Source: Candidatus Thorarchaeota archaeon | Lineage (GTDB): Archaea; Asgardarchaeota; Thorarchaeia; Thorarchaeales; Thorarchaeaceae | Length of the DNA stretch: 64,000 nt | Reading direction: 5' to 3' | Assembly: GCA_016840855.1 (NCBI GenBank) | Contig: JAEORO010000069.1 | Coordinates: 62,001-126,000 of the forward strand | Shown: positions 1-64,000 of the stretch, piece after piece | Numbering within the stretch: the first letter of the stretch is position 1 | Layout of the letters: each line of letters begins with the position of its first letter | Program-made: the position numbers and the translations under genes | The notes under the pieces: model-generated | Seen by the model: the letters and a program-made list of their open reading frames with translations, nothing else | Database searches by the model: none | What the model was told of the DNA's origin: nothing

Positions 1-1
1 C

Positions 2-343
2 TCGAGTTTTGGTCAAAGGCTTGCATCACTTGAAATCTTCAGGAGACTCCTCCAAAGTGTTTCTGATGAAGATATGGACTTTGGTTTCGAACGGAAACTC
101 TTGGAAGCAGAGGACCTGATGGCTGCAAATCGTGGTGATGGTTTCTCACTTAGTATCGTTGATAAATTAAAGAGAGTAAAAAGAGGAGCAGGTAGAATTT
201 CACTCTTAATCAAATTACAAAAAGCTGCGGGATTGATGAAGAAAATGAATAAAGCATACAGCAACTACCCTAACAGCCCTGACAAACTTGATAGCTGGGA
301 AAAAACTGTTCTAGATATTATTGAATCAGCTAATTTCGAATAG
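2..343 (+). CDS. C-terminal part of a hypothetical protein (truncated by window edge)
   Basis: Frame 2 is open from the window start through the 74..343 ORF (SSFGQRLASLEIFRRLLQSVSDEDMDFGFERK...), so the listed ATG is probably internal. Confidence 0.6.
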   Translation, partial: SSFGQRLASLEIFRRLLQSVSDEDMDFGFERKLLEAEDLMAANRGDGFSLSIVDKLKRVKRGAGRISLLIKLQKAAGLMKKMNKAYSNYPNSPDKLDSWEKTVLDIIESANFE

Positions 344-352
344 AGAAAGGTG

Positions 353-373
353 GATGGTCTCTGGGAGACCATC
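353..373. terminator. Perfect 9-bp hairpin between convergent genes
   Basis: GATGGTCTC-TGG-GAGACCATC in the gap between the + ORF ending at 343 and radA ending at 387. Confidence 0.5.
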
Positions 374-386
374 AATACTTCTATGA

Positions 387-1442
387 TCAAACGTCACGAA
401 TGCCTTCTTTCAAGACGGTGAATACCGCTTCACCTTCAGGAAGATTAGGCGAGTCTACAAGACGACAGATCCTTCGTTCGCCCTTTGACTTTCTGAGATA
501 GCAGCGGGTTTGAGGTACATGTGCAAGTACATGTCCACCTACTGGAGCGGTTGGATCTCCAAAGAAAGCATCAGGTCGAGACATCACTTGATTTGTGATG
601 TAAACAGCCATGTTGTTAATCTCTGCGCCTCGCTGAAGATGGTGCAGATGCTTGTTTAACTTCTGCTGCCTTGCTGCAAGAGTGCCTCTACCGGTATATT
701 CTGCTCTGAAATGACTTGTGACTGAGTCTACGACTAGCAACTTGGCATTGTGCTCAGTAGCCATTTCCATGGCTTGATCACAAAGTAGGATCTGATGATC
801 TGAATTATAGGCACGAGCCCATACGACATTCTTCAGAACTTTTGCACTATCCATTCCATATGCTTCAGCCATGTCAACAAGACGTTCTGGTCGAAAGGTA
901 CCTTCAGTGTCAACGTAGATGGCTTTTGCATTCAATCCACCATCTTCAGGCAAGCGTTGTATATTTACGCATAATTGATGCGCCATTTGAGTCTTTCCAG
1001 ATCTGAAAGAACCATACATCTCAGTAATAGATTGTGTTTCAATGCCGCCACCAAACAATTCATCGAGAGCTTTCGATCCTGTTGAAATTCTACCAGCAGT
1101 TCTTCGGCGTTCGAGAAGAAGGTCCGCTGTTTCGAAACCGATATCCAGCATCTCACGAGCTGCTTTGATAATCTTCGTAGCAGTCGTTTCACCAATTGAT
1201 CCTGCAGCAGCAAGTTCACCTGGTGATGCAACAGCGATTGCTTCAACATTCTTATAGCCGGACTCAGCTAGACGTTTTCCAATAGCTGGACCTACACCCG
1301 GAAGATCAGTGACTTCAATGCCTGAAACGCTGGAGTCATCTCCTCCGGAGTCTTCTAATGTTTCTTCTTCAGTTCCTTCAAATTCCTCGTAATCCATTTC
1401 CTCGTCGTCGTGTTCTTCATCTGCTGCCTTCTTTGGTGACAA
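387..1442 (-). CDS. radA: DNA repair and recombination protein RadA
   Basis: N-terminal HhH (LPGVGPAIGKRLAESGY), Walker A-like GSFRSGKTQ, EGTFRPERL, LLVVDSVTSHFRAEYTGRGTLAARQQKLN: hallmark archaeal RadA/Rad51. Confidence 0.97.
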   Translation of the reverse strand: MSPKKAADEEHDDEEMDYEEFEGTEEETLEDSGGDDSSVSGIEVTDLPGVGPAIGKRLAESGYKNVEAIAVASPGELAAAGSIGETTATKIIKAAREMLDIGFETADLLLERRRTAGRISTGSKALDELFGGGIETQSITEMYGSFRSGKTQMAHQLCVNIQRLPEDGGLNAKAIYVDTEGTFRPERLVDMAEAYGMDSAKVLKNVVWARAYNSDHQILLCDQAMEMATEHNAKLLVVDSVTSHFRAEYTGRGTLAARQQKLNKHLHHLQRGAEINNMAVYITNQVMSRPDAFFGDPTAPVGGHVLAHVPQTRCYLRKSKGERRICRLVDSPNLPEGEAVFTVLKEGIRDV

Positions 1443-1644
1443 ATAGAAGACCTCCCATTATCACTCAACTTTGATCTTCAGATTTTGTTGAGTATCTAGA
1501 CGTGATAGTGTTGATTCACTGAGTATAAAAATAGCACTAGTGAACAGACCGAGTGATTAGACTATAACACTTCTAAAGAAGTTGACTCTATATACATCAA
1601 TCATTCCTAGATTCGTTACAATAATGATGTAATAGTAATCAGTT

Positions 1645-1971
1645 TCAACCACGCGTTAATGTGACAAGAATAAACTCTTCTTGAGGAGCGATTCGAATTC
1701 CACCCATGTTTGTTTGTATCTGAATGAATGCTAACTCTCCGCCTTCTTTAACACCTCTGACTATCTCCCAAGTCTTGCCAATCAATGCGCTTAGAAGTGC
1801 AGAAATTTCTTCGGCACGCTCTAGCGTAACACCCCAAGTGTTTATGGGAAATCCTTCAGGGCTTATGAATAATGCAGCATAGACATCTGGAAACTTGCTT
1901 GTAATATTTTGAATAATCCTCTCGAATATTTCACGCTTTGGCATTGCTGGCATGTTTTTGTACACATCCAT
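1645..1971 (-). CDS. Roadblock/LC7 domain protein
   Basis: 108 aa; IIQNITSKFPDVYAALFISPEGFPINTW...AEEISALLSALIGKTWEIV fits the Roadblock/LC7 fold pattern. Confidence 0.7.
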   Translation of the reverse strand: MDVYKNMPAMPKREIFERIIQNITSKFPDVYAALFISPEGFPINTWGVTLERAEEISALLSALIGKTWEIVRGVKEGGELAFIQIQTNMGGIRIAPQEEFILVTLTRG

Positions 1972-2129
1972 AGCAGTTTCTGGGTGTTCTGTATCTGAAA
2001 GGTGTTAAATGGACAAAGAAAAAGCTTGCTGTCATATAACTACCGGAAATATCCAATTTTCTAAAATGATTTCAGGAGATAAATTATAGAAAAGATTGAA
2101 GATTGGGTGTGAAATCCTGAAAGCAATCG

Positions 2130-2765
2130 GTGAATCTAGTGAAGTATCATGATGAGCTTCTTGAGTTAGAAGGAACAGGTATAACTATCTCGCGTATAAT
2201 TTCCAGACTTACGCCAGCTCCGCTCATAAACCTGTATATTGGGATTATATTTTCGATATCATCACCAATTGGTTTGGGACCTGTTCTTGATGCCGCATCA
2301 TCAATCATTATTTGTATAGTCATAATGGTCGTGCTCCCTGTTACACCTATTATCCTTGAAGCTTTGAAAGGGAATGTGGACTTGGATGTTTCCAAGCGTG
2401 AGAGTAGAACTAAGTTCTTTTTGTTTTCAATGATGTGCTATGTTATAGCATTCGCAGTATATGGCATACTGAGATGTCATATTATGAGCACGCTTGCTGT
2501 GACTTATTTTACTGTCACTTTGGGAGTTACATTGGTAAGCTTGAAATCGAAGATATCGGTTCATGGAGCAGGAGTTGGAGGTCCAGGTGCCGCATTGATC
2601 TATGTATATGGTCCTTTTGCTCTCATTGTTGGCATCATATGGGCGCTTGTAATTTACTCAAGGGTTACATTGAAACAGCACACTCTCATGCAGTCAATTG
2701 CTGGAGTATCACTTGGAGCAGTAATCGCGTGGATTACGTATTTCTACATCTATATCCCAATATGA
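2130..2765 (+). CDS. Multi-pass membrane protein, possibly divergent PAP2-like phosphatase
   Basis: Several hydrophobic helices; SKISVHGAGVGGP and SRVTLKQHTLMQSIAGVSLGAVI resemble the PAP2 SGH and SRxxxxxHxxxD motifs, imperfectly. Confidence 0.5.
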   Translation: MNLVKYHDELLELEGTGITISRIISRLTPAPLINLYIGIIFSISSPIGLGPVLDAASSIIICIVIMVVLPVTPIILEALKGNVDLDVSKRESRTKFFLFSMMCYVIAFAVYGILRCHIMSTLAVTYFTVTLGVTLVSLKSKISVHGAGVGGPGAALIYVYGPFALIVGIIWALVIYSRVTLKQHTLMQSIAGVSLGAVIAWITYFYIYIPI

Positions 2766-2871
2766 TAAAAATGCACATTCAATTATTTTGTACTAAATCA
2801 GTTCATATGTGAACTTTCAATTTCTATCCTGAAGCCAGAGAGCTATCTAACCATAGGAATGTCATCCGACA

Positions 2872-4110
2872 ATGAATGATCAAGTAATTTGTCCCACCTG
2901 TGGGAAACGCGTCAGAAGAGGATCGACATTCTGCATAGGTTGTGGAAACAAAGTGCCTGAAGATTTGCCATCAGCGCCACCTGAACCAACACTCGAAGAG
3001 TCTGAGATATTAGATGAAGCCGATAAATTGCCGGGTTTAGATGAATCTGCTTTAGATGAAACTCCTGCTGAAGAACCTATTGCAGCAGATTCGGAGGTAT
3101 TACCTCCAGTTGGAGAGGATTTCAGTTGGGATGATGGAGAATTATCATCAGTTGAATTGAAACCAATTGAAGAAGATATTTCATTCGTTGAGGAATCTTC
3201 TACTGAAGAAGAGTCCGAGGTATCGATTGAAACTTCAGAGGAAGAGCCTGAGCAAGAAGAAGGAAAGAGTACTGATATGTCATGGGAGGAAGGTGTTGAA
3301 GATGTCAAAGTGGGAATGCCATTCACGGAGATAGAACCTCCCAGGGTTTATGATGAGGAGATTCCAGTAACGACGGAAGAGGCTCTAGATCACCTATTTC
3401 CTGAAGGAGCTCCAAAGGAGCTTCGCGAGGAAGCAAGAGAAGCTGTTGAACACCTATTTCCTGAGGGGAGAGGAACTACTACAAAAACGTTCATTGATGT
3501 GGTCGTTGGAAAACCATCAAAGATTGATTTGAAAGGACCTCTCCAAGAGTTAGAAACTCCTGTATGTCCGAATTGTGGCGTTGCTCTCACCTCAGATGAG
3601 TTTGAGTATCCAAGCTATGTCTTTGAGGCTATGGGCAAAGCAAGGATTGATCATGGGGAACAACTCCTCCATGAGAATGAACACGAAAAAGCGATTGAAT
3701 CTTTTGAAATAGCCAAGATGCTTTTCGAAAGAGCAAGAAATGAGAAGGGCATCGCAGAAAGTACAAAGAGAGTTGATATTGGATATGATGCGATGGCCAA
3801 GTTCCATTTTGACCAAGGCGAGAACCATATGAAGGTCAACGAGTACGAATGGGCGATTGTTCAATTTAGGAAGGCAAGAGAACTCTATATGTTCAGCACC
3901 GATGCTAAGAAGCGAGCTCGTTGTTCAGAAAAAGTTAGAGAAGCGTATATAGAATGGGGAAAAGATTTGGAATCCCAAGGAGACCAATTATCCAAGCAGG
4001 GGAGTTCCCGGGATGCATTAGCCAAATATCAAGAAGCCGCAGCTAAGTATAGAGAGGGCGATGATCAAAAGAGGCTGAAAGGCCTTGACAAGAAAATCAG
4101 GAAAGCGTAA
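2872..4110 (+). CDS. Zinc-ribbon protein with acidic linker and TPR-like C-terminal repeats
   Basis: CPTCGKRVRRGSTFCIGCG zinc ribbon, long Glu-rich segment, second CPNCG, then helical repeats (GEQLLHENEHEKAIESFEIAKMLFERA; GENHMKVNEYEWAIVQFRKARELY). Confidence 0.7.
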   Translation: MNDQVICPTCGKRVRRGSTFCIGCGNKVPEDLPSAPPEPTLEESEILDEADKLPGLDESALDETPAEEPIAADSEVLPPVGEDFSWDDGELSSVELKPIEEDISFVEESSTEEESEVSIETSEEEPEQEEGKSTDMSWEEGVEDVKVGMPFTEIEPPRVYDEEIPVTTEEALDHLFPEGAPKELREEAREAVEHLFPEGRGTTTKTFIDVVVGKPSKIDLKGPLQELETPVCPNCGVALTSDEFEYPSYVFEAMGKARIDHGEQLLHENEHEKAIESFEIAKMLFERARNEKGIAESTKRVDIGYDAMAKFHFDQGENHMKVNEYEWAIVQFRKARELYMFSTDAKKRARCSEKVREAYIEWGKDLESQGDQLSKQGSSRDALAKYQEAAAKYREGDDQKRLKGLDKKIRKA

Positions 4111-4115
4111 GATTG

Positions 4116-5039
4116 CTAGTCTTTCCTCGGTTTGAACCCTGTGAGTCGAAGTATATTATCTCTAAAAATCAAATCAACATCTTCCTGTTTATAATTAAAT
4201 TTAGGTAACAAAGACTTGACTGCATTGTACTGCTCTTCTAGTATGTTATATCTAAATCCACGAGGAAAGAATGAAGAATCAGTCCCAAAAACAACTCTGC
4301 AAGAAGCCCCTGCTTTCAAGGCACGTTCAAAGATTTTAGTTATTGTTAAGTCCACCTCTTGATAGTTCATCCAGTTGTTGCTACCACTTGTATCCATCAC
4401 AACATTATGAGTCTGATACATGAGCATCAATACCTCGCGGAAAAATCCAGCTCCGAAATGGGCAATCATGAAGTTCAAATCGGGAAAATCAAGTGCAGGC
4501 TTTTGTATATCTAAGGGGTTTCCATAACGAAGGTTAGCCTGAGTCCCTATAGTTATACCAAAATGAAGAATAACCAGTAGTTTTTGCCTAAGAGCTTCCT
4601 CAAAGATTGGGTATACTCGATCATCATACACATGGAAATCCCAAGAGCTGGGGTATAATTTTATTCCTTGAAACTCATCCTTTCCAGCTCGTTTCACGTT
4701 TTCTACTGCGTTTTCATCAGCAGGATTGATATTAGCATACCCTAGAAATCGACCTGGAAACCGTTTTCTAGTCGCATTAAATTCATCCCAGACCTCTTCT
4801 CCAATCATCATACCAATAGCTGTAATTCCATACTTATCTAATTCATCAGCCCACATCTGACCAGCATCCCAAGTTTCATCAGGGATTGTAAGTTTTGGCA
4901 TATCAGTCTGAAAAGCGACTCTATTCTGCATTCGCTCAAGTGAAGCTCCGCTCTCTATCCATCGTTTAATTGTGTTATATGTAAAGAAGTGCGCATGACT
5001 GTCAATCACTTCAGTTCCAATTTTTGATATCACAATCAT
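4116..5039 (-). CDS. Amidohydrolase-family (TIM-barrel) protein
   Basis: VIDSHAHFFTY, LVILHFGITIG, FMIAHFGAGF, VVFGTDSSFFPRG: amidohydrolase_2 metal-ligand pattern. Confidence 0.8.
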   Translation of the reverse strand: MIVISKIGTEVIDSHAHFFTYNTIKRWIESGASLERMQNRVAFQTDMPKLTIPDETWDAGQMWADELDKYGITAIGMMIGEEVWDEFNATRKRFPGRFLGYANINPADENAVENVKRAGKDEFQGIKLYPSSWDFHVYDDRVYPIFEEALRQKLLVILHFGITIGTQANLRYGNPLDIQKPALDFPDLNFMIAHFGAGFFREVLMLMYQTHNVVMDTSGSNNWMNYQEVDLTITKIFERALKAGASCRVVFGTDSSFFPRGFRYNILEEQYNAVKSLLPKFNYKQEDVDLIFRDNILRLTGFKPRKD

Positions 5040-5124
5040 CCTATCCCTAAGATTCTCTATAGCTATTCTAGTTCGAGCTCATTAGGTAATAAGAACTCAC
5101 TTGTGGCATGGATTGGATTTTAGG

Positions 5125-7296
5125 TTAAATCCAATCGCCAGTTTCGAGCTTTCGAGGAAGATACTCATCAGTGAGATACTCGAAACTGTGGCTAGCAAAG
5201 GCTTGAATCTCTGCCTTCTCTTTAAGCCTCAACATTAGTTCTAAATCTTCAACCCATGGTTTATTTCGTTTAACAAATGGTTCTTTCAGCATATCTTTGA
5301 CTCGTTTAATATCAGTAGGCTGCATTGGAATCCTTACTGCTTTAGGAATCTTATATTCATCCAAATCACGACTTAGGACACCAAGAAGCTTAAGCTCAGG
5401 GGTAGCAATGAATGGAGATTCGTAGCTAAGTCTCTTACTTCCTCTGAGAAAGACCGAATATATGTAGTGACCATAAGGATCAGAGTCAACAAGTGCAAAA
5501 GCTGGTATCTCAAGCTCTTTAACAAGCATCTTTAGAAAAGCTCTGGTAGCAATATCTCCTGAACCCTTACCAGTTATCACAATACATGGTTGACGATTCC
5601 AATATTTCGCTTCTGCTAGTCGCATAACTGCAGCATCCTTCTCAGATAATATGATGAACTCGGCATCACTTTCGACTATCTCTAGCTGGTCCAAGAAGGG
5701 TGTAACAGCCCATCCACCTGTACCCATCTTTGTAAGATCGATAAGATCACCGCCATCCCGAATAGTGACCCGACCCATTGCGGAACCACGAGCAGATGCC
5801 ACGACATGAATACTATCACGTGTGGTCTGAATCATTGAAGCAACGTCTTCAATGATCTTATCGCTGTACTTCTGTTCTCTAAATAGATTAACATCACTGT
5901 AGTAAACTTCTCTTTTGGTAGCATGTAAATTAGATTTGAGAAGGTTAAACACAATCTCCATCACGCGCGCGGTTCTTGTTGCATCAACAACTGATGCAAG
6001 CGAGTGATATGGACGAGATATTGTACGCATTCCCAGAAGGAGTAAGTCGCGTACCTCATCCCATACTATGTTGTCACCAGACCTGCTTGGGATATCAAAT
6101 GCAGGCCTGCCAGTCAACATGGTTTCGTTTAGAATATCGATTGCTGTATCTATAATCCTCTCAGTTGTATCATCTGCTGTGAGGTTTACAACTTCGACGG
6201 TTTCAATAATAGGTTCTACACTTTCACCAGGTTCTTTGGAGGCTTGAACTCGCTTCTCTGCAGCAGCCCAGTTTTCCTTCATCTCATCGGCTAAATTCTT
6301 GATGGTTGTAGGAACACTCAACCCCGATTCCTTTCTTGTTGGTTTGGGCTTCTTTTTTGGTGGTGGTTTGAGTGTCTTTGTTGGTCCTTTAACTGGAGGA
6401 GCTTTCTTACCAGGAACAGCTTTCTTTGATGGTTTCTCTTTTGTTGGTTTTTTCCGAGGTTTGGGTTCTATCACTGTTTCTTCCTTCTCTGGCGTCGTCA
6501 TTGTTTCTGTCGAAGTTGCAGGTGTAGGTGTAGGTGTAGGGATCGGTTCTACGGTCAGTTCAGCTAGTTCCTGTTCCCGAACCATATCTTTTGCAGCATT
6601 AACAATTGACGCTGCTCTCGCGATACTAAGGCCGCCAACTTTCTTTGCGACATTCTCAGGTGAGGCTCGAGCCAACCGAGCAACAGAATCATAACCAGCA
6701 CGCTCCATGGAAAGAGCAAGTTTAGATCCTAAGCCAGGAACATCTGTGAGCGATAGTTTCGGAGCTCTGATTTCCTCTTCTGGAGCCTCTGGCTGAGGTT
6801 CAGAAGGCTCTGTTATTGCAGGAGTTGATACACTTCGTTTCACCAGATCTTTTGCAGCATCTGTAAGTTTCTTTGCTCCGGCTTGACTAAGTCCCTCGAC
6901 TTTCTTCGCTAGTGAAGGAGGTCTTGCGCGAGAAATCTTTTCTACAGTTTCATATTTTGCTTTGATGAGCTTTTCTTGAAGTTTGGATCCTACACCAGGA
7001 AGGTCAGTTAAACTAAACGCACTTTCTGGTAGTTCGGTCGGAACCTCTTTCTTTGGTTTGGGTTCTTTCTTCTGCTTTTTCGACACAGCCTTCTTTTTAG
7101 GAACTACTTTCTTCTCAGAGCCTTTTTTTGACACACGTTTTGGTTTCTTTGAGCTTGCTGCTTTTTGGTCTGGCTTCTTTGTTTTCTTCTTTGTTGACTT
7201 TGCTTTGGTACTCTTCTTCGTCTTGGGCTCTTCAACAACCTCATTCAGTGTTGCTTGAATTGTAGTTGACTTTTCCTTGGCTTTTTTACGGCTCAC
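5125..7296 (-). CDS. top6A: DNA topoisomerase VI subunit A with Lys-rich and tandem HhH N-terminal extension
   Basis: C-terminal core with Spo11/Top6A signatures (YYSDVNLFREQKYSDKIIEDV, IVITGKGSGDIATRAFLKML, ALVDSDPYGHYIYSVFLRGS); N-terminal ~330 aa contains Lys-rich runs and two LTD(L/V)PG(V/L)GSKL HhH units. Confidence 0.95.
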   Translation of the reverse strand: MSRKKAKEKSTTIQATLNEVVEEPKTKKSTKAKSTKKKTKKPDQKAASSKKPKRVSKKGSEKKVVPKKKAVSKKQKKEPKPKKEVPTELPESAFSLTDLPGVGSKLQEKLIKAKYETVEKISRARPPSLAKKVEGLSQAGAKKLTDAAKDLVKRSVSTPAITEPSEPQPEAPEEEIRAPKLSLTDVPGLGSKLALSMERAGYDSVARLARASPENVAKKVGGLSIARAASIVNAAKDMVREQELAELTVEPIPTPTPTPATSTETMTTPEKEETVIEPKPRKKPTKEKPSKKAVPGKKAPPVKGPTKTLKPPPKKKPKPTRKESGLSVPTTIKNLADEMKENWAAAEKRVQASKEPGESVEPIIETVEVVNLTADDTTERIIDTAIDILNETMLTGRPAFDIPSRSGDNIVWDEVRDLLLLGMRTISRPYHSLASVVDATRTARVMEIVFNLLKSNLHATKREVYYSDVNLFREQKYSDKIIEDVASMIQTTRDSIHVVASARGSAMGRVTIRDGGDLIDLTKMGTGGWAVTPFLDQLEIVESDAEFIILSEKDAAVMRLAEAKYWNRQPCIVITGKGSGDIATRAFLKMLVKELEIPAFALVDSDPYGHYIYSVFLRGSKRLSYESPFIATPELKLLGVLSRDLDEYKIPKAVRIPMQPTDIKRVKDMLKEPFVKRNKPWVEDLELMLRLKEKAEIQAFASHSFEYLTDEYLPRKLETGDWI

Positions 7297-9296
7297 TCAA
7301 GCTCACCTTCTTCAATAACTTCTTCTTCATCATCTAGAGGGATGTCAGCAATAAGATCAGTTCCAAAAGCGTCAGTTTCAGTTTCTTCTTGATCTTCAAC
7401 AGTTTCGAAACCTGTGATTGAGTCCCTTATTTTACCTGCAATTGTTTCAGCATCAAAAAGAGGTTTCTTCTTACCATCATTGGCAATGGTCACCAGACTC
7501 TGTGCAAATTGGTCAGCATACATTGCAAGAATTCCAGCTCGTTTTGCCTTTCTTCGAGCTGTTTCACGTCGTGTTATGAATCTCCTAAATTTACGTCCTG
7601 CATCTTCAAGAGCGAGTTTAATCTCTCTAAGAAGCACCTCATCCTCTGCAAGAGCTTGTTTGCTCTGGCCCTTGAACATGACGTGAACATATGCTCCAGC
7701 AACGTGAATGAATACCATAACAGGACCACGAGGAATTCCATTGTCAAAAGTCTGCAGTTTATAGTTCCTCCAATTTACTGATGCAGTTGCTTTCCAGGTA
7801 GCACAATCACTATTATCTCTTAATTTTGGTACTCGATTTACAAACCTCCAAAGGACCATAGGTGCTGAAGAGGCAGGTTTTATTTCACCGCCATAAGCAA
7901 TGCAAACCTCGATGGCGAAAGAAAGACCTTTTCCAGATGTAGGTTTTCTTGTTACTGCAGCAACAAAGTCAGGTTTGTAGGCCATCTTTATTGTCTGTTC
8001 AAATATCTCTTCACCAACAGGAACAACTGTATCTGTAGGAGGAGCAATATAGTCCTCACTTGAAAAAGCTCGATAAAGGAGCTCGACCTCAGTCTTCGAA
8101 AGAGTGTCGGTAGGAGTTGTCATTTTAAGGTCATCTAGATGCCTTCTTCTGAGATCCTTACTAGCGTTCGATACAATTGTCTTTGCTTTATTAGTGCTAA
8201 GTCGACAAAATGCTTTGGTTAGAAAGCTTCTAAGATCAGGTTCTCTGGTTTCTCTTAAGAGATCTTGGAACTCACCAATCCTTATACTTGCAGGGTGTGG
8301 TTGAGCGTATTTTGGCTCTTCCGGAAAAGTACTAACTCTACGAGGATGTATGTGAACTACACCGTATGGATCAATGAAAATAATCGTGACATGGGAGTTC
8401 AGAAGCGAGGCCATCTCAGCATAAATGTCAGCATAACCTCGTCGGTATTGGATATTCAAATAATACAATCTAATGTAGGTGCCATGGTGAAATGGAAGAT
8501 CCATATTTACTGGTCCGCCAACATGTTCCTTTGTGTTTGCAGTAGTTGTGTAGAAGTTGGTGACAGTAGCAGTATCAGAGTGGAATCTTTTCGATATCGT
8601 GAAGATTGGTTTTCCAGTGGTATTCTGAGCATCACTGAAGGCTGAAGGTGCACCAAATCCTTGACTTCCTCTTGTTTGTCTTAGTTTCTCAGACTTACTT
8701 GACGCAAGATAGATGCCAAATTTCTCAAGGTCATTCGGGACCATACCAACGCCAGTATCAAAACAAGTGAACTCGTATACTTTGAAACCTTCTTCATCAT
8801 CAATAGATACTAAATCAGGCATTTGCACTTCCTTTAATTCCATAACGACTATTGGCTCTCTCTTTGACAATAATGAACGTAAAGGCATTACAAATTTTCT
8901 GAATTCTGTTATTCTTTCATCAATAGTTTCTTTTCGTCGCTGCGGAATTTCTATTTCCTTTCCAGCCTTCACATCTCTTTCAAGCTGCTTACTTAGGGCA
9001 ATGGTATCAATTTGGCCTTCTTCAAGTTTGGCTCGGACCTCAGCTATAACAGCGGGATCTAGTTGATCTTGAAGACGTGGGTGCCTTTTTGTCTTCCACC
9101 ACCAGCTTTCAAGCGCATCGATAGCGTTGTCCAAGAACTCGATCGCATATTGGGTATGCTTGTTAAGACCAGTTTCAAATCCAACAAGCTGCGTACGTTT
9201 TCGCATGAATTTTGCAATTGTCCCCTGCTTGATGTCTCCTGTTTCGACCTTGGCTGGGGCTGGTGTTGGATTTGAGTTCGATTTCTTATCGGACAA
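7293..9296 (-). CDS. top6B: DNA topoisomerase VI subunit B
   Basis: GHKL motifs (EFLDNAIDALE, CFDTGVGMVPNDLEKFG, SQGFGAPSAFSDAQNTTGKP); start overlaps the top6A start side by 4 nt in the same operon. Confidence 0.96.
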   Translation of the reverse strand: MSDKKSNSNPTPAPAKVETGDIKQGTIAKFMRKRTQLVGFETGLNKHTQYAIEFLDNAIDALESWWWKTKRHPRLQDQLDPAVIAEVRAKLEEGQIDTIALSKQLERDVKAGKEIEIPQRRKETIDERITEFRKFVMPLRSLLSKREPIVVMELKEVQMPDLVSIDDEEGFKVYEFTCFDTGVGMVPNDLEKFGIYLASSKSEKLRQTRGSQGFGAPSAFSDAQNTTGKPIFTISKRFHSDTATVTNFYTTTANTKEHVGGPVNMDLPFHHGTYIRLYYLNIQYRRGYADIYAEMASLLNSHVTIIFIDPYGVVHIHPRRVSTFPEEPKYAQPHPASIRIGEFQDLLRETREPDLRSFLTKAFCRLSTNKAKTIVSNASKDLRRRHLDDLKMTTPTDTLSKTEVELLYRAFSSEDYIAPPTDTVVPVGEEIFEQTIKMAYKPDFVAAVTRKPTSGKGLSFAIEVCIAYGGEIKPASSAPMVLWRFVNRVPKLRDNSDCATWKATASVNWRNYKLQTFDNGIPRGPVMVFIHVAGAYVHVMFKGQSKQALAEDEVLLREIKLALEDAGRKFRRFITRRETARRKAKRAGILAMYADQFAQSLVTIANDGKKKPLFDAETIAGKIRDSITGFETVEDQEETETDAFGTDLIADIPLDDEEEVIEEGELE

Positions 9297-9517
9297 TGTA
9301 ATTCGCTCCTAATTAGGAATCTATTGTGCATCCTCTGTCAATTCGCTAGGATTGATTTCCATACGAAACGGCATTCTGCGCTGAATAGTCGGATTTCTCT
9401 TATTGTATATTAATCATTTCTGTCACTAATCCCTTCAAAACGCCTCTTTCTGTTATTTGGTACTAAATGAAGCACTTTTGAAGTCATAGATAGATTAGTA
9501 GAATGGTTAAAATCATA

Positions 9518-9535
9518 TTAGAACACGTGTTCTAA
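9518..9535. promoter_or_regulatory. Perfect 18-bp palindrome upstream of cofE (candidate operator)
   Basis: TTAGAACACGTGTTCTAA, self-complementary over all 18 nt. Confidence 0.5.
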
Positions 9536-9594
9536 ACTTATCGGTCATGAATTGATATAGGAACAAACTTTTCCGAGGAACGCACGTCGATATC

Positions 9595-10404
9595 ATGAGC
9601 ATAATTATGAAGTCTACAATCATGTCTGCAATTGCCTTGAGATCGATTCCGATTATCAAATCAGGAGATGATTTGACTACATTAATTCTTGAATCAATTA
9701 AAATGGAAGGAATCAGCCTAGAAGATGAAGATGTTATAATCATCGCTTCCAAGATTGTTTCAAAATCTGAAGGAAGACTAGTTCGAGCATCAGATATCAG
9801 TGTTTCAAAACAGGCGGAGAAGATTGCTAAAAGAAATGCATTCGACCCAGTTCATGTGGAGCTTGCAATACGCGAATCAGCAGCGATACTCAAGATTGAT
9901 GGTGTGCTGATCACAGAAACACAATCAGGACTAATCTGTAACTTCAGTGGAGTCGACAAGTCTAACGCGCCTGTGGACGAATATGTTTTGCTACCAAAAA
10001 ATCCAGACTACTCTGCAGAACAGCTGCGTTTAAAGCTCGAGGGAAAAACTGGAGTGAAATTAGCTGTTATAATCTCAGACTCACACGGTAGACCTTGGAG
10101 AAAGGGATTGGTCAATGTAGCTATTGGATGCTCGGGAATTAATGCCTTCAAGTATAACAAAGGAAAAAATGATCTCTATGGAAGAATCTTGAAACGATCA
10201 ACTGTATGTCAGATTGATGAATTAGCTGCATTTGCTGAGCCATTGATGGGACAGGCTGGTGAAAGAGTTCCAGCTGTAATTATTAGAGGATATAGGTATT
10301 CGAAGGGGATGGAAAGAGCGGTAGATATCAATAGAGCAAAAGAAGATGATGTTTCACTACTAACTGAAAAAGAGAAAGTGATGGGCTCAAAAAAGAGCCC
10401 TTAA
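9595..10404 (+). CDS. cofE: Coenzyme F420:L-glutamate ligase (CofE/FbiB-like)
   Basis: DVIIIASKIVSKSEGR, VLITETQSGLICNFSGVDKSNAP, VIISDSHGRPWRKGLVNVAIGCSGI, LMGQAGERVPAVIIRG: CofE family. Confidence 0.92.
   Translation: MSIIMKSTIMSAIALRSIPIIKSGDDLTTLILESIKMEGISLEDEDVIIIASKIVSKSEGRLVRASDISVSKQAEKIAKRNAFDPVHVELAIRESAAILKIDGVLITETQSGLICNFSGVDKSNAPVDEYVLLPKNPDYSAEQLRLKLEGKTGVKLAVIISDSHGRPWRKGLVNVAIGCSGINAFKYNKGKNDLYGRILKRSTVCQIDELAAFAEPLMGQAGERVPAVIIRGYRYSKGMERAVDINRAKEDDVSLLTEKEKVMGSKKSP
10383..10400. terminator. Hairpin embedded in the last codons of cofE, between convergent genes
   Basis: GGGCTC-AAAAAA-GAGCCC immediately before the TAA stop; T-rich on the minus-strand side. Confidence 0.45.
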
Positions 10405-10414
10405 GTGAGTCTTA

Positions 10415-11176
10415 TTATCCTACTTTTTGTCCACATGAGTTGCAGAATCTTGCACCTTGCGGATAAGGTGTCCCACAGTTCATGCAGAATCCAGCTTGAG
10501 AGCCAGCAGGTACACCTGCACCTCTTACTGTCACAGAATCTGGCTGACCATCACCATCTCGATCGGTATATTGAATAGTCATGGAACCATGACCTCCGCC
10601 TTCATGTGCATGTGCACCTCCGGAGCCACCTTCGATTACGCCTCCGCAATTGGGGCAGCTTGGAACGTTTCCAGCATTTGTTCCGCAATACGGACATTTG
10701 CCTTGATTCTGTGCAGATGAAACATTAGCAATTATTGAGGGAATTACTTTCTTTTGTTTGAAATGGAATTCCATCGCACCTCCAGACTTGAGTTCTACAA
10801 TAAGCCTCTCGCCGCTTTGAGTGGCTTGACTAATGGCGATTAGAGGTAGAGCCAAACTCTCGGTGTTGCCATTTTGATCCTTGTTATAGTAACTCTCAGC
10901 AGTCCAAGAAGATATAGCGGTCCCAACAGCAGCATAAGTGATGCCCCTTGCTAGTGATCGTGTGACATGACGGCCAATGCCACCCATTTGTCTTCCTGCA
11001 CCTTCAAGCAGAGCTGCTCCAGCGACTGCGCCAGCAAGAGCGCCCCACTTTTTCAATCCGCTTTTTTTGGAAGGTTTCTTATACCAAACTAGACGGACGT
11101 CGGTAAGCTCTAGTGAGCCATCCTCTCCATCAAACTTCACATCTTTTTCGCGGACCATCTTTCTCTCGTAACTCAT
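10415..11176 (-). CDS. GRAM/PH-like N-terminal domain plus double zinc-ribbon protein
   Basis: Start placed at the internal MSYERK (longer ORF begins at 11257). LELTDVRLVWYKKPSKKSG...; CPYCGTNAGNVPSCPNCG and FCMNCGTPYPQGARFCNSCGQKVG zinc ribbons; DRDGDGQPDSV Ca-binding-like loop. Confidence 0.6.
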   Translation of the reverse strand: MSYERKMVREKDVKFDGEDGSLELTDVRLVWYKKPSKKSGLKKWGALAGAVAGAALLEGAGRQMGGIGRHVTRSLARGITYAAVGTAISSWTAESYYNKDQNGNTESLALPLIAISQATQSGERLIVELKSGGAMEFHFKQKKVIPSIIANVSSAQNQGKCPYCGTNAGNVPSCPNCGGVIEGGSGGAHAHEGGGHGSMTIQYTDRDGDGQPDSVTVRGAGVPAGSQAGFCMNCGTPYPQGARFCNSCGQKVG

Positions 11177-11300
11177 AGTACTTAGACCTGAGTCAGAATA
11201 AGAAACGGTTAGAAATTGCGGTCTATCAGACAATAGTATGCACCGATTGGAAATCAACGAGAGTAAGTATTAACTTTGTGCTGGCAGATAAAATGAAAGG

Positions 11301-11323
11301 GAGGCTACAAGAAATGCAGCCTC
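11301..11323 (-). terminator. Hairpin downstream of MFS gene
   Basis: GAGGCT...AGCCTC followed on the minus strand by T-rich sequence (CCTTTCATTTTA). Confidence 0.4.
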
Positions 11324-11333
11324 TTAGCTGAAT

Positions 11334-12842
11334 CTAATCTTCAAGGAGTATTCCTTCAGAGAGCTCCTCTAATCCACCAGCCTCTGGTTCTATCGGAGGC
11401 GATATAGCATCACCATTCGCCCAGGTTTCACCATCCGGTTCAGGAGGATCATGTCTAAAGCCATGGACTATTAACACGACCCCCGTCAAGGATACGAGAC
11501 CGCATGAAGCAAGTGTCAATGGGAATCCAATGATTGTTATCAACCATCCGAATAGAGCTATCTGAGGTATCGCAAACAAGGTTGCAACGGTTGGGAAGAG
11601 AGAGTACATGGAGTTCCTAATTTTATTCGGAATTACATCCAAAAGCACACGTTGTGTAAGGATCTCAGCAAAACCTCCAAAGAAACTGGTTGAAACAAAT
11701 GTTGTGAATATGAGAGCAATTGGAACAATATTCTCTGCAGGGAGACTCAAGAGTTGTATTTGGGTGAAAGGCCAGTAAAGGGTCCAGAGGCTTGTACTTG
11801 TATCAGTTGGTGGGAATAGTAGCATGATAGCAGCAAAAACCCAGAAGAAGACAAATCCACAGGTTTGCATAAGACGAAACCGTGGAATCCACTTCTTTGG
11901 TTCAAACCTGCGGGACCATATACCTGAGCGCTCTTGGGAGAAGATACCAGGAATAAAAAGTAGAGTCCTGAAACTTGCAACACCGACATCTGTGATCAAA
12001 TATAGGTAGTACATCGGAAATAGAATGAGGTTTCCCCAAACCATAATGCTGCTTACAGCTAACATGCTCCCTACTGCGATGTATCGAATAAATGCATGTC
12101 TGAAGAGATAGCTGACGCCACCTTTGAGTATGGAGAGGTATTCACCCATCTCTGGGCGTTGGCCTTTCTGAGCTCTTTGCTCCTCTACTTCAGGAAAGTC
12201 TCGTACGAGTCTGAAGACAAGCATCGCAAACACAAACGATAGGACACCTTGTAGTTGGAAAACCCAAGCTCTTGAGAATGCAGCAGCCATAATACTCCCT
12301 GGAATCAAAGAAGCTGTAGCTACTATCTGCATTACCATGCCCATGCGTCCCCAGAAAACGCCATACTGCTTTCTATCTGAGTCACCGGGCATAGCGATCC
12401 GATAATTATTGTCGAACCATGCACCCCATGCTCCACTGGATTGAGACTGCGCAAGGCCTTGTAGAGCATAAACCAACACAAGATACACGTAAGGAGTATC
12501 AACAGTCACTATGGAAATCATGAGAAATGAGATTCCATAGGTCACATTTGCACCAGCAATGATGTACCTCTGACCAATCCAATCACCAATAGCTCCAGTT
12601 GGATAGTCCAAGATAATTTGGACAACCATCTGAACCACAACCAAAGTCCCTACCAAGCCGATACCTTGGAGATACATTCCAGGACCGCCGCCAAGTGCCT
12701 CAGCAACAAAAATCACATAGAATGTCGTAGATAGGAAGAAAGTGAGATTAGCCAATGGCCCTAAAATTCCCATAATTTGTGCCAGTTTCACGACCTTGTC
12801 TGTGGCGTCCGGCAAACCAAGAAAGGATTTCATTCTACTCAT
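11334..12842 (-). CDS. MFS transporter
   Basis: About 12 hydrophobic segments; DYPTGAIGDWIGQRYIIAGANVTYGISF is an MFS loop-2/3 motif. Confidence 0.8.
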   Translation of the reverse strand: MSRMKSFLGLPDATDKVVKLAQIMGILGPLANLTFFLSTTFYVIFVAEALGGGPGMYLQGIGLVGTLVVVQMVVQIILDYPTGAIGDWIGQRYIIAGANVTYGISFLMISIVTVDTPYVYLVLVYALQGLAQSQSSGAWGAWFDNNYRIAMPGDSDRKQYGVFWGRMGMVMQIVATASLIPGSIMAAAFSRAWVFQLQGVLSFVFAMLVFRLVRDFPEVEEQRAQKGQRPEMGEYLSILKGGVSYLFRHAFIRYIAVGSMLAVSSIMVWGNLILFPMYYLYLITDVGVASFRTLLFIPGIFSQERSGIWSRRFEPKKWIPRFRLMQTCGFVFFWVFAAIMLLFPPTDTSTSLWTLYWPFTQIQLLSLPAENIVPIALIFTTFVSTSFFGGFAEILTQRVLLDVIPNKIRNSMYSLFPTVATLFAIPQIALFGWLITIIGFPLTLASCGLVSLTGVVLIVHGFRHDPPEPDGETWANGDAISPPIEPEAGGLEELSEGILLED

Positions 12843-13363
12843 GAATTTTCAGCACCCAATCGTTAGATTGTGATCTTTGTATGAACTTGAAGTTGATACC
12901 CTTCCTAGACTTGCCTGCTTAGTAGCCACATATGCAAGTTCTGGTTCACGTTTCATGTCTGTCAACTTCCTTTGGATTGCAACGACCCTCGGATCACACA
13001 AACGAGGGCCGCTGCAGAATCTCCACCTTAGGAGATTCGGAGATAGGAGATTTGTTCAGTGTAACTCTAATGTGAAATAGCATTGCTTTATTCTGACACG
13101 CTAAAACCGGCGTTACAAAGTGCTCCAAATGACTGAACACAGATCGTCTTATCCTCACTAGCTAAGCACAGCTTCGCTCTTGAGAGGATACCTGGTTGTG
13201 TCATAGTCATCACATCGCCAGTTTTGGTTTATACAACCAACCATATTTTGTTAATGGTTTGGATATAAACATTATTCTTAAAGCATTATTTTGTATCCTG
13301 TACTTAAAATTGCAATTATGTTGATATTTCAAACCAATTTTGTGAATATTAGACAGGACACAC

Positions 13364-13507
13364 ATGCGTTTCTACCTCCTGAAGAAGGCGGTTGTGATTG
13401 CTTGTGTTGTCATAATCTGTTTCTTGTTTCTGTTTGTCATTTCGTTACCTCCGATAGGTATATGCATGGATGATAGCCTGAGTTCGACACAGACATCTGT
13501 TTGGTAA
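13364..13507 (+). CDS. Possible 47-aa small membrane/secreted protein
   Basis: MRFYLLKKAVVIACVVIICFLFLFVISLPPIGICMDDSLSSTQTSVW*: basic N-terminus then a long hydrophobic stretch; no strong Shine-Dalgarno. Confidence 0.25.
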   Translation: MRFYLLKKAVVIACVVIICFLFLFVISLPPIGICMDDSLSSTQTSVW

Positions 13508-14054
13508 TTTGGATTTGAGATCGTATTCAGATGAAGCCATGATTTTTCACACTCCATTATAGGTTGGTCACAAGATATGCTATTTCTGAGACTAACTGAC
13601 CAGTTCTATGACCACTATGTGACCAATCACCTTTCATAGATGGATCGGTAGATATCCAGCAGATTTGTTTCTCAATGTGTTCCATGCTCATCACCTTACG
13701 ACAGTCAAGTAGGCATATGTCAGAGCCTGGGTTGTAAAAACAGCACCACTTTTGTTCTTCAGCGCAGATATGTTTCGTGAGTTAGTTGTTAGAGCCATGA
13801 TATTTCACAAGAAATACTGCTCAGTTTTGGTATATATAGCGGAGCCACGTGAGAGGGTCACGAGAAGGAGTCACAATTTGTGACTATGAATTAATGAAAG
13901 GACAGAGCTAGAAACCATTGTCTTGTATGAGAAAAGAGTATCATATGTTTCAAAAAAACCATTATTCGTAGCAAAACCGACTTGATAGTCAAACATATTT
14001 AGCGGCATTGTCGGACCAAAAACACACCTAGAATCAATCCAGAGGTAGATCATA

Positions 14055-14936
14055 TTGGAGATTAAGAAAATCGCTGTTTTAGGCGCAGGTCTAATGGGAA
14101 ACGGAATTGCTCATGTATGTGCGCAAGCCGGGTATGAGGTCAAGATGCGTGACATAGACCAGAAGTTCATCGACAAGGGATTGTCCACTATCAAGAAGAA
14201 CTTGGAGAGAGGAATTGCGAAAGGAAAAATCACTCAGGACGAAGTTGACACAATTCTCACGAGAATCCATGGAGTCTTAGATCTTGAAGATGCGGTCAAG
14301 GATGCTGATCTTGTTATCGAAGCAGTTCCAGAAATTGTCAGTCTAAAGCTCGACATTTGGAAAGAGGTTGATACATTTGCACCAGAACATGCAATTCTGG
14401 CTTCTAACACATCTAGTATTAGTATCACCCAAATGGCTGCAGTCACAAAAAGACCAGAGAAGTTCATAGGAATGCATTTCTTTAACCCTGTTCCGATCAT
14501 GAATCTTGTAGAGATTATCAAGGGACAAGCCACCAACGATTCAACAGTGCAGATAATTGAGGATGTTTCAAAGAAGATTGGCAAGGAAACAGTACTTGTC
14601 AATGAAGCTCCTGGATTTGCAGTCAATAGACTACTTGTTCCAGCATTGCTTGAGGCTGTATTTGCCATCCAAGAGGGGGTAGCCACCGTTGAAGACATGG
14701 ATAAAGCGATTCATCTTGGGCTGAATTGGCCAATGGGTCCATTAACTCTGCTTGACTTTGTAGGTCTTGATACAACGTTACACATAGCAGATTACTTCTT
14801 TGAAGAGTTTAAGGACAGCAAATATAGGGCACCAACTCTATTGCGAAAAATGGTACGAGCTGGCTGGTTTGGTAGAAAATCAGGCATGGGTTTCTATGAC
14901 TACTCCGGCGAAAAACCCAAACCAAATAGATTCTAA
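14055..14936 (+). CDS. 3-hydroxyacyl-CoA (3-hydroxybutyryl-CoA) dehydrogenase
   Basis: VLGAGLMGNGIAHVCAQAGYEV, LASNTSSISITQMA, GMHFFNPVPIMNLVEII, WPMGPLTLLDFVGLDTTLHI; TTG start preceded by AGAGGTAG. Confidence 0.95.
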   Translation: MEIKKIAVLGAGLMGNGIAHVCAQAGYEVKMRDIDQKFIDKGLSTIKKNLERGIAKGKITQDEVDTILTRIHGVLDLEDAVKDADLVIEAVPEIVSLKLDIWKEVDTFAPEHAILASNTSSISITQMAAVTKRPEKFIGMHFFNPVPIMNLVEIIKGQATNDSTVQIIEDVSKKIGKETVLVNEAPGFAVNRLLVPALLEAVFAIQEGVATVEDMDKAIHLGLNWPMGPLTLLDFVGLDTTLHIADYFFEEFKDSKYRAPTLLRKMVRAGWFGRKSGMGFYDYSGEKPKPNRF

Positions 14937-14944
14937 TGGAATTT

Positions 14945-14968
14945 TGACTGGTCTATGTTGACCAGTCA
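14945..14968 (+). terminator. 9-bp hairpin plus T-rich tail after the hydroxyacyl-CoA dehydrogenase
   Basis: TGACTGGTC-TATGTT-GACCAGTCA followed by TTCTATTCTTTT. Confidence 0.65.
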
Positions 14969-15010
14969 TTCTATTCTTTTACATGAACAAAATACTTAGC
15001 ACCAATCATT

Positions 15011-15877
15011 TTGGAACAAGCAAGGGTGTTTCTTTTGAAATACAAAGAGAGCAAGTACATTGGATTTGATGGAATTAGGATGTTCTTAGCACTCTGGCGC
15101 CCCGATGATGATAAGCCAAGAGCACTAGTGATTGCACTACATGGATTGGGCAGTCATGCCGGAGATATGAAGAATATTGGGGAATTTCTCTCGGAGAGAG
15201 GAATTGCTGTCTTTGCACCTGATATGCGAGGGTTCGGACATTATTCTGGGACAAAAGGACATGTAATGAGTTTTGAAGAGTATGTAGAGGATATTCAAAA
15301 CTTGGTTATGCAAATAAAAGATCAATATCTGAACAAAATAACATACTTATTTGGCGCATCTTTAGGCGGTGTCAACGCAATAAGGTATGTTTTGAGATAT
15401 CCGAGGGTTGTCGATGGACTTCTTCTCCAATGTCCAGCTGTGAGCCAGAACCTGAAAATTGGGACTGGAAAACGGTTTGCGGGTAATATTCTCTCTCTAT
15501 TGAATGTGAAGAGATATGTGGATATTGGCATAGATTACGCGGATGTTTCCAGGAGTCCTGAAAATATTGAAAGACTTGAAAGAGACCCGCTTCGAGTCGA
15601 CATGGTCACTCCTCGGTTTGGCATTGAAGCACTGAAAGCATCAAAGGATGCGTTCCAAGCAGCCTCCGATATTACAATGCCAGTGATGATTCAGCAAGCG
15701 GGAGCTGATAAATTAGTTATTCCTGAAAAGACTAAGGAATTCTTTGATGCTCTAAGGTCAACCGATAAGACCTGGATGTTCTACGAAGGTCTCTATCACC
15801 AACTTCATGAAGAACCAGAGAAAGAACAAGTACTTGGAGACCTACATAGCTGGTTAGATAAACGCCTTCCAACCTAA
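15011..15877 (+). CDS. Alpha/beta hydrolase (monoacylglycerol lipase/lysophospholipase-like)
   Basis: ALVIALHGLGSHAGDM, FAPDMRGFGHYSGTKGHV, LFGASLGGVNAIRYVLR (GASLGG nucleophile elbow), catalytic His region GLYHQLHEEPE. Confidence 0.88.
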   Translation: MEQARVFLLKYKESKYIGFDGIRMFLALWRPDDDKPRALVIALHGLGSHAGDMKNIGEFLSERGIAVFAPDMRGFGHYSGTKGHVMSFEEYVEDIQNLVMQIKDQYLNKITYLFGASLGGVNAIRYVLRYPRVVDGLLLQCPAVSQNLKIGTGKRFAGNILSLLNVKRYVDIGIDYADVSRSPENIERLERDPLRVDMVTPRFGIEALKASKDAFQAASDITMPVMIQQAGADKLVIPEKTKEFFDALRSTDKTWMFYEGLYHQLHEEPEKEQVLGDLHSWLDKRLPT

Positions 15878-18693
15878 TCTTTTTTTGACTCACGATGGTG
15901 CCCAAAAATTATATGCGGCGGGATTAAAAGCGCGGGGATACAGGTCACAAGAACGATACACCAGTCAATCAGGTTTATTGGTACGGTTTCAAAGAGCATA
16001 GCCAAAGGAGGGAAATAAATTGTTGCGAGAGTCAAAATAATTGACAAGGCAACAGCACCCATTAGCACCTTTGATTTACGCATTTCAGTCCTCCAGACTG
16101 GGTGATACTCATCCCGGCAATTCCATACAAACAGTAGTTCAAAGCACACAACACTAGCAAATACTGCAGATCGCCCATGAGTCAAGACATAAGCCCATGA
16201 AATTCCAGTTATTGGAGATATGTCAGAACTCCATATTACAGAGGGACCAGTAATGCCTGGAATCCAACCCCCATATGCCCATAATGACCAAATGAACACA
16301 CTAATTGATGATATGAATGCAACAGCACCAGCCGTAACAATGAAAGTAATCATACCACGGTCCATCATTTTAGCGCCGGGTTTCCGAGGAGGTCTATCCA
16401 TTACTCCAGATTCGGGAGGATCAACTCCAAGTGCTAGGGCAGGAAAACCATCAGTGGCGAGATTGAGCCAAAGTATCTGTATCGCGGTTATTGGTAGTGG
16501 TAATCCAAGCATCACAACTGTGAATATTAGAAATACTTCATCGAAGTTTGCGGCTAGCAAAAACCGAACGAATTTTCTAATGTTGGAATAAATCTCACGA
16601 CCTTTCTCAACTGCAGAAACAATAGTAGCAAAGTTATCATCTGTGAGGATAACATCCGACGCTTCTTTCGTTACATCAGCTCCTCGGATACCCATTGCGA
16701 TACCAACATCTGCAGTTTTAATTGCAGGCGCATCATTGACACCATCTCCAGTCATTGCAACAACTTGAGAATGTGACTTCAGAGCACCTACAATCTGTAG
16801 TTTATGTTCTGGAGCAACTCGAGCAAATACATTGCAGCGTTGAACTACTTCTTGAAACTTGCTGGGTGCCATCTCATCCAGTTCTGCACCACTGACCACC
16901 TCACCATCGACATCAATCAATCCAACGTCTCTAGCAATCGCTCGTGCAGTGAGCATATGATCGCCAGTAATCATAATTGGTCGAATTCCAGCTATCTTGC
17001 ATATTTCTATAGCATCACGAACTTCTTTTCGAGGTGGATCAATCATCCCAATCAATCCAACAAATATGAGGTTTCGTTCGACTTTTTCTGGTTCCCAATC
17101 AGCTAATTCGGATTCTAATGGACGGTATGCAAACGCTAGAACTCTCAGAGCTGCTTCTGCAAATCCAGCGTTTATGTGGATTATTGATTCTCTCTCTTCG
17201 TCAGATAACTCCCTAATATCATCATTTTCATAAATATGCGTACAGAGTGGAAGAAGAACTTCAGGAGCTCCCTTTGCATTAGCGACGAGGTTTCCATCTT
17301 CATCACGGATGATTGATGTCATTCGCTTTCTTGCAGAATCAAATGAGATTTCTGTTAATTCGGTATTACGGGACAATGTATCAGCATGAGACAGTCCTGC
17401 TTTTTCTGCAAGAACAAGAAGTGCTCCCTCAGTTGGGTCGCCAACAACACTATAATCGGCTTTTCCTGATGGATCTGGTTGTAACACAGAGTTACAACAA
17501 AGCTGCCCAATTTCAAGAAGTCTAACGACATGTGGATCTCCCATCACGCCATAATCTTCACTAGCACGCGTAAATTTTCCAGACTTATTATATCCCACCC
17601 CAGAAACTGAAATAGTCATTCCATTTACGAACATTGTTGTTGCAGTCATTTCGTTCTTTGTGATAGTCCCAGTCTTGTCTGAACAGATTATCGTCGTAGA
17701 ACCCAGCGTTTCCACTGAGGGGAGCCTTCTAACAATAGCATTCCTTGCCACCATTCGTTGTACGCCAATTGCAAGGGTTATTGTAACAACTGCAGGTAGA
17801 CCTTCAGGGATTGCAGAAACAGCAAGCGCAATAGCAGCTAATAATGCTTCCATGATTGTTTCTGCAGCATTCTTTATGACTTCAGCACCAAAGACAATAA
17901 TACAGAGAAATATGATGAGTATTCCAAGTTTCTTACCAAGGTCCTCCAAGTCAATTTGTAGTGGAGTCATGGTTTTTTCGCTACTTTGAACGAGTTCAGC
18001 TATTTTTCCAAACTGCGTTCTCATGCCTGTTGAAACAACTACAGCTTGGCCCTTCCCAGCAGTGATAGTAGTGCCTTGGAAAACCATGTTTTTCATATCG
18101 CCTACAACAGGTTTGCGAAGATGAATCGGATCACTCAGCTTTCGAACAGCAACAGATTCTCCGGTGAGTGGAGCTTCATCAGCCGATAAGCCCACAGCAT
18201 AGATAACTCGTCCATCTGCTGGAATAAGGTCACCAGCTTCAAAACCAAGAAGGTCACCGGGTACAACATCGCGAGCATCGATCTCAGTCCAGAGTCCATC
18301 TCGCATTGCTCGGGCTTTAGGTGCTGCCATCTCCTTTAGCGCTTCAAGCGCTTTTTCAGACTTGTATTCTTGCACAAAACCAAAGATGGCATTGAATACC
18401 ACTATCGCAGAAATGACAAGAGCATCAATCACACCGCCTTCATGGTCAGATGCTCCAGCGGATAAAACAGTGGTAAGAAGTGAGATGACAATTGCAATGA
18501 GGAGGATGATTACCATAGGATCCATAAATTGGTTAAGAAACATACGTAGGGGATTAATTCCCCCAGTTTCAACAAGCTCGTTAGGTCCATATTCCTTTAG
18601 CCTAACCCTTGCCTCTTTATTTGAGAGACCATTAGGTGATGAATCAAGACGTTGTAGTACATGTTCAACGTCGTTACTATACCACTCAGTCAT
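15874..18693 (-). CDS. Cation-transporting P-type ATPase (P2A, Ca2+-like)
   Basis: ICSDKTGTITKNEM, PEGLPAVVTITLAIGVQRM, MITGDHMLTARAIARDVG, VAMTGDGVNDAPAIKTADVGIAMG; N-terminal cation ATPase domain. Confidence 0.95.
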   Translation of the reverse strand: MTEWYSNDVEHVLQRLDSSPNGLSNKEARVRLKEYGPNELVETGGINPLRMFLNQFMDPMVIILLIAIVISLLTTVLSAGASDHEGGVIDALVISAIVVFNAIFGFVQEYKSEKALEALKEMAAPKARAMRDGLWTEIDARDVVPGDLLGFEAGDLIPADGRVIYAVGLSADEAPLTGESVAVRKLSDPIHLRKPVVGDMKNMVFQGTTITAGKGQAVVVSTGMRTQFGKIAELVQSSEKTMTPLQIDLEDLGKKLGILIIFLCIIVFGAEVIKNAAETIMEALLAAIALAVSAIPEGLPAVVTITLAIGVQRMVARNAIVRRLPSVETLGSTTIICSDKTGTITKNEMTATTMFVNGMTISVSGVGYNKSGKFTRASEDYGVMGDPHVVRLLEIGQLCCNSVLQPDPSGKADYSVVGDPTEGALLVLAEKAGLSHADTLSRNTELTEISFDSARKRMTSIIRDEDGNLVANAKGAPEVLLPLCTHIYENDDIRELSDEERESIIHINAGFAEAALRVLAFAYRPLESELADWEPEKVERNLIFVGLIGMIDPPRKEVRDAIEICKIAGIRPIMITGDHMLTARAIARDVGLIDVDGEVVSGAELDEMAPSKFQEVVQRCNVFARVAPEHKLQIVGALKSHSQVVAMTGDGVNDAPAIKTADVGIAMGIRGADVTKEASDVILTDDNFATIVSAVEKGREIYSNIRKFVRFLLAANFDEVFLIFTVVMLGLPLPITAIQILWLNLATDGFPALALGVDPPESGVMDRPPRKPGAKMMDRGMITFIVTAGAVAFISSISVFIWSLWAYGGWIPGITGPSVIWSSDISPITGISWAYVLTHGRSAVFASVVCFELLFVWNCRDEYHPVWRTEMRKSKVLMGAVALSIILTLATIYFPPLAMLFETVPINLIDWCIVLVTCIPALLIPPHIIFGHHRESKKD

Positions 18694-18707
18694 TTTGAAT
18701 ACTCCGA

Positions 18708-19469
18708 GTGCGAAGAGAATTCTACTCTGAGATGGTTATGAGCGCGGGGCACCTGAACAAAAACCTATCGGAGTTGGTAAAATCACAATTCGAAAATATT
18801 AAAGATAATCTGAGAGCGAAATGTTATTCGAATCAAAAGGTGATCAGTTTGTCTGAAAAATCGAAGTATAATTTCAAATGTTTAGAGAGTAAATGCGAAA
18901 CAAAAGCATGTCATATCAGACCTAGAGTTGGAGTCACTATTGGCGATCTTGCTCGCTGGATGAATCAGGGATATATAATGAATATCCTTCCGGGCATAGC
19001 GATTCACATGCCAGAGTCTGACAAGGACTCATTCTACTTCGAAACAGGTCGGAAGCCTCTAGCAAGTGATTCAGAATCAACTTCATGCATATTTTATAAT
19101 GAACAAGCAAATGCCTGTGAAATAAGATATGGCAGACCAATCTCATGCCAAACATATCCACTCGAATTCAACGGTGAAAAATATACCCTAAGTAGTAAAG
19201 ACTGTCCGGGTGTGGGACAAGGAGATGTGAGTAAGGAGGTACTTCAAGATGCTAGAAAGTTAGCCGAGCAAGAATACAAGGAGCGAATAGAAACCATGGC
19301 AGCACTTCCAGCAGTTTACTCTGTGATGATGAATCAAATGATACGACAGTCAGCGGAAGCGATGCAAAATCTTTCAGAAGAAGACCGCAAGAAGATGGAT
19401 GAAATCATTACAAAATCAAGAGGTGAACCAGCAGCTGAAGAGAGTCCATCTAGTGATCAATCAGAATGA
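18708..19469 (+). CDS. YkgJ-type cysteine cluster protein
   Basis: CLESKCETKACHIRPRV...CIFYNEQANACEIRYGRPISCQTYPLEF: CxxCx(n)C...RPxxCxxyP pattern. Confidence 0.75.
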   Translation: MRREFYSEMVMSAGHLNKNLSELVKSQFENIKDNLRAKCYSNQKVISLSEKSKYNFKCLESKCETKACHIRPRVGVTIGDLARWMNQGYIMNILPGIAIHMPESDKDSFYFETGRKPLASDSESTSCIFYNEQANACEIRYGRPISCQTYPLEFNGEKYTLSSKDCPGVGQGDVSKEVLQDARKLAEQEYKERIETMAALPAVYSVMMNQMIRQSAEAMQNLSEEDRKKMDEIITKSRGEPAAEESPSSDQSE

Positions 19470-20559
19470 GATCTCGCGGCATGAAGGTTAGTAACTCGGG
19501 TCCATTCTCACGTACACAGATCAATTCCTCAATTCTTATTCCGAATTTCCCTTCCAGATAGATTCCAGGCTCAATACTATGACACATACTAACCTGTAAT
19601 TCTTTTGGACTACCTCTAACTAAGTAGGGAGGTTCATGAACTTCAAGTCCAATTCCATGGCCAAGGCGATGAGTAAAAAATTCACCATATCCAGCATCAT
19701 CAATTACTCTACGCGCGATACCATCAGCAGTTCCACAGGACATTCCTGGTATAATCTGCTTCAGAGCTGTTTCTAATGCTCGAAGCACGGTTGAATACAC
19801 TCGTTCAAGCACATCCGTCGGGTCGCCTGTAACTCCTACTCTGGTCATATCAGTATTATAACCATCTAATGAACAACCGCAATCCATTAGAACCACATCA
19901 CCTTTCCTCAATTCACGGCTACCAGAAACTGCATGCGGAAAAGCACTATTCTCACCAAATTGGACAGCAGCGAATGTAGGAGTAGCTCCTTGACAGCGGA
20001 CTTCATCGTTTACTATCTGCCTCACTTCAATTTCAGTCATTCCCAAGTTTGCTTTCTGAAACGCTCTTTGGACTGCATTACTAATAATTTGACCTGCTTG
20101 TTTCATCAACTGAATCTCACTATCTGATTTCTTAAGGCGCATGGTATCAATAATGGAACTCAATGAGGCGGATTTGTTAAAACCACCTATAGCAGCTTCA
20201 AGTGCCCAATATACGTTGAGGGGAGTATGGTCATCGAATAGGACAGACAACCCTCTGCCCTTTCCTCCAACGAGGTCTGTCACAATTGCATAGGGATCCT
20301 CATCATCCGCCCAAGATACAAACTCATTAATCCAAGTATTGGAACGAAGATTGGAAACTTCGAATGCAGGAGCAATGATTTGTGTTTCTGAGTCTTTCAT
20401 TATCAGAAGAGCAAGGAGTCGTTCATGCATCTCATATTCGAAACCTGTTAAATACTGAAAACTTGGTGAAGGTGTAAGAATGCCAAAATCAAAATTTGAT
20501 GTTTCAAGATGTCTGCGAATTTGTTCGATTCTCTTCTTGTAAATAGATTCATCGAGCAT
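19450..20559 (-). CDS. M24 family Xaa-Pro aminopeptidase-like protein
   Basis: DVVLMDCGCSLDGYNTDMTRV, HRLGHGIGLEVHEPPYLV, SIEPGIYLEGKFGIRIEELI: pita-bread metallopeptidase ligands. Confidence 0.92.
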   Translation of the reverse strand: MLDESIYKKRIEQIRRHLETSNFDFGILTPSPSFQYLTGFEYEMHERLLALLIMKDSETQIIAPAFEVSNLRSNTWINEFVSWADDEDPYAIVTDLVGGKGRGLSVLFDDHTPLNVYWALEAAIGGFNKSASLSSIIDTMRLKKSDSEIQLMKQAGQIISNAVQRAFQKANLGMTEIEVRQIVNDEVRCQGATPTFAAVQFGENSAFPHAVSGSRELRKGDVVLMDCGCSLDGYNTDMTRVGVTGDPTDVLERVYSTVLRALETALKQIIPGMSCGTADGIARRVIDDAGYGEFFTHRLGHGIGLEVHEPPYLVRGSPKELQVSMCHSIEPGIYLEGKFGIRIEELICVRENGPELLTFMPRDLILIDH

Positions 20560-20608
20560 TTGTACGCTCTCACAACCAGAGATATCATAGAACCCTGTCT
20601 ACATAACA

Positions 20609-22066
20609 ATGCCGGTCACATCAATCGGGATTGCAAGAACTACAGTTAATAGGAGGACCAAGAGCCATCGAGAAACAGGAATGACCGAGACCGACCCTCT
20701 AGCAAAGAAGAATGAAGCTCGTCGACTTCCCTCTAGAGTATATCTTGTAGGTGCGCTAACTCAGTTCGGAGTGGGTTTGCATTCGCCATTTCTTCAGGCA
20801 TATCTTATTGATATGCAAGAAGCGCTAAGGGGAGTTCAGAATTTTATTGAACAAGGAGCATTTCGTAGTGTTGGAAATGTTGCACCAACAGTTCTCCAAC
20901 CGGTTTGGGGGGTAGCATCAGATAGAGCAAGGAACACAAGGGCATTTGTTGCATTTGGAACTCTGACAGGACTCCTTGTCGTATACATGTTCTTGTGGGC
21001 ATCAACACCTCTAGAGATGATCATTCTTTATGCCATTCAATCAATCCTCTTCAGTATACAAATACCAACCTGGCTTTCATTAGTTGGAGGATTGATGGAT
21101 GAAACAAACAGAGGCAATGAACTAGGCAAATTGGGTCTAGCAACAAATATTGCGTCACTTTCTGCGACACTAGTTTCAGGGTTCATCGCAGTTTTACCCA
21201 CACTTGCTCCATTCCTTCGAAATCTCTTTGGACCACTTGGTCTACTACTGTTCCCACTTCATATGGATGAACAGGCATTCAGAGTTGCGTATTACGGTCC
21301 ATTTTTCTTCACTGCAGTTGTAGGAATCATCTCATCAGTCTTGTCTTTAACAATCAAAGAACATCCTAAAACTAATGATAAATCTAAGAAATTCCCTCCA
21401 ATCCATCGATTATTATCTCAGCCTGGAGACTTTCGCAGATTTTGCTTCATTGCTGTGTTCTTTTCATTTGCTATGTCTATGGCATGGCCATACTTCATCA
21501 TAGTGCAGAAATCTTGGTTAAATAACACCAATCTCGAAATCGCAATTGCATCAGCAGTTATGACAATATCAATTGTTATATTCACAATGCCATTTGGTCG
21601 ACTTAGTGATAGAGTGGGGAGGAAGCCTTTAATCCTTCTTGGAAGAGGTTTCCTTTTTCTTGTACCTATAATGTACGCATTTGCTCAAAATGTATATTAT
21701 GTCTATGCGGCTAATATTCTCGCTGGGTTTTGTACAGCATCGGGTATGAATGCAATTACTGCGTACATATACGATATTTCACCAGAGGATGAAAGAGCAT
21801 CCCATCTTGCTGTTTATAATACCTTTATTGGAACTGTATATCTTGTTGGTTCATTAATCGCAGGAGTCCTTGGACAGACCATCTTTGAGTTATTTGGAGA
21901 TGCTCGATTTTCAGTCTTCCTTATGCTTATGTTGAGTGGAGTTCTAAGGTTTTTTGCCGCTTTCTTGTATATGTTAATCAAGGAACCAAAGGAGTACTCT
22001 ACTACTTTGTGGCTCGAACTTCGAGCACGTTTACCTGGTAGACGTCATGATGCAGATTTCGTTTAG
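20609..22066 (+). CDS. MFS transporter
   Basis: Multiple TM helices; GRLSDRVGRKPLILLGRG is the canonical MFS signature. True start may be the internal ATG at 20681 (MTETDP). Confidence 0.9.
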   Translation: MPVTSIGIARTTVNRRTKSHRETGMTETDPLAKKNEARRLPSRVYLVGALTQFGVGLHSPFLQAYLIDMQEALRGVQNFIEQGAFRSVGNVAPTVLQPVWGVASDRARNTRAFVAFGTLTGLLVVYMFLWASTPLEMIILYAIQSILFSIQIPTWLSLVGGLMDETNRGNELGKLGLATNIASLSATLVSGFIAVLPTLAPFLRNLFGPLGLLLFPLHMDEQAFRVAYYGPFFFTAVVGIISSVLSLTIKEHPKTNDKSKKFPPIHRLLSQPGDFRRFCFIAVFFSFAMSMAWPYFIIVQKSWLNNTNLEIAIASAVMTISIVIFTMPFGRLSDRVGRKPLILLGRGFLFLVPIMYAFAQNVYYVYAANILAGFCTASGMNAITAYIYDISPEDERASHLAVYNTFIGTVYLVGSLIAGVLGQTIFELFGDARFSVFLMLMLSGVLRFFAAFLYMLIKEPKEYSTTLWLELRARLPGRRHDADFV

Positions 22067-22133
22067 AATAGGATAGACTTAAGGAGATGTAGTAGAATCC
22101 TCATCGCCGAACAATTGAGAGGATTGCATTAGA

Positions 22134-22487
22134 TTGGAGAAAGAGCCCAGCTTTGAAGATAGTTGGAAGATAGAAATAAGAAGAGGCATTCTTCAATATG
22201 CAGTTCTTGCCATCGTAAATCGCCATGAGAAGGGAATACATGGTTATGGGATTGCGCGTGAACTTGAGGAGAAAACTGATGGTCTCCTTCAAGTTAAGGA
22301 GGGGACTCTTTACCCAATACTTCACCGGCTTCGGAAAGAAAGACTATTGAATGTGCATTCGGAAAAATCTGAATCAGGGCCTAGCAGGAAGGTGTATGTC
22401 CTGACGGGAGAGGGAGACCGCGTTTTTCGTCAGTTGACTGTTCTTGTTGGGGACATCTTTGAAAAATTGGAGGCGCTCAAGAAATGA
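22134..22487 (+). CDS. PadR family transcriptional regulator
   Basis: LQYAVLAIVNRHEKGIHGYGIARELEEKTDGLLQVKEGTLYPILHRLRKERLL. Confidence 0.92.
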   Translation: MEKEPSFEDSWKIEIRRGILQYAVLAIVNRHEKGIHGYGIARELEEKTDGLLQVKEGTLYPILHRLRKERLLNVHSEKSESGPSRKVYVLTGEGDRVFRQLTVLVGDIFEKLEALKK

Positions 22488-22930
22488 GTGAAAATGATAT
22501 CGATCGTGTAATTGAGAAATACTTGAAGAGGATTACTAAACTATTACCAGATAGTTTTGAAACAGAGGATCTTCTAGATGATTTGAGGTCTCACATCTTT
22601 GAATCTTACAGAGTGAAAACAGAAAAGAGTCCGGATGAGGATAAGCAGATCCTGATTGCTGAGGTGCTTGAGGAATTAGGTTCTCCTGAGGAAATTGCCA
22701 ATGAATATGGTCAGGAGCAGGTTAAGAAAGATGAGGAAAAGAGCACGAGTGATAAATGGATATATTATACAATGCGTCTAGCTTTAGCAGTACTTGTAGT
22801 GGTCTTAGCATCATGGGCAGCTTCTATCATTACTGGAGGCGCAGTAGACTTTATGCTAGCAGTCATTGTTTTGCTTGCTTTTGCTGTTCTTGAGTGGTTA
22901 GTTAGGACACAACAAACAAAGGATGCTTAA
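22484..22930 (+). CDS. HAAS/DUF1700-like membrane protein, partner of PadR
   Basis: RVIEKYLKRITKLLPDSFETEDLLDDLRSHI...VLEELGSPEEIANEYGQE then TM helices; overlaps PadR by 4 nt. Confidence 0.75.
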   Translation: MSENDIDRVIEKYLKRITKLLPDSFETEDLLDDLRSHIFESYRVKTEKSPDEDKQILIAEVLEELGSPEEIANEYGQEQVKKDEEKSTSDKWIYYTMRLALAVLVVVLASWAASIITGGAVDFMLAVIVLLAFAVLEWLVRTQQTKDA

Positions 22931-22932
22931 TC

Positions 22933-23502
22933 ATGCCTGTAAAAACATTTTACTTCGATAATGCGTCTCCGAACCATACGGAAAAGGTTCTAACAATAGT
23001 TAGAGAGCATCTCATCGAGAATCCTGCTATTGAATATGTTGTTGCTGCAACAACTGAAGGTGCTACTGGTATTGCAGCAGCCAAAGAATTCACAGATAAG
23101 AAGGTAGTAGTTGTATCACATCAAACTGGATTCGCAATCGAGAATAAGAACGAGCTCAGTGATGAAAATAAACAAGAAATTGAAAAGTTTGGAGCAAAGG
23201 TACTAACTGCAACGCACGCTTTTGCTGGCGTCGCTCGGAGCTTTAGAAAAGAATTAGGTACTTGGATGACTACTGAAATCGTTGCTGTGGCTTTGAAAAC
23301 TTTCGGTCAAGGGACGAAGGTTTGTGCAGAGATTGCCATGATGGCAGCAGACGCAGGCTTGGTCCCCGTTAACAAAGATATTGTATGTGTCGCGGGGACG
23401 GGGAGAGGAGCAGATACTGCATGGTTAATTAGAGCTGCATACTCTCACAAATTTCCTAAAATGAGAATGAAAGCCTGCTTGTGCAAACCTATAGAATTCT
23501 AA
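22933..23502 (+). CDS. Stand-alone pyruvate kinase C-terminal (alpha/beta) domain protein
   Basis: [56 protein letters not shown]. Confidence 0.75.
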
Positions 23503-24539
23503 CTGAATAAATCATGAAATCGAGAGAGATACTCTTTCTGTTCCTTATTGATTTTCTGAGGAATGTGAATGTTCACTCTAACAAGCTGATCTCCACTCCG
23601 ACCATCCTCGGTATGGACACCTTTGCCCTTCATGCGGAAGAGGGTTCCGCCTCCAGTACCTTGTTTTACTTTAATCATACTATTTCCCCACATTGTTGGT
23701 ACTTCAACATCTCCGCCTAAAACTGCTACTGAGAAGGGGATGTCAGTTTCAAGGTAGACATGAAGACCTCTTCTTACAAAGAGCTTGTGGGTTTCCACTG
23801 AGAACATAAGAATGAGATCTCCTGGAGGACCACCTCGAGCACCAAAATTACCTCCACCTTGGATGCGTATCCCCTGTCCATCTTCTATTCCAGGAGGTAT
23901 AGGAACTGTGGTTTCTTTCCGTTCATCTTGCAGTCCCGCCCCCTTGCATTTGGGGCATGGCGTATCAATTGATTCTCCAAGTCCATGACAGGTTGGACAT
24001 GTCTGCGCAACACTCATGAACCCACCCATTGACCTCACAACTTGCCCCTGACCATTGCAGGTCCTGCACGTTATAGGCGCAGTACCGGGTTTGGCTCCAC
24101 TTCCGCCACAATTCTCACAACTGACCTTTCTTTTGAAAGCAATCTCCTTTTCAGTCCCAAAGAATGCTTCATCAAAACTTAATTTGATTGTCATTCGTAA
24201 CGTTTGACCAGGAGATGGACCCGCTCTTCCTCTTCGTCCAAAGCCGATATCGCCAAACCCTCCAAATCCACGAAATAGAGAACTAAAGATATCTCCAAAC
24301 CCATCCATGTTAATACCTTGAAAATCTGCAGTACCGTAACGATCGTAGTTTGCACGTTTCTCAGAATCACTTAAGACATCGTAGGCTTCATTGATTCGTT
24401 TCAGTTTCTCCTCTGCGTTTTTGTCAGGATTGCGATCTGGATGATACTGTTTGGCTAGACGACGATATGCTTTCCTTATTTCATCCTGGGTTGCACTTCG
24501 ATTTACACCCAGAATGTCATAATAATCATCTTCTGCCAT
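23499..24539 (-). CDS. dnaJ: Chaperone DnaJ
   Basis: [35 protein letters not shown], four CxxCxGxG-type repeats. Confidence 0.97.
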
Positions 24540-24562
24540 AGAGTATCACCCATGATTTGGTA

Positions 24563-26452
24563 CTATTCTAAATCTTCAAAGTCAACATCCACAACATCTT
24601 CATCATCTTCTTTTGATGCTTGTCCAGATGTTGAATCAGTGGCTCCAGCACTAGCCATCGTGCTTGGATCAAATCCCATGGTGCCGGGTCCTGCAGGTCC
24701 TGGTCCTGCACTTGCATATACCTTTTCAGAAATCTTGTAGATAATCTGCTGGAGTTCATTGGTGCCGGATTTCATTTTCTCAAGATTGTCAGACTCTATT
24801 GCTTTTTGCAACTCAGCTGCTTTAGTCTCAAATTCCTTCTTAAGATCCTTAGGTACTTTGTCACCTAAGTCCTTGAGAAGCTTCTGACCCTGATAGATCA
24901 TTTGGTCAGCATCATTCCTAGTTTGAACAGCATCCTGACGCTTTGCATCGTCCTCAGCATATTTCTCTGCATCCTTAACCATTCGTTCCACATCTTGGTC
25001 CGAGAGATTGGTACTTGCAGTGATTGTAATAGATTGCTCATTTCCTGTTGCTGTGTCTTTAGCTTTGACGTTAGCTATTCCATTTGCATCGATATCAAAT
25101 GTAACTTCAATCTGAGGTGTAGCTCGTGGAGCCGGAGGTATACCTACGAGCTGGAATCGTCCTAAGGTCATATTATCAGCAGCCATTTTTCGCTCACCCT
25201 GAACAACATGAATATCAACAGCTGTTTGACCATCAGCTGCAGTTGTGAACATCTTGCTCTTTCTAGTTGGAATAGTTGTGTTCCGATCAATGAGAGGTGT
25301 AGCAATGCCTCCTAAAGTTTCGATGCTGAGTGTGAGTGGGGTCACATCCAGTAGCAGAATATCTTTGACAGATCCAGACAAAACTCCAGCTTGTGCGGCA
25401 GCCCCAAGAGCCACACACTCATCTGGATTGATGCTTTTGTCACCTTCTTTTCCAAACAGATCGCGAATGACATTCTGAATCATTGGCATACGTGTAGCTC
25501 CACCTACCAATAGAATCTTGTTGATTTGTTCAGGTTCGAGTTTTGCATCTCCGAGAGCTTGCCGTATTGGACCAATAGTGGCGTCAACCAAATCATCTGT
25601 CATTTTTTCAAATTGCGAACGGGTTATATCTAAATTGAGGTGTTTGGCACCACTTGCATCTGCTGTGATATATGGCAGATTAATGTTTGTCTTCATCACA
25701 GTTGAGAGTTCAATCTTTGCTTGTTCAGCAGCATCACGAACTCTTTGCATTGCTGAGAGATCTTTGGATAAATCAACACCAGTTTGATTCGTGAACTCAT
25801 CAACCATCCAATTGATTATTCGATTGTCCCAATCATCTCCTCCAAGTTGTGTATTTCCACTTGTTGAAAGAACTTCATATACAACCTCGCCTTCAACTGC
25901 GCCGATGTCCAAGATTGAAACATCAAATGTACCTCCTCCTAGGTCATAGACTAGGACTTTTACCTCCTTGCTTTTATCAAGACCATAGGCCAACGCGGAG
26001 GCTGTAGGTTCATTCACAATCCGTTCAACTTCAAATCCAGCTATTTTTCCAGCGTCTTTTGTGGCTTGTCTTTGACTATCATTGAAATAAGCAGGTACGG
26101 TGATCACAGCTTTTTGTATTGACTCACCAAGAAATGCTTCAGCATCGTTCTTCATCTTTTTCAAGATCATAGCTGAGATTTCCTGAGGAGTATATTCTTT
26201 ATCACCAATCTTAACCGTGTAATCCTGCCCCATCTTCCGTTTTATTGATCGAACAGTGCGGTCAGGCATTGATACTGCCTGTCGCTTTGCCAGCTCTCCA
26301 ACGATGATTTCACCATTTGGAGTAATTCCAACGACTGATGGAGTCAAACGCTTCCCTTCAGCATTTGGGATTATAGTTGGTTTTCCACCTTCCATATAGG
26401 CAATACCACTATTCGTTGTCCCCAAATCTATTCCAACAATTTTACCAGCCAT
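24563..26452 (-). CDS. dnaK: Chaperone DnaK (Hsp70)
   Basis: [50 protein letters not shown]. Confidence 0.98.
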
Positions 26453-26454
26453 TT

Positions 26455-27066
26455 CTATTCACCACTTTTTTCATCATCTAAATTTTCTTCAGCACTTATT
26501 TTGACAGCAGGGACATCATGACGATTCACACAGACAACAGCAGGACGCAAAACTTTCTCTTTTAACATGTATCCTCTCTGATATTCCTTGAGAATTATTC
26601 CATCCGGTTTCTCTGGATCGTTCATCCTTTGTACAGCATGCTGATAATAAGGATCGAACTCTTTCCCAATAGAGTCTATAGGACGTACTCCTTCCATTGA
26701 TAAGACCTTGCTAATCTGCTGTTCAATTGCACTTATTCCAGTCCTTGCTGCGTGTGGATCATTCGCGAAATCTAACTCAAGTGCTCGCAGAATGTTATCA
26801 TAAATACCAAGAACTTTCAAGAGGATCTCTTCACTTGCAAACTTGGCTGCTTCCGAAAATCGTGCATCCATTCGCTTCCTATAGTTATCGAATTCTGCTT
26901 GTAGTCTCTGAAGTCTATCAAGAAGATCACTCGATTTTTCACACTCTTCATCAATCTGTGAGAGAAGAGGGTCTTCGGGAGAAAGTTCAATGGTGTCATT
27001 ATTTTCTAGATCATCGTCAGATAAATCCAATTCAATCTCATGATCTTTCTCGTTATTATCCTTCAT
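26455..27066 (-). CDS. grpE: Nucleotide exchange factor GrpE
   Basis: [19 protein letters not shown]..., [42 protein letters not shown]; start placed at [10 protein letters not shown] (longer ORF to 27114). Confidence 0.93.
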
Positions 27067-27270
27067 TCTACAGTCACACTGCCTAGTCCTAGTTTGCACT
27101 GACTGACAAATCATGCAGAAAGGGATCGTAATTGAGGGACTGATTCGATGTTTCAGCTCCCCTTGGTGACTTGGACCATTCCGTATCTAAATAAAGAAAA
27201 ACCTTTCGACATGGTAAAATTTGAAATAACCGAAAACAAAATCAAGGGGATTTTCTCGATTTCAAACAAC

Positions 27271-28017
27271 ATGCTAGACCCTGAGGATTTGAAACACGCA
27301 AAGCAACTAATAGCTAAGAGCACGAGAATAATCGCTTTCACAGGGGCAGGTATTAGTGTTGACTCAGGCATTCCGGATTTCCGATCTGAGGGAGGTCTTT
27401 GGGAACGATATGACCCTCATGAGTATGCAACTATTGAAAGCTTCATGCAAAACCCTACGAAATTTTGGACAATGGGTCGGGAACTGGTTGAAACGATACT
27501 CAAAGCTAAACCTAATGCAGCCCACAAAGCTCTCGCCAAGCTTGAAGCGGAAGGGAAACTAATTGGTGTGATAACTCAGAACATCGATAATTTACACCAA
27601 GCAGCTGGAAATAGAAATGTTGTTGAGCTACACGGGAATTATCTCCGCGCATACTGCATTGAATGTAATGCAGAATATGTAGGTGAAACAATACACCAGA
27701 GTGTTGCAAATGGTGAAATTCCACCTAGATGCGAAAAGTGTGCCGGAGTTCTAAAATCAGAGGCCATCTTATTTGGAGAACCGTTGCCAGAGATACCAAT
27801 GTCAAAAGCCATTGAGATGTGTCGTGATACTGACCTAATGCTTGTCATTGGGACAAGTCTCTCTGTGTATCCTGCAGCTTTTTTGCCCCAGCTCGCCAAG
27901 AACTCAGGTGCGAAGATCATTCTAGTAAATCTCGAAGGATTGAACCGTGATTCTGTAGCTGATATTGTCTTGAGAGGACGTGCATCAGATATTATACCTA
28001 AAATAGTAGATCACTAG
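27271..28017 (+). CDS. SIR2 family NAD-dependent protein deacylase
   Basis: IIAFTGAGISVDSGIPDFRSEGGLWERY, GVITQNIDNLHQAAGNRNVVELHGN, CxxC...CxxC zinc motif, VIGTSLSVYPAAFL. Start uncertain (ORF open from 27148). Confidence 0.94.
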   Translation: MLDPEDLKHAKQLIAKSTRIIAFTGAGISVDSGIPDFRSEGGLWERYDPHEYATIESFMQNPTKFWTMGRELVETILKAKPNAAHKALAKLEAEGKLIGVITQNIDNLHQAAGNRNVVELHGNYLRAYCIECNAEYVGETIHQSVANGEIPPRCEKCAGVLKSEAILFGEPLPEIPMSKAIEMCRDTDLMLVIGTSLSVYPAAFLPQLAKNSGAKIILVNLEGLNRDSVADIVLRGRASDIIPKIVDH

Positions 28018-28349
28018 GAAAGCAATGTATAAGCAAACCAAGAATAGACTCCAAGCACTCCTGGTATGACTATGACTGACAGGAAGATCGTAATAACTCC
28101 AAGGATGTATTGATTGTTGTCCATCATCCATAAACCCAGATACGAGAAAGCATAGGATATGACACATGTTGTGAATCCCAATAGAATGACAGGGAGAAGA
28201 GGTACCGCAATTGCGAGGTATCCTCCTGCTTGCGACCAAAGAACACCTCCGATTCTCAAAATAACAAAAAAACCTCTAACAGCTAGATACACGATAACTG
28301 ACACAAAAATACCAACATGAGAAAACTGTAAGCGTGCAGGAACGTACAT
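28014..28349 (-). CDS. Small integral membrane protein
   Basis: 111 aa with about four hydrophobic segments; stop codon overlaps the SIR2 stop (CTAG). Confidence 0.6.
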   Translation of the reverse strand: MYVPARLQFSHVGIFVSVIVYLAVRGFFVILRIGGVLWSQAGGYLAIAVPLLPVILLGFTTCVISYAFSYLGLWMMDNNQYILGVITIFLSVIVIPGVLGVYSWFAYTLLS

Positions 28350-28411
28350 ATTCGATTCGGCGCACTATTGTTATTAGTTCCTTTTTACGCTTTCTAAATC
28401 GGATAAAGCGA

Positions 28412-29425
28412 ATGTCTAAATCGGAACAAGGAATTCGTGAAAACCTAATGATAGATACGTCTTGGAAACTCGCAAGCATTGGGCAACTATCTATTCTTCT
28501 CGAGGCAAGTTCGCCAAAACCCGGAAACGTGAATAGACAATTCGGATTCTCAGATACAGATTATAGGCACTTCCTTGCAAGTGCCTCACTAATGGGAAGA
28601 GGTCTTCACCTTAGTGCCTCCAGAGGAGAAGCGCTAGCTGGTGGACAGTTGAATCCATCCAAACTTAGAATCGGAGAATTAATTCATCTCAGTACCTTGG
28701 ACACATTTACAGGTATTAACAAAAGGAATACAATACTTGGCACAATTCTTCTCTACGTTCCACTCATCATAGCAACAAGTGCATCAATCACAGAAAATGG
28801 ATGTTTTTCAATACAGGATTTACAAAACTGGTTGAGGAGGATTACAGAGAATACATCAGTAGAGGACACACGGAATCTATACAAAGCATTCCATCTAGTA
28901 AGATCAACAAATCCCAGAGCTGAAAGCTCAGCAAGTTGGACAGAAACTCATAGCAGGTATGATATCGATAATCCTCGTGTATTAGCGAATATTATTGAAG
29001 ATGAGCTGACTCTTTATGAGCTTTTCAAGCTATCAGCGGAAGTTGATGAGATTAGTAGTGAATGGGCTAATAATTTCGATTTGACTATCACCAAAGTTTT
29101 TCCATATCTCGATAATATAACTGATAATCTTGAGAACTTGGAGGAGGGAATTGTACAAACATTTGTTTGGTTACTTTCATTACGACCTGATGGGCTCATT
29201 GTGAAAAAAGCAGGCATTAAGCGAGCTGAGAATGTCAGGAAATTAGCTGAAAGGACAATGAATGCCTGGAATCATGATACTGGCTCACTTGAGTTAATGA
29301 AGAAGTTGGATGATGAGTTGCGTAGAGAGGGAAATGTTTTGAATCCAGGAACAACAGCGGATCTTGTATCAGCAGGTATCTTCTGCAAACTTGTTGCACT
29401 TGATTTTTCGCGAGAACTACCCTAG
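28412..29425 (+). CDS. Triphosphoribosyl-dephospho-CoA synthase (CitG/MdcB) family protein
   Basis: LLEASSPKPGNVNRQFGFSDTDYRHFLASA and GLIVKKAG motifs of the CitG family; start placed at MSKSEQ (ORF open from 28334). Confidence 0.8.
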   Translation: MSKSEQGIRENLMIDTSWKLASIGQLSILLEASSPKPGNVNRQFGFSDTDYRHFLASASLMGRGLHLSASRGEALAGGQLNPSKLRIGELIHLSTLDTFTGINKRNTILGTILLYVPLIIATSASITENGCFSIQDLQNWLRRITENTSVEDTRNLYKAFHLVRSTNPRAESSASWTETHSRYDIDNPRVLANIIEDELTLYELFKLSAEVDEISSEWANNFDLTITKVFPYLDNITDNLENLEEGIVQTFVWLLSLRPDGLIVKKAGIKRAENVRKLAERTMNAWNHDTGSLELMKKLDDELRREGNVLNPGTTADLVSAGIFCKLVALDFSRELP

Positions 29426-29602
29426 AATCCCACTATAAACGACTACTGCAATAATGAATAGTATAGCAGCAGATGGGATAAGCATCATCATACCTTCTTG
29501 TCGTTTCCGTAACCGAACTTCATTTCTTGGACCAAAATAATATGCCAAAAGAAGAAACACTCCAAGAATAATCAAGAAAGCCGCAAGTCCTTCATGAGCC
29601 AT
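29417..29602 (-). CDS. Small membrane protein (61 aa)
   Basis: Two hydrophobic helices separated by RNEVRLRKRQEG. Confidence 0.5.
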   Translation of the reverse strand: MAHEGLAAFLIILGVFLLLAYYFGPRNEVRLRKRQEGMMMLIPSAAILFIIAVVVYSGILG

Positions 29603-29735
29603 AAAATATCGCCTGCCAGGGTCATTTCATTTCTTGTTATTAACATAATCATATTATTTCCTATCAGGATTTAAAGGTGGAATAGCTCGTTCAATAAATA
29701 GATAGCACAAGGAAAATTCATGTGTTGAAAATATT

Positions 29736-30002
29736 TTACACAAGAACTTGTCTGAAAACATGTTCAAACTTCATGCGTAATTCTCGAGCTCGTTCTACAT
29801 CAGCGGCATATAATGGCTGACGCATATCAGTAAGATTTGGTATTTTCTTGCATAGCTTTTGACCCATTAGTTTTCTTAAAGCAAAACTAACAGTTCTTGG
29901 TGCAAGGTCAACTCTACTGCTGATATCTTTAGGAGTCATAGGACCTTCGGTAGTCAATCTGTCCAAAACAATTATTGCACTGCGGGGTAGCTCAATGGAC
30001 AT
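29736..30002 (-). CDS. Winged-HTH (MarR/TrmB-like) regulator, copy A
   Basis: MSIELPRSAIIVLDRLTTEGPMTPKDISSRVDLAPRTVSFALRKLMGQKLCKK; paralog of the adjacent ORF. Confidence 0.8.
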   Translation of the reverse strand: MSIELPRSAIIVLDRLTTEGPMTPKDISSRVDLAPRTVSFALRKLMGQKLCKKIPNLTDMRQPLYAADVERARELRMKFEHVFRQVLV

Positions 30003-30151
30003 GGAATCTGTACCATCCCGTATTTTGTGGTCCTTTCTGTTCCCACATAATATTTGCACGGAGTAATTAATAAAGAAACGCTTTACAGCAGTTTTATCAA
30101 ATTGGAATAGCTACTCAAAAATGAGATGCCTAAATTACTCATTTTCATGTA

Positions 30152-30460
30152 CTAGTGAGTGAAAGAGTGACCAGATGGCCTAAAGGAAGATGATATTTGT
30201 GAGATCAGACCTGAGTCAAACCGAAGCTGGAGTTCTTTGACTCGATCCATATTGATATGATAGATTGGTTGACGCATGTCTGCCAGATTGGGTGTCTTTC
30301 GAATTACACGTTCACGAACGAGAGTTCTAAGTGCAAAAGAAATCGTGCGAGGCGCGAGCCCTACCTTTTCAATGATGGTCTTTGGAGTCATTGGTCCCTC
30401 GGCTGCAAGGCTGCCAAGGACTAAAATCGCACTGTTTGGAAGCTCCATAGACATCTGCAA
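30152..30460 (-). CDS. Winged-HTH (MarR/TrmB-like) regulator, copy B
   Basis: SMELPNSAILVLGSLAAEGPMTPKTIIEKVGLAPRTISFALRTLVRERVIRKTPNLADMRQPIY. Confidence 0.8.
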   Translation of the reverse strand: MQMSMELPNSAILVLGSLAAEGPMTPKTIIEKVGLAPRTISFALRTLVRERVIRKTPNLADMRQPIYHINMDRVKELQLRFDSGLISQISSSFRPSGHSFTH

Positions 30461-30484
30461 CTCACAATCCTACGGCATTGATAA

Positions 30485-30499
30485 ATTCAAAATTTGAAT
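30485..30499. promoter_or_regulatory. Palindrome upstream of HTH copy B (candidate autoregulatory operator)
   Basis: ATTCAAA-A-TTTGAAT, 7-bp arms. Confidence 0.4.
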
Positions 30500-30578
30500 A
30501 TAAGCAGTCTGTTCTAAGCATGATTCAGTTACACATTCCTGTATAATAGGATTCAAGAACTCCGAAAGTAAATCGAAA

Positions 30579-31571
30579 TTGAACATCATGGCGCACAAAG
30601 TGTTTGTTACTCGGAAAATTCCTCAAGAAGGCATCGACATGCTCACAAGCAAATTCGATGTCTCTATTTGGCAATCTGAATATCCTCCCACAAAAAATGA
30701 GATAATTGAAATGGCAGCAGACTGCCAGGGACTAATAACTCTCCTCTCAGACCCTGTTGATTCGGAACTGATCGCAAAACTTCCTAATCTAAGAGTGATT
30801 GCACAGTACGCTGTTGGTTATGACAATATTGATGTGAAAGAAGCATCAAAGAGGGGAATCCTAATCACCAATACTCCAGGAGTCCTAACAGAAACTACAG
30901 CAGATTTGACTTGGGCATTAATATTAGCTACAGCAAGACGTATTGCTGAAGCCGACAGATATGTCAGGAATGGAAAATGGCATGTGGCATGGGGACCTCA
31001 ATTGCTACTAGGAATTGATATTCACGGTGCGACTCTAGGCATAGTTGGCATGGGGAGAATTGGGCAAGCTGTTGCAAGAAGGGCAAGAGGATTCGATATG
31101 AGAGTCCTCTATCACTCCCGAAGTCGCAATGATGATGTTGCTGCTATGGAGAACCAAATGAACCTCAAACCAGCCAAATTGGAAACTCTTCTTCGTGAAT
31201 CCGATATTGTGAGTCTGCATGTTCCTCTTACCTCTGAAACCTACCATCTCATTGGGAAGAAAGAGATAGAAATGATGAAACAAGGTGCCATATTAATCAA
31301 CACCTCTAGAGGACAGGTTGTCAATCAAGAGGCATTAGTAGAAGCTCTTTCAACTGGAAAACTCGGAGGTGCAGGGATTGATGTATTTAGGGAAGAGCCA
31401 ATTAAGGAGGATGATCCATTGTTAGATCTTGAAAATGTGGTCCTTGTCCCACATATAGGAAGTGCCAGTAGAAAAACAAGGACAACAATGTCTGTAATGT
31501 GTGCAAGGAACGTTATTGCTGCTTTGAATAATGAGAAGCCGCCAAATATTGTAAACCCGGAGGTATTCTGA
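30579..31571 (+). CDS. Glyoxylate reductase/D-2-hydroxyacid dehydrogenase
   Basis: NLRVIAQYAVGYDNIDVKEASKRGILITNTPGVLTETTADLTWALILATARR, LGIVGMGRIGQAVARRARGFDM, LINTSRGQVVNQEALVEAL. Confidence 0.94.
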   Translation: MNIMAHKVFVTRKIPQEGIDMLTSKFDVSIWQSEYPPTKNEIIEMAADCQGLITLLSDPVDSELIAKLPNLRVIAQYAVGYDNIDVKEASKRGILITNTPGVLTETTADLTWALILATARRIAEADRYVRNGKWHVAWGPQLLLGIDIHGATLGIVGMGRIGQAVARRARGFDMRVLYHSRSRNDDVAAMENQMNLKPAKLETLLRESDIVSLHVPLTSETYHLIGKKEIEMMKQGAILINTSRGQVVNQEALVEALSTGKLGGAGIDVFREEPIKEDDPLLDLENVVLVPHIGSASRKTRTTMSVMCARNVIAALNNEKPPNIVNPEVF

Positions 31572-32105
31572 TTGAGTATCGAGTGTATTAAAAAATTGAT
31601 GTCACGACAATCAATTAGAAGATTTACAAGTGAACCTATTCCTGATTCAACAATAGAAGAACTAGTAAGTATAGGAACTAGGGCACCGAGTGCAGGGAAT
31701 CGTCAGCCATGGAGGATTATTATTGTAACAAATAAGGATTTGAGGAAACATCTTGCAAATGATGCATTTAACCAAGATTTCATTGCTGGTGCACCGGTCA
31801 TCTTTGTCATATGTGCAGTCCCCGAAGAGTCAGCTGAAAGATATCATGATCGTGGAAGAACCCTCTATGTCTATCAAGATACAGCAGCTCTCACTTTGAA
31901 CATTCTATATGGCGCACATTTTCATGGGTATGGAGCGTGCTGGATAGGAGCGTTTGACGAGGATGCAGTTTCAAAAACTCTCAAAATACCATTCAACATG
32001 CGACCTGTTTCGATGATACCAGTGGGCAAAATTGATGGAGCTTGTCCACCTCTGCGACAAAGAAGAAAATCCTCTGAGATTATTATACAGGAGAGTTTTC
32101 CCTAA
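31572..32105 (+). CDS. Nitroreductase family protein
   Basis: MSRQSIRRFTSEPIPDSTIEELVSIGTRAPSAGNRQPWRIIIV, ALTLNILYGAHFHGYGACWIGAFDE. Confidence 0.93.
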   Translation: MSIECIKKLMSRQSIRRFTSEPIPDSTIEELVSIGTRAPSAGNRQPWRIIIVTNKDLRKHLANDAFNQDFIAGAPVIFVICAVPEESAERYHDRGRTLYVYQDTAALTLNILYGAHFHGYGACWIGAFDEDAVSKTLKIPFNMRPVSMIPVGKIDGACPPLRQRRKSSEIIIQESFP

Positions 32106-32214
32106 CCAAATTTAGTTTTAATTTGTTGAATTATGAAGTGACAAATGGAACTTCAGATTGGCTTGGGGTAGGTCCTGACGAGCTTCACTATTTGAAACAA
32201 GAAAAAGAAGGGGG

Positions 32215-32233
32215 ATGGGGGCAAAGCCCCCAT
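32215..32233 (-). terminator. Strong hairpin plus U-tract downstream of the 1610-aa subtilase
   Basis: ATGGGGGC-AAA-GCCCCCAT on +; on the minus strand followed by CCCCCTTCTTTTTCTTG. Confidence 0.7.
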
Positions 32234-32264
32234 GTTCCGTTAAACTATACTTCCTCTGTAGCTA

Positions 32265-35200
32265 CTACTTCTTCCTAATTAGGAAGAGTATCAACAGCAC
32301 AACAACACCAACACCGATTCCACCAATCAATCCAATAAGGAGTGGATCAAAAATCACCTCACCTGTTGTAGGTGTGGTTGGTGGGGTGGATGTAGTGGGT
32401 GGCGGTGTTGTGACTGGCACATTACCTGCAGAGAATGGACCACTGATTGAGTCTACGTATAGAGCCATTGGACCGTATGAGTCTGGTGGACTCTCAGCAG
32501 TACCGAGTGGTTCGCCGTCAACTATGATTCCAAGGTCAACGCTGTATACTCGTACTCTATAGTAGTAGTCGCCTTCAAGCCATCCATCCGAATCCCAGAC
32601 AAAGAACGTTTCAGTCAAGTTCTGCCCTAAGAGCTGGTATGTATCGCCTCCATCTGAGCTAAGCCAGACCATGTAGAAGATGGAATCATCCTCGTTTCGG
32701 TCTGTCGCTGAGAATGTGAAGTTATAGCGATCATCACCAAGATCGATAGCATCATTGATTGTTAGTTTCGGTCCGAAGAAGTTACGGAAGGTGACTTTTC
32801 CAAAGTCAATGAGCCAGACGACATCAGTTTCAGTCCAGCAGTACAGGTAGATGTCCATAGTCTTGTTGACTAGTATGTTATAGGTGTCATATGTGACAAG
32901 ATCTGTAGCACTTGGCAAGTCAATTGAAACCCTTGTGTCAACTTCAAGCATGTAGCTCTGATGGTTGTATGCCCAAGCCCAGCAGAACACACGGATGGCA
33001 ATGTACATGTCAGCAGGAGAAATGTATGTACCAGTTTCAGCTGCTCCACCGCCTCCGTTGTCCACAGACAGGAGCGCAGCTCCAGTGTTATCTGGAACCT
33101 CATTAAGCTCTACAAGCCCGTTAGAATTGAGATCATTCCATTCATAGACATCGAATGATGGGTCTGCACTGCCTTGTGCATCTAAGGTCACGACGACTGT
33201 GTCACCTGCAGATATGGGACCGACAGTTTGCCAGATGTAGATATCAGTGCTGGTCAATGGAACTGGCCAGGTATCAGCACCTTGGGGATCTGCATATGTA
33301 CCTGTTGGATGTGCATAAAGACCACTCAAGAGACTCAGTTGTGTACCAGTAATGACTGAGTATTCCGGAAGTCCAGCCACATCTGGAATGGTCCAATTGG
33401 TTGTCACGACAATATGGTCTCCAATCAACACATCATCCTCGGAGATGCTTGTTGGGGTTGTCATATCTTTAGCAGTCCACTTGAAATCGTTCTCAGCTTG
33501 CGTCAAGGCTGTTGGGCCATAGACCTGGAACGTAATTTTGATGGGTTCCGGTACATCCGCACCATCAAACACGTGGATGTTGTATTCAAACCAGTATGTA
33601 CCATTTATCAGATAGCCAGGATCCCAAATAATGGTGTTAGTCAAATCACCTGTTGGTTGTGGGTCAAATGGACGACCACCATCATTTGTGCCTGTGATAG
33701 TAGCACCGAGTTCATCCCTTAGTTGCATGTCAACTACAGTTCCTTGGTTCATCCACTCAGCTCTCATGACGAGAACTGATGCATTGATTGCATCGTTGTA
33801 CGGAATATCGATGTGGAATATTGTGAAACCACCGCCCTCTTGAGTACTGTCTGTACCAGGAGTGAAGTGTGTTATCGCTGTTCCACTATCGTATGGGGTC
33901 ACTTCGGGACCTGCTCCATCGACAAGGACCATTTCAGCACCCGCTGCACCATCAAGAGGCATCTCGACAGTGTAGGAGTATGGTATCTCGTGAGTGAAGC
34001 CACCAGCCACAAATGTGATTGATCCCTGATGGAATCCGTACTCAGCATCTGCATCTACAGTGAGTGTTGCATTGACACCAGTTGTGCCATCGTCAGTAAT
34101 AACGACATCAGTATCGGGTGTCTGTGCCCAGATCTGTATTGTCACATCTACAGTCACTCCACTAGCACCAAACAGAATCAGTGTTGGGTTGTAACTGAAG
34201 AGATTTGACAATGCAACAGGATCAGCAACACGGAAGGTGAGCAGATTAGGTTCATCACAGCGCTGTACATAGACAAGATAGTCACCATCTGTACCGTTCC
34301 AGAAGTTCAATTCTGGTCCACCAGCTGTGTCACTCCAATCGAACAGACGACCTGTAATGCCCATATCAGATGCATCAAATGCAACCTGGATAGTCGCGTA
34401 TCTAGCAGCAAGGAAGGCAGTCTGTTCTGGACCAGTCATGTTGTCAAAGAGATTGAAGTATCCAGACCTAATGACATTGGTAAGAGTGTCATTGTATGTG
34501 TAGCCAGTGAGTGAGAACTCAAGCTTGGAACCTTCAGTGTAGTACCACGGTTGTGGTGCTGAACTGAAACTAGCAGTGTTTGCGCCATTTCCAGCATAAT
34601 CGTCTATGTTCAGAGTGATTGTCTTCACTTCTGATCGAGTGACTGTGCCAAAGAATATGTCGCTTGACTCTAGACCTACAGGATCAAACCAGTCCTCGTA
34701 GTAGATGTCATCAAATGGAGCCCAATAGGGTACCCAGTATGCCCATGACTCAGCAATCTGTTCAGCATAGCTTGCAAAGCTCTCTGATTCGAAGATGAAT
34801 TCAGATGTGTATCCTTCTTGGATAGCCCTGCATGCAGCCTCAGCATTGATGAAGCCGTGGCCTTGTACAGCTGGGTCATAACCCATGTCATCAGCAGTTG
34901 ATAAGAGAATGTCTTTTGTTAACTGCGGTGATGGCATTACAGCTCCGTGGTTGTCAGCCCAAGCTTCCATGATTAAGGCAGATACACCTGCTGCAAGTGG
35001 ACAGGAAAGACTTGTTCCAGACCAAGAGAGGAATGTAGGACCAGCATCAAGCCAGTCATTCTCTGATGGTTCCGGATTATATCCGAAGAATCCAGGAGCC
35101 ATTACATCAGGCTTCACGTAGCCAGTGTATGCTGGACCTGTAGCTGAGAAGAATGCTTGCTGATAGTTTGGTTGGTATGGATAGTAGGAGTTGACATAGT

Positions 35201-37097
35201 AATGGTTTGCCATGGTCGCACCAACGCTAATCACAGAGAATGTGCCGCCAGGTGTGCCCATTGAACCATAGTCACTACCTTCATTGCCCGCAGAGAACAA
35301 AATCAGCACTCCAGGATAGGACGGTGCCAATACACCAGGTACTGATGCAAGGTCCCACACCATTGAGTAAATTCTCAACTGAAGGTACATGCCACCAGGA
35401 CCCCAACCCCAAGAGTTGGAAACCATGTGAGCCCTGTGACTTGGTCCATCACCAATGTATTCCCAGTAGCCAGAGGTTTCATTCAGAGTGAAGCCCATGG
35501 CCCAAACTTGAGCAGCTAAATCACCACCTGCGGATATTCCTTTAGAGGCAATGATCTTAGCACCAGGAGCTACACCGGGTAGATAATAGAGTGTTCCATT
35601 ACCGTAGATGTCATGACCATAGGTACCAGCTGATGCAATTGCAGAAGCTGTCCAGTGGCCGTGATCGGTTGATGTTGTGAACAATGAGTTCCATGCCATA
35701 CCATCATCAGCGATACCGAAGAACAGGCCAGGATCCTCAGTCAAGTAACCAAGACTGTCTAATGCCCAGCTTAGTGAGCCAAGACCACAATCCATTACGC
35801 CATCATCGTCAACATCAGCTGTAAGAACGTTATTTCCTTTATTGAAGACGTAACCTTCAGCAATATCATCAACGAAGCTCCAATCCATCATTCCTGTGAT
35901 TAGATCTCTGTCAGCAGTGACATTGAGGTCTATCTCATAGGGTAGATATGGTGTACCAGCGGGATGTTGTGATCGAATTGCCCAGTTCCACATTCGAGTC
36001 CATGCAAGTGTGCCATTCCAGTCAATAATTAGATCATCATCATAAATCATTGAAGGAGCGAACACTTTTGCATAACCATCAATCTTCTGTTGGTATGCCC
36101 AACCGAATGTGTAATTATCAGCTGTAGGAGCAGGAATCTCCCAGTCCTTCCACATCTCATGGTAGACAAACTCAGAAACATTGTTTCCACCCCATGCCCA
36201 CTCATATAGACCGATGAAACCAACAACATCACCTTCTGGGTAACCATCTCCATATGGAGGTCGAACGCCCATGAGGTTTCTATGACTACCTTCCATGTTA
36301 CAAACTGGATCCCAGCCTGAAACATCAAGATAGTATTTACCGCCCATCTCGTAAGTCAGAAGATATCCAGCTTCGAGCCAAGCAGTTGTGTTTTCTACAT
36401 AGGTACTGTTTGCGATTACCATCTCAGTCAAACCCATACTTGATGGGTCATAGGACATTGGGTATGTACCATTGTTGTACTCAGCATTCCTTAGGTCTTC
36501 TTGGCTGAAGTCGACACCAGAGTCGACGACACCTACGATGACGCCATCTCCAGAATAGCCAGTAGCATATGGTCCAGTAGCGCCGATTAATTCGTTGATA
36601 TAGAACATATCAGGATTAACCAGGTCTGCCAAATCCGTTGCCGGTTCAGGCGCTCGGATGTAGTCAGCTTGGATGTATTGAATTCCATCAAAAGATGTCA
36701 GCTTTTTCAAAGCAGAAATCGAGCTTACATCAACTGATGCCACCCTCAAGAGTTTTAGATCAATCTGCCATCGTACCTTTGCAACATCTGCAAGTACGGA
36801 AGCATCAAATGAAGGTGTGAGATACAGCAAAAGCTTTGTGTCACCACTTGTTGTTGTGACTACACTATCATCCAAAACACCTGTTTCGATATAGGATGTT
36901 ATTATTGGATCAACTTTCTCCACCGGGAAGTTTTCCTGTAGACGTTGTGCCCACTTTTGGATAAACTCCTTTTGATAATCGGTTGGAGCTGCTACCTGGG
37001 AGTCAACATTGGCGAGAGGTGCGAATGGCACAAGTGCCATGCTTATAACGAACACACCACAAAGAAGTAGAACCGCAGTTTTTCTCAGGTTATTCAT
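32265..37097 (-). CDS. Giant membrane-anchored S8 subtilisin-like protease (1610 aa)
   Basis: Signal peptide; GVIVGVVDSGVDFSQ (Asp), TDHGHWTASAIASAG (His), ILFSAGNEG (Asn), WSGTSLSCPLAAG (Ser); Thr/Pro linker TTPPPTTSTPPTTPTTG then TM and RKK. Confidence 0.93.
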   Translation of the reverse strand: MNNLRKTAVLLLCGVFVISMALVPFAPLANVDSQVAAPTDYQKEFIQKWAQRLQENFPVEKVDPIITSYIETGVLDDSVVTTTSGDTKLLLYLTPSFDASVLADVAKVRWQIDLKLLRVASVDVSSISALKKLTSFDGIQYIQADYIRAPEPATDLADLVNPDMFYINELIGATGPYATGYSGDGVIVGVVDSGVDFSQEDLRNAEYNNGTYPMSYDPSSMGLTEMVIANSTYVENTTAWLEAGYLLTYEMGGKYYLDVSGWDPVCNMEGSHRNLMGVRPPYGDGYPEGDVVGFIGLYEWAWGGNNVSEFVYHEMWKDWEIPAPTADNYTFGWAYQQKIDGYAKVFAPSMIYDDDLIIDWNGTLAWTRMWNWAIRSQHPAGTPYLPYEIDLNVTADRDLITGMMDWSFVDDIAEGYVFNKGNNVLTADVDDDGVMDCGLGSLSWALDSLGYLTEDPGLFFGIADDGMAWNSLFTTSTDHGHWTASAIASAGTYGHDIYGNGTLYYLPGVAPGAKIIASKGISAGGDLAAQVWAMGFTLNETSGYWEYIGDGPSHRAHMVSNSWGWGPGGMYLQLRIYSMVWDLASVPGVLAPSYPGVLILFSAGNEGSDYGSMGTPGGTFSVISVGATMANHYYVNSYYPYQPNYQQAFFSATGPAYTGYVKPDVMAPGFFGYNPEPSENDWLDAGPTFLSWSGTSLSCPLAAGVSALIMEAWADNHGAVMPSPQLTKDILLSTADDMGYDPAVQGHGFINAEAACRAIQEGYTSEFIFESESFASYAEQIAESWAYWVPYWAPFDDIYYEDWFDPVGLESSDIFFGTVTRSEVKTITLNIDDYAGNGANTASFSSAPQPWYYTEGSKLEFSLTGYTYNDTLTNVIRSGYFNLFDNMTGPEQTAFLAARYATIQVAFDASDMGITGRLFDWSDTAGGPELNFWNGTDGDYLVYVQRCDEPNLLTFRVADPVALSNLFSYNPTLILFGASGVTVDVTIQIWAQTPDTDVVITDDGTTGVNATLTVDADAEYGFHQGSITFVAGGFTHEIPYSYTVEMPLDGAAGAEMVLVDGAGPEVTPYDSGTAITHFTPGTDSTQEGGGFTIFHIDIPYNDAINASVLVMRAEWMNQGTVVDMQLRDELGATITGTNDGGRPFDPQPTGDLTNTIIWDPGYLINGTYWFEYNIHVFDGADVPEPIKITFQVYGPTALTQAENDFKWTAKDMTTPTSISEDDVLIGDHIVVTTNWTIPDVAGLPEYSVITGTQLSLLSGLYAHPTGTYADPQGADTWPVPLTSTDIYIWQTVGPISAGDTVVVTLDAQGSADPSFDVYEWNDLNSNGLVELNEVPDNTGAALLSVDNGGGGAAETGTYISPADMYIAIRVFCWAWAYNHQSYMLEVDTRVSIDLPSATDLVTYDTYNILVNKTMDIYLYCWTETDVVWLIDFGKVTFRNFFGPKLTINDAIDLGDDRYNFTFSATDRNEDDSIFYMVWLSSDGGDTYQLLGQNLTETFFVWDSDGWLEGDYYYRVRVYSVDLGIIVDGEPLGTAESPPDSYGPMALYVDSISGPFSAGNVPVTTPPPTTSTPPTTPTTGEVIFDPLLIGLIGGIGVGVVVLLILFLIRKK

Positions 37098-37538
37098 TTT
37101 CTATTTTTCTCCTCACGTTTTAAGTGGAGAACAAGTACATCATGAAGGACAAGCCATCTCCGCATCGATGGTGTCTCCTCTAGACGCATAAAAACCTCCA
37201 AAACTGGCCATGCGGTGGTCAGTTCTCTCCTCTAAAGCGTTCTCCACGGGTATGTGATTAGTCCTCGTCAGCAATATAGTTACTATTAAGCATTGTGCAA
37301 GAATTATACTAACAAGAACGGTTCATTTTCCCCCAATGAGTCTACACCAATTTCATGTTACGTAGATAAGAAGAAAGAGAGCCCATATCATCTATTATCT
37401 TAAAAAAGAAGTTATGAGGTCCGGAAATAGCCTTTGTGTAGGCATATACACTACCTTCTAAAACAATTTTCGAAAGAATCCATTAATCAATTTGTCGTCA
37501 GAAATATCAGGCATTGATTTGAAGAAGCGAAATCCGGA

Positions 37539-38630
37539 TTATTGGCGAACAAGTTTCTTTATTGAATCAACAATCTCATTCACCATGATTATGGCTCCAA
37601 TCATCTCGACTTTCGGTTCCTCTCCATGGGAGTCACCAACTTCTCTGGCAACCCGAGTCATAGAACGACCTAGACTCTCTATCAATGAAACCAATGCTCG
37701 TTTGCCACCATCGCTCTGATTACTCGATTCAACTTGCGAGATAAGGTCAACAAGATCAGAAATGACACTATCAGAAACTTCAGCAGCAGTTTCAGCTCTC
37801 CGTCCTAAATCATCCCATTTCATTTGGGCATCTTTCAATTTACTTGACAACTCAACAACGATATTATCATCAGCAAATGCAGGAGAGGTCCTAGTTGCTC
37901 CTTCAGCTGCAAGGCGTAAATCAGCTATTTCAGTTTCTAGAGATTCAATAAGAGCATCCTTCATCTTCAACTTCTCAAGAAGGCTTTCACTAGGAGCCGG
38001 AGCTGCAGCAGGGACTGTTTTAAGTTGCTCTTCCATTATTGCGATTGACTTTTCTCGCTCTCCAACTTCAGCTTTAATTGTTTCAAGTTCTCCTTCAAGT
38101 GCAGTGAGTGAATCCTCCTTTTCTGAGAGAAATTCATTGAGCCGTTTATTCTCTGCTTCCAGTTTTTGGAAGGCATCTTTTGATGTCTTAGCTTCCTCCT
38201 TTATATCTCTGAGCTCATCTTGTAGAGAAACAAAATCTGGATCAGGTGGTGAGATAACATAGTAGCTGATGATTGAGATAATAACAACAAATACAGCTAC
38301 ATATATGAGAGAGCTCCAAATAGAGCCAAAGAAGAGGTTAGTCAGGAGTTGCAGGAAATTTCTGAATGTAGCCGAAGAACCAAAACCTAATAGCTGACCA
38401 AATGTAGCATAAAGTACTGCAATTATTGCAACTCCAAAACTAAGGACTCCTATGAGAAGCATAATGTTGCGTTTCAAGGCGTTTTGAGGAAGGTGTCGTT
38501 GGTACAAGAACAACAAGACCGACAGCGTTAGTAAAGGAATAACGTAGGGCAACGAAGCAACAACGTCATCCATGGGAATACCAAATACAACAAGCACTTC
38601 ATATCCTATGGATGTGATATAATCAGTCAT
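37539..38630 (-). CDS. Membrane protein with long C-terminal coiled coil
   Basis: Four N-terminal TM segments followed by a heptad-rich region (ELRDIKEEAKTSKDAFQKLEAENKRLNEFLSEKEDSLTALEGELETIKAEV); start chosen because GGAGGATT lies just upstream of ATG at 38630. Confidence 0.7.
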   Translation of the reverse strand: MTDYITSIGYEVLVVFGIPMDDVVASLPYVIPLLTLSVLLFLYQRHLPQNALKRNIMLLIGVLSFGVAIIAVLYATFGQLLGFGSSATFRNFLQLLTNLFFGSIWSSLIYVAVFVVIISIISYYVISPPDPDFVSLQDELRDIKEEAKTSKDAFQKLEAENKRLNEFLSEKEDSLTALEGELETIKAEVGEREKSIAIMEEQLKTVPAAAPAPSESLLEKLKMKDALIESLETEIADLRLAAEGATRTSPAFADDNIVVELSSKLKDAQMKWDDLGRRAETAAEVSDSVISDLVDLISQVESSNQSDGGKRALVSLIESLGRSMTRVAREVGDSHGEEPKVEMIGAIIMVNEIVDSIKKLVRQ

Positions 38631-38722
38631 AGGGAATCCTCCAGTGTGAAACAAGAACCTGAATCCTCTTGGAGGATAAAACTATTCTTTGTATTGCTTT
38701 CCAACGCATAAAGACATCTCTA

Positions 38723-38755
38723 GCTACTCAGACTCCTACAGAGAGTCCAAGTAGC
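38723..38755 (-). terminator. Composite hairpin downstream of 38759 gene
   Basis: GCTACT-CA-GACTC-ctacaga-GAGTC-CA-AGTAGC. Confidence 0.45.
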
Positions 38756-38758
38756 CTA

Positions 38759-39049
38759 TCACTTTCTCCATAGAGCAGCTTTTTCGACTTCGTGGTCGGT
38801 TATGGCAATTTCAAGCGCTTTTAGAAATCTTGTAGCCTCATCTATTGAGAGAAGAAACGAACCCTTGACGTTTCTATCTTCGCCAATCGAGAGCCGTATT
38901 TTTCCATCATTCACCCAGCCCTCAGAAGCTTGTTCTGGCATGCTTACCTGAAGCTCCAACCATGTTCTTCGAGTTTCCTTGGTTTCACGATCTTCGAAGA
39001 AATGTTTTAGCTGAAGACGCCGCTCATATGATTGTGGTTTTTCACCCAT
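38759..39049 (-). CDS. Conserved-looking hypothetical protein (96 aa)
   Basis: Single clear ORF with a 3' hairpin; no family recognised. Confidence 0.6.
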   Translation of the reverse strand: MGEKPQSYERRLQLKHFFEDRETKETRRTWLELQVSMPEQASEGWVNDGKIRLSIGEDRNVKGSFLLSIDEATRFLKALEIAITDHEVEKAALWRK

Positions 39050-39236
39050 TTCATTAGTTCACTCCGTTTCAGGATGACATAGTGTCTATCCGTCACTATA
39101 ATATTAACATGAACAAATTTACGCACGTTTCTCGGAATTTCCGAGCTAGACTTGTGAGCTTTAAGAATACTAGAAAGCACTCAAGAAAACCCTTATCTTA
39201 GGTTTGGAGGTCGTTCGATTGGAAGGACATTCTAAG

Positions 39237-42155
39237 ATGCGAACTATCCGTAAATCCCTCTATCACCGTTTTGCAGCTCTTCTGCTTCTGAGTCTACTAT
39301 TTACACCAATCGCCATCTTTGGAACCGGTATGAATGATACTGTAGAATATCATACTGCAAACATTAAGCCAGACCTGGCTCAGGCGTTGAGCACGATGGA
39401 ATCTAGTAGTTACATCTCAGTCATTGTAGAATTTTCGGATACACTATTAGCTGACCAGATGGCGGAAAGAATACAACTTAGTGGTTTGAAAAGCGTTCAC
39501 ATAAAATACGCATTTCATCTGATTCCAATGATTTCATTATCTATCAGAGTTGATGAAATTAATGAACTTGCTAAGTTAGCTTTTATTGAAGAGATTCATT
39601 TGAACCAGAAAAGACAATTAATTGAGAACTCTGAGCCACCAGAAAATTATGTCTTGGCTGAGAACGGGAATGGATATGTTCACTTTGATTCGATTCTTTG
39701 TGCAGACCAGTTGTGGGCAGAGGGAGTCAACGGTACTGGTGTTACAATTGCAGTTCTGGATAGTGGTGTCTGGGGAGAACATCCCGATCTTCAAGACCGG
39801 TTAATTGGATTCAAGGACCTGATTAAAGGACAGGATGACATGAATCCTGTAAATGGAATTGATGCCTATGATGACAATGGACATGGGACAGCGTGTGCAT
39901 GGAATGCAGTAGGTGATGGAACAGCTAGCGGTGGCATCCTTAAGGGAATCGCACCTGGAGCTGATCTTTTAGCAATTAAAGTTCTTGATTATGCAGGCGC
40001 AGGCGAGGATGATGTTATTGCTCAAGGTATTGAGTTTGCTATAGAGCAGAATGTGGACGTCATAAGCCTCAGTCTTGGCGGAGAGTGGCTGGAAAGCACT
40101 TTCCTTGTTGAGGCATCTGTGGGTGAGATTGAGAATGCAATTTCAGCAGGAATCTCAGTAGCTGTAGCTGCTGGAAATTCAGGTCCAGCGGCGCTCACAA
40201 TAAACTCTCCCGGTGTTGCTGAGAAAGCGGTTACAGTTGGAGCTTCATATGGTGATAGTGGCGTAGTAGCATTTAGCAGTGTTGGACCAGTATTGAGGAC
40301 AGTGACAGATCCATTAGGGTACACTGCAAAACCAGATGTTGTAGCACCAGGATATCAAATAGTATCAGGAAGAGGGAACAATGTTAACCCAGACGAATAT
40401 CCAACTTATAATAGCAGTCAGTTTGGGTCAAGCTACACCCGCTGGTCTGGAACATCTGCCTCTACTCCATTGGTGGCAGGCATGATTGCACTCCTTATGC
40501 AAAAGCATTTGGCCCTTGCGCCTATTGAAGCAAAAGTAGCTCTGATGAGTTCGGCTACTGATCTTAACGTTGATCCAATGATACAAGGATGGGGATTAGC
40601 CAATGTTTCACGAGCATCTCAATTTCTCAATAGCACATCACGAGATATTACATTGATGACTCCGAGAAGCATACCAACACTCCCATGGAGTAAACAAGTG
40701 CTTATTGTAGGCGATGATCGTCCGCCTCAAAATGTGACAATTATCTCAACACAATCTGTTGGTTTAGTGGACATCACAATCTCTGGGAATGCGAGCCAAT
40801 TCCTAGATACAAATATAGACCAGATATGGGTATCAACAGGTTACTCATATTTTGGAATCGAGCTCAAACTACCTGAAAACACTCCACTTTCATCTGCAGG
40901 AGTTTACACTGGACAACTCAATCTAAATCAAAGTAGCAGCATCATCGCATCCATCGACATCAGATATTCAATCACACTTTTCGGTGGCAGATTGATGGTC
41001 GATATGGAACATCATTCTAGTGGTGTGGGTGGGGATATTGATGATCCATCTTATTATGGCTACTTCACAGAATACCTAAGAGAAAGGGGAATGGTTGTAT
41101 CAGAGTTTGGCGATGCTGAAGATCTCAGACGGAGCTATATCGACTTCAATACTATTTCGAGTGCGGATGTTTTCATGATTATGGATACAGAAACTTCATA
41201 CTATCAAAGTGAGGTGTCAGCACTGCACACATTCGTTGAAAATGGAGGAACACTCCTAGTTTTTTCAGAATTCTATAATCAGGTTACAGGAGAAGCATCC
41301 TTTGCATTTGACGACTATAATGCAATTCTTGAGCCATTTGGGATACAATGTGAGGAACGTACAATTGGGGCAGGTCTCAATAATTCGGGAATTATCTATG
41401 GAGCTGATTATGGGGGATTTGTTGAGAACGATCCTCTTATGAATGGTGTAAACAACCTCTACGTCCTTCAAGGTAGTACGCTTCATGTCAACCCTGAGGT
41501 GTCTAACGCGACAGGCTTGTTCTGGGAAGATGCTGGAAGGACACATGCAATTGTTGCTACTGCGGAGTATGGCCGCGGTCGTGTCTTTGTGATTTCAGAT
41601 GGGTCAACTTTGTACGATGATGTCTTATATGATGCAATAAACGCAGGTGCTGACAATCTACGACTTCTAAGAAACTTAGCCACTGCAATCATTCCAGAAG
41701 CCCCTAGAATCTTTGATGTCGAACTAAATGTCGGAGAGTTTGGTCAAGACGCAAATGTAACTGCGTATATTTTTGATGAGGATCTCGAAGATGTTACAAT
41801 AAGTGTGATTGGACCACGAGGAGAGAATCTCACAGGGACAATTCTTGAAGAGCTAGGCTATAAATTTTCGACCACCTTTATCTTTAATGGAGGAGGTTTC
41901 TTCTCAGTCCAAGTTAGAGCTACTGATTCATTGGGGAATGTAAGGTTTTTCCAGAAAACAATCTTGATACCTGTCGATGCAGCTGATGATCTTGTAATAT
42001 TGACAGTCATCTATGTGCTTCTTGGGGTTGTAGGAGTTGGTCTTGGGTACGTACTTCTAACAAGAATTAGGAGTCGACCAAAGCGGCCTCAACGTCCTAT
42101 TGAACCACAACGGGACGAGGATGAGTGGGAACTCCCACCACCAACTATCGAATAG
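39237..42155 (+). CDS. S8 subtilase with site-1-protease-like (MBTPS1) C-terminal architecture and TM anchor
   Basis: Propeptide; GTGVTIAVLDSGVWGEHPDL, DDNGHGTACAW, VAVAAGNSGPA, WSGTSASTPLVAG; then GGRLMVDMEHH...YFTEYLRERGMVVSEFG...VENGGTLLVFSEFYN; C-terminal TM and cytosolic tail. Start placed at the internal ATG 39237. Confidence 0.93.
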   Translation: MRTIRKSLYHRFAALLLLSLLFTPIAIFGTGMNDTVEYHTANIKPDLAQALSTMESSSYISVIVEFSDTLLADQMAERIQLSGLKSVHIKYAFHLIPMISLSIRVDEINELAKLAFIEEIHLNQKRQLIENSEPPENYVLAENGNGYVHFDSILCADQLWAEGVNGTGVTIAVLDSGVWGEHPDLQDRLIGFKDLIKGQDDMNPVNGIDAYDDNGHGTACAWNAVGDGTASGGILKGIAPGADLLAIKVLDYAGAGEDDVIAQGIEFAIEQNVDVISLSLGGEWLESTFLVEASVGEIENAISAGISVAVAAGNSGPAALTINSPGVAEKAVTVGASYGDSGVVAFSSVGPVLRTVTDPLGYTAKPDVVAPGYQIVSGRGNNVNPDEYPTYNSSQFGSSYTRWSGTSASTPLVAGMIALLMQKHLALAPIEAKVALMSSATDLNVDPMIQGWGLANVSRASQFLNSTSRDITLMTPRSIPTLPWSKQVLIVGDDRPPQNVTIISTQSVGLVDITISGNASQFLDTNIDQIWVSTGYSYFGIELKLPENTPLSSAGVYTGQLNLNQSSSIIASIDIRYSITLFGGRLMVDMEHHSSGVGGDIDDPSYYGYFTEYLRERGMVVSEFGDAEDLRRSYIDFNTISSADVFMIMDTETSYYQSEVSALHTFVENGGTLLVFSEFYNQVTGEASFAFDDYNAILEPFGIQCEERTIGAGLNNSGIIYGADYGGFVENDPLMNGVNNLYVLQGSTLHVNPEVSNATGLFWEDAGRTHAIVATAEYGRGRVFVISDGSTLYDDVLYDAINAGADNLRLLRNLATAIIPEAPRIFDVELNVGEFGQDANVTAYIFDEDLEDVTISVIGPRGENLTGTILEELGYKFSTTFIFNGGGFFSVQVRATDSLGNVRFFQKTILIPVDAADDLVILTVIYVLLGVVGVGLGYVLLTRIRSRPKRPQRPIEPQRDEDEWELPPPTIE

Positions 42156-43425
42156 GACCAAAGGTCGATTCTAAATACTCTCGCAATCGTTCGTGTCGAG
42201 GTCTGAGAAGAGGCTTTTCATCTAGAATAGCTCCAGACTCTACTCTTTCGAGTATCTCATAACCTAGACGAGCACCCATGCGTGATGATATCACCTGACC
42301 ACCAATAAGTCGACCATCGTCAGATGTAATCAATGCCATCTTGGCAAATTCAGTAGAATCTTCCAGATAGTGGACCCTTGATGTAAGAGCCATTTGGTTT
42401 GCAGTTGTCGATGAATGCCCTATAACTGCAATATCTGTATCAAAGATTCTATCATACTGGAAACGTCTTAAGATGTCACTATACAATTTGGTACCACCAG
42501 CTGCAATGACTCCAGCTTGGCGACCAGCTCGTGCTGCAACACTACCAATTGGGAGGAGGAGCGGCTTTCCAGTTAGGGAGTCTTTCATCTCCACGCAATC
42601 ACCGACTGCAAATACATCATTGGCAGAAGTCTTCATGGTTGCATCTACAACGATTCCACCAAGCTGCCCAATCGATATACCTAGTTTTTCTGCAATCTCA
42701 GTGTTTGGTCGTACACCAGTCATAAAGAGAACTGCATCGCATGTAATTGTATCATCACCCAAAACAAGTCCTTCAACACGCTTTTTCCCAATGACAGAGG
42801 CAGGTGATTTCCCAAGGTGAATGTTAAGATCATCTGGAAGTCTTGACTGAAGTTCGACACTCATAGGTTCTTCCAATTGTTTTCTCATTAAACGAGAACG
42901 TATGATGAGATGAACGCTCTTGTCAAGTGAATGAAGTCTCTCAGCAGTTTCAAGACCACTAAAACCAGCTCCTACGACTGCAACAGAATTCATCCCTGAT
43001 AATTGTTGACCAATTTTACTTGTATCAGCCATCGTCTGTATTGTAAAGACTCCTGGTAGAGTTTTGCCTTGAATATCAGGTACAGCAGGAGCGCCTCCGG
43101 TAGCAATGATGAGACGATCATATTTGAGAGTGCTTGTCCCTTTAGGGCCATTAATCTGAATTTGTCTAGACTTAGTATCTCCATCGGTTACATGAGTGCC
43201 TGTCATTATGGAAATGCGCTTCTTGGACAGTGCGGCAAAAGACCAATCTTCAATTCCGAGATCTGAAGTATCAGGAAACTCAATCGCCATAGAAGCTCCA
43301 GGTTTCTTATGAGATTCCAATGTTTCTTCTGTGATAATAGTGATTTCAGACTTGGCATTGAACATCCGAGCAGCTACCGCTGCTGCGGCACCACCGGGGC
43401 CATAACCAATGATTAAGATTTTCAA
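42145..43425 (-). CDS. FAD/NAD(P)-dependent pyridine nucleotide-disulfide oxidoreductase family
   Basis: ILIIGYGPGGAAAAVAA, RLIIATGGAPAVPDI, VAVVGAGFSGLETAERL, DVFAVGDCVEM. Confidence 0.92.
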   Translation of the reverse strand: MKILIIGYGPGGAAAAVAARMFNAKSEITIITEETLESHKKPGASMAIEFPDTSDLGIEDWSFAALSKKRISIMTGTHVTDGDTKSRQIQINGPKGTSTLKYDRLIIATGGAPAVPDIQGKTLPGVFTIQTMADTSKIGQQLSGMNSVAVVGAGFSGLETAERLHSLDKSVHLIIRSRLMRKQLEEPMSVELQSRLPDDLNIHLGKSPASVIGKKRVEGLVLGDDTITCDAVLFMTGVRPNTEIAEKLGISIGQLGGIVVDATMKTSANDVFAVGDCVEMKDSLTGKPLLLPIGSVAARAGRQAGVIAAGGTKLYSDILRRFQYDRIFDTDIAVIGHSSTTANQMALTSRVHYLEDSTEFAKMALITSDDGRLIGGQVISSRMGARLGYEILERVESGAILDEKPLLRPRHERLREYLESTFGPIR

Positions 43426-46400
43426 CCTGCCTCACCTCTTCGTCGTCGCATTATGATCAGAAATACACAACCCGTAATAACAATTGCAGCTCCAATTATT
43501 ATCGCAGTGTAGTCCTGTACAATCGTAAGAGTTGCGAAATTCAACTCGGTTCCAGGTACTGCTTGCCCTATAGCGATTGCAAATACTTCATGATTACCAA
43601 GTTGGAAATAAGAAGGAGTTATATCGAATTCATAGATCCCAGTACTACTTGTAAGAGTGAAATTGAGCCATGGCCCAGCTTCGGAATGAAATGCAACATA
43701 AACCCTTGATGCAAGATTATATCCTGCCAGGACCAACTCACCAGATATTAAATCGTTCATTAAGAATCCAACTCTTATGACAGTACGATCAAGGATAGCA
43801 CTTGTAAAAGCTAACTGTGGACCAATTTGTGTAGAGAGTAGAATCAGTGGCAAGTAGAGAACATAGCTTTCAGAGGTTATGTTAAAAGATATGCTGTTTA
43901 AAGACGAAGTGCCAATCAGTTCTTCCGGAACTGTGACTATGAATTCGCTTTCACCAACCACTGATGAAGAGTTCAAATTCTCAAGAGGCCCATTTACGAT
44001 ACTCCATGCAGTTGTCTGAAGGTTCTTTGGTGTGTCACGATCATTAGTAAAGACATGAAGCCTCATCGAACCATCATTAAACTCCAGCCAAAGATTCTTC
44101 ATAACTGGGAGTAATGTATCCGTGAGAGTTCCGGTTCCAGACACATCAACATTCGACATTGTTGAATTATGCGTTCTCACTGATATGATACCGCGGGTTC
44201 CAAGATTGATGCCATCAATTCTGAGAATCACCGACGTATAATCGGTCCACCAGTCTGCGACTAATGAAGATGATATATAGGCAGTTCCATTCCAATCATA
44301 GACCTTTGCAGACCCTCCAGTCACATTGACCACAATATCGGCACCATTGATTCCTGTACCTGCATTTGAATCTGTATCCCAATTTATAGATAGAATATTC
44401 GTCCCCTGGAAATCAGGAGTATCTCTCATTGCAATTGCAAACGCAAGTGAATCGTTATCCAGGAAGGATTTGACAGAAGTGATGTCAAGACCTCCAGGTA
44501 CTGAAAGATCAATTGAATCTACAAAGAGTTCATCTACACCAAACCAATCGGAGTACGTTGCATTGTCGACACCAGGTGAGGCAAGAACTTGAGTTACAGA
44601 CCACAGTGCATCAACAAGCCCGTGTCCCCATGATGTCGATGCATATTCATAGTGGTTTGTTTTTCCTCCGGCACCATTGACCAGTACAGAATAATCCAAC
44701 CACGCAGAGTTCTGTCCTGATGCCTGACGAATGAGAGCTAAAACTCCTGCAACGTGGGGTGATGCCATACTGGTCCCATCTTTTGAGGTCCATAAGTCAT
44801 ACGCCGATGTGCTAGCTGCTATTATGTTGTCCCCAGGAGCGGCAACGGCTGGTTTTGGAGACCCATCGACTCTAGGACCTCTGCTGGATTCAACCATAAT
44901 GTTTGAACTTCCTTCGCTGTATGCGGCGACCGCCACAGCGAAATCAGCTGTGGCAGGAGAGCTGATGGTTCTTTCCGAATCAAGAGAGGTTTGGAATGTT
45001 AATTGGGTAGTTTCCCATCGTCCGTCCCATGCAAACGCATCAACCCATATGAGTTCACCAGAATCATTTGTGACTGTGACATTCCAAACGCCATTTGTCC
45101 ACAGATGGTCTTCTGCAGAAACTTGGATTATCACATTATTTATTCCACGAATACTGACATCAGCGAAGATATAGGCGCGTAGATTGCTATCTTCATGTTC
45201 CCAAGATTGTCCAACTATAGACGAGAAGGCTCCAAGATCGATTGGATCACCTGAAGGTGGCGTTAGAATGACATGCTCATCGTTATCTGAAGAATGCCAT
45301 AATAGGCTTAGAAATGGAACCCGTGAAATCATCACATCATCCACATTCATCAAAGCAGAGCCTGAAGTCCCAAGAACGGATGAGAATCGAGCATGTTTGT
45401 TCTTATTACCAAGATTCCCAGCAGCAGCAGTAGTTAATAACCCATGGCGTAAGAAAGCCTCTGAAACAGCAAGGTCTTCAACATCAGTCCCATCTAAGAA
45501 TCCGAGATAAGAAGAAAATGACATGTTGATAATATCCGCATCATTTTCAATTGCAAAAGATATGCCATCTAAAATGTCAGCAGATAAGAGCTGACTCTTG
45601 ATGATTATCAGATCAGCTCCAGGAGCAACACCAACAAATGATGTCATCCCAATTTGACCTCCCGCAATAGTAGAAGCTACGTGAGTTCCATGACCGTATT
45701 CATCACCAATAGATACTGCTTGAGTTAGGTTAACACCCCTTACATACACATCTGAATTTGCTTGATCATATAGAATTGCTACCTTGGATTCATTTAGAAG
45801 AATAGCATTCTCGACACCCAGGGTAATAACATTATCATCATTTGCGTCAATACCACCAATCCAACGGTCTCCAGACGCATAACTGAAGCCAGGAGAGCTA
45901 TCGACATTAATGTACATGTAATCAGATGAATAACTAAAATCTGGACCAACAGATGAGTCAAAAAATGCTCTAATTGGCCCTTCGTTGAGATCGGGGTTAG
46001 AATTGTTGTTAAGATCTAAGTAGTAGTCTGATCCACTTTTAATGGTTTGATATTCGTGAGAAGAGCCACGCCAGAAACTAGGATGTGTCCAAAGAGCACC
46101 CGTATCAAGAACAGCAATAGTGACCCCAGAACCATCGACAGATCCCCCATCCTTGTGCAGATTGATCCAAACGGCATCAGCATGAATAGCTGGCACAGAG
46201 GAGCTTATGGATGGCGTGTATTGTTTCGTGCCAGAGGTAGCTCGTATCAAGCCAAGTTCTGATAATTTTGTTAAGGAGTTGATATCATATACATATGCAG
46301 AATAAATACGGCCAACACTGATAATTGTTGAATCTCTCCTGGCGAAACAGATGCCTAAACTCTCAGCGTATAGGATTTCTGCATTGGTCAAAGTGGCAGT

Positions 46401-46616
46401 AAATTCAAGGAGAGCACGCGCACCGGAAGTTGATGAATGAACCTCCATTTTTAGACGTGACTCGATTAATGGTTCTTGAGTACTATTAACAGAGTTAACC
46501 TCGAATCGTGTTGCTATGGATGTAGGCGCAAGGAAAAATGGCAATAGCAGGATTATCAGAATGATGTATCTTTGGTACATTGGAGTCCCTCTGTGGCGGG
46601 TTGATGACCGTCTCAT
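43422..46616 (-). CDS. Membrane-anchored S8 subtilase (1064 aa)
   Basis: SGVTIAVLDTGALWTHPSF, DEYGHGTHVASTIAGG, TTAAAGNLGNKNKHA, KDGTSMASPHVAGVLALIRQ; C-terminal TM then RRRRGEAG. Start may be the internal M13. Confidence 0.94.
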   Translation of the reverse strand: MRRSSTRHRGTPMYQRYIILIILLLPFFLAPTSIATRFEVNSVNSTQEPLIESRLKMEVHSSTSGARALLEFTATLTNAEILYAESLGICFARRDSTIISVGRIYSAYVYDINSLTKLSELGLIRATSGTKQYTPSISSSVPAIHADAVWINLHKDGGSVDGSGVTIAVLDTGALWTHPSFWRGSSHEYQTIKSGSDYYLDLNNNSNPDLNEGPIRAFFDSSVGPDFSYSSDYMYINVDSSPGFSYASGDRWIGGIDANDDNVITLGVENAILLNESKVAILYDQANSDVYVRGVNLTQAVSIGDEYGHGTHVASTIAGGQIGMTSFVGVAPGADLIIIKSQLLSADILDGISFAIENDADIINMSFSSYLGFLDGTDVEDLAVSEAFLRHGLLTTAAAGNLGNKNKHARFSSVLGTSGSALMNVDDVMISRVPFLSLLWHSSDNDEHVILTPPSGDPIDLGAFSSIVGQSWEHEDSNLRAYIFADVSIRGINNVIIQVSAEDHLWTNGVWNVTVTNDSGELIWVDAFAWDGRWETTQLTFQTSLDSERTISSPATADFAVAVAAYSEGSSNIMVESSRGPRVDGSPKPAVAAPGDNIIAASTSAYDLWTSKDGTSMASPHVAGVLALIRQASGQNSAWLDYSVLVNGAGGKTNHYEYASTSWGHGLVDALWSVTQVLASPGVDNATYSDWFGVDELFVDSIDLSVPGGLDITSVKSFLDNDSLAFAIAMRDTPDFQGTNILSINWDTDSNAGTGINGADIVVNVTGGSAKVYDWNGTAYISSSLVADWWTDYTSVILRIDGINLGTRGIISVRTHNSTMSNVDVSGTGTLTDTLLPVMKNLWLEFNDGSMRLHVFTNDRDTPKNLQTTAWSIVNGPLENLNSSSVVGESEFIVTVPEELIGTSSLNSISFNITSESYVLYLPLILLSTQIGPQLAFTSAILDRTVIRVGFLMNDLISGELVLAGYNLASRVYVAFHSEAGPWLNFTLTSSTGIYEFDITPSYFQLGNHEVFAIAIGQAVPGTELNFATLTIVQDYTAIIIGAAIVITGCVFLIIMRRRRGEAG

Positions 46617-46837
46617 GGCCGCACTGATATGCTTTTGTGTTGAGTCGCATTTGTTATTACTTTAATGATTATTCGTTCTTAGCGACCCCTTTGTAACTAT
46701 AGATGTTTTCGCGTCAATTCAAACATATCTATTGCAGACAGATCTAATGCGAATCTGGAGTTAGACAGAAGATAGTCAATTGTAGGGTAGTTTTTCTAAT
46801 ATTCAAAGTCGGATTAAGATAAACGGAAGGCATTGAT

Positions 46838-46848
46838 AGGTCTTATAA
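46838..46848 (+). promoter_or_regulatory. TATA-like box upstream of GTPBP1-like gene
   Basis: GGTCTTATAACC about 45 nt upstream of ATG 46888, supporting 46888 over the upstream GTG as start. Confidence 0.4.
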
Positions 46849-46887
46849 CCAAATGTGAGGAACCGCAGAAGGCATGGAGTATATCAA

Positions 46888-48552
46888 ATGACATCTCCAA
46901 AAGAGATTCTCAAAATCCTTACAAAAGGAGAGAATCGAATCACAGAGTTCAAGAGAAAACTCACTCGGTCTGATTTGAAGACAGAAAGACGGCAGAAGCT
47001 AGTCGCACGAATTCGCTACATGACCTATGAAAGTCCATTTGAGGGGCTTTTCCTTGTTGGAATCGAAGATATTGGTGGAAAAGAGTGGAAAGTGCATGGA
47101 ATATCTGAGAATTCCTTGAAAACTTCAGAACGTGTACTTGCAGAATTGTGTGAAGAAGCAGGAGTAGAGATTGTCGAAGAGGAACGTATTGAAACTCCAC
47201 AAGGGCTGGTTGGAACATATCTCCTGAAAAGATTAGCTACTCCTGAAATCAAAGAGACCTGCTCAATAAATGTTGCAGGGAGAGTTAATTCGGGGAAATC
47301 AAGTCTCATTGGAGCTCTCGTGACAGGACGTCCGGATGATGGAAGTGGCAGTGCAAGATCTTTTCTACTAACACACCCCCAGGAAATTACAAGGGGACAA
47401 ACTGCGGACATTCATCTAGCATTCATGGGTTTTGATGAAAAAGGCAATAGCATATACCCTGAGAATCCGTTAAACAAACAAGATTCAGCCAGAGTTCTAG
47501 ACCAATCTGTTAAGATTATCACCTTTTTTGATGCCCCGGGTCACAGAGAATACAGTAAAACAATGATTAGGTCTATACTTGGTGCAGACGCACAATATGG
47601 ACTCGTGTTAATACCAGGTCCCGAAGAAGCATACCTTATTGGTCAAGAGGAAAAGAACTATGGAGTTCCAAGACTTGATGAAATAACTAGAGAACATATG
47701 ATCCTAATGGCAAATCAACACGCTCCATTCATCATCATGATATCGAAGATTGACAAGACAAGCCCTCAGGACCTTGAATTAGTTATGAATGTTGTACGAA
47801 CTAGTTTGAAAGAAGTTGGTCGAATCCCAGTTCTTGTTCGTACAAGTGACGAAATACCCCCTGTAGTGGGGGAGCTCAAATATCAGGTGATAGTTCCAAT
47901 ATTTCTGACCTCAGCACTAGACCCAGAGTCACTAAACCTAGTCACACATCTTCTAAGATTACTTCCTGCAAATTCAAACCATATAGCTTTAACCGACCCT
48001 GCTCGTGCATATGTGGATAAAGTATATCGAGGCATTAAGGGAACCAATGTTGTGGTCACAGGAACTATAAAATCAGGTGTATTCAAGAAAGGACAAACTT
48101 TGAAGATAGGACCCGATAGTGGAAATACGTTTCAAGAGGGGAGATTGTTTAGTATTGAAATGTTCAAGAAACGAATTAGGGCTGTTAAAGCGGGAGACCT
48201 CTTTGGCTTTGATATTAAAGATGTAGATAAACATCTGGTTCGGAGAGGACAAATGATTACAGATCCTGATTTGAACCCAGAAAGCTGTAAGACTTTTGAA
48301 GCGAATATTGTAGTCACTCGTCATCCAACAAGAATTTCTGTTGGGTATTCACCTGTTCTTCAGGCTCATACAATTCAACAAACAGTTATCCTAAGGAAAA
48401 TATATGATGCTGAATATTTGTGTGTTGGAGATTTTGCTCGAGTCAGGTTGGAGTTTATGACTTCGCCCGAGGCGTTAAGTGAAGGGGATAAGATTGTTCT
48501 GAGAGAGGCTAACACTCGAGCTATAGGAACTGTAACAAAGAAAATCAGGTAA
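46888..48552 (+). CDS. GTPBP1/2-like translational GTPase (EF-Tu/EF-1A superfamily)
   Basis: INVAGRVNSGKSSLIGALVTG (G1), ITRGQTADI (G2), FFDAPGHREYSKTMIRSILGADAQYGLVLI (G3), ISKID (G4-like); GTPBP1-type N-terminal region. Confidence 0.88.
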   Translation: MTSPKEILKILTKGENRITEFKRKLTRSDLKTERRQKLVARIRYMTYESPFEGLFLVGIEDIGGKEWKVHGISENSLKTSERVLAELCEEAGVEIVEEERIETPQGLVGTYLLKRLATPEIKETCSINVAGRVNSGKSSLIGALVTGRPDDGSGSARSFLLTHPQEITRGQTADIHLAFMGFDEKGNSIYPENPLNKQDSARVLDQSVKIITFFDAPGHREYSKTMIRSILGADAQYGLVLIPGPEEAYLIGQEEKNYGVPRLDEITREHMILMANQHAPFIIMISKIDKTSPQDLELVMNVVRTSLKEVGRIPVLVRTSDEIPPVVGELKYQVIVPIFLTSALDPESLNLVTHLLRLLPANSNHIALTDPARAYVDKVYRGIKGTNVVVTGTIKSGVFKKGQTLKIGPDSGNTFQEGRLFSIEMFKKRIRAVKAGDLFGFDIKDVDKHLVRRGQMITDPDLNPESCKTFEANIVVTRHPTRISVGYSPVLQAHTIQQTVILRKIYDAEYLCVGDFARVRLEFMTSPEALSEGDKIVLREANTRAIGTVTKKIR

Positions 48553-50239
48553 ACATTTGCGCTGAAATCGTGAATCCATCATCTGGAAAAAGTGCTTCAC
48601 TTCTTAGAATATTCCTCTCCGAGGTAATAGAATGAACAGGCCAGATAGAGATGTTTTCCTTTGCTGCAGAGTCAAGAAGAGCAGATCTCCAAGTTGCTGG
48701 CGCTGAAACAATGGCAACAGAATCTGTACTTGTTCGGAAGACTGTTGATTCAATACTGTTTTGCTTTACAACGGATTGTACAACATCTGCACTTCCTCGA
48801 AGGATAAAATCGCTTTCCATTCCGATATGATTGAAAGACGGCAAGAATATGATTTTTCCTTTTGCAAATAAGCTATCTACAACTTGGGGGGATCCAATCA
48901 TTGTATTGGTGATGACATCAGTTTGACCAAGTATCAGACGGTCAAGAACAGCTTTTTCGTTAGCCATGAGAGGAGAATCAGAAAATAAGATTGATGATTC
49001 GAAAGTACCTGCAAATTCAGTTCGCACACCTAGTATTGCCAGAGCTCTATGGAGTATATTTTTTCCATGAGAAACCAGTCCACCAGAGGAAGGATAAACA
49101 TCTTCAAAATTCAACCAATATTCTATCGCTGACACTGGTAGCCCATTTCCAGGTCTTATACTCAGTGAATTCACTTTCGAGCCTTCAATAAATGATACAG
49201 TTGCCCAATCCGCCTTTGTTGGCTTTTCAAAGAATAACGATATTTGTAAATCAAGTGGAGTGGGATCACAGATGACTCTTGGCGCTAGGTGAATCGATTC
49301 AAAATGGTCCCGTTTCAAATCTATTTTCCGTGGTTTTGAAAGGTTCTGACAGAATCGACGTATAATATGATATTCCTCAGTTCCAATTGTGACATTTACA
49401 CTGTCATGAATAATCCTGATTGCAGATTTCCAATCATATTTTTGAGAATGCAAGGAGGGAGTCTGTTGAATAAGGGAATACAATCTAGTAAACCCGGCAC
49501 TGGTATAACAATCAACATGCTTGATCATGTGGTTCACTATTGACAACCATTCTGTGTTCTTACTGAACTTTGACCAGATTTCGTGGAATGCCTTTCTTTC
49601 AGGCTCCTTTAATAGAGCTAAAGCAATAGCGTTACCAACTAAAGAGGCAATCTGAGATTTGGATTTCTCAGAATCAAGATGTGTTAGAAAAGCTGTTCTG
49701 ATAATCAATCCTTCAGTCCACTTCGCCTTTAATGCTGATTCTTCAAAGAGATATTCACCACTATCAGATATCTGAAGTCCAAAGCTTTGCTTGAATTCGT
49801 CTGAGCTTGTTCTAGTGACAAAGATATCGGGAAAAATGGGAGGTGTTGAGTTTAATACGCGGGCAACTTTTCGTAGTGCTTTAGCTAGCGAGTCCCTAAG
49901 TTCTTGAGTGGCTTCAATACGTAGTTCCTCAGGAGTGAGCTCTCTAGGTTTCTCATACTTTGCTATAAGTTTTGAAGTCGCACGAATTTTGTTGTACATT
50001 GATACTTCTACATTTTCCCCAACGAGCATCATTCCGACGGAGTTGAAGAAATAGATACGCACTCTGTCAAGTGAGATAACGGATACAAGGAATGCAATTC
50101 CCTTTAGTTGCCGGAAGTGCTTTCGCATAACAGATGCTTTCACACGAAGAACTTCTACAGCCATAGCGCCAGTTTCCTTGAATTGTTTCTCACCAAAAGT
50201 AGCTATCTCTTTTGGGACTTCCCTGATGCTTTTTGACAA
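48545..50239 (-). CDS. Hypothetical protein (564 aa), no recognised family
   Basis: Long intact ORF between well-supported genes; no motif recognised. Confidence 0.7.
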   Translation of the reverse strand: MSKSIREVPKEIATFGEKQFKETGAMAVEVLRVKASVMRKHFRQLKGIAFLVSVISLDRVRIYFFNSVGMMLVGENVEVSMYNKIRATSKLIAKYEKPRELTPEELRIEATQELRDSLAKALRKVARVLNSTPPIFPDIFVTRTSSDEFKQSFGLQISDSGEYLFEESALKAKWTEGLIIRTAFLTHLDSEKSKSQIASLVGNAIALALLKEPERKAFHEIWSKFSKNTEWLSIVNHMIKHVDCYTSAGFTRLYSLIQQTPSLHSQKYDWKSAIRIIHDSVNVTIGTEEYHIIRRFCQNLSKPRKIDLKRDHFESIHLAPRVICDPTPLDLQISLFFEKPTKADWATVSFIEGSKVNSLSIRPGNGLPVSAIEYWLNFEDVYPSSGGLVSHGKNILHRALAILGVRTEFAGTFESSILFSDSPLMANEKAVLDRLILGQTDVITNTMIGSPQVVDSLFAKGKIIFLPSFNHIGMESDFILRGSADVVQSVVKQNSIESTVFRTSTDSVAIVSAPATWRSALLDSAAKENISIWPVHSITSERNILRSEALFPDDGFTISAQMFT

Positions 50240-50351
50240 AACTGATTCTCCTCACTAGTGAAAAGGAAAGACCATTCCTGATAAAGATAAGTAAATTCTG
50301 CTCATTGCGACATCCTTAATTTGATTAATTTTTACCAAATTCTGATTTAGA

Positions 50352-50507
50352 ATGCAATACGACTTATCTTTCATCATCATTTGGTGGATTGTTCCAATTA
50401 TAATCCTTGCAGGAAGAGCGGCTTTTGCCGGATATCGCGCGAAGAAAAAACGTGATGAACTAAAACGACTAGAAGAGAGGTCAACGCCATTTACCAGTAA
50501 ATTCTAA
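50352..50507 (+). CDS. Small single-TM protein (51 aa)
   Basis: Below the ORF-track cut-off: MQYDLSFIIIWWIVPIIILAGRAAFAGYRAKKKRDELKRLEERSTPFTSKF*, one TM helix followed by a charged tail. Confidence 0.5.
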   Translation: MQYDLSFIIIWWIVPIIILAGRAAFAGYRAKKKRDELKRLEERSTPFTSKF

Positions 50508-50518
50508 GGATTGTTATT

Positions 50519-50995
50519 TTACGCTGCTATTTCATCACTTTCATACATTGGCATTAGAATGTCTCTTGTTGGAGTTGTATTCATAACTACATCAAGTGTT
50601 TCATCATTCCTCAGAAGGATGCAACCAAGGAATTCATACTCAAACTTGTCGAGTCGGATATTAACGCCTCTTCTAGGGACTTGTGTTAAGAGAAGAATGA
50701 TAGAGAAGTTGCCTCGCGGTAGCTGGTTGAGAATGCCACGCTTCATATCGGGTTCGAGTTCGCCTTCAAGTTGCCGTGTCATTATTCCTCGTTCAATGAA
50801 GTTGTAGCGAATCCTTTCGAAATCTCCACTAGAGCTCTTCTTTGGTCTGATGAAAGAAATTGAGTATCCCAGACGCTTAAGTGAATTATAGCCAATGAGT
50901 GTCCGGAATAATGGAGGACTTAGTGTGTCAAGTTCTACCTTGCGTAGCTCTACTATGTCTCCGTTTCTTCGTACTTTCAAGTTCATAGTGTTCAC
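50519..50995 (-). CDS. Hypothetical protein (158 aa)
   Basis: Intact ORF filling the intergenic interval; no family recognised. Confidence 0.6.
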   Translation of the reverse strand: MNTMNLKVRRNGDIVELRKVELDTLSPPLFRTLIGYNSLKRLGYSISFIRPKKSSSGDFERIRYNFIERGIMTRQLEGELEPDMKRGILNQLPRGNFSIILLLTQVPRRGVNIRLDKFEYEFLGCILLRNDETLDVVMNTTPTRDILMPMYESDEIAA

Positions 50996-51025
50996 GCATC
51001 CAACCCGAAGGTCCCATGTTAGAAA

Positions 51026-51589
51026 TTACGGAATCCTTTGTAAAGCCTTCTGTGAAAAATCTCCGCGAATCACACCCTCGCGAGCCAATAATTCAATTTT
51101 TTTGTCGATACCGCCTGTGTAACCACCGAGACCAGTCGTTGACACAACACGATGACATGGAATAACAGGACCGAGTCTATTTATTCGCATGACGTTACCA
51201 ACAAACCTCGCTGCACCCGGTAGACCAGCTCGCTTTGCAACCTCTCCATATGATAATGTTGAACCAAACGGGATTTTCAAAACTACCCTTAGAACAGCTA
51301 CTTGTTTCCTTGTAAAACCAGTCAGGTCTAATTTGACATCACGTGTAGGTGCATTTCGTTTGCCTTCATAAATAGCAAAGATCGTTTCAAGAGTAGCTAT
51401 ATGATCTGCAGCAGCATCACGAAGCAAATTCCTTCCACCTATAGCATCAATCGCATCAGATTCGTCATCATAGGGTCGTGAACTAGTGTATAGTCCGTAG
51501 GGAGAGAAAACTCCAGCAATATATTTTCCTTCTTTCTTTAGAAGACTAAGGACTCTTTCAGCCATTTTCGGACCTCGGGAATTAGGCAT
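51026..51589 (-). CDS. ogt: Methylated-DNA--[protein]-cysteine S-methyltransferase
   Basis: IPFGSTLSYGEVAKRAGLPGAARFVGNVMRINRLGPVIPCHRVVSTTGLGGYTGG (PCHRV active site). Confidence 0.96.
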   Translation of the reverse strand: MPNSRGPKMAERVLSLLKKEGKYIAGVFSPYGLYTSSRPYDDESDAIDAIGGRNLLRDAAADHIATLETIFAIYEGKRNAPTRDVKLDLTGFTRKQVAVLRVVLKIPFGSTLSYGEVAKRAGLPGAARFVGNVMRINRLGPVIPCHRVVSTTGLGGYTGGIDKKIELLAREGVIRGDFSQKALQRIP

Positions 51590-52469
51590 ATTTGTTTAAT
51601 TTCTTTGCTACAAAAGAAAGAATTGAACTTAACTCTGGATCACTCTTTTTTGAGCCAATTGGCGCCCAACCACCATCTTCATTCTGACTCTGAACTATCA
51701 ATTCGATGCCACCACGGAGGACTTCTTTCTCTGGATCTGAGTTGGGTTTACCAACAGCTGTCAAATCAGCCATGTCAAATGTGGATTGATTCTCGACAGA
51801 TTCCTTTAGATGTTGAAGTAGTGCTGCTCGACCATCTTGATACACTTTGTTATCGGGCTTGATACCGATGGCTTCAAGTCCTTGTAGAATATTGCCAGTG
51901 GCTAGTGGATCTGATTCCTTGTGACCAATATAATCAGGCCAATGACCATCTTCATGTTGATTATATAGTAGAAAATCTCTGGCTCTTCTTAATCGCTCTT
52001 CATCATCATAATTCACAAGACATAAAGCTTCAAGCGCTTTACCTGTTAACCAAGTAATGCTTTTTGCAACAGGATACCAGTTCCTACCAATGCCACCATA
52101 CTTATCATCAATGTATGGATCCAGTTTTAGAGTTTCACTAAACCCACCATCATTTTTTTGACGTGAAACTAAAAATTTGACCATTCCATCGATTATGTCA
52201 GGCCATTTGGATTTGTATCGAGCTATAAGAGCCAGAACTTCTGCAGTTTCTTTGACCGAGCTAGGGTGTCCTAGAATAACACCGAAAGGGATTCCGCCAT
52301 CTTGATTTTGGATTCTTCTTAATTCATTCATGAGCTCTTCCAATTGATTTTCAGTCAGATCATTTCCAGCTGATGCAACACGTAACTTGTCAGCAATGTT
52401 TCCATGTTTTAATATGTAATTACGATGATCATAATGAAGCTTGATTCCCATTTTATTCAGGTTCTCCAT
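51582..52469 (-). CDS. Terpene cyclase/prenyltransferase-like alpha-alpha toroid repeat protein
   Basis: Repeats RIQNQDGGIPFG, RQKNDGGFSETL, YNQHEDGHWPDY, QSQNEDGGWAPIG: QxxxDGGW motif. Confidence 0.75.
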   Translation of the reverse strand: MENLNKMGIKLHYDHRNYILKHGNIADKLRVASAGNDLTENQLEELMNELRRIQNQDGGIPFGVILGHPSSVKETAEVLALIARYKSKWPDIIDGMVKFLVSRQKNDGGFSETLKLDPYIDDKYGGIGRNWYPVAKSITWLTGKALEALCLVNYDDEERLRRARDFLLYNQHEDGHWPDYIGHKESDPLATGNILQGLEAIGIKPDNKVYQDGRAALLQHLKESVENQSTFDMADLTAVGKPNSDPEKEVLRGGIELIVQSQNEDGGWAPIGSKKSDPELSSILSFVAKKLNKYA

Positions 52470-52481
52470 TCTATGTATCTA

Positions 52482-52506
52482 CAATCTCGGAAAAAAAACG
52501 AGATTG
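52482..52506 (-). terminator. 8-bp hairpin with U8-containing loop between TFS-like gene and prenyltransferase-like gene
   Basis: CAATCTCG-GAAAAAAAA-CGAGATTG on +; U8 in the loop on the minus-strand transcript. Confidence 0.45.
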
Positions 52507-52590
52507 CAAAATTAGAGTGTTCAAATAACCAATAATGTTGAGATATGTATACTTTGAGTTTGAGGAGATATTAAGGTTACCCGAGCTGAT

Positions 52591-52860
52591 TTATTCATCC
52601 TCGGACTCGTAGAACTCCAGTATTTCCTTACGACGCTCCCGTCGCTCATCCTCTGTCATCTCATCAGATTTCCGTGCATCCTCCTCTACGACGATAATTT
52701 TCTCGCGCGGAGTATGCTTTATTCTGTGTTCCACCTTGTACTCCGGAGGTGAGCGTAATGTCTTCTCATTCCCGCATTCTCTACATTTTAATACGACAGT
52801 CTTTTTTCCTTCCTCTTTTTTCGGAAGCATAAGTGCGCCACATTTTTCACAGAATTCCAT
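52591..52860 (-). CDS. Truncated RPB9/TFS-like N-terminal zinc ribbon protein with acidic tail
   Basis: MEFCEKCGALMLPKKEEGKKTVVLKCRECGNEK matches RPB9/TFS N-terminal zinc ribbon; no C-terminal TFIIS-type ribbon. Confidence 0.7.
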   Translation of the reverse strand: MEFCEKCGALMLPKKEEGKKTVVLKCRECGNEKTLRSPPEYKVEHRIKHTPREKIIVVEEDARKSDEMTEDERRERRKEILEFYESEDE

Positions 52861-53035
52861 AAGATGTCTCCCCGTCAGTGAGATTGGTTCGCGATTTCGT
52901 AGCTAAAAGTCATTTAAGTTTGACGTTTTGGATTTTTCTTACATGAGTTGTGTGAAAAGAAAGATATTCAGAAAGAAAGACTTATGACAAAGAGTCTTCG
53001 AGCCGGGTTTGGCAAACATTTGATTTAAGCTGGAG

Positions 53036-54376
53036 ATGTTGGAAATGGTACGAGTAAAGCCATTCAAAGCATATAGATTTAACAAAGCCAAAGCTGGAGA
53101 TCTATCCAGATTGGTGACCCCACCCTACGATATCATCAAAGGTGATATGGTCGATAAATTTCAGTCATTATCTAAGTACAATATGGCGTGGATCATCAAA
53201 AACAAACCTGAAGCAAAAGACACACCCACATCAAATCAGTATACTAGAGCGAGGGACCATCTAAACAAATGGATAAATGATGAAATTCTCATTCATGATG
53301 AGAAAGAGTCATTCTATGTATATGGTCAGGACTTTGAAATTGATGGCAGGAAGATGTTACGATTTGGATTCATTGGATTGATTGAGCTAGAGGAGTTTGC
53401 CACGAGTGCACCAAGAAGTGGCATATTTTCAGGAGTACTTCAGCATGAAGAAACCTTACCCAAAGACATTGAGGATAGGTTGAATCTCTGCAGAAGCGCA
53501 ATGGCTAATTTTGGGCAAATCTTCGTCATCTATCCGGATCATGAACGAGTTATCGATACAATCCTTGAGAGATATATGGAACATGAGCCAATATCAGATA
53601 TTGTGGATGGTGATCGGGTTCGTCACAGAATCTGGAGAATTGACAATGAGAGTGATACAAGAAAAATTGTTGAATTGATGGAGAGTAAGTATATCATCAT
53701 AGCCGATGGACATCATAGATACAAGACAGCTTTAGCACTAATGAAAGAACATCCAGAACTAGAATCAGCAAAGTATAGAATGCTTACTTTCGTAAACATC
53801 TCAAATCCAGGACTTGCAGTTTTACCAACACATCGGCTTGTGCAGAATCTAGAGGTATTTTCTAAAGAAAAACTCCTCGAAGAAATTAACAAGTATTTCG
53901 ATATCGAGATCTTTGGCACAACTGAGGAAATGTTTGAATTAATGAATAAAAAATTCCAAAGCGGTGATCATTCCTTTGGACTTTTCGTGAATGACGGTAA
54001 TTTCTATGTTCTGACACTTAATGATCTTTCAATAATGAATAGCCTTCTATCTGAAAAGTCTAAAGAACTTCGTAGCCTTGATGTAGCCATTCTTCATACT
54101 TTGATTCTTGACAAAATGCTAGGCATCGATAAGCACAAGCTTGAGCAAGGCACCATGAAAGGCGGTGGTTTTGTAACCTATATAAAAGGAATAGGGGATG
54201 CGGTAGAGGAATCAATAAAATCAGTCCAGAAAGATGGTCAAGCCGTCTTCTTTATGAACCCGACAAGGGTTTCTGAAGTTGAGGCTGTATCGAAGAATTT
54301 CGAGTGCATGCCTCAAAAAAGTACATTCTTCCAGCCAAAAGTTTGGACTGGATTCACAATAAACAAATTGGAGTAA
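53036..54376 (+). CDS. DUF1015 family protein
   Basis: VKPFKAYRFNKAKAGDLSRLVTPPYDIIKGD, IIADGHHRYKTALAL, QAVFFMNPTRVSEVEAVS. Confidence 0.9.
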   Translation: MLEMVRVKPFKAYRFNKAKAGDLSRLVTPPYDIIKGDMVDKFQSLSKYNMAWIIKNKPEAKDTPTSNQYTRARDHLNKWINDEILIHDEKESFYVYGQDFEIDGRKMLRFGFIGLIELEEFATSAPRSGIFSGVLQHEETLPKDIEDRLNLCRSAMANFGQIFVIYPDHERVIDTILERYMEHEPISDIVDGDRVRHRIWRIDNESDTRKIVELMESKYIIIADGHHRYKTALALMKEHPELESAKYRMLTFVNISNPGLAVLPTHRLVQNLEVFSKEKLLEEINKYFDIEIFGTTEEMFELMNKKFQSGDHSFGLFVNDGNFYVLTLNDLSIMNSLLSEKSKELRSLDVAILHTLILDKMLGIDKHKLEQGTMKGGGFVTYIKGIGDAVEESIKSVQKDGQAVFFMNPTRVSEVEAVSKNFECMPQKSTFFQPKVWTGFTINKLE

Positions 54377-54385
54377 GTGGGAACA

Positions 54386-55471
54386 ATGACAAAGAGAGTG
54401 TATAACTTCTATGCAGGACCTGCAACACTTCCTTTGCCAGTTCTTGAGAAGGCAAAAGAAGAGTTCTTGGATTTTGCAGGAACAGGCATGTCTGTAATAG
54501 AGATTTCCCATCGATCAAAAGAATGGGAGAAAGTGATGACTGATGCAACCAATCTAATAAGAGAATTAATGGGAGTCCCAAATGACTATAAGATTCTCTG
54601 GTTGAGTGGCGGAGCATCAACTCAATTCTTTATGGTCCCATTGAACTTGCAGCTTCCTGGAAAAGCGATGGAATATGTCAGCACAGGAGGCTGGTCATCA
54701 AAGGCCATTAAAGAAGCCAATATTTATGGTGAGGTCAAAATAATAGCTTCATCTGAGAAGGAGAATTTCTCATATATACCGAAGGATGTGGAATTCAGCG
54801 AAGACATTGCGTTTGGGCATATTACAAGCAACAATACACTATATGGAACCGCATGGGGATATATGCCAAAAGTACCCAAAGATGTCCCTCTAGTTTGCGA
54901 CATGTCATCAAATATTATGGATCGGTCAATTGATGTCAAAGACTACGGTGTAATCTATGCAGGAGCTCAAAAGAACCTTGGACCAGCTGGAGTCACTTTG
55001 GTAATTGTCAGAGAGGATCTACTAAATCGAGTTCCAGAGCATACTCCGACAATGCAAAAGTGGAAGATTCATGCAGAAAATGACTCTCTGTATAACACGC
55101 CTCCAGTGTTCCCAATCTACGTATGTAAACTTGCATTAGATTACATGAAAGAAATTGGCGGAGTCAAAGAAATTAACAAGAGGAATGTGAAGAAAGCCAA
55201 ACTTCTCTATGATGTGATAGACTCCTCGGATGGATTTTACAAGGGCCATGCTAGAAAGGATTCCAGGTCTCTTATGAACATAACATTCACCATGTCCTCG
55301 CCTGAGCTTGAGGATAAATGCGTTAAAGGAGGAACCGCAAGAGGATTGATTGGTCTCAAAGGGCATCGTTCAGTTGGAGGAATGCGTGCTTCAATCTATA
55401 ACGCCATGCCTTTTGAAGGAGTAAAAGAACTAGCAGAATACCTCAAAGAGTTTCAAGCTGAGAATCAATGA
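54386..55471 (+). CDS. serC: Phosphoserine aminotransferase
   Basis: VYNFYAGPATLPLPVLEKAKEEFLDFAGTGMSVIEISHRSKEWEKV, WLSGGASTQFFMVPLNL, VIYAGAQKNLGPAGVTLVIVRED, LKGHRSVGGMRASIYNAMP. The ORF-track ATG is 54377 but the MTKRVYNFY start fits better. Confidence 0.95.
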   Translation: MTKRVYNFYAGPATLPLPVLEKAKEEFLDFAGTGMSVIEISHRSKEWEKVMTDATNLIRELMGVPNDYKILWLSGGASTQFFMVPLNLQLPGKAMEYVSTGGWSSKAIKEANIYGEVKIIASSEKENFSYIPKDVEFSEDIAFGHITSNNTLYGTAWGYMPKVPKDVPLVCDMSSNIMDRSIDVKDYGVIYAGAQKNLGPAGVTLVIVREDLLNRVPEHTPTMQKWKIHAENDSLYNTPPVFPIYVCKLALDYMKEIGGVKEINKRNVKKAKLLYDVIDSSDGFYKGHARKDSRSLMNITFTMSSPELEDKCVKGGTARGLIGLKGHRSVGGMRASIYNAMPFEGVKELAEYLKEFQAENQ

Positions 55472-55480
55472 GGTGGATTA

Positions 55481-55502
55481 GGAGAGGGCTCGATCCCTCT
55501 CC
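55481..55502. terminator. Hairpin between serC and a convergent gene
   Basis: GGAGAGGG-CTCGAT-CCCTCTCC followed by AATCTATCTTTTCTT on +. Confidence 0.65.
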
Positions 55503-55505
55503 AAT

Positions 55506-55844
55506 CTATCTTTTCTTACGTTTCCGAGAGAATTTACTGACTGCTATCTCTAGCTCTTTTGTCATCTCTGGTAAATCAGCGGGGTCCATAATTCCCTTAT
55601 AGGTTCGACGCATTAAAACTCCACTTACATTCACATCGATATTCCGCATTCCACGTCTTTCAAAGAAATTCTTCAAAGCAGTTGCAATGGGGATGAGGAC
55701 ACCTCCGGGAAGTCTACGTGAAAGGAATTCTTCACAACAATTGCAGTCTATCAAAATGAGTGTGTTATCATTATCGACAAGAACTTCAACAGGCATGTGT
55801 TTCTTGTGTCCCAAGTCAAGTGTGAATTCCCCAAGTTGCTTCAT
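55506..55844 (-). CDS. Hypothetical protein (112 aa)
   Basis: Intact ORF with basic C-terminus; no family recognised. Confidence 0.6.
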   Translation of the reverse strand: MKQLGEFTLDLGHKKHMPVEVLVDNDNTLILIDCNCCEEFLSRRLPGGVLIPIATALKNFFERRGMRNIDVNVSGVLMRRTYKGIMDPADLPEMTKELEIAVSKFSRKRKKR

Positions 55845-55956
55845 CGTCGATACCTTGTGTTTGATTTGTCGTTAGTTTCGCATTTATACTATGCTCATAT
55901 AAGACCTGCTCAGGCTGCATTTGATATAGTAGCACTATAGATTTGAGTCCTTTTCA

Positions 55957-58596
55957 TCATAATTCTCTCCTCGGTTTCCTTCTGCTACAAACGATAGCCA
56001 AGATAATCAATCCCAGGACTGCGGTCAGAAGTATTGCTAACCGAAGGTAATCTGGTTCTTCAGGAGGAGGTACTGTGGATGTAGGACCACCAGTTGTTGG
56101 GCTGGTGGTAGAAGTAGTGGTAGGTCCTGTTGTTGTTGTCGTTGTTAAGTCTGTCACGGTGTAGCTATACGTTCCAGAAACCGACCAATTACCAAGAGTA
56201 TCATTTGCATAGAATCGATAGTAAACTATCGTACCATCTGGGAGTGCTGGAATTGTAGCTTCATAGTAAGATCCAAGCCATGTCATCGTGAGATTGAACC
56301 ACATAGTTCCATTGAAGTATGACAATATGACTGTATCAACACCTGAGGCGTCAGTGACTGTGACATTTACCAAGACGGATTCAGTCGATTTGGGCGTGAA
56401 AGGTGTTCGGTCATGGTTCCCTATCACGGGCCCAGAAACATCTGGACCAGGAACTAGGGAGATTAAAGCAGCCTCAACATCAAGCTTACCACCACCCCAG
56501 TCAGCATTAGGCACAGCTCCAGTATAAACATCACTTGTAGCAGTCGTTTCTAGAATAACTTGCATTTGATCGCCTACTGATGAATTTGCTTGAAGCAATA
56601 GAGCAGCAGCTCCTGCAACGTGGGGACCAGAAGCACTTGTTCCACTGAACAATCGATAACTGCCAAATTGTTTACCAAAAGGAAGAGTTCCATAGTCGTT
56701 GTACCATGAAACCCATGCAGATCCATATGCATAGTCAGAGATTATGTCATATCCTCCAGGAGCAGCTACATTTTGTTTGTTGACACCATCAATCCTTGGA
56801 CCACGGGATGAAAAGTCTGCGCGATCACCAATTATTCCTCCGCCAACTAGGTTTCGTGTTCTATAACTCGCGACACTAATCGTGCGATCAGCAGTTGAAG
56901 GCCAAGTTATTTGGTAGCTGTCAACGACATCGTTAATCCAAATACATCCACCACTCCATCCAGTTTGAATATCAGAAATGTAGGCATGAATTGTTGCAGA
57001 ATCAGGCGTCGATATATTGAGTCGATAGTATGGGACTAAAGCGGTATTTGGAAGACTTCCATACAACTTGATGGCAAGCATCCTTGTACCCCTCATAGAA
57101 ATTGATGTGAATGATTGTACATTAACACCAGGGATGATGTTTGGTTCCACAAACCAAGCCCATTCGCCAAGACCAGGATGGAGGTAGATGGTAGTCCCAT
57201 TTATCCACAGACTGAAATTACTTGTCAAGAAATCAGTGGGGTCAATTGTGAGGACTGTTATATAAACCTCATATATGTACTCAAAGAAGGTAATATTGTC
57301 TGGTTTTGGAACTGAGAAATCAATGAGATGGGGAGTATTAGGAACAGTGGTAGCCATAGCATGTTTATTTTTTCCCCCAAGATTACCACTGGGTGAAATT
57401 ACAGGAATGCCATCCGCTACTAGCTCGTCAATCATCTGTTCAACCTTAGAACTTCCATCAAGGTATTCCCATGTCCAAGAACCGACCTCAGTAAGAATGA
57501 CATCAGCACCAGTGTTATTCGCTATTGTAAGACCTTCTTCTATTGTCAACCAGGTATTTTGGTTACCTATGACACGAATCATCAGCAACTCAGCATCAGA
57601 CGCGACTCCAACATAGTCGCGATAATCAAGCTGTCCACCAAGAAGTATACCAGATACTGCGGTACCATGACCACCCCCGTATGGACTATCATCAGTGTGA
57701 GTACTAGTTGTAAGATTCGTGCCACGTTCCCACATCTGAATGCTAGGAGTGGAACTACCATCTTTTTCAAAGATGTACTTGGTCTTGGGTGTTTTTAGCA
57801 TCACTAGCTGTTCTCCAAGATCAAGGAGTCCGTTACTAGAAGTGTCATTCACAACAAAGAAGGGTTCTCCAGTGTCAGGATATGCATTTTGCGTTACATT
57901 GTCCATCCATACCCATTCTTTTCGCACGTTGAAAACCCCATTATTGTCCAAGTCAAGAAAATAGAGAGCTTCATCAGCCATGATAGTGCCATCAGAATCA
58001 ACATCAATACCATCAGTTCCATTATCTAACTGACCGTTTGAAATTTGGTCAAACCATGAATATTGACCGCCATCAGCGAACCATAGATCTGGATGCTTCC
58101 AATCAACTCCAGAATCAAGATCAGCAACGAGGATACCTTGTCCAGTGATATTTCTACTAAGATCATCCAACATTGCATTGACATTGTCCGCATTTATCTC
58201 CGGAATGGATAGGTCTCGAGGTGATTCTAGGAATTGTGCATGTGTCTGAGCAGCTATTTCAGCAACTGCACCCATGTCTATCAAAGCCTGTAGATTTTCA
58301 GACGAACCAGTCATTAGGTAATACGGACCAATGTGACTTTCACTTGCACTTCCCAAACTGAATTTCAGATTCAAAGATGTAATGATATTAAGAAAACTTG
58401 TTGAAAGATCCCGATTGAAACTTACTACAACTGGTATCCGCTCTCCATAGACTGAAGCTAATGCATCGAGATCTATTTTAATCGGCGCAATCTGGGTTGC
58501 CTTAATCTCCTCTTTCGGTAGTGAAAAGAATAGAACTGGAACACATGACAAAACAAGACATAGAAGCAAAAGCGTGCTTTTTACTTTCTTATCCAA
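55957..58596 (-). CDS. Membrane-anchored S8 subtilase (879 aa)
   Basis: GILVADLDSGVDWKHPDLW, GGGHGTAVSGILLGG, VISPSGNLGGKNKHA, FSGTSASGPHVAGAAALLLQ; Thr-rich linker TTTTTTGPTTTSTTSPTTGG then TM and RRKPRREL. Confidence 0.94.
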   Translation of the reverse strand: MDKKVKSTLLLLCLVLSCVPVLFFSLPKEEIKATQIAPIKIDLDALASVYGERIPVVVSFNRDLSTSFLNIITSLNLKFSLGSASESHIGPYYLMTGSSENLQALIDMGAVAEIAAQTHAQFLESPRDLSIPEINADNVNAMLDDLSRNITGQGILVADLDSGVDWKHPDLWFADGGQYSWFDQISNGQLDNGTDGIDVDSDGTIMADEALYFLDLDNNGVFNVRKEWVWMDNVTQNAYPDTGEPFFVVNDTSSNGLLDLGEQLVMLKTPKTKYIFEKDGSSTPSIQMWERGTNLTTSTHTDDSPYGGGHGTAVSGILLGGQLDYRDYVGVASDAELLMIRVIGNQNTWLTIEEGLTIANNTGADVILTEVGSWTWEYLDGSSKVEQMIDELVADGIPVISPSGNLGGKNKHAMATTVPNTPHLIDFSVPKPDNITFFEYIYEVYITVLTIDPTDFLTSNFSLWINGTTIYLHPGLGEWAWFVEPNIIPGVNVQSFTSISMRGTRMLAIKLYGSLPNTALVPYYRLNISTPDSATIHAYISDIQTGWSGGCIWINDVVDSYQITWPSTADRTISVASYRTRNLVGGGIIGDRADFSSRGPRIDGVNKQNVAAPGGYDIISDYAYGSAWVSWYNDYGTLPFGKQFGSYRLFSGTSASGPHVAGAAALLLQANSSVGDQMQVILETTATSDVYTGAVPNADWGGGKLDVEAALISLVPGPDVSGPVIGNHDRTPFTPKSTESVLVNVTVTDASGVDTVILSYFNGTMWFNLTMTWLGSYYEATIPALPDGTIVYYRFYANDTLGNWSVSGTYSYTVTDLTTTTTTGPTTTSTTSPTTGGPTSTVPPPEEPDYLRLAILLTAVLGLIILAIVCSRRKPRREL

Positions 58597-58716
58597 AAAC
58601 CTGTCCTCCTCGGATTTTCATTATCGATTGGAACGAGTCCGATATACCAATCTCCCTAATTAGATGCGTAATACTTGTTTTTGCCTATTAATCTTCGTAA
58701 ACGCAAAAGAGGTCAT

Positions 58717-60219
58717 TTAAAGAGGATTGATTTCATCTGAATTTGCTGTGGTTTCATCGCCTTCCTTTTCATAACTGGATTCACTAGTTGGAAGGACATT
58801 TGCATAGAAGCCGGGTTCTTCATCATCTCTGCTAATCTTTTGTCCTTCGTATAATGATGTTCCACCACTCACCAGATATGACACACATATGCAAATTACG
58901 AGTGGAATGACAAGATCAAAGGAGAGACTCATTTCAAGCATCATGATTGTTGTTGCTACAGGAGTATTAGTCGTTGCAGCAAGGACCGCGCCCATTCCTA
59001 GCACCATGAACGCAGGGACATTTGCAGGGAAGAAGATTTCACCAAATAAAGAACCTAACATAGCGCCAACAAATAGAGATGAGGCTAGAACACCTCCAGA
59101 AACCCTACCCGCAACAACAAAGGATGAAGCAAAGAGCTTTCCAAACAGGAGGATTACAATAACATGAGCTGGTTCTGGGTGCGAAGCAAGCGCATTGATT
59201 ACTTCGTATCCCATTCCAGCAATAGTTAAGGAGGGATTGACAAAGAGAGACGTAATGAAAATGACGCCACATGCAAGAAGTGATCCAAGAATTGGATCAA
59301 CCCAATCAGGAAGCTTCAATGTGAAAAAGTTCCGAGTCGCCATCAGACTCACTGCGAAAAGAATTGAGATTGCACCAGCAATAACACCGAAGAGCACCAG
59401 TAAAGGAACTGTCATCAGTGAGAAACTAAATGCAGCACTAAATGTGAATAATGGTCCTGCTCCATTACCAGTAAGAAACGGATAGAGTCCAATGAACACA
59501 ACAAAAGAACTTAGTGCTGCGATTACAGTGGGCACAAAATAACCAAGTCGTGCGTCTCGTCTATATGGAGCTTCAGTTGCAAACAAAGCTCCTCCAAGTG
59601 GTGCCATGTATATACCGGCGGTTGCTGCAGCAGACCCCATCATCAGAAAAACCCTGAGATGTGCGTCTTCACGATATCCAAGTCTTCGACCAATTGCATT
59701 CCCTACTCCTGCACCAATTAATACAGCGGGGCCCTCACGACCTACAGGATTACCGGACCCAATGGAAACTGATGTTGCTATTAGCTTTGTTATGGTTGTA
59801 CCTTTTCTGAGTGATCCTGGTTTGTGTGTTAGCTCAATTGCCTTTGATATTCCACTACCTTGAATCTCGTTCCTGCCAAAATATATGAGTACGCCAGAAA
59901 ATGTTCCACCGATGAGGGGAGCCAAGAAAATTGGTAGAATTGAGAAAGCTAGTGTTGCTGAGTCAATGAGAACTTGAAGTAGCACCATGAATAAACCGCA
60001 TGCGACACCTACAAGAATAGATGCAGGAACATACATCTGATAGAATTTAGAGAAGTGAGCAAAGTGAAATAAATCACGTAGAGGAAGTACATTCTCTACA
60101 AAGTCATCACTTTCTTCTCCGGTCAAATTAACCAATCCTATAGTTATTGCATACTTGTTTAGGAAATCTAGTATTGCGCTGTCTTCGTCAAACTTATCAC
60201 TTTCTGAGATTGATATCAC
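58717..60219 (-). CDS. ClC family chloride channel/antiporter
   Basis: SIGSGNPVGREGPAVLIGAGVGN (GREGP), GGALFATEAPYRRD, VSGGVLASSLFVGAMLGSLFGE, ATTNTPVATTIMMLEMS. Confidence 0.95.
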   Translation of the reverse strand: MISISESDKFDEDSAILDFLNKYAITIGLVNLTGEESDDFVENVLPLRDLFHFAHFSKFYQMYVPASILVGVACGLFMVLLQVLIDSATLAFSILPIFLAPLIGGTFSGVLIYFGRNEIQGSGISKAIELTHKPGSLRKGTTITKLIATSVSIGSGNPVGREGPAVLIGAGVGNAIGRRLGYREDAHLRVFLMMGSAAATAGIYMAPLGGALFATEAPYRRDARLGYFVPTVIAALSSFVVFIGLYPFLTGNGAGPLFTFSAAFSFSLMTVPLLVLFGVIAGAISILFAVSLMATRNFFTLKLPDWVDPILGSLLACGVIFITSLFVNPSLTIAGMGYEVINALASHPEPAHVIVILLFGKLFASSFVVAGRVSGGVLASSLFVGAMLGSLFGEIFFPANVPAFMVLGMGAVLAATTNTPVATTIMMLEMSLSFDLVIPLVICICVSYLVSGGTSLYEGQKISRDDEEPGFYANVLPTSESSYEKEGDETTANSDEINPL

Positions 60220-60234
60220 ACTGGCGACACTTCA

Positions 60235-60726
60235 TTGACATCACCCAGAGACACCAAGTCCAATGGAAAAAAAAGCAACAAACCGGACTTGACACTCGAG
60301 GAAGTTCAAGATAGGCTAGATGAAATCTCCAAAAGACTAGCAAGACTGGAAGAACTGATTGAAAGGGTAGGACCGGGTATCGACGAGGTGCGCAGCTCAG
60401 CTAAAATCATCCGGGAAGGGTTTGAATTCTATGATGGAATGGTTCGACTGATGAGTAAATTTACAAAAGCTGAACGCCTTGAGTCAAGATATGGAGATTT
60501 GAAGAAGGACGATATAAGCTGGAGAATAATTCAAATTCTGGACAACTCTCGTCCTCTTAATATCAGTCAAATTACAACATCAGTGAGAGCTGAAAGGGGG
60601 ACGGCTTCAAGAAGGATTGTAAGAGAACGAGTTAATGATCTTGTTAAGCGTGGAATTCTTCAAATAATCGAGGATGAAGACGACCGAGCAAGGTATTTCA
60701 CACTGATGAGGGATCAACTAGACTGA
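60235..60726 (+). CDS. Coiled-coil plus winged-HTH protein
   Basis: LEEVQDRLDEISKRLARLEELIERV coiled coil then WRIIQILDNSRPLNISQITTSVRAERGTASRRIVRERVNDLVKRGILQII; TTG start. Confidence 0.7.
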   Translation: MTSPRDTKSNGKKSNKPDLTLEEVQDRLDEISKRLARLEELIERVGPGIDEVRSSAKIIREGFEFYDGMVRLMSKFTKAERLESRYGDLKKDDISWRIIQILDNSRPLNISQITTSVRAERGTASRRIVRERVNDLVKRGILQIIEDEDDRARYFTLMRDQLD

Positions 60727-60778
60727 GGTGGTACCTCGGAACATGCACATATGACTCCGTCTTAGTCGCAATCTATAT

Positions 60779-62050
60779 TCACAAAGCTGCACCATTGTCT
60801 TGTTTTAGCAACGATTTGATGAATAAATCAAGTCGCCAATAGTAGAATTCATGTTCGCGATATTGAAACTTAAGTAGAGTCCAGATTAGTAAGATTTGTG
60901 AAACCAAAGCAACTGTGTAGACAACTGCAGCGATGTACCAATCGATTGTCAGAACTTGCATTGCCCTGAAGACCCATACTGATTGATAGAGTAGAGAGAA
61001 TGATATGAGATAGGCTACGAAGAGGATAGTTACTCCATTCTTGTTTTCCAGTCCATCATAGAATCGCATGAAAATGATAATGACAAAGACAAGGAAGAAG
61101 GGCACATAGAACGAGAATGATTTCTTGCTAATCAACATATAAACAAGTGAAAATAGAACAATTGTTGCCTCCGGACTGAGATAATGTAGTCTATTAGACG
61201 TCATGAAAAGAAGTGCAAGAGTGAAGAGGCATACAAGCACTATGATATGAGGTAGATACCAAGGAATACTTAGTCCAATCGCGTCAAATATCACCCACGG
61301 GTTTGCCCCTACTGGATAATATCCAGCTTCAGCCGTAAATGGCATCAGAACATCAGCGCCTAATGCTATAAATGGCAGATATCCAATAAGTATCAGACCC
61401 AGCGTGAGAAAACCATTACGAATGGGTTTCTTCATCAGCAGAAATAGGGGTATGAAGAAGACTAGTATCAGGAACTTTGTGACCAAGAAACCAAGCCCCA
61501 TGAAAATAGCAGCTTTCCATTCTTGGTTTCGATGAATCAGTAGCATTGAGAGAATAATGAAGAAGGCGGAGATCACTTCATCCTGATTCCAAAAAGTGAT
61601 GAAAACCCATGTGAGTGGAACGTAGGAATAAATCCAATAGTACATGTGTTTGTACTTTATATTCCATGTTTCAGAAACGTAAATGCCACCAATAATCAAT
61701 GTTAGGAAATCAAAGACGACGAATAGCGATAGTACAGATACAGGTTGATTGTAAACCAAGTATGGTAGTGAAATCAAATATGGGAAATATGGAGAATAAT
61801 GGCTTTCGAAATCAAGATACGGCATGTTTCCCTGTATGACTTGATTTGCTTGATACCCAAAAATGTTATTCAAGTCGCCAGTTCCATGATGTCCAGCAAC
61901 ACCGAACCAATAAACTATAGAGAGTACTCTTGTCACGATAAAGCCAATCGCTAGTATGAGATAATACCTCTTCTTGTCAATCTTCTCAAAATCAATCGAA
62001 ACTAGTCCTATGAAAAGAATGAGTATTGTTCCAAAAACCATAAGGAGCAT
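60779..62050 (-). CDS. GT-C fold membrane glycosyltransferase (GT87/DUF2029-like)
   Basis: Polytopic; NQVIQGNMPYLDFESHYSPYFPYLISLP resembles the GxxPYxDFxxxYPP motif of GT87-type enzymes. Confidence 0.6.
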   Translation of the reverse strand: MLLMVFGTILILFIGLVSIDFEKIDKKRYYLILAIGFIVTRVLSIVYWFGVAGHHGTGDLNNIFGYQANQVIQGNMPYLDFESHYSPYFPYLISLPYLVYNQPVSVLSLFVVFDFLTLIIGGIYVSETWNIKYKHMYYWIYSYVPLTWVFITFWNQDEVISAFFIILSMLLIHRNQEWKAAIFMGLGFLVTKFLILVFFIPLFLLMKKPIRNGFLTLGLILIGYLPFIALGADVLMPFTAEAGYYPVGANPWVIFDAIGLSIPWYLPHIIVLVCLFTLALLFMTSNRLHYLSPEATIVLFSLVYMLISKKSFSFYVPFFLVFVIIIFMRFYDGLENKNGVTILFVAYLISFSLLYQSVWVFRAMQVLTIDWYIAAVVYTVALVSQILLIWTLLKFQYREHEFYYWRLDLFIKSLLKQDNGAAL

Positions 62051-62358
62051 TGAATTACTGAATATTGTCGTTGTTTTTCACTCCACATTGAGGTCTATCT
62101 ATTAGATGCAGAACTTCATAGAATCGCTTTTGAGCAAAGTCATGTTTCTTCAACGGGGACGAATTCCTTGTATAAGTTCTTTCCCATAGAAACTTTTGAA
62201 ACCACATAATGAGGTATTAGATGAACACAAATCCTTTCTCAAACAACCTCTAGAGAGAGAATTATTTCCTAAGTTACTAAGTCAGATACTGATACCATTA
62301 ATCTTCGTTTCACTTGTTTGCTCCTACATGTACTTTACATGGTGGTAACTCTGCAAAG

Positions 62359-62396
62359 TGGTCACTTATTTCCACTTTATATATAGTCAGTGACCA
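62359..62396 (+). promoter_or_regulatory. TATA box framed by 8-bp inverted repeat
   Basis: TGGTCACT-ttattTCCACTTTATATATAGTC-AGTGACCA, upstream of the 62423 ATG. Confidence 0.55.
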
Positions 62397-62422
62397 GTCA
62401 ATAATATACATAGTGAAAGAAA

Positions 62423-62851
62423 ATGAGTAACGATTACGACGAAGATCCAAAGTCAAAATCCAAAACAAAACCAAGACCAGGTGATGAAAGAAGACATCAA
62501 AAGAGTGATGCTCAGGAGCTTAAAGAAGTCGCAGAGGCGCTTCCTGAACTCTTTCAAGCTCTCAACGATGCTATTCCCAAGTTGATTTCTGGTTTAATTG
62601 GCAGTGTCTACAGTCCCGATGCTGCTGGTAATATGGCAACAGGTATTGGTAAGTTCTATAGTAATTTAATAGCTGAGGGAATCCCAGAGGATGTAGCTCT
62701 TGACATGACCAAAAAGTTTGTTGGAGCTTTAGACTTCACTAAGTTGATGAGTATGATGGGCGATGAGACGACGGTTGAAATCAAAGGTAAGAGAATGAAA
62801 AAACGCGATTTTGATGAATACGATGACGAGGATGAAGAGGAGTCTGAATAG
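62423..62851 (+). CDS. Small acidic-tailed protein A (142 aa), paired with the next ORF
   Basis: FYSNLIAEGIPEDVALDMTKKFVGALDFTKLMSM, acidic tail DEYDDEDEEESE. Confidence 0.7.
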   Translation: MSNDYDEDPKSKSKTKPRPGDERRHQKSDAQELKEVAEALPELFQALNDAIPKLISGLIGSVYSPDAAGNMATGIGKFYSNLIAEGIPEDVALDMTKKFVGALDFTKLMSMMGDETTVEIKGKRMKKRDFDEYDDEDEEESE

Positions 62852-62853
62852 TA

Positions 62854-63147
62854 ATGGGAACAGTGAGATCCATTGCTTCCATGACTGGAACAGCTATTGG
62901 CGGTGGGTCAAAACTCCTATTCAAAACATGGTGGTCACTTCGTAAAGGAAAAGTTGAAGTCAAAAAGGGAGCTAAGGTTTTTTATAAGACACTTAGACAA
63001 AACGGTATTCCGCAAGAAGAAGCAAGGCAAATCACCATAGCATTCGCAAAACCAGCATGGGAAATCCTCAGTATTAGAGGAATATTCAGAGTGGTCAGAG
63101 AGTTCGATGAAGATAATGAGATACCTGTGATGCCTTTCGGTTTCTGA
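62854..63147 (+). CDS. Small protein B (97 aa), shares a motif with protein A
   Basis: FYKTLRQNGIPQEEARQITIAFAKPAWEILSIRG; starts 3 nt after protein A. Confidence 0.7.
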   Translation: MGTVRSIASMTGTAIGGGSKLLFKTWWSLRKGKVEVKKGAKVFYKTLRQNGIPQEEARQITIAFAKPAWEILSIRGIFRVVREFDEDNEIPVMPFGF

Positions 63148-63193
63148 TTTAATTATTGGCTTTGTGAAATATATTCGTATATCAATGATTAGA

Positions 63194-63667
63194 CTATTTC
63201 ACAACAAGAACAGGACCAAGGGCACCATTCACCACTCGTTCGGTGATACTGCCTATACCGGATCTCGATAATCCATCTAAGCCCTCAGAACCAATTACTA
63301 TTAGGTCGACACCTAGATTTTGAGCCTGAGCGATGATTCTCTCACTAGGAGACCCCTTATCAAGAATTAGCTCAACTTCAATGTTGTATTCTTTGGACGC
63401 AAGTTTGGTGCCATCAAGCATTTTTTGCCCTTTTATTTCATATTTTCTTATAGCTTCATCGAAAGCTGTGTTTGACATTAACGAGAATTGTTGTACGACA
63501 GATGTAGGGACAACATGAATGATGTAGAGCTTTGACTTTGTCATTTCAGCTACCTCGAAAGCAACTGTAGCCGCTCGAGCTGAACCTTGACTACCATCAA
63601 TAGCTAGCATGACTTTGTTAGCACTACAAAAAATATGTCCTGGTGCACAATATAGAACGTCGGCCAT
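63194..63667 (-). CDS. Universal stress protein (UspA family)
   Basis: VMLAIDGSQGSARAATVAFEVAEMTKSKLYIIHVV, LGVDLIVIGSEGLDGLSRSGIGSITERVVNGALGPVLVVK. Confidence 0.95.
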   Translation of the reverse strand: MADVLYCAPGHIFCSANKVMLAIDGSQGSARAATVAFEVAEMTKSKLYIIHVVPTSVVQQFSLMSNTAFDEAIRKYEIKGQKMLDGTKLASKEYNIEVELILDKGSPSERIIAQAQNLGVDLIVIGSEGLDGLSRSGIGSITERVVNGALGPVLVVK

Positions 63668-63788
63668 AGAGAATCTCAGTGCATGTTCATTATAATTAAC
63701 TTGTGTTTTGGTCCTTCAGTGCATAGGTTTAATTTCATCCTATGATTCATACACTATACAATGTTAATTCCATGGAGGAGAGTCGACA

Positions 63789-64000
63789 TTGACAGTTGCA
63801 GATATTTATGAATACCATGAAAAAAAGAAGTTTCCAAGCCATAAGGGAGCAATCGCAGGGCTCCTTATTGTCTTTGGAGGTTTCATAGCATTAGGAGTCT
63901 ATGCTCTATATATGATCTTAGATAGTCTGACCGGAATCATCACTAGTTTCTTGCCACTTTTGGCTGGTAACATGTGGTTGATAGGTGCAGCACTCCTAGG
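63789..64000 (+). CDS. Membrane protein, N-terminal part (truncated by window edge)
   Basis: TTG start preceded by GGAGGAG; MTVADIYEYHEKKKFPSHKGAIAGLLIVFGGFIALGVYALYMILD... open to the end. Confidence 0.55.
   Translation, partial: MTVADIYEYHEKKKFPSHKGAIAGLLIVFGGFIALGVYALYMILDSLTGIITSFLPLLAGNMWLIGAALL

Follow-up and report, generated by a model that had tools for sequence, protein, structure and literature searches.

Predicted membrane-anchored subtilisin-like proteases with the ectodomain plan of site-1 protease form an Asgard-wide class

Site-1 protease (S1P, also known as MBTPS1 or SKI-1) activates SREBP and ATF6. Its ectodomain comprises a peptidase S8 domain (residues 187–478), a P-like β domain (479–616) and a GIFT domain (617–998); the last of these supports the loop that carries the oxyanion Asn and, within the protease family of S1P, is distinct to this enzyme (PMC11231238). 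Proteins of intraflagellar transport, of the oligosaccharyltransferase and of bacterial gliding also have GIFT domains (PMC11231238), and another GIFT-domain protein, WBP1/OST48, has homologues in Heimdallarchaeia (PMC10307638). In the literature searched we found no link between S1P and the Asgard archaea.

The gene considered here lies on the forward strand of a stretch of 64,000 nucleotides (the window) from a Thorarchaeota contig, running from an ATG at 39237 to a stop codon that ends at 42155 (972 residues plus stop); the open reading frame as listed begins upstream, at a TTG at 39204. Orthologues share 56–69% identity in nine Thorarchaeota contigs and 47–56% over the rest of the family. 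Conservation at this level (47–69%) across Thorarchaeota excludes both a chance open reading frame and contamination of the metagenome-assembled genome. This is a real, conserved Thorarchaeota gene, and the Asgard origin supposed in an earlier, sequence-only reading of this DNA is borne out.

The predicted protein begins with a signal peptide (residues ~1–31, KSLYHRFAALLLLSLLFTPIAIFG; 39237–39329), read from the sequence and seen as a helix at residues 2–22 of the AlphaFold model. It is followed by a propeptide (residues ~43–127; 39363–39617) that resembles the N-terminal pro-region of the Thermococcus subtilase Tk-SP, as judged by alignment with pro-Tk-SP, a weak PF18237 match (0.039) and an α/β fold in the model. 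The peptidase S8 catalytic domain (residues ~154–465; 39696–40631; PF00082 match at residues 166–453, 3.6e-51) is complete, with the catalytic triad Asp175 (39759–39761), His216 (39882–39884) and Ser407 (40455–40457, in an invariant GTS) and the oxyanion-hole Asn314 (40176–40178), the counterpart of S1P N338, all invariant in 18 homologues. Model strands and the profile alignment place a P-like β domain next (residues ~470–573; 40644–40955), at the position of the P-like domain of S1P. Pfam, profile and fold searches then identify a GATase-like GIFT domain (residues ~575–823; 40959–41705), in which no Cys nucleophile elbow was seen. Model strands outline an extra β-sandwich (residues ~824–912; 41706–41972), which is followed by a transmembrane helix (residues ~917–943 by hydropathy, 918–945 in the model; 41985–42065) and a basic cytosolic tail (42066–42152). 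This tail ends in EWELPPPTIE, and near Thorarchaeota orthologues keep the form EWE(L/V)PPPxIE; in many other Asgard S8-GIFT proteases (L036, L032, L094, L111, L232), zinc ribbons follow the transmembrane helix. The order of S8, β, α/β and transmembrane segments that had been read from the letters is thus upheld by Pfam, model, fold and profile comparisons and hydropathy.

Human S1P has this same order, as the earlier reading stated. The S1P letters quoted there were checked: a 683-residue stretch of the human protein agrees with chain positions 197–879 of PDB 8uwc_A except at three letters close to its beginning, and the sequence of the PDB entry was used from there on. Searched against the PDB, the full AlphaFold model finds S1P (9csd_A) as its best match (7.0e-37 over 770 columns), ahead of Tk-SP (4.8e-34), with TM-scores that are modest (0.37–0.47) because domain orientations differ or are uncertain; by sequence of the S8 domain this order is reversed, the S8 domain of Tk-SP being closer to that of the window protein. 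A profile built from 18 Asgard S8-β-GIFT proteins aligns in a single unbroken run with S1P chain positions 198–863, across all three subdomains, at an E-value of 5.9e-86. With single sequences, BLASTP of S1P against the window protein gives 3e-25 across the S8 and β domains and a separate match to the module (5e-6), while unbroken alignments are obtained for other Asgard proteins (L034, L036, L110 and L111), with S1P matching L034 at 2–603 (3e-36), L036 at 14–656 and L111 at 1–674. Short motifs are also shared: RVLWDQSHD in L103 corresponds to RVLWDQYHN in S1P, and SLNELL in L094 to ALNELL. Three Asgard proteins of 810–818 residues (L034, L035 and L103) have no extra β-sandwich and consist of S8, β, GIFT, transmembrane helix and basic tail, which is the plan of S1P. 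Of the proteins in its genome, the one in the window matches S1P best, by a narrow margin.

A further similarity concerns the S8 loop between the FSSRG and KPD motifs. In S1P this loop has 13 residues (372–384) and packs on GIFT (PMC11231238); its counterpart in the window protein (residues 351–364, PVLRTVTDPLGYTA; 40287–40328) is likewise extended, as it is in the Thorarchaeota family generally (13–14 residues, with one exception of 8), and in other readable subtilases it mostly has 7. The longer loop came to attention only in retrospect and may reflect convergence.

The post-catalytic module is a GIFT domain, and by itself it is not diagnostic of S1P, because the Pfam models DUF4350, GldG-type ABC_transp_aux, MBTPS1_4th and IFT52_GIFT all match it at similar E-values (3e-5 to 6e-4) and IFT52 is ahead by profile (1.5e-10 in a PDB profile search with the module, with S1P behind at 7e-6). 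It had been allowed that the module might match only generic DUF4350/GATase1-like domains; instead, the S1P model scores about as well as DUF4350. MBTPS1_4th gives 21.8 bits with the whole window protein and 26.9 bits with the isolated module, against a Pfam cut-off of 27, and matches 17 of 18 homologous modules at an E-value of 0.01 or better. A direct hhalign comparison of the module profile with S1P gives 98.7% and 3e-16. By fold, S1P also ranks first for the C-terminal half of the model (Foldseek against the PDB, 2.2e-15), followed by OST48, IFT52 and GH42, and the OST48 match spans most of that protein.

Based on these comparisons, we propose that the window protein is probably the zymogen of a subtilisin-like protease that is secreted and held in the membrane by a type I anchor. 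It would belong to a class, spread across the Asgards, in which an ectodomain with the S1P plan is followed by a transmembrane helix and a cytosolic tail. The precursor would be exported by the Sec pathway, with the propeptide aiding folding before being removed by self-cleavage. Catalysis would then take place at the outer face of the membrane through D175, H216 and S407, with N314 forming the oxyanion hole. The GIFT domain is presumably non-catalytic and, by analogy with S1P, could pack on loops of the S8 domain beside the oxyanion hole, where it would gate or position substrates. The membrane anchor would limit cleavage to those parts of membrane or surface proteins that lie outside the cytoplasm.

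It is also possible, if somewhat unlikely, that the enzyme is a degradative membrane-anchored subtilase of nutrition or surface housekeeping, whose GIFT and β domains do no more than attach it to the S-layer, to glycans or to a partner, and that no regulated cleavage occurs. This reading concerns function and is compatible with either evolutionary history discussed below. The window holds a cluster of four S8 genes, and large S8 genes flank the orthologous Thorarchaeota loci, which favours such a role, as does the resemblance of GIFT to domains of GH42 and OST48 that are linked to glycans. Strong conservation argues against it, as does the finding that S8-GIFT proteins are the only S8 proteases in two fully examined genomes (G038 and G057), one of which measures 1.4 Mb; the conserved cytosolic tails or zinc ribbons point instead to a cytosolic link. 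The three other large S8 proteases near the gene lie at 32265–37097, 43422–46616 and 55957–58596. Between two of the S8 genes, at 37539–38654, is a 371-residue membrane and coiled-coil protein with a weak match to LMBR1 (1e-3) that falls below the cut-off. Farther away, at 5125–7296, the window encodes a Topoisomerase VI A/Spo11-type protein of 723 residues whose long N-terminal part contains helix-hairpin-helix repeats.

As to history, the plan shared with S1P is most likely homologous and derived from a common S8-β-GIFT ancestor. A somewhat doubtful alternative is convergent assembly, in which ordinary archaeal subtilases acquired a promiscuous domain of the GIFT/DUF4350 type separately from S1P, so that the parts are alike and the history is not. 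The raw material for such assembly is plentiful: nearly every Asgard genome (227 of 228) has GIFT modules, several in each, with and without S8 (about 17 of 41 modules are S8-fused in six Asgard genomes). Moreover, several S8 clades carry GIFT, and the S8 tree gives no grouping of S1P with the Thor clade. Convergence does not readily account for the common order, which includes the intervening β domain and a C-terminal transmembrane helix, nor for the fact that the GIFT domain of S1P is closest specifically to S8-fused modules. The Pfam model of the S1P GIFT domain, which is blind to S8, finds matches in 23 Asgard genomes, and all 22 of the readable open reading frames are S8-fused. When modules are ranked by phmmer with S1P GIFT, 37 S8-fused modules score above 32 unfused ones (Mann-Whitney p 0.0008) and the window module ranks fourth, whereas IFT52 GIFT has no preference for fused over unfused Asgard modules (p 0.80 and 0.86). 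Because the rows are related to each other, these p-values are optimistic; in addition, a profile of fused modules served to collect the unfused ones, so that their selection may be biased. Fused modules also cluster in the module tree, where 34 of the 37 fall on one side. Three unfused Asgard GIFT proteins of 396–514 residues (L267:979-2166:-, L257:1465-3006:+ and L260:1444-2826:+) score 62, 56 and 53 bits with IFT52_GIFT, whose cut-off is 27.2. The module tree joins them to IFT52 (91/87, not starred), and they are possibly relatives of the ciliary transport protein.

Putative membrane-anchored S8-β-GIFT proteases constitute an Asgard-wide class of which the window protein is a member. At least 23 of the 29 Asgard families have members with an S8-GIFT fusion. 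A GIFT match is present in 30 of the 160 non-Asgard archaeal genomes searched, and in none of these 30 is the domain fused to S8; in another set of 394 genomes, which overlaps the first and includes some Asgards, the large non-Asgard GIFT reading frames inspected (at least 514 residues) were without S8. S8 proteases do occur in non-Asgard archaea, without GIFT fusion in the samples inspected. A tblastn search of plasmids, a control of low power, returned S8-only matches and, with the module, two weak DUF4350 matches in Haladaptatus and no fusion. Family f34, a non-Asgard archaeal family in which the closest S8 relatives of Tk-SP from Thermococcus are found, has GIFT at the C-terminus of proteins of 600–1324 residues without S8 (L163, L179, L323, L337 and L338).

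S1P forms a long, unplaced branch in the S8-domain, module and full-length trees, each of which contains a single, human S1P sequence with an end branch of 1.9–2.8 changes per site; an unverified sequence of subtilisin BPN' is a minor row of one tree. With the S8 domain alone, AU tests reject a grouping of S1P with the Thor clade (p 0.011), whereas grouping with the pan-Asgard core clade is borderline (p 0.07) and with another Asgard S8-GIFT clade is compatible (p 0.42). When S8, β and GIFT are considered jointly, the test rejects grouping neither with the core (0.225) nor with the Thor clade (0.336). In the full-length tree a third clade (E) joins S1P at 64/32 only, and the S8 domain of S1P has equal or better partners in other archaea (129 versus 119 bits). 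Asgard S8-GIFT proteins fall in several clades of the S8 tree, which requires no fewer than four switches between the fused and the unfused state; GIFT has therefore been gained, lost or exchanged several times, and fusion or domain exchange may have occurred more than once in the history of these proteins.

Because S1P is a long, unplaced branch and the Thor grouping is rejected on S8, we class the window protein as S1P-like, probably with a homologous architecture, rather than as an orthologue or ancestor. The Thor branch is probably not the one nearest to S1P. On the S8 domain the window protein does not group with S1P, an outcome that the sequence-only reading had named among those counting against it, although S1P is a single, very long branch and other Asgard clades are not rejected; its suggestion that this cell may hold an ancestor of S1P stays conjectural. 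A true S1P orthologue performing the site-1 step ahead of an M50 site-2 protease is very improbable: architecture, topology and the extended GIFT-contact loop are as it would predict, yet the S8-domain test speaks against it, and the two M50 genes that were sought and found in this genome lend no weight to the suggested regulated intramembrane proteolysis, M50 being present in 14 of 14 control genomes. We accordingly set aside M50 presence as evidence for a site-1 step.

Homology of the shared plan, which we prefer, leaves room for a more tentative and rather less probable proposal, namely that eukaryotic S1P descends, via the archaeal host, from a pan-Asgard family of membrane-anchored proteases with S8, P-like and GIFT domains, in which the Thorarchaeota gene of the window represents one diverged branch. 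If this is true, a Golgi protease central to lipid and stress signalling is older than the eukaryotes. An Asgard family with the S1P build, which fits with the WBP1/OST48 homologues in Heimdallarchaeia (PMC10307638), allows the origin of this signalling protease to be put to the test.

Among known systems, S1P (PDB 9csd, 8uw8 and 8uwc) shares with the window protein a signal peptide, a pro-region, the S8, P-like β and GIFT domains, a single transmembrane helix near the C-terminus, a short cytosolic tail and a lengthened S8 loop at the GIFT contact, with 30% identity in S8 and β and about 18% in GIFT. The window protein differs from S1P in the extra β-sandwich between GIFT and the membrane, in a catalytic domain that is not grouped with S1P in the S8 tree test, and in a pro-region that resembles that of Tk-SP. 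Tk-SP and other Thermococcales subtilases (3afg) provide the best catalytic-domain match among solved structures, at 27–28% identity in the fold alignment, and share this type of pro-region; unlike the window protein, they have neither a GIFT domain nor an S1P-like C-terminal half. IFT52, OST48/WBP1, GldG and DUF4350 proteins, in turn, have the post-catalytic α/β (GIFT) domain in common with the window protein, and, unlike it, are without a protease domain.
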